The notes under the pieces were generated by a model that did no database searches, had not been told where the DNA came from, and was given only the letters and a program-made list of their open reading frames with translations. A stretch of 48,352 nucleotides of DNA from an uncultured Eubacteriales bacterium (GTDB lineage: Bacteria; Bacillota; Clostridia; Christensenellales; Aristaeellaceae), in NCBI GenBank assembly GCA_902785105.1, contig CACZXF010000013.1:1-48352 (forward strand). Reading direction: 5' to 3'. The translations under genes were made by a program, and so were the position numbers. Shown in pieces: positions 1 through 48,352 of this stretch. The first letter of the stretch is position 1. Each line of letters begins with the position of its first letter.

Positions 1-247
1 TTTTTGCACTTTTGGGGTGAAATGCAATAGATTGCGCGAGGCCTTGCTATTGTTAGCTTTCTCTGGGGTGGTTAGGTTTCTCGTGAATAATTCAGGTTTA
101 ATAAATCTATTATATCATGTTAAAAATCCATTGGCAAGTATAATTATGACATTTACTGCCATAATCACTCCCCTTTCATTAAAGGTTCGTTTAAGGTTTC
201 TATTGTATTCTTCCATTAAGACTACCAAAATACGGGAGTTTATGGGC
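1..247. other. AT-rich upstream region without a recognised gene
   Basis: This stretch is much richer in A and T than the genes after it. The reading frame of the first adaptor gene stays open upstream to base 17, but that translation has no ribosome site or recognisable domain, so I do not count it as coding. A TATAAT-like hexamer lies at 139-144 without a convincing -35 partner. A GGGAG at 234-238 is the likely ribosome binding site of the next gene. Confidence 0.5.
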
Positions 248-1285
248 ATGAAGCGAAAAAAGAAAAAATGGGTCAGGCGGATTGTGTGGCTGGTCGTGCT
301 GGCGCTGCTTGGTTGTGGTTTTTATTTCATCGGACTGCCGATGCTCCAGAAAAGCGTAACCACCACATATGACACTTACACCGCCACGAGGGGATCCATC
401 TCCAACAACCTCTCCTTCAGCGGCAGCTTCGCGCTGAAGAACGCGGAGACGTTGTCGGCTTCCTCGTCCGGGACGGTGCGCAGCGTCTATGTGGCAGCGG
501 GCGACCGGGTGAAATCCGGGGACCGGCTGGTGCGGTTGTCCACCGGGGAGACGGTGAAGGCCTCCATGGACGGCACGGTCAACACGCTGGAAGTGGCGGC
601 AGGCGACGAGGTGAGCACGGGCCAGCAGCTCTGCCAGGTGGCGGACTTTTCCACGCTGTCCGTGAGCATCCGGGTGGACGAATACGACATCGGCGAGGTG
701 TCCGTAGGCCAGGCCTGCACGGTGACGGCCACCAGCCAGGAGAAGAGCTTCGAATCGGAAATCGCTTCCATTAATTATGTCAGCCAGTCCACCGGCAATG
801 TGGCCTACTACACGGCCACCGCGGATGTGGCGGTTTCGGAGGGGATCTATCCGGGGATGCAGGCCACCATCACCATCCCCAAGGCTTCCGTGGAGGACGT
901 TGTGATATTGAAGATGGACGCGCTGAGCTTTGACAAGACCAATCAAGCCTACGTCTGGATGAAGGATGAGGGCGAATATCTGAAACAGGTCAGCGTGGAG
1001 CTGGGTATGGACAATGAGAGCTATGTCGAGATCAAATCCGGGCTGAAGGAGGGCGACACCGTCTACGTCGAGGCCAAAGAAGAGGAGACCTCGGGTGGCA
1101 TCATGTCGCTGTTCGGCGGTATGCAGCGCAATCAGTTCAATCAGGAGCGCGGCACTCGCGGCACCAATCAGGGCAACTGGGGCGGACCCGGCGGCACTAC
1201 CGGCGGCAACGGTAGCAATGGCTCCACCCGCTCCGGCGGCAATGGCGGCACAGGCGGCGCGCCCGGCGGCGGAAACCAGAGGTAG
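248..1285 (+). CDS. HlyD/MacA-type membrane-anchored adaptor of an ABC exporter
   Basis: A 345-residue adaptor expected to work with the ABC transporter encoded directly downstream. It has a basic N-terminus (MKRKKKK), one membrane segment at about residues 12-34, then a barrel-sandwich (lipoyl-like) region made of two half motifs (SSGTVRSVYVAAGDRVKSGD and DGTVNTLEVAAGDEVSTGQ) and beta-barrel domains. There is no long coiled-coil hairpin, as is usual for adaptors of Gram-positive MacB-like systems. The C-terminal about 55 residues are Gly/Asn-rich and low in complexity. Start choice: ATG 248 lies 9 bases after GGGAG, while ATG 242 would be only 3 bases after it. The stop is followed 5 bases later by the ATPase gene, so the two are one operon. 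The exported substrate cannot be told from sequence. Confidence 0.85.
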   Translation: MKRKKKKWVRRIVWLVVLALLGCGFYFIGLPMLQKSVTTTYDTYTATRGSISNNLSFSGSFALKNAETLSASSSGTVRSVYVAAGDRVKSGDRLVRLSTGETVKASMDGTVNTLEVAAGDEVSTGQQLCQVADFSTLSVSIRVDEYDIGEVSVGQACTVTATSQEKSFESEIASINYVSQSTGNVAYYTATADVAVSEGIYPGMQATITIPKASVEDVVILKMDALSFDKTNQAYVWMKDEGEYLKQVSVELGMDNESYVEIKSGLKEGDTVYVEAKEEETSGGIMSLFGGMQRNQFNQERGTRGTNQGNWGGPGGTTGGNGSNGSTRSGGNGGTGGAPGGGNQR

Positions 1286-1290
1286 CGCCT

Positions 1291-1995
1291 ATGGAAGCAA
1301 GACCGAACTTTTTCGCCATGACAGACCTCCGCAAGTCCTATCCCCTGGGCGACGAGAGGCTGGAGGTGCTGCACGGCATCAGTCTGACACTGGAGAAGGG
1401 CGAATATCTCTCCGTGCTGGGGCCCTCGGGCAGCGGCAAGAGCACGCTGATAAACATCATCGGCTGCCTGGACACCGCCACATCAGGAGACTACATATTG
1501 AATGGTCAGCGCATTGAGGACATGGACGAGGATGATCTGGCCTGGATACGCAACCGGGAGATCGGCTTCATCTTCCAGAATTCCCAGCTCCTGCCCCGGC
1601 TGGACGCCCAGAAAAACGTGGAGCTGCCGCTGATCTACGCCGGGGTACCGGGACGGGAGCGCGCAAGGCGGGCCAGAGAGATGCTGGAGCGCGTGGGTCT
1701 GTCGGATCGCATGGAACATTATCCCAGCCAGCTCTCCGGCGGCCAGCAGCAGCGCGTCGCCATCGCCCGGGCGCTGGTCACCCGACCCACCCTCCTGCTG
1801 GCGGACGAACCCACCGGCGCGCTGGACCAGAAGACCGGCAGGCAGGTGATGGAGCTGTTCCAGCAATTGAATGAAGAGGGCAACACCATCATCATGATCA
1901 CCCACGATTTGAACATCGCGAAGCATGCCCGCCGGGTGGTGTACATCGTGGACGGCGAGATCACCGAACCCGAAGGGGGGCCGGAGTATGCTTAG
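1291..1995 (+). CDS. ABC transporter ATP-binding protein (MacB/LolD-like)
   Basis: A 234-residue ATPase subunit that would power the permease encoded next to it. Walker A is GPSGSGKST at residues 44-52, the ABC signature is LSGGQQQRVAIARAL at about 147-161, Walker B with the catalytic Glu is LLLADEP at about 167-173, and the H-loop is ITHD near 204. The order and the TGALD sequence after Walker B are typical of the MacB/LolD/FtsE group, which exports lipoproteins, peptides or macrolides. AGAGG at 1278-1282 lies 8 bases before the ATG. Its 3' end overlaps the permease gene by 8 bases, which suggests translational coupling. Confidence 0.93.
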   Translation: MEARPNFFAMTDLRKSYPLGDERLEVLHGISLTLEKGEYLSVLGPSGSGKSTLINIIGCLDTATSGDYILNGQRIEDMDEDDLAWIRNREIGFIFQNSQLLPRLDAQKNVELPLIYAGVPGRERARRAREMLERVGLSDRMEHYPSQLSGGQQQRVAIARALVTRPTLLLADEPTGALDQKTGRQVMELFQQLNEEGNTIIMITHDLNIAKHARRVVYIVDGEITEPEGGPEYA

Positions 1996-3199
1996 ACGTC
2001 TCCGGGCATCCCTCTCGATGCTGCTGGAAAACATCCACATGTCCGTGACCAACATCGCGCAGAACCGACTTCGGTCGGCGCTGACGGTGCTGGGCATCAT
2101 GATCGGCGTCACGGCAGTCATCGCGCTGATCACCACGGTGACGGCGGTGTCCACCTCCATCACCTCCTCCTTCGCCTCCATGGGCGCGGGCACGCTGACG
2201 CTGTCAGTGACGGGCAGCGACTTAAAGACCGGTCTGGCCCCGGAGGATCTGGAGATGCTGACCAATATGGAGTGCATCGAGGGCGTGACGCCTTCGGTGA
2301 CGCTCCGCTCGAGGGTATCAAGGGGCAGCGACTACGAGAGCAATATCACCATCGCGGGGCGCAATCCCTACTGGTTCTCCGTCAACGAGGACATCGTCAC
2401 ACGGGGCCGTCAACTGAACGTGCTGGACATGAACGGTATACACTACTGCTGCCTTATCGACCAGGACATGCAGGAATCCTTTTTCTACGGAGAGGACCCG
2501 CTGGAAAAGACGCTGTACGTCAGCGGCCTGCCGTTCACGGTGGTGGGGATATTCGACACGTCGGGCGACACCTCCGTGGCCGCGATGCTGTCCGGCTCCC
2601 CGGACATACTCATCCCCTACACCACCGCCCTGCGGCTGAACAACACCACCGACGTGACCAGTTTGACGCTGTACCTCGCCGAGGGCTGGGACAGCGGCAC
2701 CGCCACTCCTGTGCTGGAGAGCGCCCTGGACGAGCTGTTCAGCTATGAGGAGGACTGCTACGAGATCAACAACATGGACAGTCTGGAATCCACCATGGAG
2801 AGCATGACCTCCATGATGGCGGCGCTGCTGGGCGGCATCGCGTCCATCGCGCTGCTGGTGGGCGGCATTGGCATCATGAACATGATGCTGACCTCCGTCA
2901 CCGAGCGCACGGTGGAGATCGGCTTAAAGAAGGCTCTCGGAGCCAAGCCGCGGCAGATCCAGGCCCAGTTCCTCATCGAATCCTTCATACTATCCTTGTC
3001 TGGCGGCGTCATCGGCACGATCATCGGCCTGGGGGTATCCTTCGGCCTGTGCAGGGCCATGGGCGCGGCGTTCACCGTCTCCCACGGGGCCATCATCCTC
3101 GGCGTAGGCTTCTCCGCCCTGGTGGGCATCGTGTTCGGCTGGGCCCCGGCGCGAAAGGCCAGCAAGCTGAATCCCATCGACGCGTTGAGGCGGATGTAA
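1988..3199 (+). CDS. MacB/FtsX-type ABC transporter permease
   Basis: A 403-residue permease. It has an N-terminal membrane segment (about residues 33-55), a large extracellular MacB_PCD-like domain (about 60-270), then three C-terminal membrane segments of the FtsX fold. The family signature near residue 300 (GGIGIMNMMLTSVTERT.EIGLKKALGA) is clear. Start at ATG 1988, preceded by GGAG and overlapping the ATPase gene; the longer frame starting at 1925 would lie inside the ATPase gene. With the ATPase and the HlyD-type protein it forms a complete tripartite-like exporter, although a monoderm cell would have no outer membrane for a TolC partner. Confidence 0.92.
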   Translation: MLRRLRASLSMLLENIHMSVTNIAQNRLRSALTVLGIMIGVTAVIALITTVTAVSTSITSSFASMGAGTLTLSVTGSDLKTGLAPEDLEMLTNMECIEGVTPSVTLRSRVSRGSDYESNITIAGRNPYWFSVNEDIVTRGRQLNVLDMNGIHYCCLIDQDMQESFFYGEDPLEKTLYVSGLPFTVVGIFDTSGDTSVAAMLSGSPDILIPYTTALRLNNTTDVTSLTLYLAEGWDSGTATPVLESALDELFSYEEDCYEINNMDSLESTMESMTSMMAALLGGIASIALLVGGIGIMNMMLTSVTERTVEIGLKKALGAKPRQIQAQFLIESFILSLSGGVIGTIIGLGVSFGLCRAMGAAFTVSHGAIILGVGFSALVGIVFGWAPARKASKLNPIDALRRM

Positions 3200-3225
3200 T
3201 GCTGGCACAGCATATTTGGGTTTTT

Positions 3226-3263
3226 GGGGGACGCCCCCTGACAAATCCTTGTTTTTCCACAAA
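3226..3263 (+). promoter_or_regulatory. Small G5/C5 hairpin plus a 25-base motif shared with 20020-20044
   Basis: GGGGG-ACG-CCCCC (3226-3238) is directly followed by a 25-base block beginning TGACAAATCC (3239-3263). The same block, with 4 mismatches, occurs at 20020-20044 in another gene-to-gene spacer. Both copies lie about 50-60 bases upstream of a start codon. Whether it is a promoter-like, processing or termination signal cannot be decided here. Confidence 0.4.
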
Positions 3264-3289
3264 TAACCTATTATAAAGGAGGCTGCCCC

Positions 3290-4498
3290 ATGAAACGATT
3301 CATCTGCGTTGTCCTTTCCCTGTGCCTGCTTGCGTCCCTCGGAGCGCTGGCGGAATCTGCCTTTGACTTTGACGCCACGGTGGTGTGCATCCAGCCGGAA
3401 TATGTGACGGCGGCCATCGGGGGCACTGTGTCCTCCGTACCGGTACAGGCCGGGCAACTCATCGACGCTGGGGACGTCGTGGTCTCGCTGAGCACCACGA
3501 AGATCTACGCCGGGGCGAATGGCACGGTCACCGGCGTGTTCTGCGCGCCCGGAGACAGCATATCCGACATCGTGGGACACTATGGGGCGTTGATGTACAT
3601 TGAGCCTGACGGGAAGTACACGGTGGCGGCCTCCACGGACAACGCCTACAACCTGTCCGAAAACAAGTACATTCACGTGGGCGAGCAGGTGTGGCTGAGC
3701 TGCGCGGACGGCACACACACCGGCGAGGGCTTTGTCACCAGCGTGGACGGCACCAACTACAATGTGGAGGTCACCTCAGGCGGGTTCTACATGGGTGAGA
3801 CGGTCTCCATCTATCGCAGCTCCAGCCGTACCGCCAAGAGCCGCATCGGTCGGGGCGACATCGGGCGCATCGCCAATGTGGCCGTTTCCGGACCCTCCGA
3901 GGGTGGCAGCGTGGTGTTCATGCACGTCGGGGAAGGCAGCGAAGTCAAGGCTGGCGACCTGCTGATAGAGACCCTCGCCGGGGAGTTCGACGCCCGCTAC
4001 TGCACCGGCAGCGACATCGTCAGCACTGCCGACGGCGTGGTGGCCAGCGTCAACGCCCAGGCCGGCGGCACTATCAACAAGGGCGATGTGGTCGCCACTA
4101 TCTATCCCACCGGGAATTTCCAGTTGGAGGCCCAAGTCAACGAGATGGACCTGTCCGCGCTGTCCGTGGGCACCCTGGTCAACATCAAGTTCAACTGGAA
4201 CGAGGACGATGAAGACGCCCATGTCTATCAGGGCACCGTCAGCCGCATACTCTACACGCCCCTGGAATCCGGCGGCGGCGAAGACACCGCCATCTATCCC
4301 GCCTATATCGACTTTGACGCCGACGACAGCATCCGGTTGGGCATGACCGCCACGGTCCGCCCCGCTGTTGCCGCGACCGTCGAGGAAGAGGACAAGGCCA
4401 TCGAAGTGGACGAGGCGGAGGAAGAGGACGACGCCGTCGAAGAACCTGCGGCAGAAGAAGATCACGAAGCAAAGGGAAAGCACAGGGCAAAGGAATAA
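3290..4498 (+). CDS. Secreted HlyD-like adaptor protein with two lipoyl-like domains
   Basis: A 402-residue protein with a clear signal peptide (MKRFICVVLSLCLLASLGALA, cleavage about residue 21). It carries two barrel-sandwich blocks: one at about 35-90 (AAIGGTVSSVPVQAGQLIDAG) and one at about 210-270 (ADGVVASVNAQAGGTINKGD), followed by a beta-barrel region. The last 40 residues are strongly acidic (many E and D) and then basic. No second membrane segment is visible, so the mature protein is secreted or wall-associated. AAAGGAGG at 3275-3282 is 7 bases from the ATG. It belongs to the exporter operon and resembles the 365-residue protein encoded at 5799, so the locus has three adaptor-type proteins for one transporter. 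Confidence 0.8.
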   Translation: MKRFICVVLSLCLLASLGALAESAFDFDATVVCIQPEYVTAAIGGTVSSVPVQAGQLIDAGDVVVSLSTTKIYAGANGTVTGVFCAPGDSISDIVGHYGALMYIEPDGKYTVAASTDNAYNLSENKYIHVGEQVWLSCADGTHTGEGFVTSVDGTNYNVEVTSGGFYMGETVSIYRSSSRTAKSRIGRGDIGRIANVAVSGPSEGGSVVFMHVGEGSEVKAGDLLIETLAGEFDARYCTGSDIVSTADGVVASVNAQAGGTINKGDVVATIYPTGNFQLEAQVNEMDLSALSVGTLVNIKFNWNEDDEDAHVYQGTVSRILYTPLESGGGEDTAIYPAYIDFDADDSIRLGMTATVRPAVAATVEEEDKAIEVDEAEEEDDAVEEPAAEEDHEAKGKHRAKE

Positions 4499-4534
4499 TA
4501 TTCTAATATTTCTGTGGGAAAAGGAGGGAGTCCC

Positions 4535-5788
4535 ATGAAGCGTTGGCTGATCGTGCTGATGATCGCCGCCCTGTTGGCGGGGACGGTCTGCCTGTCTCAG
4601 GCTGAAGACGCGTCCGTCGAGGAGATAGAGGAGACGGTTGAGTCCGAACCTGAACCGGAGCCCGAGCCTGCAATGCTGGCGGAGCCTCAGCCAGAACCGG
4701 AACCCGAACAGGAACCCGTTCCGGAACCGGAGCCCGAAGCTGTTTCTGAAACAGAGGATGAAGGCGAACCGGAAGATGAATCTGATCCAGAGCAGGAGGA
4801 AACGCCTGATGAAGTCCAGGACTCCGAATCGGTTCCATCCATTCAGCCTGTGGACGTGGGCGAAGAAACGACGCCCGTCGAGCCTGACCCCGGGGAAAAC
4901 CCAGGGGATGATGTGACGCCCACCCCGGAGATCACCCCCACCCCCTCCCTTTCGCCCGAAGCCCCGACGGAAGAGCCTGAGGAAGAGGAGGCCAGCAAGC
5001 AGGTGGTCCGGATACAGGTGTGGCTCTACCTGCTGGAGTACCTGCCGGAGGAATACATCACCGGCATCTACGACGAGGCGACCATACTAGCGGTGGCAGC
5101 CTTCCAGGAGGACTATGAGCTGCCCGTCACCGGCATCTGTGACGACGTGACCTACGCGCTGCTCAAGACGCTGGCGAAAGTCCTCGAACCCACGGCCACG
5201 CCGACGCCCACGATATCCCCAAGCACATCGCCTTCAAGGTCGCCCTCCGCCTCCCCCTCCGTCTCGCCGTCCGCGTCCGCCAAGGCGTCGACCAAAAGCA
5301 GCGGCAGTTCTTCCGGTTCCTCGGCCGCTGAAAACGTTTCGGAGGAAACGAAGGAATGGCTCAACGGCGTGACCCCCGGCGAGGCGCTGACCTCCTCCCA
5401 CGTCAGCGGCAATAAGAATACCACCGCTTATGGGAGCGTCGACCTGGACGGGAACACCATGCTACCGGGATTCGCCATTGAGAACGGCACCTATGTCCAC
5501 AGCGTTGACGGCGCGGTGCTCCAGCTCACCGGCACAGGCAGCGCGCCGGTCTGGCACTTTGACGGCGAGGCGCTCCATGCACTGTCCCGAAGCGGCGTGC
5601 AGTGGGTCACGCTGAACACCGCCAACAGCTTCACCGGCGTGGTCTACGACATGCTGCGCACGGCAGGCTATACGGACAATACCTTCACCTATACCGTCAG
5701 CGGCGGGGAAATCACCGTAATCATCAACGGACAGCGCTACCGCGCCGCGTCCAACGGCTTTGGCCGGCTCGTATTGAGCGCTGAATAA
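4535..5788 (+). CDS. Secreted protein with Glu-Pro-rich region and peptidoglycan-binding-like domain
   Basis: A 417-residue exported protein. The signal peptide is MKRWLIVLMIAALLAGTVCLSQA. Residues about 29-75 are a Glu/Pro repeat stretch (EPEPEPEP-type), then an acidic, Pro/Thr-rich spacer. Residues about 157-213 (VWLYLLEYLPEEYITGIYDE ... AVAAFQEDYELPVTG) match the peptidoglycan-binding domain 1 pattern (helix, GxYD/T, AVxxFQ, GxxD). A Ser/Pro/Ala linker (about 215-265) leads to a C-terminal domain I do not recognise. Start at ATG 4535 after AAGGAGGG (4521-4528); the frame is open from 4514 but without a ribosome site. It sits between two HlyD-like genes, which suggests it anchors the adaptor assembly in the cell wall; that role is inference. 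Confidence 0.72.
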   Translation: MKRWLIVLMIAALLAGTVCLSQAEDASVEEIEETVESEPEPEPEPAMLAEPQPEPEPEQEPVPEPEPEAVSETEDEGEPEDESDPEQEETPDEVQDSESVPSIQPVDVGEETTPVEPDPGENPGDDVTPTPEITPTPSLSPEAPTEEPEEEEASKQVVRIQVWLYLLEYLPEEYITGIYDEATILAVAAFQEDYELPVTGICDDVTYALLKTLAKVLEPTATPTPTISPSTSPSRSPSASPSVSPSASAKASTKSSGSSSGSSAAENVSEETKEWLNGVTPGEALTSSHVSGNKNTTAYGSVDLDGNTMLPGFAIENGTYVHSVDGAVLQLTGTGSAPVWHFDGEALHALSRSGVQWVTLNTANSFTGVVYDMLRTAGYTDNTFTYTVSGGEITVIINGQRYRAASNGFGRLVLSAE

Positions 5789-5798
5789 GGAGGCCGAC

Positions 5799-6896
5799 AT
5801 GAGACGAACATTATTGTTGCTTTTGGCTCTGCTCTGTCTGGCCTCCGCGGCGTCGGCGGAGGTCTCCGCCAACGGCGTGATACAGTACGGCGCGGCCATC
5901 ACACAACTGGCGACCATGGGTGGCCGGATCAGCAGGGTCAACGTCATGGCCGGCGAGTACGTGCGCCCCGGCGACGCGCTGGTCACGCTGTCGCCCAATC
6001 GGGTCTACGCGCCTTGCAGCGGCACCGTGGAATCGGTATTCGCGGGGATCGGCCAGAGTGCCGACGCGGCCACCCAGCAGTACGGCGGGGCGGTCACCAT
6101 CGCCCCGGAGAGCCTGTACACCATCTACGCCACCGCCGAGAACGCCTACAAGAGCGTGCGCACCTCCCGCTTCTCCTCCGGGCAGGAGGTCTACATGAAG
6201 TGCACCAAGGACGGCACCCACCGGGGCATGGGCCGCATCACCCGCGTAGATGGGGACATCTTCCTCGTGGAGGTCACCGGCGGCAGCTTCTACAACGGTG
6301 AGACCGTGTATGTCTACATGGAGTCCGACTGCGATTCCTCCGACCGGCTGGGCAAGGGTACGGCAGTGGCGGCAACGGCAGAATCCGTGAAGGCGGAGGG
6401 TTTCGTATCACGCATCCACGTTCATCCCGGAGATTATGTCGAGAAGGGGCAGCTTCTGCTGGAGACGCTGTCAGAGCTGCCTTCGGACGGCTTTCTCTCT
6501 GCCGACTGCGTCATCCCCGCCCAGGCGGAGGGCTATGTCACCGCCATCTACGCGGAAGCCGGGGCGGACATCGAGCGCGGTGGTATGCTGATCGACTTCT
6601 GCCCCGTGGGTTCGCTGGAGGTCATCGCCCAGGTCGGCGCGGAGGACCTGCCCTCCGTCAACGTCGGAAGCCCCGCGACGGTGATCCTCGAAACCGCCGA
6701 GGAAACACTGCGGCTCGGGGGAACCGTCGCCGCCGTCGCCTACATTCCGGAAACCTCAGAGGATAATATCACTACCTATGCTGTACGAATCTCTTTCAAC
6801 GGAACTGTTGAAACCGACTCTCAATCCGCTTTTGCCTACCTTTCGATCAATGAAATCACGCGTCCGGGTATGCACGTGGCGGTTTTGATCGAATAG
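5799..6896 (+). CDS. Secreted HlyD-like adaptor protein (second paralogue)
   Basis: A 365-residue protein with a signal peptide (MRRTLLLLLALLCLASAASA). Its layout matches the 402-residue protein at 3290: a lipoyl-like block near residues 35-85 (MGGRISRVNVMAGEYVRPGD), a middle domain containing the same GGxFYxGETVxxY pattern (here GGSFYNGETVYVY), and a second lipoyl-like block (QAEGYVTAIYAEAGADIERG). It lacks the acidic tail of the other copy. AAGGAGG (5787-5793) overlaps the previous stop codon and is 5-6 bases from the ATG. It is the last gene of the operon and is followed by a strong terminator. Confidence 0.78.
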   Translation: MRRTLLLLLALLCLASAASAEVSANGVIQYGAAITQLATMGGRISRVNVMAGEYVRPGDALVTLSPNRVYAPCSGTVESVFAGIGQSADAATQQYGGAVTIAPESLYTIYATAENAYKSVRTSRFSSGQEVYMKCTKDGTHRGMGRITRVDGDIFLVEVTGGSFYNGETVYVYMESDCDSSDRLGKGTAVAATAESVKAEGFVSRIHVHPGDYVEKGQLLLETLSELPSDGFLSADCVIPAQAEGYVTAIYAEAGADIERGGMLIDFCPVGSLEVIAQVGAEDLPSVNVGSPATVILETAEETLRLGGTVAAVAYIPETSEDNITTYAVRISFNGTVETDSQSAFAYLSINEITRPGMHVAVLIE

Positions 6897-6913
6897 CTGT
6901 TATTTTGTAATAA

Positions 6914-6942
6914 TCCCCGGTGGATCGATCGTCCACCGGGGA
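6914..6942. terminator. Bidirectional terminator hairpin
   Basis: TCCCCGGTGGA (6914-6924) pairs perfectly with TCCACCGGGGA (6932-6942), giving an 11-bp stem with a 7-base loop. It stands between the converging exporter operon and the minus-strand phosphoesterase gene. The flanks are T-rich but not a full T tract on either strand. Confidence 0.8.
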
Positions 6943-6947
6943 ATTGT

Positions 6948-8147
6948 CTATTCTATGCGACAGTACAGATTGTCTCCATTGTGCTCCTCCATCACGAGGC
7001 TCATGTATTGCCAAAAGATATTCTCTTTTTGGGCGCTCCACAGCGCGTAAGCCGGGTCAGCCTTCCATGAGGGATCGTCGCTTCGGTAGGTCCCGGAGAA
7101 ATAGGCCAGATTGAATCGCGTGGCGTAGTCCGCCATCAGTTCTCTGTTTTCATCACTCACATTCTCAAGAGCGGCGCTCACCTTTTCCCGGTTGATCTGC
7201 TCCGCCCATTCGCGGCTTTCTGAGAGAAATCCTTCGGGAAGGAAATCCTGACTGAGTGACATCGCCTGATAGGTCAGGGTTCCATCCTCCAGCGTCAACA
7301 GGGCATATCTGTGGGGCCAGGTGCAGAAGGCCCCGAGGGCCGCGTCGGTAACGCCGTCACTTTTCGCGATGTGCTGGGCGTGGATGTGTCCGGACAGGTT
7401 GAGGCGAACACCATAGATCTTCATCAGGTTCAGCATGGACTCATTGCCCATCATCACAAAGCTGTCCTTCAGGAATTCGGTGTGCGGGAGCAGATTGTGA
7501 TGGGTGGCGGTGACGGCTGTCGCGCCGTCCGCGTGCTGTAAGGTGTTTTCCAGCCAGTCCGCGTGACTCGCGAGGAACATGCCGAAGGTCTGCGCGCCAC
7601 CCTGATAGAAGGAGACGTCCAGCATCGGGATGATGAGGTCGTCGTTCACTTCGACGGTATAGGAGAGATTCGCCTTGCCCTCGGGCGGCTTCATGAAGTC
7701 CGCATAGATGCTTCTGAATGCCTCCGGTGTGACGGATTCCGTATAATACCAGCTATCGACGTTAAAGCCCCGGGCTGTTGTGACATTGATGTCGTGATTC
7801 CCAGGGATGACCCATACGGAGGCGCCCTCGGCCTCGATGCTCTCAAACCAGCTTGCCAGCGCGATGTGGCTCTCCTTCTCTCCGTTGAAGGTCAGATCGC
7901 CGGTTACGATCAGCGCGTCCGGCATTCGCTCATGGACCTCGTGCGCCAGGGCCTCCATCAGTTCATCACTGTGCTGGGTCAGCTTTCCATCCCCCGCGCG
8001 CAGCGCGCGGATGAACAGGTCGCTCCCTTCATACAGGCACTTTGCCATGTAATGAATATCGGAAACAACCATAACTCGCGTCGCGCGGGCGTTGTTCGGA
8101 ATCAACGCAAGCAGCGCGACAATGATAAGGATAACTCTGTTTCTCAT
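6948..8147 (-). CDS. Secreted calcineurin-like metallophosphoesterase
   Basis: A 399-residue exported phosphoesterase. Metal-ligand motifs of the calcineurin-like fold are all present in order: SDIH (D30, H32), GDLTFNGE (about 82), GNHD (about 118), THHNLLPH (about 204) and GHIHAQH (about 240). The N-terminus (MRNRVILIIVALLALIPNNARA) is a signal peptide or anchor. Start chosen at 8147 because AAAGGA stands just upstream; the same frame runs open to 8321 but only across the upstream aldo/keto reductase gene. The substrate is unknown; phosphodiester or nucleotide hydrolysis outside the membrane is likely. It is the last gene of a three-gene minus-strand operon, 10 bases after the reductase stop. 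Confidence 0.88.
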   Translation of the reverse strand: MRNRVILIIVALLALIPNNARATRVMVVSDIHYMAKCLYEGSDLFIRALRAGDGKLTQHSDELMEALAHEVHERMPDALIVTGDLTFNGEKESHIALASWFESIEAEGASVWVIPGNHDINVTTARGFNVDSWYYTESVTPEAFRSIYADFMKPPEGKANLSYTVEVNDDLIIPMLDVSFYQGGAQTFGMFLASHADWLENTLQHADGATAVTATHHNLLPHTEFLKDSFVMMGNESMLNLMKIYGVRLNLSGHIHAQHIAKSDGVTDAALGAFCTWPHRYALLTLEDGTLTYQAMSLSQDFLPEGFLSESREWAEQINREKVSAALENVSDENRELMADYATRFNLAYFSGTYRSDDPSWKADPAYALWSAQKENIFWQYMSLVMEEHNGDNLYCRIE

Positions 8148-8157
8148 CCGATTCCTT

Positions 8158-9279
8158 TCAGCTCTCCATGAACCGGCAGTCCTCCAGCAGGCGGATGATG
8201 GGCAGATGCTGGGGGCACGCGCCTTCGCACTGGCCGCACTGTATGCAATCACTGGGCTTGCCCCGGCCCTGGGTGACGATGTTGTGCTCGCGGACGGTCC
8301 TGAAATGGGGACTGCCGCCACGACGGTTGTAGACCGCGAACAGCTCGGGGATGGGGATGTTCCGGGGACAGCCGTCCACGCAATAGTGGCAGGCGGTACA
8401 GGGGATGGACTGATCCGCGTCGATCGCCGCCCGCGCTTTTTGGATGACGGCCTGCTCAGCGTCAGTCAGCTTTTTGAATTTCTTCATATAGGAAAGGTTG
8501 TCCTCCATCTGGGCAAGGCTGCTCATGCCGCTGAGGACAGTGATGATGTTGTCCAGGCTGGCCACAAAGCGTATGGCCCAGCCGGCGTAGGACAGGCCGC
8601 TGCCGGTGGCGTCAAAGACCGCCTTTACCGTCGGTATCGGATCGGCCAGTATGCCGCCCTTCACCGGCTCCATCACCGTAACCGGCTTTCCGTAGGCCTT
8701 GCAGATCTCCCAGTTGCGCCTGGACGCCACGCCGGGGTTCTCCCAGTCGGCGTAGTTGATCTGAAGCTGTACAAATTCGATCTCCGGGTGGGCCTTTAGG
8801 ACCTGTTCCAGCAGTTCCGGGTCGGCATGGAAGGAGATGCCCAGATGTTTAATAAGGCCCCTGGCCTTCTGCTCGGCGACGAAATCCCAGATGTGATATT
8901 CGTCATACTTCGTGTAGTTGTTGCGCTGTAAGGCGTGGAGCAGGTAATAATCGAAATAGCCCGCGCCGGTGCGCTCCAGGCTGGTGAAGAATTGCTGCTT
9001 GGCACTGGCCTCGTCGTGGCATTGCAGCCAGGCGTTCAGCTTAGTGGCGAGGGTGTAGGCATCGCGGGGATAGCGGTCCGCCACCGCCGCCTTAAAGGCC
9101 GCCTCGCTCTCGCCGTTGTCGTAGACGTAGGCCGTGTCAAAATAGGTGCCGCCTGCCGCGATGAATTTGTCTGCCATCTGACAGACCTGCGGCACGTCGA
9201 TCTTGCCGTCGGCCAGCTTCGGCAGGCGCATCAGGCCGAAGCCCAGCTTGAAGGTATCCTTTCCCAGATATTCGCTCAT
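8158..9279 (-). CDS. Aldo/keto reductase with C-terminal 2x[4Fe-4S] ferredoxin domain
   Basis: A 373-residue oxidoreductase. The AKR tetrad is D48, Y53, K81 and H115 in the TIM barrel. At the C-terminus two cysteine clusters, CTACHYCVDGCP and CIQCGQCEGACP, are expected to bind two [4Fe-4S] clusters. This fusion is common in anaerobic Clostridia and is usually annotated only as aldo/keto reductase; the physiological substrate is unknown. AAGGAGG (9287-9293) is 7 bases before ATG 9279 and 4 before ATG 9282, so 9279 is preferred. The start region overlaps the stop of the upstream small membrane protein gene (ATGATGA), which shows translational coupling. Confidence 0.9.
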   Translation of the reverse strand: MSEYLGKDTFKLGFGLMRLPKLADGKIDVPQVCQMADKFIAAGGTYFDTAYVYDNGESEAAFKAAVADRYPRDAYTLATKLNAWLQCHDEASAKQQFFTSLERTGAGYFDYYLLHALQRNNYTKYDEYHIWDFVAEQKARGLIKHLGISFHADPELLEQVLKAHPEIEFVQLQINYADWENPGVASRRNWEICKAYGKPVTVMEPVKGGILADPIPTVKAVFDATGSGLSYAGWAIRFVASLDNIITVLSGMSSLAQMEDNLSYMKKFKKLTDAEQAVIQKARAAIDADQSIPCTACHYCVDGCPRNIPIPELFAVYNRRGGSPHFRTVREHNIVTQGRGKPSDCIQCGQCEGACPQHLPIIRLLEDCRFMES

Positions 9280-9638
9280 CATTTTGCCTCCTTGTCGTTG
9301 TGTATATTCTCTCGCAGCCTGTCCGCCAGCAGATACCACTGCTGCACGGTATTTTCCAGGAAGAAATAGTGCCAGAAATAGAAGCCCAGCAGCACGGCAA
9401 ACCCCAGCATCAGCAACGCAGCCAGCGGGTTCGTCTCGGGATGGAGCACCACCAGGTCCACCAGAAATAACTCGATGAAAACCGTCATCACAACCACGAT
9501 CAGATGCACCAGCCGCTCGTGCTGGAGCCACTTCAGCCTTTCAAGGTGCAGCGCCAGCAGGGCCTGGGTCGGTTCCGAGGCCTGAAGTATGGCCTCGTGT
9601 TCCATGCAGTATCGCTTGATGTTGATGCCCTGCCGCAT
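9279..9638 (-). CDS. Small membrane protein with two predicted transmembrane helices
   Basis: A 119-residue protein not recognised by family. An amphipathic, charged N-terminal half (about 1-45) is followed by two hydrophobic helices (LIVVVMTVFIELFLVDLVVL, about 46-65, and LAALLMLGFAVLLGFYFWHY, about 72-91) and a charged tail. GGAGG at 9648-9652 is 9 bases upstream of the ATG. It is the first gene of the operon with the Fe-S reductase and phosphoesterase, and its stop overlaps the reductase start. Cytoplasmic N and C termini are likely; function unknown. Confidence 0.75.
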   Translation of the reverse strand: MRQGINIKRYCMEHEAILQASEPTQALLALHLERLKWLQHERLVHLIVVVMTVFIELFLVDLVVLHPETNPLAALLMLGFAVLLGFYFWHYFFLENTVQQWYLLADRLRENIHNDKEAK

Positions 9639-9670
9639 ACAGCCGCGCCTCCGTATATATTTATAGTTAT

Positions 9671-9699
9671 ATTATAGCGTCAAAGCGGGCAAATGTCCA
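9671..9699 (-). promoter_or_regulatory. Promoter of the membrane protein/reductase/phosphoesterase operon
   Basis: On the minus strand TGGACA (9694-9699) and a perfect TATAAT (9671-9676) are separated by exactly 17 bases. It is divergent from the XRE gene promoter, and the two -35 boxes lie about 40 bases apart. Confidence 0.75.
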
Positions 9700-9701
9700 T
9701 G

Positions 9702-9756
9702 TTCAACCGGGATTCTTGTTAATTCAACCTGCGGTTGCTTGCAATTCATAGTTGAA
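9702..9756. promoter_or_regulatory. Candidate operator: repeated TTCAAC motif between divergent promoters
   Basis: TTCAACC occurs at 9702-9708 and again at 9723-9729, exactly 21 bases (two helical turns) apart. The inverted form GTTGAA is at 9751-9756. The copies lie between the two divergent promoters and inside the spacer of the plus-strand one, where an XRE-type autoregulator would be expected to bind. No binding evidence; inference from position and repetition. Confidence 0.5.
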
Positions 9757-9767
9757 TATGCTATGAT
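9739..9767 (+). promoter_or_regulatory. Promoter of the XRE regulator gene
   Basis: TTGCAA (9739-9744) and TATGAT (9762-9767) are separated by 17 bases, about 35 bases before the start codon of the regulator. Confidence 0.7.
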
Positions 9768-9800
9768 ACAGCCATCAAATCGCATTGGAGGCTGAAAAAT

Positions 9801-11261
9801 ATGATCGATAATCGCGCAGTTGGCAGGACCATCGCGGCCCTGAGGCAGAGCAGGAACATGACCCAGCAGCAGTTGGCGGCGGCGCTGAACGTCTCGCATC
9901 AGGCCGTTTCCAAGTGGGAAAACGGCGCGGCGCTGCCGGACGTGCAGACGCTGATGGAACTGACGCGGCTGTTCGGCGTCACTATGGAACAGCTTTTGAA
10001 CGGCGAGGTGCCGGAGGATCGCTTCAACAAGGACGAGTCCGGTGAAGACCCCTTTCAGAACATCGGGAACTTCTTCAACAACATCGTCAACGGCATCTTC
10101 CAGACTCCCAAACCGGAGGGTGAAGAGGATAAGACCATCGACGATGAAAACGATAATATTGATGTGGAAAAGCTGCTGCAAATGGCGCCCTACATGTCCC
10201 GCGAGGCGCTGGACGAGCTGCTTTTGAAGCATCGCAAACAGCTCAGCAGCGACGACATCGCGAAGTTCGCGCCATTTATTTCCAAGGAATGTCTGGAAAA
10301 GCTGATACAGAACCCGAATTCTCAGATCACCTGGGACAATCTTCAGAAGATTGCGCCGTTCCTCAAGCGGGAAGTGGTGGACCGGCTGGCAAAGCTGGCC
10401 GCGGAGGGCGGCAGGGTCATCCAGGACCCCAACACCTGCGAGAACATCAACAAAGCGTTTGAGGACCTCGGCAGGGGCATGGAAAAGGTGGTCCGCAAGG
10501 TCGGGGAAGTCGGCGAGGGCATGGTCAACGAGGTGGTCAACGCCTACAACAGCTTCGTTGACAGCACCAGCGGACGGGAGGAGCGGACCAACGCCCTGCG
10601 CAACGCCGCATGCCGCCGGGCCATGGAGGACGGCAACTGGGACTGGCTGGCCGCCCACATGGACGACATCACCGACGAGGCGCTGCTCAAGGACATCGCA
10701 CAGAAGGCCAACGGGCTGGGGATGCACGACTGGGTGCTGGACCACATGAACGGCTACGCCGACACCCGCACCATCGACGCCGCCATCGAGTCGGGGAACT
10801 GGAGCTGGCTGGGCGACCATGTCTGGCAGTTCGAGGACGAGATTCAGGAGAAGATCGCCCTGGCAGCCGCAAGGGCCGAGAACTGGCAGTGGGTTTCCAC
10901 CTATGCCGAGCAGATCTCACTGGATAATTGCGCGGATCAGATCGCCGTTGCCGCCTACCGCGCCGGGTCAAAGGTACTGGTGCTGCAGCTGGTGGAGCAC
11001 TGCATGAGTCCGGAGCAGCGGGAGACCCTCGCGGATGAGGTCGTTTCCAAGGATGACTATGACTTTCTCGACGACATCGCGGAGGAGCTGTTCCCCGAAT
11101 ACTTCGGACGCCTCTGCCTCGCCCGCGCCCAGGACAAGCGCTGGGACACCGTCGCCCGCTTCGCCGACCGTGCCGACCATGACGCCGTGGAAAAGCTGAT
11201 GGAGCTGGCCATCGCTGAGGGCAATTTTGACGCCATCGACCTGCTGAATCCGCTGCTGTAA
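9801..11261 (+). CDS. XRE-family transcriptional regulator with large helical-repeat C-terminus
   Basis: A 486-residue protein. Residues about 8-64 are a Cro/CI-type helix-turn-helix (TQQQLAAALNVSHQAVSKWE). The long C-terminal part has no catalytic motif I recognise. From about residue 270 it contains recurring units with the pattern D/SGNWxWLxxH (DGNWDWLAAH, SGNWSWLGDH, AENWQWVSTY) separated by about 35 residues, which suggests an alpha-helical repeat domain for sensing or protein contact. GGAGG at 9787-9791 is 9 bases from the ATG. It diverges from the membrane-protein operon and may control both, through the TTCAAC repeats. Confidence 0.85.
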   Translation: MIDNRAVGRTIAALRQSRNMTQQQLAAALNVSHQAVSKWENGAALPDVQTLMELTRLFGVTMEQLLNGEVPEDRFNKDESGEDPFQNIGNFFNNIVNGIFQTPKPEGEEDKTIDDENDNIDVEKLLQMAPYMSREALDELLLKHRKQLSSDDIAKFAPFISKECLEKLIQNPNSQITWDNLQKIAPFLKREVVDRLAKLAAEGGRVIQDPNTCENINKAFEDLGRGMEKVVRKVGEVGEGMVNEVVNAYNSFVDSTSGREERTNALRNAACRRAMEDGNWDWLAAHMDDITDEALLKDIAQKANGLGMHDWVLDHMNGYADTRTIDAAIESGNWSWLGDHVWQFEDEIQEKIALAAARAENWQWVSTYAEQISLDNCADQIAVAAYRAGSKVLVLQLVEHCMSPEQRETLADEVVSKDDYDFLDDIAEELFPEYFGRLCLARAQDKRWDTVARFADRADHDAVEKLMELAIAEGNFDAIDLLNPLL

Positions 11262-11296
11262 GTCGTCAGGCACGGGTCGTAACCCATCATCTAAAA

Positions 11297-11328
11297 ACAG
11301 AAGGACGCCGATTGCGACGTCCTTCTGT
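11297..11328. terminator. Bidirectional terminator between the XRE and topoisomerase genes
   Basis: ACAGAAGGACG (11297-11307) pairs with CGTCCTTCTGT (11318-11328). On the minus strand it is followed by TTTTTAG, so it mainly terminates the topoisomerase A-subunit gene; on the plus strand it is followed by CTGTTTAT. Confidence 0.85.
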
Positions 11329-11332
11329 CTGT

Positions 11333-13765
11333 TTATGCCTTGACCAGCTCCGTCACCACATCGTCCAGCACAACAACGACGTAGGGCTCGCCCTTGCCGG
11401 TGCGGGGCTCGATGGGGATGTTGTCGGAATAGTATGGGGTGACAGTGCCGTTTTTCTGGATGATCCGGAAGGTGTAGGGTTCCTTGACGGTCAGGGCTCC
11501 GGCGACCATGCTGCCGTTCTGGCCGTTCTTCGTAAAGGCGAAGGCCTTGACGCCCTTGCCGCCACGGGCCTGGCGGTCGAAGTCGATGAGCAGGCAGCGC
11601 TTCATATAGCCCATTTCGGAGATCATGATGATCTCTCCCTCGCTGTTGTGGAGGAACAGGAAAGCGGCGCTGTCGTCCGCAGCGAGGGTCATGGCCTTGA
11701 CGCCCGCCGCCGTGCGGCCAATGAGGGATACTTCCTCGATGGCAAAGTGGATCGCCATGCCCTTGCGGCTGAGCATCAGCACGCTCTCGTAGCCCTCGGG
11801 GCGCTGGACGGTCAGCAGCTTATCGCCATTTTTCAGATTGATGGCGGCGAAGCGTGACTTGCGGACGTTGTAATCCGCCAGCGTGCTGCGCTTGATGAGG
11901 CCCTTTTCCGTGGCCAGCAGTATTTCGCCGGACCAGTCCCCGGCATCCAGCAGCGCTACCAGCTTTTCGTCGCTCTCCAGACCGGCCAGCAGGCCGCCCA
12001 GGGCGAGGCCGCGCTCCTTCGGCTTTGTGGATTCGGCGACCTGAGCGACATTTAATAAGTAGCAGTTGCCCATGTCCGTGAAGAACATCAGCTTGCGGTC
12101 GGTCATGGTGCGCAGGATGGTCTTGGGCGGGTCAGTGAAATCGCCGGAGGACAGCGCCTTGTCGAAAGCCTTCGGGGCCATGCGGCGGATGAAGCCGGCC
12201 TGGGTGGCGAACACCACGGCCTCGTCGGCGGCGGGCTTTTCCTCCTCGATGACGATCTCCTCGAAGGAATCCACCAGCTCCGTGCGGCGGGGGTCGGCGA
12301 ATTTCTGCCGCACCTCCTGGAGCTCCTTCTTGATGACGGCCATCAGCTTTTTCTCACTGGCGAGTATGCCATTCAGACGGTTGATTAATTTAGTCAGTTC
12401 TTCATACTCTTTCCGAAGGGCCAGCACCTCTAAGTTGGTCAGCCGCTGCAAACGCATGTCCAGTATGGCCTGGGCCTGGATCTGTGTGAGGCCGAAGCGC
12501 TCCATCAGCTTTTCCCTTGCCTCCTTGGGGGTCTTGCTGCCGCGGATTAGTTTAATAACCTCGTCCAGGTTGTCCACGGCGATGATGAGGCCTTCCAGGA
12601 TGTGGGCGCGGGCCTCGGCCTGGGCCAGCTCGTATTTGGTGCGGCGGGTGACGACGTTCTTCTGGTGGTCGATGTAATAGCCGATGATCTGCTTTATGCC
12701 CATCTGCTTGGGCTTGCCCTCGGCGATGGCCACCATGTTGACGCCGAAGGTCACCTGCAAATCGGAATATTTATACAGGGCGTTCAGTACCTTTTCCGGG
12801 TCGCAGTCCCGCTTGACCTCCACCACGGCACGCATACCCATGCGGTCGGACTCGTCGCGGATATCGTAGATGTTGGTTAAAACGCCCTTCTTTTCCTCGG
12901 AGACCCGCAGTATCTTTTCCAGCATGGCTGCCTTGTTGACCTGATAGGGGATCTCGTCGATGACGATGAGCTTGCGGCCTGCCGTGCCATCTTCAATGTG
13001 GACCTTGGCGCGAACCTTGAGCTTGCCGCGGCCCGTCTCGTAAGCCTGGACCAGTTCCTCGTCCTTCGCCAGCAGGCCGCCGGTGGGAAAGTCGGGGCCG
13101 GGCATGATGTCCATGAGCTGGGCGGTGGTGATCTTCGGGTTGTCGATCTGGGCGATGACGGCGTCGGTGGCCTCCCCCAGGTTGTGAGGCGGAATGTTGG
13201 TGGCAAGACCCACGGCGATGCCGCTGCAGCCGTTCACCAGCAGGTTCGGGAAGCGGGCGGGCAGCAGGTCCGGCTCCTTGATGGTGTCGTCGAAGTTGAG
13301 GTGGAAGCCCACGGTATCCTTCTCGATGTCCTGGAGCATAGTCTCGGCCTGCTGGGTCATGCGGGCCTCGGTGTAACGCATGGCGGCAGGGCTGTCACCG
13401 TCGATGGAGCCAAAGTTGCCGTGGCCGTCCACCAATTGGGTGCGCATCACGAAGGGCTGGGCCATGCGGGCCAGCGCGTCATAGACCGAGGTGTCCCCGT
13501 GGGGATGGAATTTGCCCAGACAGTCACCCACGATGCGGGCACACTTGCGGTGGGGCTTGTCGGAGGTGTTGCCCAGCTCGTGCATGGTGAACAGTATGCG
13601 CCGCTGGACCGGCTTCAGACCGTCCTCCACACGGGGCAGTGCACGCTCCAGTATGACGTACTCTGAGTACGGCATCATGGATTCGTGCATCACGTCCTCC
13701 ATGTTTTTATCAATGATCTCCTCCGGGCGGCGCGGAGGCATGTCGTCCTTTTTTCTCTTTGCCAT
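11333..13765 (-). CDS. Type IIA DNA topoisomerase subunit A (GyrA/ParC family)
   Basis: An 810-residue DNA cleavage-religation subunit. The catalytic tyrosine is in AAMRYTEAR (Y131). The quinolone-region equivalent HPHGDTSVYD is intact, with T92 and D96 at the positions of E. coli GyrA S83 and D87. The breakage-reunion domain (QAQAILDMRLQRLTNLE) looks gyrase-like. In the C-terminal beta-pinwheel, however, the first blade (GFIRRMAPKAFDKALSSGDF) lacks the GyrA-box QRRGGRG expected there; a partial QARGGKG appears only in a later blade. Absence of the box from the first blade is typical of topoisomerase IV ParC, so this may be a decatenating enzyme or a second enzyme beside a canonical gyrase elsewhere. 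It follows its B subunit gene by 66 bases, which contain a repeat hairpin. I leave the symbol open. Confidence 0.9.
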   Translation of the reverse strand: MAKRKKDDMPPRRPEEIIDKNMEDVMHESMMPYSEYVILERALPRVEDGLKPVQRRILFTMHELGNTSDKPHRKCARIVGDCLGKFHPHGDTSVYDALARMAQPFVMRTQLVDGHGNFGSIDGDSPAAMRYTEARMTQQAETMLQDIEKDTVGFHLNFDDTIKEPDLLPARFPNLLVNGCSGIAVGLATNIPPHNLGEATDAVIAQIDNPKITTAQLMDIMPGPDFPTGGLLAKDEELVQAYETGRGKLKVRAKVHIEDGTAGRKLIVIDEIPYQVNKAAMLEKILRVSEEKKGVLTNIYDIRDESDRMGMRAVVEVKRDCDPEKVLNALYKYSDLQVTFGVNMVAIAEGKPKQMGIKQIIGYYIDHQKNVVTRRTKYELAQAEARAHILEGLIIAVDNLDEVIKLIRGSKTPKEAREKLMERFGLTQIQAQAILDMRLQRLTNLEVLALRKEYEELTKLINRLNGILASEKKLMAVIKKELQEVRQKFADPRRTELVDSFEEIVIEEEKPAADEAVVFATQAGFIRRMAPKAFDKALSSGDFTDPPKTILRTMTDRKLMFFTDMGNCYLLNVAQVAESTKPKERGLALGGLLAGLESDEKLVALLDAGDWSGEILLATEKGLIKRSTLADYNVRKSRFAAINLKNGDKLLTVQRPEGYESVLMLSRKGMAIHFAIEEVSLIGRTAAGVKAMTLAADDSAAFLFLHNSEGEIIMISEMGYMKRCLLIDFDRQARGGKGVKAFAFTKNGQNGSMVAGALTVKEPYTFRIIQKNGTVTPYYSDNIPIEPRTGKGEPYVVVVLDDVVTELVKA

Positions 13766-13796
13766 GGGATGCTCCTAAATTTGGTTTGTGGAGAGC

Positions 13797-13823
13797 GGGC
13801 GGCGAAACGCCGCCCCTACAGGG
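13797..13823 (+). repeat. Half copy of the REPIN-like GC-rich hairpin repeat
   Basis: GGGCGGCG-AAA-CGCCGCCC (13797-13815) is a perfect 8-bp stem followed by CTACAGGG. The same hairpin and the same CCCCTAC flank recur at 26341-26365 and 29134-29159. It lies in the 66-base spacer between the two topoisomerase subunit genes. Confidence 0.8.
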
Positions 13824-13831
13824 ATAGTTCT

Positions 13832-15799
13832 TTATGAATTTACTTCTCCTGTTACGGGAACGAAGTTATCTTCCTTGTTGAAGTTGGCGTATTTGCTGAT
13901 GTATTCCCTTCTCGGCTCCACCTTGTCGCCCATCAGGACGGTGACCTTGCGCTCCACGTCCATCAGGTCCTCGATGCCCACGCGCATCAGCTTGCGGCCA
14001 TCGGGGTTCAGGGTGGTATCCCAGAGCTGTTCGGGGTTCATCTCGCCCAGTCCCTTGTAGCGCTGGAGGGTGTAGCCCTTCCCCATCTGCTTGATGGCGG
14101 CGGGGAGGGCGTTGTCGTCATAGCAATAGAGGGTCTTGTCCCCCTTGGCGACCTTGTAGAGTGGCGGCATGCCGATGTAGACGTGACCGTCGGTGATCAG
14201 CTCGCGCATGTGGCGGTAGAAGAAGGTCAGCAGGATCGCGCGGATGTGGGCGCCGTCCTGGTCGGCATCGGAGAGGATGATGACCTTGTTGTATTTGAGC
14301 TTGCTCAGGTTGAATTCCTCGCCGATGCCGGTGCCCAGGGCGGTGATGATGGAGCGGAACTCCTCGTTTTGAAGCACCTGCTCCAGCTTTTTCTTCTCCA
14401 CGTTCAGCGGCTTGCCCCTCAGCGGCAGTATGGCCTGGAACCGGCGGTCGCGGCCCTGCTTGGCGCTGCCGCCTGCGGAATCGCCCTCCACGATAAACAG
14501 CTCGTTCTGCTCGGCATTGCGGCCCGTGCAGCTCGACAGCTTGCCCACCAGCGGCGCGGCCTCCAGTTGTCCGGCCATACGGGCGTTGTCGCGGGCTTTT
14601 CTCGCGGCTTCGCGGACCTTTGCCGCCTTCACGGCCTTCTGGACGATGGCCTGAGCGAAGTCCTGATTTTTAAGGTCGTCCAGATAGATGGAGAGCTGTT
14701 CGAGACAAACCGCCTCGTAGACCGGGCGAACCTCGGTATTTCCCAGGCGACCCTTGGTCTGTCCCTCGAACTGGGGATTCTTCACCCCGGCGTAAACCAC
14801 GGCGGTCATGCCCTCACGGAAGTCGTCGCCGGCCAGGTTGTTGTCCTTTTCCTTGAGGATGCCGGCGCGGCGGGCATAGTCGTTGAATGCCTTGGTGACG
14901 GCGGTCTTGAAGCCGATCTCATGGGTGCCGCCCTCGGGAGTGGGCACGTTGTTGACGTAGGAATAGATGTTGTCCGTGTAGGCGTCGGTGTACTGGATCG
15001 CCACGCGCACCAGCGTGCTGTCCTTCGTCGCCTCAAAGACGATGGGTTCGGTGATGGCGGTCTTGTCCGCGTTGAGGAAACGCACGAAATCCGCCAGGCC
15101 ACCCTCGTAGCACCAGGACTGCGTGCGCTCCTCGGGGTCCCTCACCCGCTCGTCGGTGAAGGTGAAGCGCACGCCCTTGTTCAGATAGGCCAGCTCCTGC
15201 ACGCGGCGGCTAACGGTGTCGCGGTTGAAGCGCACGTCCTCAAAGACCCGCCGGTCGGGCAGGAAGCACACCTGGGTGCCGCGCTTGCGGGTGCTGCCCA
15301 GCTTTTGGAGGTGCTGGACCGTGTGGCCGCTGATGATCTTGCCGGTCTTGGGGTCGGTGATGGATTCAAAGCGGGCCTGATAATGGCTGTAATCTTTATA
15401 GACATCCACCGTCACCCACTCGGACAGGGCGTTCACTACCGACGCGCCGACGCCGTGCAGGCCACCGGAATAAGCATAGTTTTTGTCGTTGAACTTGCCG
15501 CCGGCGTGGAGCTGGGTATAGACTACTTCAACGGCGGAAACGCCCAGCTTGGGGTGAATGTCCACCGGGATGCCGCGACCGTTGTCGGTCACCTCGCAGG
15601 AGCCGTCCTTTTTGAGCGTGACGGTAATCTCCGTGGCGTAGCCGTTGGCCGCCTCGTCGATGGCGTTGTCCACGATCTCCCATATCATATGATGAAGCCC
15701 CCGCAGACCCGTGGAGCCGATGTACATGCCGGGACGCATTCGAACCGCGTCCAGCCCCTCCAGCACCTGTATGTCGCGGGCGGTATATTCATTCGCCAT
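13832..15799 (-). CDS. Type IIA DNA topoisomerase subunit B (GyrB/ParE family)
   Basis: A 655-residue ATPase subunit. GHKL motifs are [17 protein letters not shown] and [14 protein letters not shown]. The transducer and the TOPRIM metal site follow ([16 protein letters not shown], then [12 protein letters not shown]), then [15 protein letters not shown] near the C-terminus. Length fits GyrB/ParE of Bacillota. [15 protein letters not shown]-type sequence is gyrase-like, while the tail after EPRRE is ParE-like, so the assignment between gyrase and topoisomerase IV is open. GGAGG stands 5 bases before ATG 15799. It is not next to dnaA, dnaN or recF in this window, which slightly favours a second-copy or topoisomerase IV role. 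A TATAAT lies upstream on the minus strand at 15832-15837 without a good -35 box. Confidence 0.92.
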
Positions 15800-15871
15800 A
15801 GCTTCCTCCGATAATTTGCATAATCTATTTTATTATACAGCATTAAGGTTAATTCTGATGGGGAGGAATTA

Positions 15872-15902
15872 TTGACATACCCTCGTAGTTCCATGTTATA
15901 AT
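15872..15902 (+). promoter_or_regulatory. Extended -10 promoter of aldo/keto reductase gene
   Basis: TTGACA (15872-15877) and TATAAT (15897-15902) with a TG one base before the -10 box (TGTTATAAT). The spacer is 19 bases, longer than ideal, which the extended -10 may compensate. Confidence 0.65.
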
Positions 15903-15937
15903 ATGGACAACAAGCATTTATGACAGGAGGATTCATC

Positions 15938-16948
15938 ATGGCGGACATCGCGAACATCTATCTGGCAGACAAAGGGCGCTACAGCGGCATGGCCTACAAT
16001 CGCGTGGGCAGGAGCGGGCTCAAATTCCCGGCGGTATCGCTGGGTTTCTGGCACAACTTCGGCTCCAATGGCAATTACGACAACATGCGGGCGCTGTGCC
16101 GCACGGCCTTTGACCACGGCATCACACAGTTCGACCTGGCGAACAACTACGGCCCCGTCTATGGCAGCGCGGAAACCAACGCGGGCCGGATTTTGCGGGA
16201 GGATTTCCGGCCCTACCGGGATGAGCTGGTCATCACCTCCAAGGCGGGCTACGACATGTGGGACGGCCCTTACGGCAACTGGGGCAGTCGGAAGTATCTG
16301 GTGGCGAGCTGCGACCAGAGTTTGAAGCGGCTGGGGCTTGAATATGTTGACATCTTCTATCACCACCGCATGGACCCGGAAACGCCGCTGGAGGAGACCA
16401 TGGGCGCGCTGGATTATATCGTCCGGTCCGGGCGGGCGCTCTACGCGGGCATCTCCAATTACAACCGGGAGGCTACGGCAAAGGCTATCGAGATCGCGCG
16501 GGAATTAAAGCTGCCGCTGATCGTCAACCAGCGCCGCTATTCCATATTTGACAGAACCATTGAAGATGATGGAGTCAAAGCTTACTGCCGGGAACAGGGC
16601 ATGGGCATCATCGCATTCAGTCCGCTGGCGCAGGGATTGCTGACAGATCGGTATTTGAACGGCATCCCCGCCGACAGCCGCATCGCCCGTGACGGCAGGT
16701 TCCTAAAGGAGAGCAGTCTGACGCCTGAACGTCTGGAACAGATAAGGGCTTTAAATGAGCTGGCCCATGCGCGGGGACAGACCCTCGCAGAGATGGCGCT
16801 GGCCTGGGTATTGAAGGACGGCGATGTCTGCTCGGTGCTGATCGGGGCCTCGAAGCCGGAGCAGATTCTGGACAACATCAGGGCCATTGAAAACTGCACC
16901 TTCACCGCGGAGGAGCTTCAGAAAATCGACCTTATATGCGGGAGATAG
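15938..16948 (+). CDS. Aldo/keto reductase (YghZ/GPR-like)
   Basis: A 336-residue NADP-dependent oxidoreductase of the TIM-barrel AKR superfamily. FDLANNYGPVYGSAE holds the catalytic Asp and Tyr, ITSKAGYDMWDGPYGNWGSR the Lys, and IFYHHRMDP the His. The long loop after the lysine with GPYG.WGSRK resembles the YghZ/L-glyceraldehyde 3-phosphate reductase branch (AKR14). The C-terminal NADP-binding pattern is VLIGASKPEQILDN. No Fe-S tail, unlike the other AKR in this window. AGGAGG (15925-15930) is 7 bases from ATG 15938; an upstream in-frame ATG at 15920 lacks a ribosome site. It is a single-gene unit divergent from the topoisomerase genes. Confidence 0.88.
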   Translation: MADIANIYLADKGRYSGMAYNRVGRSGLKFPAVSLGFWHNFGSNGNYDNMRALCRTAFDHGITQFDLANNYGPVYGSAETNAGRILREDFRPYRDELVITSKAGYDMWDGPYGNWGSRKYLVASCDQSLKRLGLEYVDIFYHHRMDPETPLEETMGALDYIVRSGRALYAGISNYNREATAKAIEIARELKLPLIVNQRRYSIFDRTIEDDGVKAYCREQGMGIIAFSPLAQGLLTDRYLNGIPADSRIARDGRFLKESSLTPERLEQIRALNELAHARGQTLAEMALAWVLKDGDVCSVLIGASKPEQILDNIRAIENCTFTAEELQKIDLICGR

Positions 16949-16995
16949 GTCATTCAGCCACCCGTCAAAAGCCCGATAAATTCAACATAACGTGG

Positions 16996-17024
16996 TTGTT
17001 CACCATTGCGTATTATGGTATAAT
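16996..17024 (+). promoter_or_regulatory. Extended -10 promoter of the deacetylase/glycan genes
   Basis: TTGTTC (16996-17001), 17-base spacer, TATAAT (17019-17024) preceded by TGG, an extended -10. It is about 45 bases upstream of the deacetylase start. Confidence 0.65.
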
Positions 17025-17069
17025 TTCAGCAATATCTTTGTTTACGCTGTTCAATGACATGGGTGAGGA

Positions 17070-17924
17070 ATGATGATGAACAAGGCCTTTCTGACGGTGG
17101 ACCTGGAGGAATGGTATCACCTCGATTACCTGGACACGGACACCTGTCGGGATACCGGCGTCCGCGTGCTGCCGCAGATCTTCGATTTTCTGGATATGCT
17201 GGACGACGAGGGCGTGAAGGCGACCTTTTTCTGCGTGGGCGAAATCGCCGAGGAGAACGCGGACATTCTCCGGGAGATCGTCCGCCGTGGCCATGCCATC
17301 GGGTGTCACGGCTGGGATCACACGCTGCTGACGGACAAATCCGTGGAGCAGTTTGTCGAGGAGACCCGGAAGGCCCGGGCGGCCATCGAGGAAGCGGCGG
17401 GGACGAAGGTCGTCGGCTACCGCGCCTCCTGCTTCACCATGGAGCGGGACAAGCTGGACGCCCTCGAGGCGCTGGGCTTCCGATATGATTCCAGTAAGAT
17501 CCGCTTCGCTCAGCATCCGCTGTATCGCAATCTCGATCTGACGGGCTTTGACAATGTCGAGGACCTGGTCTATGTCCGGGAGGGATTTTCGGAATATGAG
17601 ATCCCCACGCTGGATATCATGAAATATTCCATCCCTATATCCGGGGGCGGCTATCTGAGGCTGTTCCCCTTCTGGCTGCTGCGCCTGTTGCTGGGAAAGT
17701 ACGCGAAAAGGCATGAGAATTTCACGATATACGTCCATCCCTTCGAGCTGACGCCCACGAAACTGCCCCTGCCGAAGGATTTGGGGGTTGGCACCAAATT
17801 CCGCTGTCTCGTCGGGCGGCGGGGCAATCTGAAGAAGCTGCGCCAGGTGATTCGCTGGCTCAAGCGGCGTGGCGCGCGGCTGATCACACTGGAACAGGAT
17901 CGGAAGGAGCGTGGGCTGGCATGA
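17070..17924 (+). CDS. Polysaccharide deacetylase (NodB homology) family protein
   Basis: A 284-residue (or 282 from a later Met) carbohydrate esterase 4-type protein that would remove acetyl groups from a glycan. NodB motifs: TVDLEEW (catalytic/metal Asp D11), HGWDH (metal His pair, about 74-78), GYRASCFT (motif 3 Arg) and the later HPFEL. No signal peptide or membrane helix, so it is probably cytoplasmic or acts on a lipid-linked precursor. The family member type with DLEEW resembles deacetylases found inside exopolysaccharide gene clusters. Three consecutive ATGs (17070, 17073, and one codon on) follow GTGAGGA. Its stop overlaps the next start in an ATGA, implying translational coupling with the SDR/ATP-grasp fusion. 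Confidence 0.85.
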   Translation: MMMNKAFLTVDLEEWYHLDYLDTDTCRDTGVRVLPQIFDFLDMLDDEGVKATFFCVGEIAEENADILREIVRRGHAIGCHGWDHTLLTDKSVEQFVEETRKARAAIEEAAGTKVVGYRASCFTMERDKLDALEALGFRYDSSKIRFAQHPLYRNLDLTGFDNVEDLVYVREGFSEYEIPTLDIMKYSIPISGGGYLRLFPFWLLRLLLGKYAKRHENFTIYVHPFELTPTKLPLPKDLGVGTKFRCLVGRRGNLKKLRQVIRWLKRRGARLITLEQDRKERGLA

Positions 17925-19984
17925 GTCGTGTCATACTGCTCACCGGCACGTCGGGGATGCTGGGGAGCCGCGCGGCGGAGGCGCTCTGTTCGCGGGGCTT
18001 CAAGGTCATCGGCGTGGACCTCGGGATGCCGGCCTGTCATCACGTCAATTATACCCATGTGCGCTGCGACCTGACCCAGCCGGACGACGTGGCGGCGCTG
18101 TTCGACGTCTACCCCTCGGACCGGGTGGTCCATCTGGCCGCGCTGGCCCATGTCACCGGGGAGACCGATCTGAGCTGGAACCGCTATTTCCGTATCAACG
18201 TGCTCATCAGTCAGCACATCTTTGAAAACGCGGCCCGGCGGCATATCCCCGTGTTCTTTGCCAGCACCGTGGATGTTTACGGCATACAAAAGGAGCTCAT
18301 CACCGAGGCTGTTGAGCCCGCACCCGTGGGCAGCTACGCGAGATCCAAATTGGAGGCCGAGAACCGTCTTATCCAGTTGATGGGCGACACGCCGCATATG
18401 ATCGCCCGGTTCTGCCCCATTTACAGCGACGAGGACTGCCACGACATATTAAAGCGCTGCTATGTGAAATACCCCGCCATGGCCTTCCGGGTCGGGGGCG
18501 GGACGGAATACCGCTTTCTGGACATCGACCGCGCGGTGGAGACCATCTGCGCTTGGGCGAGTCGCGACGAAGCACCCACCGGCGTCGTGAACATCGGCGA
18601 CGCCATGACCGTCAATTCCGCTGACGTCATCGCCGCCCGCGGCGCAGGGAGCACGATCTGCCTGCCGGAATTCACGCGGGGGCTGGGAACTGGCCTGGCA
18701 CGGCTGTTCCCGAAGATGCTTCGACTGAACGTCAACAAGGTCTTGAAGCCCCAGCGGTTCGACCTCGCCGCGGGTGAGCGCTTCCTCGAGGGGGGCGACC
18801 CCTCCCCCATCCCGCCCCGTTCCGCCGACCTGCGAGGCGTGCGGGTGCTGCTGCTTGAGGGGTTCGCGCGGCAGAACATGGCGCTGATGCCGGCGCTGAA
18901 AGCGCTGGGCTGTCATCTGACCACCTACAACGCCAGCAAGCTGGACGTGGGCTATGCCTCCCGCTGGCCGGATGTAAAGCTCATAGAATACTGGAACCGG
19001 GAGGACGCCGACAGCTCCTTTGCCGCGCTGATGAAGGTGCTGGAAAAGGGGCATTACGATGTGGTCATACCGATGACGGACTTCTCCGCACGGTTGCTCT
19101 CCGACCACATTGATGAGATACGGCACTTCGCAGAGCCCGCGGTGAATCCGCCAGAGGTGTTCTACAAGGCGGCGGACAAACAGGCCACCATGCGGGCCTG
19201 CGCGGAGGCGGGCATTCCCTGCCCCCATACCATCTACGACATGGGGAGCGTTGAGCAGATACTCGAAGCGGGGATGCCCTTCCCCTTCATCATCAAGCCG
19301 AGGATGGGCTACGGCTCCATCGGCTTCCACGTCATCCAGAATGAACAGCAGCTTCGGGAGGTCTTCGATAATACAGTGCAGCGGTTCGGGCCGGTGGTGG
19401 TACAGGACTACATTCCCCAGACGGGCAAGCAGTACAAGTGCGAGGTGTTCCTGGACGCCGACGGACAGCCGAAGAGCGCCGTGGTGTTCGACAAGACCCG
19501 CTGGTATCCCGTGGACGGCGGCTCCACCTGCTGCAGCACCACGGTTCACCGCCCGGACATCGCCGGAAACTGCATACGACTGCTGCAATCCATGGGCTGG
19601 CGGGGCTACGGGGACGTGGACCTGATCGAGGACCCGCGGGACGGGCTGGCGAAGGTCATGGAGATCAACCCCCGGATCACCGCCTGCGTGAAAATATGCT
19701 TTCTGGCCGGGGTGGACTTCGCCCGGCAGATCTTAGAGCTGCGCACTGGCAGGCCCGTGACCGCTTATACGGATTACAGGGACGGCGCGTGCCTGCGCTA
19801 TATGCACACGGATCTGCTGTGGTTCCTGCAATCCAAGGATCGGTTCAAAGCGCGGCCGAGCTGGTTCAGTTTCCGCAACACAGCGGATCAAATCTTTTCA
19901 TTGAAGGACCCCTGGCCCTGGTTCACCTATACCATACAGGGCGTTAAGAAGCGCAGGGCGGAGATGGAGAAACGGAAGCGATAA
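17921..19984 (+). CDS. Fusion protein: NAD-dependent epimerase/dehydratase (SDR) plus ATP-grasp ligase
   Basis: A 687-residue two-domain protein. Residues about 4-280 are an extended SDR: TGTSGMLG (8-15, nucleotide-binding), HLAALAHV, and the catalytic YARSK (Y138, K142). Residues about 310-687 are an ATP-grasp ligase: a pre-ATP-grasp Rossmann-like part (VRVLLLEGFARQNMALMPAL), then DKQATMRACAEAGIPCP, PFIIKPRMGYGSIG (phosphate/ATP lysine), VVQDYIPQTGKQY and EINPRITACVK with the Mg-binding Glu/Asn. The length fits one full copy of each domain with no stop or frameshift between. Such a pair would modify a nucleotide sugar and then join a carboxylate to an amine. I know no characterised protein with this architecture. 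Neighbours (deacetylase, glycosyltransferase, UppP) point to a surface glycan. Confidence 0.85.
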   Translation: MSRVILLTGTSGMLGSRAAEALCSRGFKVIGVDLGMPACHHVNYTHVRCDLTQPDDVAALFDVYPSDRVVHLAALAHVTGETDLSWNRYFRINVLISQHIFENAARRHIPVFFASTVDVYGIQKELITEAVEPAPVGSYARSKLEAENRLIQLMGDTPHMIARFCPIYSDEDCHDILKRCYVKYPAMAFRVGGGTEYRFLDIDRAVETICAWASRDEAPTGVVNIGDAMTVNSADVIAARGAGSTICLPEFTRGLGTGLARLFPKMLRLNVNKVLKPQRFDLAAGERFLEGGDPSPIPPRSADLRGVRVLLLEGFARQNMALMPALKALGCHLTTYNASKLDVGYASRWPDVKLIEYWNREDADSSFAALMKVLEKGHYDVVIPMTDFSARLLSDHIDEIRHFAEPAVNPPEVFYKAADKQATMRACAEAGIPCPHTIYDMGSVEQILEAGMPFPFIIKPRMGYGSIGFHVIQNEQQLREVFDNTVQRFGPVVVQDYIPQTGKQYKCEVFLDADGQPKSAVVFDKTRWYPVDGGSTCCSTTVHRPDIAGNCIRLLQSMGWRGYGDVDLIEDPRDGLAKVMEINPRITACVKICFLAGVDFARQILELRTGRPVTAYTDYRDGACLRYMHTDLLWFLQSKDRFKARPSWFSFRNTADQIFSLKDPWPWFTYTIQGVKKRRAEMEKRKR

Positions 19985-20019
19985 GGAACAGAAGGGATCT
20001 TTCGGCTGTTTACGCCACG

Positions 20020-20044
20020 TGACAAATCCCTGTATTTCTATAAA
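20020..20044 (+). promoter_or_regulatory. Second copy of the TGACAAATCC intergenic motif
   Basis: A 25-base block beginning TGACAAATCC that matches 3239-3263 at 21 positions. It lies in the 96-base spacer before the glycosyltransferase gene. No clear promoter hexamers are linked to it. Confidence 0.35.
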
Positions 20045-20080
20045 CACGGAACTTCATTCTTTCCCAAAGGAGAAGCGGCC

Positions 20081-20938
20081 ATGGCCGATATAACCGCGAT
20101 CATATTGACGCGCAACGAAGAGAAGAACATTGAACGCTGTCTGCAATCCATACGGGACCTTTGCCGGCGCATGGTGGTGGTGGACTGTGGGTCCACGGAT
20201 AGGACCGTGGAACTGGCGAAGGCCAACGGCGGCGAGGTGTATTTCCACGAATTTGAATACTATGCGAAGCAGTTCAACTGGGGGCTGGACAACGGCAGCA
20301 TTGACACCCAATGGGTCATCCGCATCGACGCCGATGAGCAGTTCCCCCCGGAGCTGTGCGCGGAGATCGAGCGGGAGTGCGCCGCCCACGCGGAGGACGA
20401 CGTCAACGGCATGACGATGGAGGCCACCTACTTCTTCCTGGGCCGCGCTCTGACCCACGGAAGCAAGAAGCGCAAGCTGATGGTTTTCAAGCGCGGCATC
20501 GGCCGCATTGAGGACCGGAGGCGGGACGCCCATACCATACTCTCAGAGGGGCGGAGCATCTCCTTAAAGCACAACTTCCTCCACTACGACTTCAAGGACC
20601 TGGACAACTTCATCGGCCGCTACAACTGGTACGCCACCCGTGAGGCCATGGATTACATGGACTATAAACATGGCAAGCGGGACGCCGACACCGACGACCC
20701 CGAGATCCGGCGCAAGCGCGGGAAAAAGTACGGCGTATACTACAGATTTCCCAAGTTTCTCCGGGCCTTCCTCTGGTTCATCGTCAACTATATCTTTCGG
20801 GGCGGGTTCCTGGACGGCAAGGAGGGCTTTATCTACCATGTGCTATCCTCCTTCTGGTATCGCTTTGTGGTGGACGCGAAGATCTACGAATATGAGCACG
20901 GCAAGGCGTTTGAGGCGCTGAAAGCCTACCAACATTAA
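20081..20938 (+). CDS. Glycosyltransferase family 2
   Basis: A 285-residue GT-A fold enzyme. The N-terminus ITAIILTRNEEKNIERCL is the family 2 nucleotide-sugar site, VVDCGSTDRT follows, and RIDADE (about residue 82) contains the DxD metal motif. The C-terminal part (FLHYDFKDLDNFIGRYNWYA, LWFIVNYIFRGGFLDGKEGF) is like the WaaE/KdtX-type branch of GT2, which often adds a hexose to a surface glycan and associates with the membrane through a C-terminal amphipathic region. AAAGGAGAAG precedes the ATG. It fits with the upstream deacetylase and SDR/ATP-grasp genes as a glycan assembly set. Confidence 0.88.
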   Translation: MADITAIILTRNEEKNIERCLQSIRDLCRRMVVVDCGSTDRTVELAKANGGEVYFHEFEYYAKQFNWGLDNGSIDTQWVIRIDADEQFPPELCAEIERECAAHAEDDVNGMTMEATYFFLGRALTHGSKKRKLMVFKRGIGRIEDRRRDAHTILSEGRSISLKHNFLHYDFKDLDNFIGRYNWYATREAMDYMDYKHGKRDADTDDPEIRRKRGKKYGVYYRFPKFLRAFLWFIVNYIFRGGFLDGKEGFIYHVLSSFWYRFVVDAKIYEYEHGKAFEALKAYQH

Positions 20939-20952
20939 TGAGGGTCTAAAAC

Positions 20953-21831
20953 ATGCACTTTGTCGATGCGAAGGGACTATTGACAGGCGGCGGCGGATAT
21001 TATGGCATGAACATCTATCGCGGCTGCTCCCACGGCTGTATCTATTGCGACAGCCGGAGCCGGTGCTATCAGTTCACCCATCCCTTTGAGGACATAGAGG
21101 TGAAGCGGAACGCGCCGGAGCTGCTGGAGCTGGCGTTGAGGTCGAAGCGCCGCCGGTGCATGATCGGCACGGGGTCCATGTCCGATCCCTACATGCACTG
21201 TGAGGAGCGTCTGCGGCTGACCCGACGGTGTCTGGAAATCATACACAAATACGGCTTCGGCGCGGCGATACAGACGAAATCCGACCGGATACTACTGGAC
21301 ATCGATCTGCTGGACGCCATCAATCAGAAGGCAAAATGTGTGGTACAGGTGACGCTGACGACATTCGATGAAAAGCTCTGCAAAATCGTGGAGCCGAACG
21401 TCTGCGCCACAGGGCGGCGGATTGAGGTTTTGGAGGCCATGCGGGACAGGGGAATTCCCACCGTCGTGTGGCTTACGCCCATACTCCCGTTCATCAACGA
21501 TACGGAGGAGAACATCTCCGCCATATTAAAAGAATGTGTCCGCGTCAGCGTGAAGGGCATCATATGCTTTGACATGGGGCTTACCCTGCGGGAGGGCGAC
21601 CGGGAATACTATTACGCGGCCCTGGACCGGCATTTTCCCGGACTGAAGGCGCGGTACATCGAGCGGTACGGCAACGCCTACATGCTGCCGAGTCCAAACA
21701 GTGAACCGCTGATGGCGCTGTTTCACAAAAACTGCGCGGCGCACGGCATCATGGATGACCCGGAGGACTGCTTCCGGTACATGCGCGAGCTGCCGGAGCG
21801 GTATTCGCAAATGAGCATATTTGATCTATAA
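20953..21831 (+). CDS. Radical SAM protein, SPL family
   Basis: A 292-residue radical SAM enzyme. The cluster-binding cysteines are C25, C29 and C32 in GCSHGCIYCDSR. GTGSMSDPYMHCE and VQVTLTTFDEKL match the SPL-type (spore photoproduct lyase-like) SAM proteins often annotated SplB-like or DUF1848-adjacent. It lacks the extra conserved cysteine region I would need to call a true spore photoproduct lyase. The gene starts 14 bases after the glycosyltransferase stop with a weak GAGGG site. Natural substrate unknown. Confidence 0.82.
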   Translation: MHFVDAKGLLTGGGGYYGMNIYRGCSHGCIYCDSRSRCYQFTHPFEDIEVKRNAPELLELALRSKRRRCMIGTGSMSDPYMHCEERLRLTRRCLEIIHKYGFGAAIQTKSDRILLDIDLLDAINQKAKCVVQVTLTTFDEKLCKIVEPNVCATGRRIEVLEAMRDRGIPTVVWLTPILPFINDTEENISAILKECVRVSVKGIICFDMGLTLREGDREYYYAALDRHFPGLKARYIERYGNAYMLPSPNSEPLMALFHKNCAAHGIMDDPEDCFRYMRELPERYSQMSIFDL

Positions 21832-21846
21832 CTGGGGGTAATCATC

Positions 21847-22710
21847 ATGAATTTTATTGAGATCCTGAAGGCGATGCTCTTCGGCGTCGTGGAGGGCATC
21901 ACCGAATGGCTGCCGGTGTCCAGCACGGGACACATGATACTGCTGAACGAGCTCATGCCCCTTCAGGTGTCGGAGGAGTTTTACGGACTGTTCGAGGTGG
22001 TCATACAGTTGGGCGCCATCATGGCGGTGCTGATGATCTACTGGAACAACATCTGGCCCTTCGGAAAGAAGAACAACAAGCATCCCATGGCGGAGGAGGG
22101 CATACTCTCCTGGGTCAAGTGGGACAAGATCGAGCTGTGGCTCAAGATCCTGGTGGCCTGCGTGCCCGCCGCCATCGTGGGCATACTGTTCGACGACATA
22201 CTGGACGAGCTGTTTTACGGCCCGGTATGCGTGGCCGTCATGCTGATACTGGTGGGCGCGGCGTTCATCGTCATCGAGACGCTGAACGCGGGCAAGAAGC
22301 CGACCATCAAAAAGCTGAGCAAGCTGGACTATAAGACCGCCGCGTTCATCGGCCTGTTCCAGCTCATCGCGGCCATCTTCCCCGGCACCTCCCGTTCCGG
22401 TGCGACCATCGTGGGCGCTCTGCTGCTGGGCGTTTCCCGGAAGGTAGGCACGGAGTTCACCTTCTACCTCGCCATTCCCGTCATGGCCGGGGCCAGCCTC
22501 TTGAAGATCATCAAGTACGATATGCCCATCTCCGGGGATGAGTTCGTGCTGCTGGTGGTGGGGATGCTGGTGGCCTACGCCGTGTCCATGCTGGTCATCC
22601 GCCGGCTGGTGGACTACATCAAGACCCACGATTTCAAGCTCTTCGGCTGGTATCGCATCGCGCTGGGTATCGTGGTACTGGCTTACTTCATGCTGGCGGG
22701 CAAGCTGTGA
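21847..22710 (+). CDS. uppP: Undecaprenyl-diphosphatase UppP (BacA family)
   Basis: A 287-residue polytopic membrane enzyme that dephosphorylates undecaprenyl diphosphate, recycling the lipid carrier for peptidoglycan and other wall glycans; it also gives bacitracin tolerance. The two signature motifs are both present: VEGITEWLPVSSTGHM (about 16-31) and FPGTSRSGATI (about 178-188). Length and the pattern of about eight hydrophobic helices fit the family. GGGGG lies about 10 bases before the ATG. It follows the radical SAM gene by 15 bases and ends at a clear terminator, so it closes the 17-22.7 kb transcription unit, where a carrier-lipid phosphatase suits neighbouring glycan genes. Confidence 0.95.
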   Translation: MNFIEILKAMLFGVVEGITEWLPVSSTGHMILLNELMPLQVSEEFYGLFEVVIQLGAIMAVLMIYWNNIWPFGKKNNKHPMAEEGILSWVKWDKIELWLKILVACVPAAIVGILFDDILDELFYGPVCVAVMLILVGAAFIVIETLNAGKKPTIKKLSKLDYKTAAFIGLFQLIAAIFPGTSRSGATIVGALLLGVSRKVGTEFTFYLAIPVMAGASLLKIIKYDMPISGDEFVLLVVGMLVAYAVSMLVIRRLVDYIKTHDFKLFGWYRIALGIVVLAYFMLAGKL

Positions 22711-22716
22711 TGAACG

Positions 22717-22750
22717 TGGAGAGTGGTGAAGCCGCCACTCTCCATTTTAT
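22717..22750 (+). terminator. Rho-independent terminator after uppP
   Basis: TGGAGAGTGG (22717-22726) pairs with CCACTCTCCA (22735-22744), with an 8-base loop, and is followed by TTTTATT. Confidence 0.85.
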
Positions 22751-22774
22751 TGACAAAAGCGGGGAGGTCATCCC

Positions 22775-25700
22775 ATGACGAAATGGACGGACGAGCAGCT
22801 CAGGGCCATCGAGGCGCGGGGCGGGAACGTACTGCTCTCGGCGGCGGCAGGGTCGGGCAAGACCACGGTGCTGGTGGAGCGTGTGTTGCGGCTGATCACG
22901 GAGGCTGGGGCGGAGGTGGACCGTATGCTGGTGGTCACCTTCACCCGGGCGGCGGCGTCAGACATGCGCTCGAAACTCTCGCGGGCGCTGGCCGAGCGGG
23001 CCGCCCAGGGCGACGTCCGCTGCCGGGAACAGCTCATGCGGCTGGACCGGGCCAGCATCACCACGCTCCACGCCTTCTGCGCCGACTTTCTGCGCACCAA
23101 TTTCGAGGCCGCGAGGATCGATCCCGCCTTTCGCATACTGGACGACGCCGTCGTGGCACGCCTGCGGGGCGAGGCCATGGACGAGGCGCTGGAGCAGGCT
23201 TACGCGGGGGATGCAGCGCAGACCGAAGTCGGGAATACTCAGTACAATCCCGACCAAAGTCTGTTGATGCTTGACTATGGCCGCGGCCCCTCCGGCGTTC
23301 GCGCGGCGGCAGAGCTGCTGTTCAAGTGCATGGAGGAACGTCCCGACCCCGTGTCGTGGCTGGAGAGGGCGTCAGCGTGCGATGAGGACCTGCTGCAAAT
23401 GTGGCAGGATGAATTGAAGGACGCGGCCCGGCGGAACATCGGCAGCGCCATCGTGCAGCTCAGGCAGGCGATCCAGGTGGTCGGCTGTCCGCTTCACTAT
23501 GAAAACGCCATCGCCGGGGACATCGAAGCGCTGACAGAGATGCGGGCGCTGGATGAATACGACGCCCTATATCGTGCCCTGTCCGCCTTCAAACTCACCA
23601 CGCCCCGGGGACGGCTGACAGACACGGACCCCGTGGCCGTGGACACCGTGAAAGCGCTTCGGGATGCCGCCAAGAAGACCTATCAAGGAGCGCGCATATT
23701 GCAATTGCCCCTGCTGACGGCACAGGAGGACGCCCACGCGCTGTCCTTCCAGATCAAGACCCTGGCCAGCATCGCCATGAAAGCCGGGGAGCTTTACGAG
23801 GCGAAGAAAGCCGAGCAGGCGGGGCTGACCTACGCGGATTTGGAGCACAGGACCCTCTCCGCCGTGCGCGACCCGGACGTGGCGAAGCTGGCGCGGGAAA
23901 AGTATGATTACATCTTTGTGGATGAGTATCAGGACACCTCCGACATACAGGAGGCGCTGATCCAGTCCATCTGCCGCCCGGACAACCTGTTCATGGTGGG
24001 CGACGTGAAGCAGTCCATCTACCGGTTCCGCCTGGCGGAACCCCGGCTGTTTCTGGAAAAATACAACGCCTACGGAAGCGGTAAGGGTGGCATGCTGCTG
24101 CCGCTGACCCGGAATTTCCGGTCCCGAAAGGGTATACTGGACTTCGTCAACATGGTCTTTGAACGTGCCATGACCGGCGGCGATTCGGAGATCATCTATG
24201 ACCGGTTGGCACGGCTGAACCCTGGCCGGGAGGACGCGGGCCGGGGAAACGTGCCGGACGTACACATCCGCATCATCCATTCGGATTCGGGAGATGAGAG
24301 CGACGAGGCCATCGAGGAACTCAAAGGCGCGGAGGCCGAGGGGATGCTCATCGCCCGGACTATCCGACACATGATGGCAAGGGACGAAAATCTGTGTTAT
24401 CGGGATTTCGCCATACTGACCCGCTCCAAGGCCGCGCCCTTCTCCGCCATGATGCCGATTCTTTTGGCCGAGGGGATTCCCGCCTATGCCGACGGCGCGA
24501 CGGGCTTTTACGAGTCGCTGGAGATCGCCTGGACGCTTTCGATGCTGCGGCTCATCGCCAACCGGCGGCTGGACGTGGCGCTGATCGGTGTGCTTCGGAG
24601 CGCGGTGGTGGGGCTGAACGCCGACGCGCTGGCGCGCATCCGGGTGGCATATCCGGAGGTCCCCTATTGCGACGCGGCGCTGGCCTACGCCCATGAGCAG
24701 GGCGACGGGATTTCAGAAAAACTGAAGCACTTCTTCGGGCTCTATGAAAGCTGGCGTGTCAAGTGCGGGGCCATTCCCATGGGCGAGTTTTTGCGGCTGG
24801 TGCTGGATGAGAGCGGCTTTTACACCTATGTGGGAGCGCTGCCGGGCGGCGGTCAGCGGCAGGCCAATCTGGACCTGCTGGTGGCCTCGGCGGGGAGCTT
24901 TGACCGGGAGCAGTCCGGTTCGCTGACCCGCTTTCTGCAATACACCGAGCACCTGCGGGCCAAGGGCGACGGCGACGCGGCCCACCTGCTGGGCGAAAAT
25001 GACGACGTGGTGCGGATGATGACCATCCACAAGTCCAAGGGTCTGGAATTCAAGGTGGTCTTTGGGGCGCAGCTTGCGAAGAAATACCGGGTAGAAAAGA
25101 CCTCCGCGCCGCTGGTGGCCCACCGGGACCTGGGCGTGGGGATGCAGTACATCGACCCGGAACTGCGTTCGCGGCGGCTGACGCTGCCTCAGGCGGCCAT
25201 CATCGAGCGTCAGAAGCGGGAGGACGCCGCCGAGGAGTTGCGCATACTCTATGTGCTGCTGACCCGGGCGAAGGAAAAGCTGGTGCTGGTGGGCACGGTG
25301 AAGGAACAGGACAAGGCGGAGAAGCGCTGGCTGGCGCTGTCCGACATGCCCTTCGCGGCGACGAACCATCTGGACGTGGTGATGGCGGCCCGCATGGCGG
25401 CGGAGACGGACGGTACGGATACCTGTTCCACGCTGAAATGGGTCTCTCCCGCCGCGCTGCGGCAAGTGGTCGCCTCAGAGACCGTCACCGGCGCGGCGGC
25501 ACTGGAGCGCATCATGGAGAATACCGCCGACTATGTGCGGGAACCCCTCAGGGCGGAGATGGCCTGGCAGTATCCCGCGCCGGCGGGGGCGAAGAATCCC
25601 CTGAAGCTGACGGCCTCGGGGCTGATTCGGGAGCTGGAGGGGCCGGAGGAGCTGCCCGCGCTGTCGGAGCGCCCTCAGTTCCTGGCGGACGACGCAAAGC

Positions 25701-26242
25701 ACATGACCGGCGCGGAACGGGGCACGGCATACCATCGCGCCATGCAGCTCATGGACCTGCGGGCGCTGGACGGCCTGTCCGGTGCGACGCTGGAGACGGC
25801 GGTGGAGGCCCAGCTCGACAGCTTTGCCTTAAAGCGGCTGATGAGCGCTGCCCAGAGGGAGGTCATCCTCAGCAAAAAGATGTCCCGCTTTCTGGAGGGC
25901 CCCATGGGGCTGCGCCTTCGGGCCTCCAAAGAGGTGCGTCGGGAATGGCCCTTCAACGTGCGCCTCCGGGTATCCGAAGCGCTGACCACTGCGGAGTCCG
26001 ACCGCTTTGACGAGAGCGCCCCCCTGCTGGTACAGGGCACCATCGACTGCTGCTTCATGGAGGATGGGCAGTGGGTCCTGCTGGACTACAAGACCGATCA
26101 GGAGCAGGATCAGGATGTACTCAGGGCTCACTACAAAAGCCAGCTCAGCCTCTACGCCCTGGCGCTGGAGCGCATCACCGGCATAGCAGTGAAGGAACGA
26201 ACGCTCTGTCTGATCGGGCAGGGAAAGACCATTGAGGTTTGA
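22775..26242 (+). CDS. addA: ATP-dependent helicase/nuclease subunit A (AddA)
   Basis: An 1155-residue UvrD/Rep-type helicase with a C-terminal nuclease, the A subunit of the AddAB enzyme that processes double-strand breaks for recombination in Bacillota. Motifs: Walker A AAAGSGKTT (23-31), VVTFTRAAASDM, DEYQDT (about 383-388, motif II), GDVKQSIYRFR (motif III), MTIHKSKGLEF (motif V) and YVLLTRAKEKL (motif VI). The RecB-family nuclease core GTIDCCF ... WVLLDYKTD is intact near the C-terminus. It is slightly shorter than typical AddA (about 1200-1240). GGGGAGG precedes the ATG by 9 bases. The usual upstream partner addB is absent: the gene before it is uppP, separated by a terminator, so addB must be elsewhere or missing. 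Confidence 0.93.
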   Translation: MTKWTDEQLRAIEARGGNVLLSAAAGSGKTTVLVERVLRLITEAGAEVDRMLVVTFTRAAASDMRSKLSRALAERAAQGDVRCREQLMRLDRASITTLHAFCADFLRTNFEAARIDPAFRILDDAVVARLRGEAMDEALEQAYAGDAAQTEVGNTQYNPDQSLLMLDYGRGPSGVRAAAELLFKCMEERPDPVSWLERASACDEDLLQMWQDELKDAARRNIGSAIVQLRQAIQVVGCPLHYENAIAGDIEALTEMRALDEYDALYRALSAFKLTTPRGRLTDTDPVAVDTVKALRDAAKKTYQGARILQLPLLTAQEDAHALSFQIKTLASIAMKAGELYEAKKAEQAGLTYADLEHRTLSAVRDPDVAKLAREKYDYIFVDEYQDTSDIQEALIQSICRPDNLFMVGDVKQSIYRFRLAEPRLFLEKYNAYGSGKGGMLLPLTRNFRSRKGILDFVNMVFERAMTGGDSEIIYDRLARLNPGREDAGRGNVPDVHIRIIHSDSGDESDEAIEELKGAEAEGMLIARTIRHMMARDENLCYRDFAILTRSKAAPFSAMMPILLAEGIPAYADGATGFYESLEIAWTLSMLRLIANRRLDVALIGVLRSAVVGLNADALARIRVAYPEVPYCDAALAYAHEQGDGISEKLKHFFGLYESWRVKCGAIPMGEFLRLVLDESGFYTYVGALPGGGQRQANLDLLVASAGSFDREQSGSLTRFLQYTEHLRAKGDGDAAHLLGENDDVVRMMTIHKSKGLEFKVVFGAQLAKKYRVEKTSAPLVAHRDLGVGMQYIDPELRSRRLTLPQAAIIERQKREDAAEELRILYVLLTRAKEKLVLVGTVKEQDKAEKRWLALSDMPFAATNHLDVVMAARMAAETDGTDTCSTLKWVSPAALRQVVASETVTGAAALERIMENTADYVREPLRAEMAWQYPAPAGAKNPLKLTASGLIRELEGPEELPALSERPQFLADDAKHMTGAERGTAYHRAMQLMDLRALDGLSGATLETAVEAQLDSFALKRLMSAAQREVILSKKMSRFLEGPMGLRLRASKEVRREWPFNVRLRVSEALTTAESDRFDESAPLLVQGTIDCCFMEDGQWVLLDYKTDQEQDQDVLRAHYKSQLSLYALALERITGIAVKERTLCLIGQGKTIEV

Positions 26243-26282
26243 TTTGCTTTGCAAATAGAAGTTTATCGGGGAATCAAACCAA

Positions 26283-26365
26283 CCCTGTAGGGGTGCCGTT
26301 TCGGCGCCCGCCCTCTGTGTGACGGTACGTTCTATCGGGCGGGCGGCGCAACGCTGCCCCTACAG
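26283..26365. repeat. REPIN-like double hairpin repeat, full copy
   Basis: About 83 bases built of two facing hairpins: one at 26291-26309 (GGGTGCCG-TTT-CGGCGCCC, one G:T pair) and one at 26341-26359 (GGGCGGCG-CAA-CGCTGCCC). The outer ends are inverted repeats, CTGTAGGGG and CCCCTACAG. The whole unit aligns with the reverse complement of 29134-29211, differing mainly in the central spacer. It lies in the 316-base gap after addA, which otherwise shows only a small ATTTGC/GCAAAT dyad at its start. Confidence 0.85.
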
Positions 26366-26452
26366 AAAAGCGGTAAACTCCTATTTTAAGATTTCGCGAC
26401 AGCGCTTTATTTCTTAAAAATCATCGTGCTATAATAGCTTCACCGTGTGGCG

Positions 26453-26492
26453 AAGAGCGTAAATCCAGGAAGATGGATTTACGCTCTTTTCT
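26453..26492 (+). terminator. Strong hairpin plus T-rich run in the leader of the MATE gene
   Basis: AAGAGCGTAAATCC (26453-26466) pairs perfectly with GGATTTACGCTCTT (26475-26488): 14-bp stem, 8-base loop, then TTCTTATG. A TATAAT at 26430-26435 lies just upstream, so the hairpin could sit inside the 5' leader of the MATE transporter gene as an attenuator. It could equally be a late terminator for addA. Confidence 0.7.
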
Positions 26493-26558
26493 TATGTCGC
26501 GGTACAGCGGACGGATCATGCCGCAAGCTGTAGAAAACAGTTTGGAGGAATGATACCC

Positions 26559-27986
26559 ATGGAAACCAGAGAAAACAGCTTCCTTGAAACGGAGCCTGTC
26601 GGCAGACTGATGCGCAAATACGCCATACCCTGCATCATTTCGCTGCTGGTAGCGGCACTCTACAACATCGTGGACCAGATATTCATCGCCAACGCGACCT
26701 ATCTGGGCAGCTACGGCAATGCGGCCAACACCGTGGTCTTCCCGCTGACGGTGGTGGCGCTGGCCTTCGCGGTGATGATCGGCGACGGCGCCTGTGCCTT
26801 CGTCTCCATCAGCCTGGGCGCGAACCGTCCGGAGGACGCCAACCGGGCCATCGGCAGCGCGGTACTGCTGTGCGTGATTGTGAGCGCCTTGCTGACGGCG
26901 TCCTATCTCGCCTTCATGACCCCGCTGCTGACGCTCTTTGGCGGCACGGTGAACGCGGAGACCTTCGCCCACGCCCGGGAATACTTCTTCTGGATCACCC
27001 TGGGCGTGCCCTTCTACATGTTCGGGCAGGCCATGAACCCCATCATCCGCTCCGACGGCAGTCCCCGCTTCGCCATGGTCACCACAGTGCTGGGCGCGGT
27101 AGTGAACATCATATTTGACCCCATTTTCATCTATGGCTTTCGCTGGGGCATGATGGGCGCGGCGGTGGCGACGGTGCTGGGACAGATCCTGACCGCCGCG
27201 CTGGCCGTCTGGTATCTGTGCCACATGAAGGCGGTAAAGCTGGGCAAGCAGAGCTTCCGCCCCTGGCCCCGGCTGATGAAGCGGTATCTGCCGCTGGGCG
27301 TCTGCTCCTTCCTGGCACAGATCTCGCTGGTTGCCGCCATGGCCGCCATCAACAATATGCTCCAGGTCTACGGCGGGCGGGATGAGATCTTCGGTCAGCC
27401 TCAGTTCGCCCAGATTCCCATGGCGGTGGTGGGCATTGTGATGAAGTTCTTCCAGATCGTCATCTCCATCTCCATCGGCATCGCGGCGGGCTGCATCCCC
27501 GTAGTGGGCTACAACATCGGCGCGCAGCGGCCAGACCGCGTGAAGGATCTGTTTACCCGGCTGCTGATTTCCGAGGTCGTCGTGGGCTTCGTCGCACTGC
27601 TGATCGTGGAGCTGATGCCCCGCCAACTCATCGCCATATTCGGCGCGGCCAATGAGAGCGCTTATTACACCGACTTCGCCGTGAAGGCCTTCCGCGTCTA
27701 CCTCTGCATGATGGCGCTGGCTACGGTCAACAAGGGCACGTTCATATTCCTTCAGGCCATGGGCAAGGCGCTGGAATCCACCGCACTGTCGATGATCCGC
27801 GAGGTGGTATTCGGCGTGGGCTTTGCGCTGCTGCTGCCCCGGTTCTTTGGGCTGGATGGCGTGCTTTACTCCATGCCCGTGTCCGACGTGCTGACCTTCA
27901 TCATATCCGCCCTGCTGATCCTGCGTACCTACGCCGCCCTCAATCAGGAAATGCCTGTAGTCAAAGGCGCATTCGGGACGATATAA
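26559..27986 (+). CDS. MATE family efflux transporter
   Basis: A 475-residue multidrug/toxin extrusion (NorM/DinF-type) transporter with 12 predicted membrane helices in two similar halves. Family patterns include ALYNIVDQIFIANATYLG in helix 1, NAANTVVFPLT, PIIRSDGSPRFAMVTTVLGA and, in the second half, PVVGYNIGAQRPDRVKDL. It likely exports cationic compounds using a Na+ or H+ gradient; the substrate cannot be told. Start at ATG 26559, 9 bases after GGAGGA (26544-26549); the ATG at 26550 directly abuts the ribosome site and is unlikely. It follows a leader hairpin and is followed by a strong terminator, so it is a single-gene unit. Confidence 0.92.
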   Translation: METRENSFLETEPVGRLMRKYAIPCIISLLVAALYNIVDQIFIANATYLGSYGNAANTVVFPLTVVALAFAVMIGDGACAFVSISLGANRPEDANRAIGSAVLLCVIVSALLTASYLAFMTPLLTLFGGTVNAETFAHAREYFFWITLGVPFYMFGQAMNPIIRSDGSPRFAMVTTVLGAVVNIIFDPIFIYGFRWGMMGAAVATVLGQILTAALAVWYLCHMKAVKLGKQSFRPWPRLMKRYLPLGVCSFLAQISLVAAMAAINNMLQVYGGRDEIFGQPQFAQIPMAVVGIVMKFFQIVISISIGIAAGCIPVVGYNIGAQRPDRVKDLFTRLLISEVVVGFVALLIVELMPRQLIAIFGAANESAYYTDFAVKAFRVYLCMMALATVNKGTFIFLQAMGKALESTALSMIREVVFGVGFALLLPRFFGLDGVLYSMPVSDVLTFIISALLILRTYAALNQEMPVVKGAFGTI

Positions 27987-27999
27987 AACCACCTTCCAC

Positions 28000-28031
28000 A
28001 GCCCGCGACCGACGTTTGTCGCGGGCTTTTT
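28000..28031 (+). terminator. Rho-independent terminator after the MATE gene
   Basis: AGCCCGCGAC (28000-28009) pairs with GTCGCGGGCT (28018-28027), loop of 8, followed by TTTTGTT. Confidence 0.92.
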
Positions 28032-28393
28032 GTTCCAACTTTTTATGTTAAATTTATTTACAATTAATTAAAATATGGCAGAACTGTTTCATTTATTCAC
28101 AAATCCAAAGGCCCTCGTCAGTCTCTTCAGCCGTCATAAAATTTGTGAATACATTAAAAATATTAAGTGCTTTGTAACATTCACAATATTGACTTTCAGA
28201 CGCTATTCTTAACAAATATTGCCTGTTTTTTTGTCCTGTAACGATGTAAAATAGGAATATCGGGCCAAATATCGTCATACCATCAGGGTATAAACCCTAT
28301 TTTAAAGAGAAACAACAAATGCAGGAAAATGCGAATTATGAACAGTGCGTAACAAATTATACTAAATTTTAACAAAATGAAACAACTATTTAA
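28032..28393. other. Long AT-rich intergenic region with no supported gene
   Basis: About 360 bases, far richer in A and T than the surroundings. It contains an 11-bp inverted repeat, TATTCACAAAT (28094-28104) and ATTTGTGAATA (28141-28151), and a small dyad AGGGT/ACCCT near 28284. A 61-codon minus-strand frame (28093-28278) has no ribosome site and I do not call it. I see no known riboswitch core. Confidence 0.5.
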
Positions 28394-28422
28394 TTGACAC
28401 ATTTGACACAAAGTATTATCAT
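28394..28422 (+). promoter_or_regulatory. Promoter of the SH3-domain protein gene
   Basis: A perfect TTGACA (28394-28399) and TATCAT (28417-28422) are separated by 17 bases. A second TTGACA at 28403-28408 overlaps the spacer but has no well-placed -10 box. Confidence 0.65.
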
Positions 28423-28468
28423 ATAAATGTCAAAATTGTTCGGGCAACCGAGAAGGAGTGTGTCTATA

Positions 28469-29011
28469 ATGAAGAGGGTTTCCAAATTCCTGGCGGCACT
28501 GCTGGTCGTTGCGATGTGCATGTCCACGTTCGCCATGGTGGCGCTGGCAGCGCAGAAGGTCTATACCACCGGCAGCTGCAATATCCGCACGGGCCCTGGC
28601 CTTGGCTACGCTTCCAAGGGCACGATTCCCAGCGGCAAGACCGCGACCTATCAGGGTTCCAGAAAAATGGACGGCCGCGGCGTTTACTGGCTGAAGGTCA
28701 AGTATAACGGCAAGACCGGCTGGGTCTCCACCCGTTACGCTCATCTGAAGGGTTCCAGCTACTACTATTACGAAGAGGACGATTACGATTACTACGACTA
28801 TGACGACGGCGACTATGTCCGGACTACCGCAAGGGTGAACATCCGCAAAAAGGCTTCCTCCAGCTCCACCAAGCTGGGCACTGTCGCCAAGGGCAAGAAG
28901 CTGACCTATCGCGGCATGATCTCCACCGACTACAAGGGCAACGCCTGGTACGCGGTGCGCTACAACGGCATGAACGCATGGGTTTCCGCGCTGTATTCCT
29001 ACATCATGTAA
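28469..29011 (+). CDS. Secreted protein with two bacterial SH3 (SH3b) domains
   Basis: A 180-residue exported protein. The signal peptide is MKRVSKFLAALLVVAMCMSTFAMVALA. Two SH3b domains follow: residues about 30-82 (CNIRTGPGLGYASKGTIPSG ... GWVSTRY) and about 120-180 (VNIRKKASSSSTKLGTVAKG ... AWVSALY). The linker between them (about 88-115) is remarkable, being almost only Tyr, Asp and Glu. SH3b domains bind cell-wall peptides, so a wall-attached role is likely; there is no catalytic domain. AAGGAG at 28453-28458 is 10 bases from the ATG; the same frame opens earlier at 28427 without a ribosome site. It has its own promoter and terminator. Confidence 0.85.
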   Translation: MKRVSKFLAALLVVAMCMSTFAMVALAAQKVYTTGSCNIRTGPGLGYASKGTIPSGKTATYQGSRKMDGRGVYWLKVKYNGKTGWVSTRYAHLKGSSYYYYEEDDYDYYDYDDGDYVRTTARVNIRKKASSSSTKLGTVAKGKKLTYRGMISTDYKGNAWYAVRYNGMNAWVSALYSYIM

Positions 29012-29026
29012 TATTGGCATCCTTTG

Positions 29027-29067
29027 CTCCGGCGGTGACTCAACCTGTCCCGCCGGGGTTATTTATT
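29027..29067 (+). terminator. Terminator after the SH3-domain gene
   Basis: CTCCGGCGG (29027-29035) pairs with CCGCCGGGG (29050-29058) with one T:G pair, followed by TTATTTATT. Confidence 0.75.
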
Positions 29068-29133
29068 GGATTACAACAGTGGGATTGTTTGGTCCTGTCG
29101 AAAACAAGGATTATTCAGGGAGTTACGCGCTCT

Positions 29134-29211
29134 CCCGTAGGGGCGGCGTTGCGCCGCCCGTTATTACGAAAGCATAGCACAGAGCGGGCGCCGAAACGGC
29201 GCCCCTACAGG
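29134..29211. repeat. REPIN-like double hairpin repeat, full copy
   Basis: About 78 bases with two hairpins: GGGCGGCG-TTG-CGCCGCCC (29141-29159) and GGGCGCCG-AAA-CGGCGCCC (29186-29204). The outer ends are GTAGGGG and CCCCTAC. It has the same architecture as 26283-26365 in the opposite orientation, so each full copy holds one GGCGGCG-type and one GGCGCCG-type hairpin. Confidence 0.85.
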
Positions 29212-29232
29212 CAAGGCAGGGAGGTTATAAGA

Positions 29233-29454
29233 TTGGAGACGACCTGCAAATACAGCTACCTTCCTTGCCAGTTCTGCGTGGGGAAAAACCACTGCGAGCA
29301 ATGCGGGGAGGACATAAGACAGTCGCTCCTGGGCCTCGAGGGCGTGGAGGCGGTGACCATGGATGTGCCCAACCGCAGTCTGACCCTCCAATACTATGAC
29401 ACAGATTTTGACGACATCGCCGACCAGGCGGATGCGCTGGGCGTGTTTCTGTAA
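29233..29454 (+). CDS. Small Cys-rich HMA-like (heavy-metal-associated) protein
   Basis: A 73-residue protein starting at TTG 29233, which lies 8 bases after GGGAGG (29219-29224). The frame is open further upstream but only through the repeat and intergenic sequence. The N-terminus has a cysteine cluster (CKYSYLPCQFC), then HCEQCGEDIRQSLLGLEGVE, which matches the HMA pattern of a CxxC metal site followed by a helix and GV strand; the rest has the expected beta-alpha-beta spacing (MDVPNRSLTLQYYD ... DDIADQADALG). It may be a copper or other soft-metal chaperone or sensor. The extra cysteines are not part of a usual HMA domain. The start codon is the least certain part. Confidence 0.7.
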   Translation: METTCKYSYLPCQFCVGKNHCEQCGEDIRQSLLGLEGVEAVTMDVPNRSLTLQYYDTDFDDIADQADALGVFL

Positions 29455-29455
29455 A

Positions 29456-29492
29456 ACAAGGACGCTGTCCTCACTGAGGATAGCGTCCTTGT
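29456..29492. terminator. Bidirectional terminator between converging genes
   Basis: ACAAGGACGCT (29456-29466) pairs with AGCGTCCTTGT (29482-29492), and the inner TCCTC/GAGGA extends the stem. On the minus strand it is followed by TTTAC, serving the c-di-GMP protein gene; on the plus strand by CTGTCTTC. Confidence 0.85.
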
Positions 29493-29498
29493 CTGTCT

Positions 29499-32400
29499 TC
29501 ATATGTCCCTGACAGCCCGCTCATACACGTCCGCGGTGCTGCCCGTGCCGTCGTATTTTGCCATGCCGCAGGCGAGCGTCCCTTCCCGGCTGACGCGGCT
29601 GCGGTCCTCCAAAGCCTCGAGGAGCTCATCGACGCGGCCATAGTCTCGGCCCCGGACGATGACGGCAAATTGGTCCTCCGTCACCCGGAACACGGGGCTG
29701 TGCTTAAAGATCCTACATATGGCGGTGCAGGCCTCGCGGATGCGGCGATTCCCGGCTTCATCGTCCGGTTTGACGCCGTTGACGAGGCAGCAGACCACGG
29801 CGAACTGCGGCTTCTGACCCTCCTCGATCTGTTTGTCCAGTGTGCGGGCCAGGTTGTCGAAAGCCCGCCGGTTGCGCATGCCGGTCAGCGCGTCCAGATT
29901 CGCCTTGCTGCGGGCAGCGGACAGCTTGCGCTCGTAGTCCAGCTCACGATTCACCTGAACGTCGATGTTGTTGACGCCGACGATGAGCTGGGGGCCGTCC
30001 CGCTCTTCCACCATGGCGGCCTTCAGTTCCACATAGGTGGGCTTGCCCTCCAGCAGCATCTTATACTGGAACGCGAACAGGCCGTTCTTTTCGATGGCCT
30101 CCATCACCCGTTCCTTGGTCAGCATCGCCTGGAACTTCTCCCTGTCCTCATCGAAAACAAGCCTGGCGCTCTCGACCCGGGACACGTCGAAGAAATCGTC
30201 GCCTTCCTTGGCGAGGCCCAGCCCGGCGTAATCGCTGGTGGCGCTGTATTCTATGTAATGGTCGGTGACGGGGTCGACGGTATAGATGCAGATATTCCCC
30301 CGCATCAGCGCATTGATCCGGGAATAGGTGATCTGTTCCGCCTGTATGCGGGCCATCTCCTCCTTCTGGCGCATCTGAGCGTCCACATTGCTGACGCCAA
30401 TGATGATGTGGGCTTTATCCGTGCGCATCCGCACCGCCTTCATGTTCACATAGGTCGGCACGCCGTCCATCAGCAGGCGGTAGGTCAGCGTGAACTTGCC
30501 GTGCTCATCCAGGGTTTTCAGCATGTTCTCCTTCGTGAAGGACTTGATGAAGTAATCCTGATCCTCCCTGTCGATGAACAGTTGCGCATCCTTGGCACTG
30601 GCGTTGAAAAAGTCATCGCCCCGGCGCTCCACGGCCAGGTCCTCCCGGTTGGGGTCGGAGGTGTATTCGATGAACGCGTCGGTGGTGGTGTCCACGTAGT
30701 AGAGATTGACATAATCCGAGGACAGCGCCCGGGTGATGTTGGCGAAGCTGGTTCCTTCCTTGTCAACCTCCGCCACGGCCAGCACGGCCACGGCCACCGC
30801 TACGGCGCCAGTGACGGGATTAATGGCTACACGGCGCATGAAGGTGTGGATGGTGGTCTTTTCGTCCAGGGGATCGTCCACGATGGCCCGGTTGCCGTCC
30901 CGGCTGCAGCGCAGCACCGCGTTGAGGAACACGGCCCCGTGGCCGGTGCTGGCACTGACCTCCCGCCCTTGCAGCGAGACGCCGAACACCCGCTCCATGA
31001 ACTCACGGTAGGAGCGATTGCAGCGGGCATAGGTCGCCGTCCCGCCGTTGACCTCCATGATGGCCATGGGCAGCGTGTCGAAGAAGCGGCGCAGGGAATC
31101 GTCCTGGTCCCCATCCCCGGCCAGCACGGCCATGTCGTAGAGGTTGATGCGACCCAGCGTGGCGTAATACTCCGATTCCTCGGGGTTCTCGAAGCCCAAA
31201 TCGCCGCCGCTCTGGAATTTTATGAGCATGTCCTCAAAGGACATGGGCTTGCCGTAATAATAGCCCTGTATCCTTGTGCAGCCGATCTCCCGGAGGAACT
31301 CCACCTGCTCCTTTTCCTCCACGCCCTCGCAGACGGTCTCGACGCCCAGGCCGATGGCCATCTTGGTCAGCTCGGTCAGTATGACCTTGCACTCGTCGCC
31401 CTTGTCGAAGTCCTCCATGAAGCGCATGTCGAACTTGATGAGGTCGAAGTGGATGTGCTGCAATACGTCCAGCGTGGAGTAACCGCTGCCGAAGTCGTCC
31501 ATCCAGACCGGGAAGCCCAGCGAACGGAAGCGCTCCACCTGGGCCTTCATGAAGTCGAAGTCGCTGCCGATGACGCTCTCGGTGATCTCGATGGTGATCA
31601 TGTTGCGCTCGATGCCCGCGTCATCCACCCGGCGGCGGATCTCCTCCACGATGTCGCAGCTGTCGAAGTCCATTCGGGAGAGGTTCACCGACTGGGGCAC
31701 CACGTACAGCCCGGCCTCAGCCTGACGCTTCATCTTCATCAAAACCTGCTCCACCACATAGAGGTCCAGCTTGTAGATGAGCTTGGATTCCTCCAGCGCC
31801 GGGATGAAATCGGCGGGCGACAGGAAGCCCACGATGGGGTCGATCCAGCGGGACAGCGCCTCCTCGTCGCAGATCATGCCGTCGGCGGATCGTATGATGG
31901 CCTGATAGTAGACCTTCACCCAGCCCTCGGCCAGGGCCTGATCCAAGTGGTCGATGATATAGCGGAAGGTCTCGCCCTTTTTCAGCATGTCGTTGTCATA
32001 CCAGCGGACGCCGGAGACGTAGGCCCCTCGGCGCTGGTCGCAGGCGAACTTGGCGCGGTCCACGGCCACGGGGATGCTCACATCCTCCAGCCGGTCCGGA
32101 TAGACGCCGACGCTGACGGGCAGCGTCCCCGCGCAGTCCTCGAACACCGCTTGCACGCTGTGGTCCACCTGATTCTCGTCGGTCAGCACCGCGAAGTGAT
32201 CCTGGCTGATGTGGCCCAGGCTGTGACCGCTGTAGCGGCTGGCAAGGATGTCGCCAAAGCCGCGGATCATCCGGTCGCCCTCGGCAAAGCCGTATTGGCG
32301 GTTGTACTGCTTCATGCCGATGAGGTTGAAGTACAGCATCGCGGGCCGCCTGCCGGCCTCCAGCATGTCCCGCCGCTCGGCATCGGCCAGGCTGAAAAAG

Positions 32401-33653
32401 TAGCGCATGTTCGCCAGGCCGGTCAGCTTGTCCGTGTAGATTTGTCGGTTCAGATCCTCGAAGGACTGCTTCTGCTGGTCGCGCATGGCGGTGAAGGAGC
32501 GGGTCAGCTCGCCCACCTCGTCCTTCTTTTCATAGCGCAGCTCCACGTCGTAATCCCCGTCGGCCAGCCTGCGGGAGGCCTCGGTGAGCTGCTTTAAGGG
32601 GCGCGTGATGATACCCATGACCACCAGCAGCAGTATGGCGAAGAAGAGTATGATAGCTCCCGTCACGATGAATACTATGCGAATCAGCCGGGACCAGGAG
32701 GCATTGATCTCCGCCACCGGCGCAGTGATCAGCAGCTTCATGCCGTTGGACAGGGTGTAGTCGGACAGCATTCGCTCCTCCCCGTCCGCCATGTAGTGGA
32801 TCAGCTCGTCGCCGGTTTCGTGCTTCAGACGTTCCGCCAGATCCACGATGCCCAGCTCGTCCAGCGCGCTGTACATGGGCAAGTTGGGATGATAGAGTAT
32901 CCTGTTATCCCCGTCCAGCAGACACGCGTAGCCCGTCCGGTAGACGTGTATGGAATCGATCTGCTCCACCAGCGTGGCGAAGGGGATGTCCATGCCGATG
33001 ACGCCGATGAGCGTGCCGGATTTGTATATGGGCACCAGATAGGAACAGGTCCACAGCTCGTCCAGAAAGTGAGCGGTATAGGGGCCGATCCAGGAGGGCC
33101 GCCCGCGCTGGATGGGCGTGTAATACCAGGTGGTATGGTCGATGTCTGCCGGGTCGAGCTGCCGCGCGTCCAAGGGCGTCTGCCGCTCAAAGCCCGTCTT
33201 GCCCACACGGGAGAAGAAGAAGCCGTGCTCGTTTTCACTGATCTCGGGGTTGATGCAGTAGTAATAGGACACCACGCCGTGGGTGTGGCTGGCGAGGCTG
33301 GTGAAGGTGCCCTGCACACGCTCACAGTATTCGGCCATGTAGGCATCCAGCGCGGCGATCTGCTCTGGGGTGCGGGGCTCGCCGTTTCCCCCGATGGCGC
33401 CGTTTTCGGCCAGCACCACGCTGTCCAGCCAGTCTATGGCGATGTTCGTGATCATCTCCATGGACTGCTCGATGCTCTCGGTGTACTTCTCAACGGCCTT
33501 GCCCGCATCCTGACCCACCAAATTCATCATGCGCTCCGAGCTGCGGTCGTGCTCCGCGTAAAGCGACAGGTAGGAGGCCCCGAATACGCAGAGTATGGTG
33601 GTGAGGATTGCGACGATGGTGATGGCCGTTATCTTAAAGCGGATCGAGTGCAT
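29499..33653 (-). CDS. Multidomain c-di-GMP signalling protein: dCache-HAMP-GGDEF-EAL-PAS-like-GGDEF
   Basis: A 1384-residue membrane sensor. Order: membrane helix (about 6-27), a large extracellular dCache-type sensor (about 40-315), second helix (about 328-352), HAMP (about 352-405), GGDEF domain 1 (about 408-560), EAL domain (about 575-825), a region of three PAS-like modules (about 860-1240) and GGDEF domain 2 (about 1250-1384). Both GGDEF signature loops are lost: domain 1 has SQDHF and domain 2 has TEDQF, so neither should make c-di-GMP. The EAL domain keeps EEAL, SVNLSR, EITES, DDFGSGYS and the C-terminal EGVE and QGYYYG motifs, so a c-di-GMP phosphodiesterase is likely. The gene starts 1 base after the stop of the solute-binding lipoprotein gene; GAGGGGAGGG inside that gene is its ribosome site. 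Confidence 0.88.
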   Translation of the reverse strand: MHSIRFKITAITIVAILTTILCVFGASYLSLYAEHDRSSERMMNLVGQDAGKAVEKYTESIEQSMEMITNIAIDWLDSVVLAENGAIGGNGEPRTPEQIAALDAYMAEYCERVQGTFTSLASHTHGVVSYYYCINPEISENEHGFFFSRVGKTGFERQTPLDARQLDPADIDHTTWYYTPIQRGRPSWIGPYTAHFLDELWTCSYLVPIYKSGTLIGVIGMDIPFATLVEQIDSIHVYRTGYACLLDGDNRILYHPNLPMYSALDELGIVDLAERLKHETGDELIHYMADGEERMLSDYTLSNGMKLLITAPVAEINASWSRLIRIVFIVTGAIILFFAILLLVVMGIITRPLKQLTEASRRLADGDYDVELRYEKKDEVGELTRSFTAMRDQQKQSFEDLNRQIYTDKLTGLANMRYFFSLADAERRDMLEAGRRPAMLYFNLIGMKQYNRQYGFAEGDRMIRGFGDILASRYSGHSLGHISQDHFAVLTDENQVDHSVQAVFEDCAGTLPVSVGVYPDRLEDVSIPVAVDRAKFACDQRRGAYVSGVRWYDNDMLKKGETFRYIIDHLDQALAEGWVKVYYQAIIRSADGMICDEEALSRWIDPIVGFLSPADFIPALEESKLIYKLDLYVVEQVLMKMKRQAEAGLYVVPQSVNLSRMDFDSCDIVEEIRRRVDDAGIERNMITIEITESVIGSDFDFMKAQVERFRSLGFPVWMDDFGSGYSTLDVLQHIHFDLIKFDMRFMEDFDKGDECKVILTELTKMAIGLGVETVCEGVEEKEQVEFLREIGCTRIQGYYYGKPMSFEDMLIKFQSGGDLGFENPEESEYYATLGRINLYDMAVLAGDGDQDDSLRRFFDTLPMAIMEVNGGTATYARCNRSYREFMERVFGVSLQGREVSASTGHGAVFLNAVLRCSRDGNRAIVDDPLDEKTTIHTFMRRVAINPVTGAVAVAVAVLAVAEVDKEGTSFANITRALSSDYVNLYYVDTTTDAFIEYTSDPNREDLAVERRGDDFFNASAKDAQLFIDREDQDYFIKSFTKENMLKTLDEHGKFTLTYRLLMDGVPTYVNMKAVRMRTDKAHIIIGVSNVDAQMRQKEEMARIQAEQITYSRINALMRGNICIYTVDPVTDHYIEYSATSDYAGLGLAKEGDDFFDVSRVESARLVFDEDREKFQAMLTKERVMEAIEKNGLFAFQYKMLLEGKPTYVELKAAMVEERDGPQLIVGVNNIDVQVNRELDYERKLSAARSKANLDALTGMRNRRAFDNLARTLDKQIEEGQKPQFAVVCCLVNGVKPDDEAGNRRIREACTAICRIFKHSPVFRVTEDQFAVIVRGRDYGRVDELLEALEDRSRVSREGTLACGMAKYDGTGSTADVYERAVRDI

Positions 33654-33654
33654 A

Positions 33655-35310
33655 TCATCCCTCCCCTCCTCTGATCTCGATTTTGCTGTACATGTTCTTG
33701 ACAGAGCCGTTCCAGGTGGCCTTTAAGCCCTCTACCCGCTCCGAGTACACGTACATGTGGAGCCTGGAGAACAGTGGTATCCAGGCCGCATCCTCCTGGA
33801 CGATGACGCGCTCCAGTTCCCGGTATTCCTCAAGACGCGCCGCCGGGTCGGTGATGAGGCGGGCATTTTGAACCCGTGCCATGATGGCCTCGTCGGGATA
33901 GCAGAGGCTTCGGAACGCGGTGTTCTCTTTGCTTCCGAAGAAGGTATAGATGAAGTTGTCCGGGTCATCGAAGTCGGCGGTCCAGGTGGCGCTGTAGCAG
34001 GGCAGCTCACCGGCCTTGCGCTGGCGCAGGAACTCGGTATCATCCATCGACTCGATGGTCGCCCTCACACCCACCTTCTCCCACATAGACGCCACCAGCC
34101 GCATCAGCGTCATCTCCCACTGGGTGGAGGCGGTATTGACGCAGACCTTCAGCTCAAAGCCGTCGGGATAGCCCGCTTCGGCCAGCAGCGCGCGTGCGGC
34201 CTCCGGGTCATAGGGTATCTCCGGGAGGTCCTGGTTGAATCCATAGAGGCCGTGGGGAAAGATGCCGTTTTCCACAGTCCCGAAACCGCTGTAGACCACG
34301 TTCAGCAGCATTTTCCGGTTCAGCGCAAGCTGGAGCGCCTTCCTGACGCGAACGTCGTTAAGCGGCTTCACGGTTTCGTTGAGGGCGATGTAGGTCGTGC
34401 CGATGCGGGGCACCTTGAACAGACGGTCCTGATAGATGTCGCCATGAACGTAAAACTCCGCGTAGTTGGCCATGTCGTCCAGATCGAGTATGTCCAGCTC
34501 ACCCTTTTCAAAGAGCAGCTTCAACTCCTCCGGCTCTGTCAGAAACCGCAGATCGAGTCCCTCGCAGCGGGGCGGCCCCTCCCAGCAGTTGGGGTTTGCC
34601 GTCAGCAGCATCCCCTCGCCGGGCGTCCATTCCCGCAGGATAAAGGGACCCGTGCCCACCGTCCAAGCGGGATTTTTCCCGAAGCGCTCCCCCGCCGCCT
34701 CCGTGGTCTCCGCGTCCAATATGGACGCGCCGGGCATGGACAGGCAAGCCAGGAAAGCCTCGAAGGGCTGCTCCAATGTGATGGTGAAGTTCAAATCATC
34801 AATGAGGTGAAAGCCCTCCAGCCGGTCGGCTTCACCCTGCTCCAGCGCCTTCGCGCCGACGATCACCTCGGCAATATCCCGGTTGCAGGAATCGGGCCAG
34901 GTCAGCAGGCGGGTGAAGGTATAGAGCACATCCGAGGCAGTCAGCGGCGAACCATTGCTGAATATTACGTTCTCCCGCAGGTGAAATGTGTATTCCCGAC
35001 CGTCATCGGAAACCTCCCAGAATTTCGCCAGGGAGGGTGTGACCGTGACCTCCCCTTCCGCGTTGGGCTCCATCTCCACCAGGCGGTTAAACACATTGGT
35101 CGCGATGGTATAGTAGATGGTGGTGCACTGAAAATCGACCGTGAACGGCTCATCCTCCACGGCCACCAGAAAACGCGAGGTGTCCAGACCTGCCTCCGCC
35201 TCGGCTTCGCGAATGGCCTGCTCCTCCAAATTGTGGGAACAGGCGTTCACCGAAAGCGCCAGCGCGATGACCAGACAGACAATGCCCACCCGCAAAACCA
35301 TCCTGTTCAT
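33655..35310 (-). CDS. Extracellular solute-binding lipoprotein, family 5 (oligopeptide/nickel-type)
   Basis: A 551-residue lipoprotein. The N-terminus MNRMVLRVGIVCLVIALALSVNAC has a lipobox (VNAC), so mature protein begins at the cysteine. The body is a periplasmic binding protein family 5 (DppA/OppA) fold: NVFNRLVEMEPNAEGEVTVTPSLAKFWEVSDDGREYTFHLRENVIFSNGSPLTASDV is the classic block, and VRKALQLALNRKMLLNVVY, the hinge block. No permease or ATPase gene is nearby; the only partner is the sensor protein gene 1 base downstream. This suggests that it delivers a ligand signal to the dCache sensor instead of, or as well as, feeding transport. GGGAGG is 10 bases from ATG 35310. Confidence 0.88.
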   Translation of the reverse strand: MNRMVLRVGIVCLVIALALSVNACSHNLEEQAIREAEAEAGLDTSRFLVAVEDEPFTVDFQCTTIYYTIATNVFNRLVEMEPNAEGEVTVTPSLAKFWEVSDDGREYTFHLRENVIFSNGSPLTASDVLYTFTRLLTWPDSCNRDIAEVIVGAKALEQGEADRLEGFHLIDDLNFTITLEQPFEAFLACLSMPGASILDAETTEAAGERFGKNPAWTVGTGPFILREWTPGEGMLLTANPNCWEGPPRCEGLDLRFLTEPEELKLLFEKGELDILDLDDMANYAEFYVHGDIYQDRLFKVPRIGTTYIALNETVKPLNDVRVRKALQLALNRKMLLNVVYSGFGTVENGIFPHGLYGFNQDLPEIPYDPEAARALLAEAGYPDGFELKVCVNTASTQWEMTLMRLVASMWEKVGVRATIESMDDTEFLRQRKAGELPCYSATWTADFDDPDNFIYTFFGSKENTAFRSLCYPDEAIMARVQNARLITDPAARLEEYRELERVIVQEDAAWIPLFSRLHMYVYSERVEGLKATWNGSVKNMYSKIEIRGGEG

Positions 35311-35381
35311 GTATGCTACGCCTCCCGTTTGATAAGGTTATTTGGTAAATCTATTAATAATTATCTGTTTACTCATTTATA

Positions 35382-35410
35382 ATTATAAAGTAAGTGAAGC
35401 CAAATAGCAA
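35382..35410 (-). promoter_or_regulatory. Promoter of the binding-protein/sensor operon
   Basis: On the minus strand TTGCTA (35405-35410), 17-base spacer, perfect TATAAT (35382-35387), about 70 bases before the start codon. Confidence 0.7.
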
Positions 35411-35474
35411 GAGGTTTGACCCAATATTGCACGTGTACTTGCGTCAATGATTGGTAACACATCAGCAGGAGGCA

Positions 35475-35569
35475 GCTGTCAAGGTAGAGGGTGGAGATTT
35501 TCCGGCAAATGAGAGGATGGAAAATCCAGAAACACAGGCAGCCGGAAAATACTACCCGGCCTTGACAGC
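35475..35569. repeat. Foldback sequence of about 95 bp with two nested inverted repeats
   Basis: The outer arms GCTGTCAAGG (35475-35484) and CCTTGACAGC (35560-35569) and inner arms ATTTTCCGGC (35497-35506) and GCCGGAAAAT (35541-35550) are both perfect and nearly in register. It lies just beyond the 3' end of the transposase pseudogene, so it may be an end of an insertion sequence or an independent small element. The surrounding 300 bases hold no supported gene; the frame 35451-35645 is not convincing. Confidence 0.6.
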
Positions 35570-35611
35570 GTCGTCAAGTGATATAATGTTGTGGGGGCGG
35601 CATCGGCCGGT

Positions 35612-36690
35612 TCACATCACCGCCTGGTATTCTTCCAACACCTGATTTGGGGATCGAAGGCCCAGACAGTGCTTTATACTAAACTTCTTCTAAATGTGGA
35701 CAAGCATGCGAGTGTATTTTTCGTCATGGCAAGGCGAAGGCCCACAGGCTTGCTGGCGGCAAGTCAAGGGACTTCAACGCCGCGGCGCTTTTTCTCAATC
35801 TTTGATTGAGAAAAAGCGGTCGGCGAAGCCGACTGAGAATCCCCTCACCTTCTGGCGGAAAAGACGCCGCAGGATTGTCTATATTTAGAGGAAGTTTAGT
35901 ATTATGTAGTCGTTGGATTTCTTCTGGTAGACGGCCAGCTGTTTGCGGCCATCCTCCAGGCTGAACATTCTCAATCGGTTGTAAAAACGCTCCTGATCGA
36001 TGCGGTGTTGACGTTCCACTTTGCCGTTGTGGCGAGGCGTGGCTACCCGGATGCGATGATAGCGTATCCCTTTTTCTTCCAGCTTTAGCTCAAACAGGGT
36101 CTTATCTGTTGGATCATTGTAGATCAATGCCTTGGTAAACTCTGTGCCATTATCCGTTTGAATCTCCTTGATCTGGAAGGGAACATGCCGGATCAGAGCA
36201 GTCAGAAACTGTTCCGAGCTGTAAGTGCTGTGTTCATCGTACATTTCCCGATAGGTCCAGCGCGTACATTCATCTACCGCCGTGTATTGATACTATTTCC
36301 GGCCATCCACCACGCACTCAGAGGGAACAAACTTCACATCCACCTGTACCTTCTGTCCCGGGTAATCTGCCCTTTGATAGGGCTTGTTATGGCGCTTTTT
36401 CCGTCGCTTGTTCTCTTTGCCTTCCCTGAGCTTATGCGCTACTCGCTTAAACCCACCATAGCTGCGCGTATAGCCATATTTTTCCCGCATATCCTGATAG
36501 GCCAGTATCACATCTTTCCAATGATGCTTCTTCATCATCCGTCGGTTCTGCTTGAGCTCGTTTTCTGTATGCGCCCGCGGTGTGTGGTGGGGGCGATGAC
36601 TCCTCTCCATCAGGCTTTCCAAAGTCCCATCATAGCGCTTGACCCACTTGTACAGCGTCTTCCGACTGACCTTGTATCCTGGATGCCTAC
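35612..36690 (-). pseudogene. IS481-like DDE transposase, truncated, with stop codon and an inserted element
   Basis: Remains of an rve/DDE integrase-fold transposase. Catalytic residues are visible: Asp in VQVDVKFVP, Asp in QTDNGTEF, Glu in RHNGKVERQH. The gene is broken three ways. (1) Its 5' end is cut at about 36685 where IS66 sequence begins. (2) An in-frame TAG at 36290-36292 follows VVDGRK, where homologues read on (YQYTAVDECTR continues in the same frame). (3) The foldback element at 35677-35901 is inserted after KKSNDYI; on its other side the frame resumes as KHCLGLRSPNQVLEEYQAVM and ends at a TGA (35612-35614). It is not functional. N-terminal residues upstream of the IS66 join are antisense IS66 sequence. 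Confidence 0.85.
35677..35901. mobile_element. Foldback MITE-like element E1 (225 bp) with TTA/TAA target duplication
   Basis: The ends are imperfect 27-bp inverted repeats beginning TACTAAACTTC (24/27 identical); the two arms stay similar for more than 60 bases. The flanks are TTA (35674-35676) and TTA (35902-35904), a 3-bp duplication (TAA on the other strand). The centre holds TCTCAATCTTTGATTGAGA and GTCGGC-GAA-GCCGAC hairpins. It interrupts the transposase pseudogene, and removing the element with one TAA restores the reading frame. No coding sequence of its own. Confidence 0.85.
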
Positions 36691-37075
36691 TGGGCTTGGT
36701 TGAACACCATTCGCCTGCCTTCCGGTAAGCTGAAGGACGCGGTGACCTATGCGCTGAACCAGAAGGAACACTTATCCACATTTCTGGATCATGGCGAAGT
36801 CGAAATCAGCAACAACCAAGTGGAGAACGCTATCCGCCCCTTCGTCGTGGGCCGCAAGGGTTGGCTGTTCTCTGATATCCTGGGGGGATGAAGAAGCCAG
36901 TGCCGTTATCTACTCCCTCATGGAGACCGCCAAGGCCAACGGCCTGCGGCTGGAGGATTATATCCTTCATCTGCTGTCCATCCTGCCGGAACACTTTGAG
37001 GCCGACCCGAATGCTGATATTGATGATCTCCTCCCGTGGCATAACGGCATAAGAGATAGCTTTGCTACGCTGTGA
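36685..37075 (+). pseudogene. IS66-family transposase (TnpC) C-terminal fragment with frameshift
   Basis: The translation matches the end of IS66 transposases: AYWAWLNTIRLPSG, LNQKEHLSTFLDHGEVEISN, NNQVENAIRPFVVGRKGWLF, then in the next frame EASAVIYSLMETAKANGLRL and PEHFEADPNADIDDLLPWH. The frame changes inside a run of six G at about 36886-36891, so it is frameshifted as well as 5'-truncated. Its left limit abuts the IS481-like remnant. No upstream tnpA or tnpB. After its stop, 37076-37150 shows nothing clear. Confidence 0.85.
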
Positions 37076-37153
37076 ACATGGGCTTATTTAGCGGTCACTT
37101 TGAGACGCTTTTGTAATCCGATGAAGGAGCTGAAATCAGCGAATGATCAGCAA

Positions 37154-37182
37154 TTGAATTTTCAGTTTTTTTATGATACAAT
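37154..37182 (+). promoter_or_regulatory. Extended -10 promoter of lacI-type gene 1
   Basis: TTGAAT (37154-37159), 17-base spacer, TACAAT (37177-37182) preceded by TGA (extended -10). Confidence 0.7.
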
Positions 37183-37209
37183 ATATACAGAATAATAAAG
37201 GAGCATCCA

Positions 37210-38238
37210 ATGAAAAAAGTAACGATACAGGACATTGCGGACGAGTTGGGTATTTCACGCAACACCGTATCCAAGGCCATCAACAATGCGGATGGTCTGG
37301 CGGAAGCGACGCGCGAAAAAATACTGCAAAAGGCAGCGGAGATGGGCTATAAACAGTTTTCATATATCAAGGCACAGGTTGTCAATACCGTTGAAAAGGA
37401 AACGCCGCACAGGGGCGAGATCGCATTGCTTTGCGGGAACATCCTCGCGCCTGCCCATTTTGCTTCATTGATGTTGGATAAACTGAAGACAGAATTATCC
37501 CAAATGGGATACAGTTTGAGTACTCATCGCGTTGAACGGGGTGACTTTGAAAGCATGTCGCTGCCGGTCACTTTTGTCCCCGAACAGGCTACCGCCATCC
37601 TCTGCATCGAGATGTTCGATCGGGCTTACGACGAAATGATCTGCGCTCTCGGCCTGCCGGTGCTCTTCGTAGACGGCCCAAACAAGAGAAATGGTGCTGA
37701 CCTGCCTGCCGACCAGCTTTACATGGACAACACTACCGCCATCACCCGGTTCGTCAACGACATGCTCTTACTGGGCAAGCACCGCATTGGCTTTATCGGA
37801 GATTATGAGCATTGCCAGTCCTTTTTTGAACGCTATGCCGCCTTTCGCTGCGCCATGCTCATGGCAGGCGTCCCCGTGGATGAGCGGTTCTGCATCAAGG
37901 CGTTGGAATCAGCGCAGGTCACAGAAGCCCTGACCGCGCTTCCGGAAATGCCGGAGGTGTTCATCTGTGCCAATGATTTTATCGCGGATGACGCCATTTA
38001 CGCCCTGCGAAAGCTGGGCAAATCCGTGCCGGGCGACGTGCTGTTCTGCGGCTTTGACGACGCTCCAAACTCCCGCATCATGACGCCCGCCCTGACCACC
38101 GTACACATCCATACCCAGATCATGGCGCTCACCGCAATGAACCTGTTGATTTCCCGCATCGAACAGCCCAATATGAATTATCGCATCGTCCATACCGAGA
38201 CGGAATTGATCTACCGGGATTCCACCCGAATGGATTAA
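37210..38238 (+). CDS. LacI family transcriptional regulator 1
   Basis: A 342-residue regulator. Residues 1-48 are a LacI helix-turn-helix (VTIQDIADELGISRNTVSKA) with the hinge region after it, and the rest is a periplasmic-binding-protein-like sugar sensor (VLFVDGPNKR, RIGFIGDYEHCQSF, VFICANDFIADDAIYAL). AAAGGAG lies 6 bases before the ATG. It is closely related along its whole length to the second regulator at 42441 (same N-terminus, same DGPNKR and ANDF blocks), so the two arose by duplication. It faces the GH32 gene and probably controls the sugar locus. Its TAA stop codon is also the left target-site copy of the element that follows directly. Confidence 0.92.
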   Translation: MKKVTIQDIADELGISRNTVSKAINNADGLAEATREKILQKAAEMGYKQFSYIKAQVVNTVEKETPHRGEIALLCGNILAPAHFASLMLDKLKTELSQMGYSLSTHRVERGDFESMSLPVTFVPEQATAILCIEMFDRAYDEMICALGLPVLFVDGPNKRNGADLPADQLYMDNTTAITRFVNDMLLLGKHRIGFIGDYEHCQSFFERYAAFRCAMLMAGVPVDERFCIKALESAQVTEALTALPEMPEVFICANDFIADDAIYALRKLGKSVPGDVLFCGFDDAPNSRIMTPALTTVHIHTQIMALTAMNLLISRIEQPNMNYRIVHTETELIYRDSTRMD

Positions 38239-38420
38239 TACTATTCTCAACCTAAAATCTATACATCTGGCTGGAAACTTCGTTGCAGTTCCGTGCATCT
38301 TTTTCGCCCTGTCGTTGCTTCACTCCGGTCAACGTAGCACTGCTGCGCCTCCCTACGTTTAGCTTAGACAGGACGAAAAATCCACTCCGAATCTGTATAT
38401 GTTTTAGATTGAGAATAGTA
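38239..38420. mobile_element. Foldback MITE-like element E2 (182 bp) inserted at a stop codon
   Basis: Inverted ends of 27 bp beginning TACTATTCTCAA (24/27 identical) and flanked by TAA on both sides: 38236-38238, which is the stop codon of the lacI-type gene, and 38421-38423. Inner arms TTTTTCGCCCTGTC and GACAGGACGAAAAA form a second stem. The block GTCAACGT ... GCGCCTCCCT is shared with element E3, and the block AGTGGATTTTTCGTC (reverse strand) with element E1. No coding sequence. Confidence 0.82.
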
Positions 38421-38441
38421 TAAGCGCGACAGAATGAAAGC

Positions 38442-38468
38442 ATTCCCCGGAATCTGATTCCGGGGAAT
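38442..38468. terminator. Bidirectional terminator between lacI-type gene 1 and GH32
   Basis: ATTCCCCGGAAT (38442-38453) pairs perfectly with ATTCCGGGGAAT (38457-38468) around a 3-base loop, followed by TTTTCATG on the plus strand and GCTTTCATTC on the minus strand. Confidence 0.85.
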
Positions 38469-38485
38469 TTTCATGTCATGAAACC

Positions 38486-40297
38486 TCATTCCGGTATCCT
38501 TATCGTGATATTGTCGAATGAAGCGCCGCAGCCCTCAGCAAACACGCCAATGTGCGCGCCGCCTGTGGAGTGGCCGACGCTGGAGCTGAGCGCCTTTTCG
38601 TCGTCGATGTACAGGACGACGATCTCGTTTTCACATACCAGCGTCACGCGATGGATCGGTTTTTTGGAGAAGTCGAACCGGGTGACCGCCATCGGGGGAT
38701 AGTCGTCAAGCTCCGTCAGCTCATAGCCCTCATAGTGCAGCAGGTTCCTTCCGGCATCCAGGCACATCGCGGTCCAGGACTCATCCGTCGCGCTGCCGCC
38801 GAAGGCAAAACCGGCGCAGCCTTCCGCGTCCAGCGCCACGTCGCACTCCAGCATCATCGTCGGCGCGCGCACGCCCATGTCCGCCAGCGCGGTCTCATCG
38901 TCCATTGCCCGGAGCGCAACGTTGCTCCCGTTGATTTCTGCCACTCCTTCGATGTTTTTCGCCTGAAAGGGCTGCGCCTTTGTGAAGTAATCCTCAAAGG
39001 CGTCCGGCGCCTTCACGCCCAGCGAGCTGTCCACGTGCTGAACCTGCTGATGGTTGAGCACATTGCCCGCCCATTGGTAGATGCCGGAATCCGCAGACAG
39101 CCCCGACCGGCCCAGCCAGCCGCAGAGGCAGGTGTTTTCGTTCCACTGAGCGGTCTTTGCCGCATAGAAGACAAAGCCGTTCCCCTCCATCAGGCCCTGG
39201 TCATCCATAATGTTATCCTCCGGCGCGGCAAAAGGACCGTTCATGGATTCGCCGATGGCGTAATAGGTGACGCAATCCCAACTGTAGGTCAGATACCAGG
39301 TATCCCCCATGCAAAACAGATCCGGGCACTCCAGCATGTACTGCGCCTGAGGCGCGTAGATGGGACCTTCAAAGGTCCAGTCCTTCAGATCGGGGGAGGT
39401 GTATTTCACCACCACGCCGCCAAGCTGATCTTCCCGCGCCGCGACGAGCATCCAGTAGCACCCGTCCGACTCCATCCAGAACACCTCCGGGTCGCGGAAG
39501 TCGTCCCTGGAGTAGCCGTCCGGGCTGAAAAAGGTATCCTCCGGGTGCTTCTTCCAGTTTACACGGTCCGCGCTGGTGGCGTGCATCACGCATTCCCTGC
39601 CCATGCCGCCGTTGCCGGTATCGTTGTGGCCGGTGTAGAAGAGATGGTAAAGCCCTTCATTGTCCCGCATGACGGAGCCGGTGCCCAGCACCGGGTCGGG
39701 GTCGGACATCAGGCCATGTTCCAAAACCATACCGTCGGCCGGGCGGTTGCCCACCACGGCATAGTAGCTGCCGCCCTCCTTCCACATCTTGGGGTCGCGG
39801 AAGTCCTCCGTGCTGCCGCCCCTGGGCAGGTCCTTCGCGGTGAGCACGGGGTTGGCATCGAGCTTTTCATAATCCACCCCGTCGCCCACGGCCAGGCACT
39901 GGGTCTGGAAGGGCTTCATCGAGCCATCCGCCTGCCGCTCCTCGCGCACACCGGTGTACATCAGCAGTTGCCTGCCGTCGGGCAGCTCGATGGCGCTGCC
40001 GGAAAAGACGCCGTCCTTGTCGTAGGGCATGTCGGGAGCCAGCGCCACAGGCAGCCGCTCCCAGCGGATAAAGTCCCGGGTCTTGAGATGGCCCCAGTGC
40101 ATCGGTCCCCAGACGGCCTTGTAGGGATAGTATTGGTGGAACAGGTGGTATTCGCCCTTGTAGACGGAGAAACCGTTGGGATCGTTGATCCAGCCGATGC
40201 CGCCGGTGACGTGAAACATCGGGCGTTCCTCATCGGGTACATAGGAGCTGTACTGCGCCTCAAACTCACGCGCCTTTTGCAACGTTTCGCTGATCAT
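38486..40297 (-). CDS. Glycoside hydrolase family 32 protein, apparently chimeric
   Basis: A 603-residue fructan/sucrose hydrolase-type protein. WINDPNG (about 36-42) holds the catalytic nucleophile Asp and LECPDLF the acid/base Glu (E about 327). The RDP motif appears twice: STEDFRDPKMWKEGGSYY (about 166) and SRDDFRDPEVFWMESDGCYW (about 268). The first about 190 residues look like sucrose-6-phosphate hydrolase; from about SDPDPVLGTGSVMRDNEGLY on it looks like another GH32 subtype that starts its own propeller there. The length exceeds either type (about 490-500). I infer a fusion of two GH32 genes at about 39720-39745 by deletion, in frame. Function may be lost. AAGGAAAGG precedes the ATG. 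It was probably the last gene of the transporter operon upstream. Confidence 0.8.
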   Translation of the reverse strand: MISETLQKAREFEAQYSSYVPDEERPMFHVTGGIGWINDPNGFSVYKGEYHLFHQYYPYKAVWGPMHWGHLKTRDFIRWERLPVALAPDMPYDKDGVFSGSAIELPDGRQLLMYTGVREERQADGSMKPFQTQCLAVGDGVDYEKLDANPVLTAKDLPRGGSTEDFRDPKMWKEGGSYYAVVGNRPADGMVLEHGLMSDPDPVLGTGSVMRDNEGLYHLFYTGHNDTGNGGMGRECVMHATSADRVNWKKHPEDTFFSPDGYSRDDFRDPEVFWMESDGCYWMLVAAREDQLGGVVVKYTSPDLKDWTFEGPIYAPQAQYMLECPDLFCMGDTWYLTYSWDCVTYYAIGESMNGPFAAPEDNIMDDQGLMEGNGFVFYAAKTAQWNENTCLCGWLGRSGLSADSGIYQWAGNVLNHQQVQHVDSSLGVKAPDAFEDYFTKAQPFQAKNIEGVAEINGSNVALRAMDDETALADMGVRAPTMMLECDVALDAEGCAGFAFGGSATDESWTAMCLDAGRNLLHYEGYELTELDDYPPMAVTRFDFSKKPIHRVTLVCENEIVVLYIDDEKALSSSVGHSTGGAHIGVFAEGCGASFDNITIRIPE

Positions 40298-40336
40298 ATG
40301 CCTTTCCTTCCTGTTGCGGTTTCAGTGGAGCGGGGA

Positions 40337-40374
40337 GCTTTCCTCCCCCAGAGAGGGGAGAGGGGGAGGAAAGC
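40337..40374 (-). terminator. Long GC-rich hairpin upstream of GH32
   Basis: GCTTTCCTCCCCC (40337-40349) pairs with GGGGGAGGAAAGC (40362-40374), a perfect 13-bp stem with a 12-base loop. It lies between the binding-protein remnant and GH32. No T tract follows on the minus strand, so a processing or stability role is possible. Confidence 0.55.
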
Positions 40375-40378
40375 GTAA

Positions 40379-40614
40379 GGAACTGTGCATAAATTATTCA
40401 TACATTCTGCTTGTCTGAATCCGCCATCGCTGCGTTGGCGGTGGCTTGCCTGAATCTTTGATTCAGCCAAGCCAGTCTGGCGTAAAGCGCCAGACCGCGA
40501 AACCTCTGGTTTCGCGCCTTCGTCGGTCAACGTGCCCCGGCACGCCTCCCTCCTCCGCCTTGCGCTGGCGAATTCATCCTGCGCATTCTGTACGAAATAT
40601 TTATGCACATGTCC
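40379..40614. mobile_element. Foldback MITE-like element E3 (236 bp) with TAA target duplication
   Basis: Ends: GGAACTGTGCATAAATTATT on the left, and on the reverse strand at the right GGACATGTGCATAAATATTT, with 21 of 26 positions matching; arm similarity continues through TGAATCCGCCA. TAA flanks are at 40376-40378 and 40615-40617. The inside is a row of hairpins: CTGAATCTTTGATTCAG, GTCTGGCG-TAAAG-CGCCAGAC, GCGAAACC-TCT-GGTTTCGC, GTGCC-CC-GGCAC. The left end matches 18 of 20 bases of the insertion sequence end at 48247. It occupies most of the 330-base gap between the binding-protein remnant and GH32. Confidence 0.82.
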
Positions 40615-40628
40615 TAAAGTAAACTGGA

Positions 40629-41580
40629 TCAGCCGGCAAAGTAGGCGTCCAGATACTTCTGGTAGATCGCCAGGTACTCGTCCAGACCGTAGGCCTTCAG
40701 ATCGTTCTGGAACTGCTCCCAGTCGGCATCGGTGAAACCGTTCATCACCCAGTCGGACTTGGCGGTGTTGATGCGCTTGGTCAGGTCGGCGGACAGGTTG
40801 GAGCACTACTTGTTGTCATCGGCGTTCATGAACACGTTGGGATACACGTACTCGGTGTTCATGTCGGGGGTGTAGATGTCCTTGATCCAGTTCAGACGAT
40901 AGGCGGCGTCGTCGGGCAGGGTGACGTACTTGCCATAGTAGCTGTCCAGGATGGCCAGGGGGCCATTGACGGACTCGGCCTCGCGGACCTCGACGGGGGA
41001 GGCGTCGCCCAGCCAGGTGTGCTTCAGCATGGGCTCGCCGGCATCGTTGGTGCTCATCTCGAAGATGTCGAACTCGTCATCCTCGCCGTAGGTGCCCCAG
41101 TTGTTCTGGAGGGACTGCATGGGATCATACATCATATCCAGCCAGGAGCAGACCAGCTCGGGGTTCTTGCACAGGGCGGTCACGACGCAGCGGCCGCGAT
41201 CGAAGCCGGAGGTGTAGGAGCCGTTCTGGGGGGTGATGTTGCGCACGTCGGCGGTCAGCGCGGGCAGCGGCACCCAGCTCTTGCCGGCGATCAGGTCGTC
41301 CATGCTGACCTGGGCGATGTTGGCCACGTCCCAGGAGAAGCAGACGCCGTAGCGGCCGGACTTGCCCTTGGCAACATAGGTGGACCACTCCTGAGTGAAG
41401 GCTTCGGGATCGATCAGGCCTTTCTCATAGAGCTTGTGCACCCATTCGGTGCCCTTCTTGAAGCCCTCCTGGGTGGCGGAGCAGATGACCTGCTTGTCGC
41501 TGTTCACCGCGATGTGGCGGCCGATGTCAACGTCGCCGACGCCCTCGCCGAAGCCGTTGATCAGCAGATAGGGATGGAGG
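40629..41580 (-). pseudogene. Extracellular sugar-binding protein (LipO-like) 3' part, with internal stop
   Basis: C-terminal about two thirds of a family 1 solute-binding protein of the LipO/LplA type: INGFGEGVGD ... VNSDKQV, WVHKLYEKGLIDPEAFTQEW, FSWDVANIAQ, TLPDDAAYRLNWIKDIYTPD, VYPNVFMNADDNK. The frame is stopped by TAG at 40806-40808, but the homologous tail goes on in the same frame (NLSADLTKRINTAKSDWVMN, LDEYLAIYQKYLDAYFAG) to a TGA at 40629-40631. The 5' end, with signal peptide and lipobox, is missing; the frame instead runs into the permease gene sequence at about 41575. So it has lost both start and full length. Confidence 0.85.
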
Positions 41581-42145
41581 CCCAGCCAGTGCCCTGCCAA
41601 ATGCCGCTGGCGATGTAGATCGTGCGGAAGGCCTGGGGCATGGTCATGAAATTGTAGTTCGTTCCCAGGAACATGTTCACCATGCCGGTCGGCGAGAGGA
41701 TGATGCGGACGATACCGCAAAGGACGATGACCGAAATGAAGTTGGGCATATACAGCACCAGCTGAACCTTCTGCTTGATCTTGGAGCTGAGTATGCGGTT
41801 GAGCAGGAAGGCCAGCAGGATCGGCGCCGGAAATCCCCACAGAAGGCCGAACACACTCAGTTTCAAGGTGTTCATCAGGTAGGTCATGAAGTCCGGCGAG
41901 GACAGGAATCGGCGGAAATGCTCGAATCCCACCCATTCGCTGTGCCACAGACCCCGGAAGGGGTTGTAGTCCATGAAGGCGGTCGCCACGCCGCCCATCG
42001 GAATGTAGCGGAAGATGATCGTCAGCACGAACGCCGGCAACATGAAGATCAGGTAGAGCTGCCAGTGCTGCCGCAGGTACACCAGAGTGTTGTGCGTCCT
42101 CTGTTTGAGGGGCACCTTTGCCTTGGCAGACAAGGGCTTGTTCAT
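41561..42145 (-). pseudogene. LplB-type sugar ABC transporter permease, 5' part only
   Basis: The first about 190 residues of an LplB-type inner-membrane permease: MNKPLSAKAKVPLKQRTHNT start, first helix YLIFMLPAFVLTIIFRYIPM, and the helices LLWGFPAPILLAFLLNRI and VLCGIVRIILSPTG. Family members are about 300-320 residues with an EAA loop; here the protein breaks off after WQGTGWASI and ends PIC-stop inside binding-protein sequence. AAAAGGAGGA (42151-42160) is 5 bases from ATG 42145. A deletion that removed the rest of this gene, the second permease gene and the 5' end of the binding-protein gene explains the join. Confidence 0.85.
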
Positions 42146-42174
42146 TGTAATCCTCCTTTTTTCTGTTCCTCTCA

Positions 42175-42211
42175 AATGTGCATTTGCATTTGTAGTTTAC
42201 AAATACACATT
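42175..42211. promoter_or_regulatory. Candidate LacI-type operator in the permease leader
   Basis: A 37-base dyad: AATGTG (42175-42180) with CACATT (42206-42211) outside, and ATTTGTA with TACAAAT inside around GTT. It lies downstream of the minus-strand -10 box and upstream of the ribosome site, where a repressor would block transcription. The octamer ATTTGCAT within it (42182-42189) recurs at 42388-42395 overlapping the promoter of the second lacI-type gene. Confidence 0.55.
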
Positions 42212-42232
42212 CACATCGGGGGCTACAATTCT

Positions 42233-42261
42233 ATTTTAGCACCATATTTCGGCTGTGCCAA
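42233..42261 (-). promoter_or_regulatory. Promoter of the permease/binding-protein/GH32 operon
   Basis: On the minus strand TTGGCA (42256-42261), 17-base spacer, TAAAAT (42233-42238). Confidence 0.7.
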
Positions 42262-42382
42262 TACAAAATTATTGTATATGCACACTTTTTTGTGATTGCA
42301 ACCCATAATGCCCGCCGCACCCCTTGGTATTGGGCTGATTTGGCAAGATATTCGATAAATATTTCAAATGCACGATTTCAAT

Positions 42383-42411
42383 TTGACATTTGCATCATTA
42401 CATGTTACACT
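42383..42411 (+). promoter_or_regulatory. Extended -10 promoter of lacI-type gene 2
   Basis: Perfect TTGACA (42383-42388), 17-base spacer, TACACT (42406-42411) preceded by TGT. ATTTGCAT (42388-42395) abuts the -35 box, consistent with autoregulation. Confidence 0.7.
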
Positions 42412-42440
42412 ACATATGAATTGACAAGGAGGCTTCCTCT

Positions 42441-43520
42441 ATGAAGAGAGTGACAATACAGGATATCGCGGATGAGCTGGGCATTTCCCGCAACACCGTA
42501 TCCAAGGCCATCAACAACGCGGATGGCCTTGCGACAGCCACCCGCGAAAAAATCCTTGAAAAAGCGATCGAGATGGGCTACAAACAGTTTTCCTATATAA
42601 ACGCGCAATTCGGTGTCATCCCCAGGCCGGACGCGCAGCACAAGGGGGAGAACGCCCTGCTCTGCGGCGGCGCCATCACGCCCGCCCACTTCGCCACACT
42701 GATGCTGGACAAGCTCAAGAAGGACCTTCCCCAGTGGGGAAATGCGCTGAACGCCTACCGCGTGGAGCGGGAGAACTTCCTGTGCCGCACGCTGCCGCTC
42801 ACCTTTGATCCGGGCCGGGTCAGCGCCATCATCTGCGTGGAGATGTTCGATCGGGCCTATGATGAGATGATCTGTGGGCTCGGCCTGCCGGTGCTGTTTG
42901 TGGACGGGCCCAACAAGCGCGACGGCATCGATCTGCCCGCCGATCAGCTCTACATGGACAACACCACCGCCATCACCCGGTTTGTCAACGACATGCTGGT
43001 CAGGGGCAGGCAGAGGATCGGCTTCATCGGTGATTTCGAGCATTGCCAGTCCTTCTTTGAGCGGTATACCGCTTTCCGGTATGCCATGCTTTTGGCAAAC
43101 GCTCCCGTAGACGAGCGGTTCTGCATCAAGTCCGGCGAGCGCGAAAAGCTGGAGGAGACGCTGTCGGCACTGGCGGATTATCCGGACGTATTCATCTGTG
43201 CCAACGACTTCGTGGCCGAGGAAGCAATCTATGCCCTGCGCAAGCTGGGCAAGTCGGTGCCGGAGGACGTGCTGTTCTGCGGCTTCGACGAGATCCCCCA
43301 ATTCACGCATCATGACGCCCACGCTGACCACCGTGCACATACACACCCAGATCATGGCCGTCGCCGCAATGCAGCTGCTGCTCACCCGCATCGAGGAGCC
43401 AGGCCTGGATTATCGCATCGTTCACACCGAGACCGAGCTGATCTACCGGGATTTCCACCCGGCTTTAGTCCATCGCCATTTGCGACAAGGAGGCAATGCT
43501 ATGCGATTCTTTTCCTATGA
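42441..43520 (+). pseudogene. LacI family regulator 2, frameshifted near the C-terminus
   Basis: A close paralogue of the regulator at 37210: same HTH (VTIQDIADELGISRNTVSKA) and sugar-sensor blocks. It is intact through VLFCGFDEIP, then a run of five C (43295-43299) carries one extra base compared with the paralogue, and the last about 70 residues are read in the wrong frame to a stop at 43520. In the neighbouring frame the expected tail (NSRIMTPTLTTVHIHTQIM, YRIVHTETELIYRDF) is preserved, but that frame has no stop before the next gene and runs into it. Either an assembly error or a recent mutation. Start ATG 42441 with AAGGAGG 8 bases away. Confidence 0.8.
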
Positions 43521-44175
43521 CAGCACCTTCGGACAGCTCTTCATCAAGCTCAGCTATGGCTGCTGCCTGAACCTGTTGTGGCTGGTCTGCTGCCTGCCTA
43601 TCTTTACCATCGGAGCTTCCACCACGGCGCTCTACTACACCTCCTTCAAGATCGCCAAGGACGAGGGCAGCTTCATCACCACCATGTTCTTCCGCTCCTT
43701 TAGGCAGAATTTTAAGCAGGCCATCGTCATCTGGCTGATCATGCTGGTCACCGGGCTGATTATCGGCGCGGACGCCATACTGCTCTACCGCCTGCGCGCC
43801 ACCTCCACCGGCACCGCCGCCGTGGTTTGGACGCTGCTGCTGGCGTGTATCTTCGCCTGCATGATCGCCTATGCCATCGTGCTGACCTACATCTTCCCCC
43901 TGCTCTCCATCGCCAGCAACACTACGCCTAACATGTTCAAAAATGCCTTCCTCATCGGCACCCATTACCTGTTCGTCACCCTCCTGGTGTTCTTCATCCA
44001 CTATGCCATGTTCTTCCTGGTGGTGAACGTATTCACGCCGCTCATCATCTTCGGCGAGGGACTGTGTGCCGTCATCAGTGCCCACATACTGCTGAAGATC
44101 CTGCGGCCCCTGATCTACGACCCCAATGCGGAAACCGAGAAATCCGACAGCGACGAAGGCGAGGCGGAAGTGTGA
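43501..44175 (+). CDS. YesL family (DUF624) membrane protein
   Basis: A 224-residue membrane protein. Family hallmark near the N-terminus: FFSYDSTFGQLFIKLSYGCC and LNLLWLVCCLPIFTIGASTTALYYTS, followed by about five helices. YesL-like proteins occur next to sugar ABC transporters and glycosidases and are thought to affect sugar uptake, though the mechanism is unknown. AAGGAGG (43487-43493) is 7 bases from ATG 43501. It overlaps the shifted end of lacI-type gene 2 and its stop overlaps the next gene's GTG start. Confidence 0.87.
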   Translation: MRFFSYDSTFGQLFIKLSYGCCLNLLWLVCCLPIFTIGASTTALYYTSFKIAKDEGSFITTMFFRSFRQNFKQAIVIWLIMLVTGLIIGADAILLYRLRATSTGTAAVVWTLLLACIFACMIAYAIVLTYIFPLLSIASNTTPNMFKNAFLIGTHYLFVTLLVFFIHYAMFFLVVNVFTPLIIFGEGLCAVISAHILLKILRPLIYDPNAETEKSDSDEGEAEV

Positions 44176-44717
44176 ACCTGACCGACGCGGAGCGAAGGGA
44201 GAACCAGGAAGCCCTGGAGGCCATGAGCCTGCCCGAGAAGCTGGAGTATGTGTTTGAATACTATAAGTTTCCGCTGGTGCTGGCCCTCATCGCCGTAGTC
44301 GCTCTGGGCAGTGTCCTGTACTATCGGCTCACCCGCAGGGAGGCGCTGCTGTACGTCGCCTGCGCCAACATCGCCATGGGAGAGGAGCTGGAGGCCGCGC
44401 TGAACCAGGGCTTCATCTACGCCATGGACCGAAGCCCCATTGGTAGCGAGGTTCGCCTGTATCACAACCTGTATCTGAGCCAGGATGCCACCGTACAGAA
44501 CCACGAATATGCCTACGCCTCTCAGCTCAAGGTGATGGCCGCCATGTCCAGCGGACAGCTGGACGTTCTGCTGATGAACCGCGAAGCCTACCCTGAAACG
44601 GAGCCGGCGCTCAATGATAGGAAGTACGGGTTCAACCTCAAAAGCCAGCTGTTGAAGCTGCTGGTCATATTCCCCGTGGTGTCCGCGCTCGTGGCATGGG
44701 TGTGTACGCTGTTCTGA
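44172..44717 (+). CDS. Hypothetical membrane-anchored protein following yesL-type gene
   Basis: A 181-residue protein, starting at GTG 44172 (GTGA overlap with the yesL-type stop, so translationally coupled). The N-terminus is charged (LTDAERRENQEALEAMSLPE KLEYVFEYYK) and is followed by a membrane helix (about 33-54, FPLVLALIAVVALGSVLYY), an extracellular part and a second hydrophobic stretch at the very end (LLKLLVIFPVVSALVAWVCTLF). I recognise only a general resemblance to unnamed proteins next to YesL-type genes. Its short, hydrophobic end is odd and may mark a truncation, but there is no proof. Confidence 0.6.
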   Translation: MNLTDAERRENQEALEAMSLPEKLEYVFEYYKFPLVLALIAVVALGSVLYYRLTRREALLYVACANIAMGEELEAALNQGFIYAMDRSPIGSEVRLYHNLYLSQDATVQNHEYAYASQLKVMAAMSSGQLDVLLMNREAYPETEPALNDRKYGFNLKSQLLKLLVIFPVVSALVAWVCTLF

Positions 44718-44735
44718 ACCATCAGAACCTGTGGG

Positions 44736-45734
44736 TCAGTGCGGGGACGCGACGCGGCTGTACCGCCTGCGCACCTCCTCCCAGCCCGGCATCTGCGCCC
44801 TCAATGCATGCCAGTGGGGCATGGGCGCGCTGGGCGTCCGGTCAACGATCCCCATGAAGGCCGCGTCCAGCATCTCCATTTCCTCATAGGCGTTACGGCA
44901 GTGCTCGCAGGCCACCAGGTCGCCGATGGTTTTATTCTTCGCCATGACGAAATAAAGGAACTGCATCAGCGTGCCGCGCAGGCCGGTGGCATAGTAGCGG
45001 TCGTCGCCCGCAGGCAGTATGGGGATGCCCTGCGTCTTCAGCATGGCGTAGGCCTCGCGGGAGGCCAGCCGAATCAGCCTGCGCTGGGCACCGGTGGAGG
45101 CACGCATGTCCCCGCCGCAGGTGTAGGCCAGATAACCGATGGGCAGGATCGCCGCCAGGTGGCAGATGAGATAGGCCTCCATGTCTGGCTGCCAGTTGAG
45201 TTTGTAGCCAGTGCCGGCAAAGGCTTCACTCAACTTCGAGCGGGTCGCGTCTTCCGGCAGGCGGTGCAGGCCGCCGATGTCCATGTTGCCCGCGCCGAGC
45301 CGCTCACAGATCAACAGTCCATTCTCCACATCCCGTTTCCCGGCGGTCACCTGGAAGCCGAACAACACCTGCTTTTTGCAAACACTCCCGTCGAGGATGG
45401 CCTTCTCCATTGCGGCAGGATTCATGTTGTTGCCCACCAGCACCACCAGCGGCGCCCGAACCGCGGCCAGCGGTTTCGTAATCGCACCGATTTTGTTGTA
45501 GGGCATCACGGCAAACACCACATCATAAGCTTCATCTTCGGAAATATTCCCGATGACCTTCGGATGATCGAGTGTCTCCCTGCGCTGCAAATGGTGGCGA
45601 ATCCTCAATCCGCGGGCTTCAAGCTGTTCCCTCCATCGGCCCCGCGCAAGCACAGTCACATCGTTTCCCGCGCTACACAGCACATGGGCCAGATAACTTC
45701 CGATGACGCCCGAACCGTAGACCAATACCTTCAT
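44736..45734 (-). CDS. Ketopantoate reductase (ApbA/PanE) family protein
   Basis: A 332-residue NADP-dependent reductase fold. N-terminal Rossmann motif MKVLVYGSGVIGSYLAHVLC (GxGxxG) and the family VGNNMNPAAMEKA-type substrate region; a helical C-terminal domain follows. PanE makes pantoate from ketopantoate in CoA synthesis, but many family members act on other substrates, and the catalytic Lys context is not clear here, so I do not name it panE. GGGGGTGAGG precedes the ATG, and only 4 bases separate it from the upstream alpha/beta hydrolase gene, forming a two-gene operon. Confidence 0.85.
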   Translation of the reverse strand: MKVLVYGSGVIGSYLAHVLCSAGNDVTVLARGRWREQLEARGLRIRHHLQRRETLDHPKVIGNISEDEAYDVVFAVMPYNKIGAITKPLAAVRAPLVVLVGNNMNPAAMEKAILDGSVCKKQVLFGFQVTAGKRDVENGLLICERLGAGNMDIGGLHRLPEDATRSKLSEAFAGTGYKLNWQPDMEAYLICHLAAILPIGYLAYTCGGDMRASTGAQRRLIRLASREAYAMLKTQGIPILPAGDDRYYATGLRGTLMQFLYFVMAKNKTIGDLVACEHCRNAYEEMEMLDAAFMGIVDRTPSAPMPHWHALRAQMPGWEEVRRRYSRVASPH

Positions 45735-45738
45735 TTCC

Positions 45739-46644
45739 TCACCCCCTCATGATTTGCACCATCCTGTCCCATCCCGCTTTGGCCTCCCTGCAGATCGGGA
45801 ACACGGGATAGCAGTGGAACAGGCCCTCGCCGACGATCATCTGATAATCCACGCCGTACTGCTGCATCGCCGCCTCAAAGGACGGCGCGCAGGCGTAGAG
45901 CGTCTCGTGGCTGCCGTAGATGAAGGTCACCTTCGGGCAGTTCGTGAAATCGCCCCTTTGCAGCCAGATCATGTATTCCGGCACGCTGTCGTCGCCGTGG
46001 CGCATGATCTCCACGGCGGTCTTCATGTATTGCGCCGGGATGGCCACGTCCAGCCTGTCCAGTTCCTGCATCCGCTGCCATTCCTCGTCCGTGTCCACGC
46101 AGGTGCCCGGGGAGATGGCCATGATGTGGCCGGGCATCGGGGTGTCCCTGTGCCCGTCGTTGATGTAGGGCACCATGCCCAGCGCCAGATTGCCGCCAGA
46201 GGACGTGCCCAACACGGAGATGCGCTCCGGGGCGTAATCCTTCAGCATTTCCTTATAGGTGGCGTGGATCATCTCATAGGCGCGGGTCAGTGGATAATCC
46301 GTGCAGAGCGGATAATAGGGGATGAACACGTCGAGCCCTGTCTCCCTGGCGAAGCGCAGTGCCTTTTTGATGGAACCGGGCCTCGGTGCGCTGATCATGC
46401 CGCCGCCGATCAGGAAAAGATTCGCCCGGTCAGTGCGCTGTTTGTGAATCATTCTGATCACCGGACAGCCCATGACCTCGATTTGGCCGATCTCAAAGGC
46501 GTCATCCCTTAATTCCGGAATTTTGTTTCGTGTATTGTGCCTCCGGCGGTTGTCCAGCAATTCCTCTGTGTTCCGGCCGATCCACATACGCTTGAGTCCG
46601 GCCGCCTTCACCAGGTGCTTCAGGACTTCATATTTCAAGCTCAT
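45739..46644 (-). CDS. Alpha/beta hydrolase (esterase/lipase family)
   Basis: A 301-residue serine hydrolase. The nucleophile elbow is GTSSGG (GxSxG) in ISVLGTSSGGNLALGMVPYI, the oxyanion region is LIGGGMISAPRPGS (in place of the usual HGGG), an acidic residue is near FIYGSHETL and the catalytic His is in GLFHCYP near the C-terminus. It fits the alpha/beta hydrolase fold-3 (hormone-sensitive-lipase-like) group, which splits small carboxylic esters. No signal peptide, so cytoplasmic. Start at ATG 46644, with GAGGGATGG upstream. It is the first gene of the operon with the ketopantoate-reductase-like protein. Confidence 0.85.
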   Translation of the reverse strand: MSLKYEVLKHLVKAAGLKRMWIGRNTEELLDNRRRHNTRNKIPELRDDAFEIGQIEVMGCPVIRMIHKQRTDRANLFLIGGGMISAPRPGSIKKALRFARETGLDVFIPYYPLCTDYPLTRAYEMIHATYKEMLKDYAPERISVLGTSSGGNLALGMVPYINDGHRDTPMPGHIMAISPGTCVDTDEEWQRMQELDRLDVAIPAQYMKTAVEIMRHGDDSVPEYMIWLQRGDFTNCPKVTFIYGSHETLYACAPSFEAAMQQYGVDYQMIVGEGLFHCYPVFPICREAKAGWDRMVQIMRG

Positions 46645-46732
46645 CTTCCATCCCTCTTTCCTCGGTTAGTTATATATTACCTTCTTAACCGTCAAACTTC
46701 AATACGATCGTGTTAGTTTTAACATATATCTC

Positions 46733-46760
46733 TTGCGTGCCGAGGTTTGATAGGTATAAT
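46733..46760 (+). promoter_or_regulatory. Likely promoter of the paired membrane protein genes
   Basis: TTGCGT (46733-46738), 16-base spacer, perfect TATAAT (46755-46760), about 100 bases before the first start codon. Confidence 0.55.
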
Positions 46761-46864
46761 AAAGGTAAGAAATAAATAACTATTCGATGGGATGACGACT
46801 AAAGCTGCTTTCCAAGGCGCATGTGAGTGCCGTGGCAATGAAAGAAGGCGGGAGAAATGAAGCA

Positions 46865-47362
46865 ATGCTTATGACGCTGATGCTTTCCGCAGCGGGCTGT
46901 GCGCTGCTGTTCCTGGGCATCTGGGGTGTGACCGTTACGATGCCCACTGCGCTGCTGGCGAAAAACTTCCCAAAGGATGTGCAGGAGAAGCTTAGACCGA
47001 GGCTTGAAAGTCTGCCCATGACGCCGAAGCGGACACTGGGCTGGATCATCCTTGCGCTGTTTGTTGTGGGATATCTGGCGCTTTTCATCATCGGCGGAAT
47101 CGACGGTCTGAAGCATGGCTTCACCTTCGGGCAGTTCTTCCTGCGCTTCTTTACCGTCGGCACAGTCATCAAGGTCTTTGACATTCTTGCCCTGGACTGG
47201 TTTCTGCTGACAAAGACCCATTTCTTCCAGCACTACTTCCCGGAAACCGAGGGTTGCGCGGGTTGGCAGGATTTCGGCTACAACCGGAAACAGCAAGCTC
47301 GGCAGTGCGTGATGATCGTCCTGGGCAGCGGTGCCATGGCGTGGTTATTTACCTTTCACTGA
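46865..47362 (+). CDS. Membrane protein of unknown function (first of a tandem pair)
   Basis: A protein of about 165 residues with four hydrophobic helices (near 5-25, 55-80, 88-112, 140-160). I do not recognise a family. It shows the pattern FPKDVQEKLRPRLE, then helix, then FDILALDWFLLTK, and the next gene shows FPKEIRKAAAPYV, helix, SDFIILDCWMPGK at the same spacing, so the two are diverged paralogues. Start is uncertain: ATG 46865 has GGGAG 10 bases upstream; the frame also offers ATGs at 46838 and 46823 without good sites. AGGAGGG of the next gene starts on the last base of its stop. Confidence 0.72.
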   Translation: MLMTLMLSAAGCALLFLGIWGVTVTMPTALLAKNFPKDVQEKLRPRLESLPMTPKRTLGWIILALFVVGYLALFIIGGIDGLKHGFTFGQFFLRFFTVGTVIKVFDILALDWFLLTKTHFFQHYFPETEGCAGWQDFGYNRKQQARQCVMIVLGSGAMAWLFTFH

Positions 47363-47375
47363 GGAGGGATGGAAA

Positions 47376-47870
47376 GTGAACTGGCCGAGGATCATACTGG
47401 ACGGATTGTCCATGTCACTGCTGTTCAACGCCGTGGTGGGGATGGGGTTCCTGCTCTGGCCACAGGCATACAGCACTATGTTTCCGAAGGAGATCAGGAA
47501 GGCAGCCGCGCCTTATGTAGATAAGGGCGAGGTGCGGAAGATGAAGCTGCTGCTCTACCCGCTGTACCTTGTGCTGTTTGTATACTGGGCTGTCAGCGCC
47601 CGCTGTGCCGGCATTTCCGGCTTCTGGAATCTGTTCTGGACGGGCTATGTGGAGATGACCTTTGTCAGCCTCAGCGACTTTATCATCCTGGATTGCTGGA
47701 TGCCGGGAAAGGTCAGGCATATGATCAAGGGCGCGGAACACTGCAAGACCTGGGAGCGAAAGGTGTGGCTCAAAACGATGGCGATCCCAGAGCATGGCCT
47801 GGGTTGGACGCTGCTGGCTTGCCCGACTGCCGGGTTGATCGTGGCGGGGTTGGGAGCGCTGATCCCTTAA
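47376..47870 (+). CDS. Membrane protein of unknown function (second of a tandem pair)
   Basis: A 164-residue protein with about four hydrophobic helices, related to its neighbour (see the entry before). Start is GTG 47376, 7 bases after AGGAGGG (47362-47368), which begins on the last base of the preceding stop; the frame from 47331 would overlap the upstream gene and has no ribosome site. The conserved polar residues in SLSDFIILDCWMPGKVRHM and the tail HCKTWERKVW suggest a catalytic or binding role in the membrane, but no function can be assigned. Confidence 0.72.
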   Translation: MNWPRIILDGLSMSLLFNAVVGMGFLLWPQAYSTMFPKEIRKAAAPYVDKGEVRKMKLLLYPLYLVLFVYWAVSARCAGISGFWNLFWTGYVEMTFVSLSDFIILDCWMPGKVRHMIKGAEHCKTWERKVWLKTMAIPEHGLGWTLLACPTAGLIVAGLGALIP

Positions 47871-48026
47871 ACCCACATGTTCAGTTTCACCAGAGATTAT
47901 TTCTCTAAATACTTTGGTTCTCTTGCCACTCTTGTTTGATTTCCCCAGATGAACTTGACACCTCCTTGCGCCACAGCCAAATCATCAAGTTACATAAATA
48001 TTACGATTTAATTACAAAAAGGATAT
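47871..48026. other. Spacer before the transposase remnant
   Basis: About 155 bases, AT-rich, with a TTGACA at 47952 and AAAAAGGA just before the next ATG. It should contain the left part of the insertion sequence, but I cannot fix its terminal repeat. Confidence 0.4.
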
Positions 48027-48246
48027 ATGAAGTATAATGTCGAAAAGAACACCGAGGTGATCGGTGTGATGCGGGAGTATTTCAGCAAAATAGAAGACAC
48101 AAGGCAACAGGCTCAAGTAAGACATGAGCTATATGAGATTATTGCAATGACAATAGCGGCAGTAATCGGCAACAGTGATGGATGGGATGAGATCGAGGAT
48201 TTCTGCATCAGAAAAGAAGAGTGGCTGCGGGAGCATATGGGGCTAA
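48027..48246 (+). pseudogene. ISAs1-family transposase, N-terminal fragment
   Basis: About 73 residues matching the start of ISAs1-type transposases (the DDE_Tnp_1-associated domain): FSKIEDTRQQAQVRHELYEI, IAMTIAAVIGNSDGWDEIED and FCIRKEEWLREHMGL. Family proteins continue for about 370 residues. Here the reading stops right after MGLR because another insertion sequence begins at 48247, downstream of a TAA (48244-48246). The rest may lie beyond the window. Confidence 0.8.
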
Positions 48247-48352
48247 GGAGCTATGCATAAATTATTAAGTCGTTTTAGGTAAGATGGTGTAGTTCCAATT
48301 AGGATGGAAATTATCACCAACAATGTTCACAGAGGCCAGTTCATCGTCAGAG
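48247..48352 (-). mobile_element. End of an ISAzo13-like insertion sequence, running off the window
   Basis: The element begins GGAGCTATGCATAAATTATT right after TAA and agrees at 18 of 20 positions with the left end of the foldback element at 40379. On the minus strand, a transposase C-terminus ends at a TAA (48265-48267) only 18 bases inside the boundary (see the separate coding entry). Confidence 0.7.
48265..48352 (-). CDS. ISAzo13-like transposase, C-terminal end (partial)
   Basis: Twenty-eight visible residues, reading SDDELASVNIVGD then NFHPNWNYTILPKTT and stop. The HP/GxWNYTI-type ending is characteristic of DDE transposases of the ISAzo13 family as I know it. The gene continues beyond the right edge. 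Only the tail is seen, so the family call needs the full protein. Confidence 0.6.
   Translation of the reverse strand, partial: SDDELASVNIVGDNFHPNWNYTILPKTT

Follow-up and report, generated by a model that had tools for sequence, protein, structure and literature searches.

Miniature foldback transposons with IS630-type and ISAzo13-type ends and 3-bp target duplications in an uncultured Eubacteriales bacterium

We analysed three short foldback elements, E1, E2 and E3, on a 48,352-nucleotide contig of an uncultured Eubacteriales bacterium related to rumen Clostridia (the window, by which we mean that whole stretch). They are very probably MITEs, non-autonomous DNA transposons that transposases of two families move in trans, IS630 for E1 and E2 and ISAzo13 for E3. 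As transposons they are of a known general kind; their target rule is unusual, as is the occurrence of one core across two transposase families.

Results

Three elements with relatives in the genome

E1 occupies positions 35677–35901 (225 bp; terminal inverted repeat (TIR) TACTAAACTTCnTCTAAAT) between two copies of TTA (35674–35676 and 35902–35904), and its interior holds a multi-hairpin block. E2 (38239–38420, 182 bp, TIR TACTATTCTCAAnCTAAAA) is flanked by TAA at 38236–38238 on the plus strand and at 38421–38423, and E3 (40379–40614, TIR GGAnnTGTGCATAAAT) by TAA at 40376–40378 and 40615–40617. The 236 bp of E3 comprise a 154-bp element and an 82-bp nested insert of three palindromic hairpins (40438–40519), which is absent from other E3 copies and whose end positions are uncertain by a few bases. 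No strand is assigned to the three elements or to the insert. Coordinates, ends and flanks agree with the original prediction, and counting by eye on the sequence confirmed its TIR matches of 24/27 for E1, 24/27 for E2 and 21/26 for E3. The window gave no match to Rfam at gathering thresholds.

Each element has relatives in the 3.44-Mb genome: 17 matching pieces for E1, in seven places on seven contigs, 15 for E2 and 32 for E3. Searches with one TIR pattern returned 34 matches against 7 in a reversed control, and with a second pattern 27 against none; the recurrence of E1–E3 is not due to chance. An E3 search of plasmids found no match. The elements are short, occur in several copies and end in terminal inverted repeats, and because the copies are 109–319 bp long there is no room in them for a transposase of their own. 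They also have target-site duplications (TSDs) and empty sites, so that the proposal of miniature foldback transposons with 3-bp duplications is supported. REP/RAYT elements are not known to make target duplications, and E1–E3, with their clear TSDs, do not fit that class.

Empty sites were found for both kinds of element. A C18 copy in genome G024, flanked by TGA, has its unoccupied counterpart in genome G010 (96% identity, ungapped, over 76 bp), and an E3-type copy nested in an IS630-type MITE, the one ISAzo13-type site of this sort, has its counterpart at L027. The flanks of 56 IS630-type sites were joined and compared with the loci available; L297 is a clean empty site and L281 a looser one, and the other junction-spanning matches were self matches, gapped, unclear or too loose.

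E1 and E2 have IS630-type ends and duplicate TNA

E1 and E2 carry ends of the type (TNA|TACTA...) seen in IS630-family elements of related genomes, and the duplication of this kind is a 3-bp TNA (TAA, TTA, TGA or TCA). One scan found matching TSDs in 28 of 31 IS630-type pairs. A larger set that overlaps it comprised 64 two-ended copies: 16 from the genome itself, without partial copies that lack two clean ends (C19, C5, C29, C39 and C116, for example), 20 from G024 and 28 from G010. The last two numbers come from 60 fetched regions, 48 of which held a pair; six of the other 12 end at a contig end. Matching 3-bp flanks were present in 56 of the 64 copies and lacking in eight; all 56 were TNA, and 16 were TCA or TGA. 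The TAA rule of the original prediction, which further copies were expected to obey, must therefore be loosened to TNA for this kind, although other copies do exist as predicted.

IS630-family elements with TACTA ends and matching TNA flanks were found in G009 (1109 bp, TCA), G006 (1117 bp, TGA), G013 (1109 bp, TGA) and G023 (959 bp, TCA), that is, in four of five relatives with both ends; the exception, in G020, has TTA on one side and TAA on the other. The family assignment of the G009 element comes from matches to NF033545 (139 bits) and DDE_3 (82 bits). Against IS630 ends that likewise lie at TNA, the ends of E1 match at 21/27 and 21/27 positions and those of E2 at 20/27 and 23/27, a likeness that covers the 27-bp ends only. 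Shuffles (15 each of one E1 end and one E2 end) reached at most 19, so the left end of E2 stands barely above them. E1 and E2 thus share ends with IS630-family elements, and these partners are in other species. Their own genome, in an assembly that is 92% complete, gave no match to an IS630 relative, which leaves E1 and E2 without a resident mobiliser in the sequence examined. A PDB sequence search with an IS630 piece gave no match. Judging from the ends, E1 and E2 would be mobilised in trans by an IS630-type transposase. Such an enzyme would cut at the TACTA ends and join them to TNA with a 3-bp stagger, and TNA would therefore be duplicated.

The IS630 family has been described as duplicating TA, which is not what the E1/E2 kind does. 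Matching TNA flanks were also present in five of six named IS630 elements, a non-random set taken from among the matches listed (25 of 779 plasmid records), with TSD and register read by eye. The described TA feature therefore looks too narrow. This points to a wide branch of IS630 elements that duplicates TNA and does not obey the TA rule; if such elements were annotated by that rule, their ends would be placed 2 bp short on either side.

E3 has ISAzo13-type ends and duplicates TAA

E3 has a different pair of ends. Next to TAA it carries GGAnnTGTGCATAAAT, the end of an ISAzo13-family element that is represented in its own assembly by end pieces only. One such piece lies in the window at 48247–48352 on the minus strand (TIR GGAGCTATGCATAAAT) and runs off the contig; the two ends of E3 match it at 17/19 and 14/19 bases. 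On a near-identical end piece on contig C109 of this genome (G000), the C-terminus of a PF07592 domain adjoins the TIR GGAGCTGTGCATAAAT; the profile match (the C-terminal 32 residues, 28.4 bits against a cut-off of 26.9) was made on the C109 copy and not on the piece in the window. The element at 48247–48352 is likely the kind of mobiliser that E3 has.

The TAA duplication that had been predicted for all three elements stands for the E3 kind. All 12 two-ended copies (11 in the same genome, one in G025) are bounded at either end by TAA or TTA, and with them the E3 kind came through the proposed refuting check, which asked for other copies and for flanks that are mostly TAA. ISAzo13 elements in G017 (read by eye), G303 and G073 are flanked in the same way; one of the four elements with readable ends, in G283, has no TSD, and the scan that yielded the G303, G073 and G283 ends did not report those of G017. 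E3 would thus use ISAzo13-family ends and duplicate TAA. Its copies in this genome show no orientation preference (7:6, n = 13, by our own count).

The original prediction took the three elements for members of one MITE superfamily, which implies one transposase that tolerates different ends. It is true that the target duplicated by all three is a 3-bp T-N-A and that the GGGAGGCG..CGTTGACC core occurs in both E2 and E3. The ends, however, fall into two types, those of E1 and E2 matching the IS630 family and those of E3 the ISAzo13 family, and the transposase profiles differ. The 12 two-ended E3-type copies, moreover, have TAA or TTA only, and the even orientation of the 13 copies in this genome is unlike that of the IS630-type copies. 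We consider a single superfamily highly improbable. A 3-bp TWA or TNA duplication is also the hallmark of the PIF/Harbinger-Tourist and IS5 (IS1031) groups, to which the 3-bp TNA and TAA duplications seen here might point. Since the transposases found with these ends are IS630 or ISAzo13, membership in those groups is scarcely credible.

A hairpin core is common to both kinds

Copies of the E2 and E3 types share a core hairpin, GGGAGGCG..stem..CGTTGACC, at 38327–38353 in E2 and 40525–40550 in E3, both on the minus strand. The pair had been noted before, and it stood up well: the genome holds 26 exact matches and a control none, and all 26 lie inside MITE copies, 13 of each kind. An ungapped 16-base test, to which such a pair is not visible, gave 12/16 for E2 and E3, equalled by 29 of 40 shuffles. 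By the same measure the reported E1/E2 block, GAGTGnATTTTTCGTC, reached 15/16 and exceeded all 40 base shuffles (maximum 13). The E1/E3 block GCAAGGCGnAGG is present in the sequence as reported; the best 16-base block of these two is a different one, CTnAATCTTTGATTnA (14/16, reached by one of 40 shuffles).

A covariation test of the core was mixed. Neither the pairs in which both sides change (reached by 441 of 500 shuffles) nor the pair types (242 of 500) rose above shuffles, in an alignment with two misaligned E3-type rows and with fixed outer arms that follow from the search pattern. Folding of E2 is strong, with z scores of −9.4 and −7.2 for the two strands. One strand folds better in 55 of 56 copies, which are related and hence not independent. 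The core may have been acquired by exchange; alternatively, it may persist because it is of use to the element or limits harm to the host.

IS630-type copies are oriented and often lie on stop codons

E2 is inserted exactly at the stop codon of a LacI-type regulator gene (37210–38238, plus strand), whose TAA at 38236–38238 (+) is the left duplication of the element. We examined orientation and stop codons in the 49 IS630-type copies that show a TSD and carry the core on a single strand; 48 of them are not inside genes. The insertion is asymmetric: 40 of the 49 oriented copies face TRA one way round (binomial P = 5e-6), and the bias persists away from stops (23 of 32, P = 0.010). Of the 48 intergenic copies, 17 are positioned precisely at a stop codon, and every one of these 17 has the same orientation. 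Slight differences between the two MITE ends might make entry into TRA run mainly one way round; at a TAA or TGA stop, the upstream gene would therefore keep its stop and the MITE would follow in a fixed orientation.

The same observations could be read as signs of host-maintained RNA structures or terminators that only look mobile, with selection for a useful 3' hairpin behind the orientation bias. Strong folding of E2, the better-folding strand of 55 of 56 copies and the uniform orientation at stops would agree with this, as would the non-stop copies at most 100 bp from an incoming gene, which are 16 to 7 in the stop-copy orientation. Against it, insertion is evident from TSDs, from empty sites and from nested copies, and the relatedness of the copies weakens the 55 of 56. 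Furthermore, the strand transcribed after stop codons is the less well folding one, which speaks against strong mRNA hairpins having been selected. We therefore hold this reading to be quite improbable and retain that of mobile elements.

How far stop codons are overrepresented depends on the null. A first test put 19 of 52 copies (the 64 pairs minus eight without matching TSD and four called inside genes) at stops, with 8.7 expected; its overlap rule for 'inside genes' differed slightly from that of later tests. Genes were called by a home-made, retrained gene finder without curated annotation. For all 48 sites, the 17 at stops compare with 8.5 expected under an unweighted null (P = 0.0011), 9.3 with a weight on the middle base (P = 0.0026) and 8.6 with the full weight learnt from non-stop sites (P = 0.00044). 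Restricting the sites to the 33 within 50 bp downstream of a stop raised the expectations, in the same order, to 10.6 (P = 0.013), 12.1 (P = 0.043) and 11.1 (P = 0.0056). By genome, the two weighted nulls without this zone gave P = 0.09 and 0.15 for the E1–E3 genome (4 of 11 at stops), 0.36 and 0.44 for G024 (4 of 16) and 0.0006 and 0.004 for G010 (9 of 21); inside the 50-bp zone the G010 values were 0.04 and 0.19. The excess is modest, 1.4- to 2-fold with P between 0.0004 and 0.04 depending on the null, and one genome, G010, accounts for most of it. A simple rule by which the elements target stop codons was set against these nulls and not adopted.

A bolder version would have the IS630-type complex pick stop codons in an oriented manner, reading TRA asymmetrically and preferring genuine gene ends (perhaps via transcription or translation termination). 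Insertion would be seamless, recreating the stop and leaving a structured module behind the gene in a constant orientation, and the unrelated ISAzo13 family would carry the same module. We find this version unlikely. The available portions of the literature on IS630, MITEs and stop codons held no case of IS630 MITEs sited on stop codons, no insertion sequence with stop codon or TAA targets was among the literature matches listed, and a review of MITEs (PMC10969869) mentions neither 'stop codon' nor IS630 nor ISAzo13.

Discussion

The elements offer a naturally occurring example of a single small hairpin module shared by MITEs of two transposase families. They also offer an example, open to testing, of a transposon able to land on stop codons without harm to the gene.

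For the E3 kind, the closest comparison is with the ISAzo13 family and eukaryotic Zator, both of which make 3-bp TSDs according to the available part of one source (PMC10045372). The E3 partner matches PF07592, and the TSD here, TAA, is also 3 bp. Descriptions of ISAzo13-derived MITEs were absent from the accessible excerpts of the single paper found on ISAzo13 with MITE. Correia/NEMIS, BOX and similar bacterial MITEs are described, in the sections available, as short intergenic repeats, some with RNA-level effects (PMC2229807, PMC3049150). Compared by those descriptions, they resemble the present elements in being short and intergenic and differ in ends and hosts.

For the E1/E2 kind, the comparison turns on the target. 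ISY100, of the same transposase family as the E1/E2 partners, made normal TA duplications in one assay (34 of 39 products), as far as the accessible text shows (PMC2170065); here TNA, not TA, is duplicated. Fot elements of the pogo group make TAA duplications (PMC7386202, in part). They represent a different branch of IS630-Tc1-mariner that shares with the E1/E2 kind a 3-bp duplication, but are eukaryotic and duplicate TAA or TA only. RUP, the repeat unit of pneumococcus, has IS630-Spn1 as its proposed mover and TA target sites, going by the available parts of two papers (PMC2229807, PMC3049150). Like RUP, E1 and E2 are short, non-autonomous intergenic repeats with IS630-family-like ends; unlike RUP, the kind described here duplicates TNA, contains a hairpin core and has copies on stop codons in one orientation.

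Two kinds of foldback element with different probable transposase partners

The three foldback elements lie exactly where the original prediction had placed them (E1, 35677-35901; E2, 38239-38420; E3, 40379-40614), and the window sequence agrees with their terminal inverted repeats (TIRs; 24/27, 24/27 and 21/26 matching) and their 3-bp flanks (TTA/TTA for E1, TAA/TAA for E2 and E3). As anticipated, each has relatives elsewhere in its own genome, a 3.44 Mb assembly of 131 contigs in which the window is contig C13. There the E1/E2 TIR pattern occurs at 34 places vs 7 for its reversed control, and the E3 pattern at 27 vs 0. The proposal that all three belong to a single MITE superfamily was not supported: they are of two kinds, the ends of E1 and E2 being IS630-type and those of E3 ISAzo13-type. 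Beside E1, window positions 35885-37075 hold remnants of IS481-type (LZ_Tnp_IS481, rve_3) and IS66-type (DDE_Tnp_IS66_C) transposase genes.

Of 308 genomes from the taxonomic family, 29 contain the E1/E2 end pattern with at most one mismatch, with 85 matches in G010 and 57 in G024 (both of the same genus); its reversed control gave 2 matches across all 308. In the genome G009, a pair of end matches 1.1 kb apart bounds a stretch where an IS630-family transposase is encoded by two overlapping frames, one of which scored 139 bits against NF033545 and 82 bits against DDE_3 in a profile search. Relatives of this piece occur in 12 of the 28 genomes of the genus, among which the window's own genome yielded none. 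Both ends were readable in five elements from 18 match rows, the others having one readable end or none; four carry TACTA-type ends with an identical 3-bp flank on each side (TCA, TGA, TGA and TCA), and the fifth, in G020, has unlike flanks (TTA/TAA). Compared with such IS630 ends, the E1 ends are identical at 21/27 and 21/27 bases and the E2 ends at 20/27 and 23/27, vs a maximum of 19/27 for shuffled ends.

For the E3 kind, the end GGAGCTGTGCATAAAT or GGAGCTATGCATAAAT stands behind TAA or TTA at four contig ends of the own genome, among them the right edge of the window, where an ISAzo13-family element end runs from 48247 onward. Contig C109 has a piece that matches PF07592 (28.4 bits vs a cut-off of 26.9) and corresponds to 32 residues at the C-terminus of an ISAzo13-family transposase; the middle of the element is absent from this assembly. 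PF07592 was found in 16 of the 308 genomes, 15 of them above the cut-off. Ends were readable at four of nine ISAzo13 loci examined: the elements in G017 (by eye; missed by the scan), G303 and G073 are flanked by TAA or TTA at either end, and that in G283 is not. Window positions 48027-48352 contain the start of a gene with a match to DDE_Tnp_1_assoc (PF13808), which we take to be ISAs1-like; this gene is broken behind GGGCTAA by the ISAzo13-family end running off the contig.

Several contigs break within the repeat, with a MITE end some 70-140 bases away (for example C12, C22, C25, C44, C61 and C62 of G010; also C48 of G024, and C3 and C12 of G189). Short-read assembly therefore seems to break there, leaving copy numbers undercounted. 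Among the matches listed in the wider search were also unrelated genomes such as Pelagibacteraceae.

A hairpin core common to both kinds

Copies of the E2 and E3 types contain a small hairpin core, one strand of which reads CCTCCC and the other GGGAGG. Its exact pattern, GGGAGGCG-(8 to 14)-CGTTGACC, has 26 matches in the own genome vs 0 for the control, and by coordinate comparison all 26 fall within MITE copies, 13 per kind, a few of them one-ended. The four other genomes searched gave 27 (G024), 26 (G025), 9 (G189) and 1 (G073). The inner stem differs among 14 distinct versions but stays paired (96% of cells paired vs 87% when shuffled), 9 cells are changed on both sides vs 4.1 in shuffles, and the covariation score exceeds 500/500 shuffles; the numbers of double-change pairs and of pair types in these versions are not above shuffles. 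The outer arms do not vary, since the search pattern prescribes them; in an RNA, their two G-C, two G-U, one C-G and one G-C pairs would enclose a tandem G-A mismatch. In 55 of 56 copies, folding favours the GGGAGG strand over its complement (mean 19 kcal/mol), these copies being related and not independent. We infer that the core most likely serves as a structure aiding persistence of the element.

At 236 bp, E3 exceeds its sister on contig C64 (154 bp) by 82 bp, and the extra piece, at about 40438-40519, is predicted to fold into three adjacent hairpins. Similar pieces with variable loops stand alone in the own genome (C2:58462-58542, C2:53055-53147, C2:51525-51605, C79:1552-1631 and C35:22389-22451). 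E3 copies without the insert represent its empty site, at which a target duplication is not evident; this palindromic repeat is perhaps REP-like. By eye, the middle of E1 has a similar multi-hairpin build. Separately, CCTCATCCG..CACCTTCCCCTCAAGGGGAAGGC repeats, to all appearances another REP-like family, flank a MITE site on contig C46 of the own genome around 7250-7560 (loci L021, L128) and recur at other loci, and a repeat starting AAGGGRCTGTCTCAAAACGCC, which may be another small mobile repeat, recurs near G010 MITE sites (L313, L316, L325, L308 and L309).

The duplicated site

The prediction of TAA flanks holds for the E3 kind, with matching TAA or TTA on both sides of 12/12 two-ended copies (11 in the own genome, 1 in G025). 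For the E1/E2 kind a 3-bp duplication was borne out, but not one of TAA alone. Among 64 two-ended copies from the own genome, G024 and G010, 56 have matching flanks, and all 56 pairs are TNA (T, any base, A): 21 TAA, 19 TTA, 11 TCA and 5 TGA. Empty sites, also foreseen, were found. A TGA-flanked copy on contig C18 of G024 has an unbroken counterpart in a G010 repeat (ungapped, 96% over 76 bp, one TGA), and where an E3-type copy lies inside an IS630-type MITE, another MITE copy with one TAA supplies the empty counterpart. Therefore it is TNA that is duplicated, and the terminal TA is part of the element.

Orientation and stop codons

E2 directly follows the stop codon (TAA) of a LacI-type gene, and 19 of 52 intergenic E1/E2-kind copies with a target-site duplication (TSD) are placed precisely at a called gene's stop codon, vs 8.7 ± 2.5 expected given an equal chance for each TNA within the gap concerned. 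On the CCTCCC strand the TSD reads TRA (TAA or TGA) in 40 of 49 core-oriented copies: 17/17 at stop codons, 22/31 at intergenic non-stop sites and 1/1 within a gene. Away from stops the count is 23/32 (binomial 0.010), and given a TRA rate of 0.71 the probability of 17/17 is 0.003. Under a null weighted from non-stop sites, 17 of 48 copies lie at stops vs 8.6 expected (P=0.00044), or 17 of 33 vs 11.1 at 50 bp or less from a stop (P=0.0056); with other nulls the expectation rises to as much as 12.1 (P=0.043). Taken one genome at a time, G010 alone stands out, and its signal weakens (P=0.04-0.19) when sites are restricted to 50 bp or less from a stop. We read these counts as an asymmetric target preference for which stop codons are favourable sites that can be entered without harm; an additional preference for true gene ends is possible. 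No orientation bias was seen in the E3 kind (7 TAA vs 6 TTA among 13 own copies, the diverged C3 copy excluded).

Comparison with known IS630 elements

E1-E3 are real MITEs of a general kind already known; they combine two transposase families, the 3-bp TNA duplication of the IS630 branch, the orientation-biased insertion and the common hairpin core. In the literature consulted, a TA duplication is described for the IS630 family (PMC2170065, PMC10045372), whereas most Fot elements duplicate TAA (PMC7386202) and Sailor duplicates TATA (PMC8533490); by title and abstract opening, the papers listed in literature searches gave no description of IS630 elements with a TNA or 3-bp duplication. As a control, six named IS630 relatives on plasmids were read, out of 779 matching records. 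The sixth, from Acidithiobacillus caldus, has TA; the other five have matching flanks of TTA, TCA, TCA, TAA and TTA (loci L486-L490, from Caballeronia, Deinococcus, Azospirillum, Sinorhizobium and Paraburkholderia; the Azospirillum element, ISAli2, is counted on a weak TIR match of 16/24). The three with TA at the tip may also be read as TA duplications. With their matching TNA flanks the five plasmid elements run counter to the TA rule, and TNA duplication thus seems not to be special to these Clostridia.
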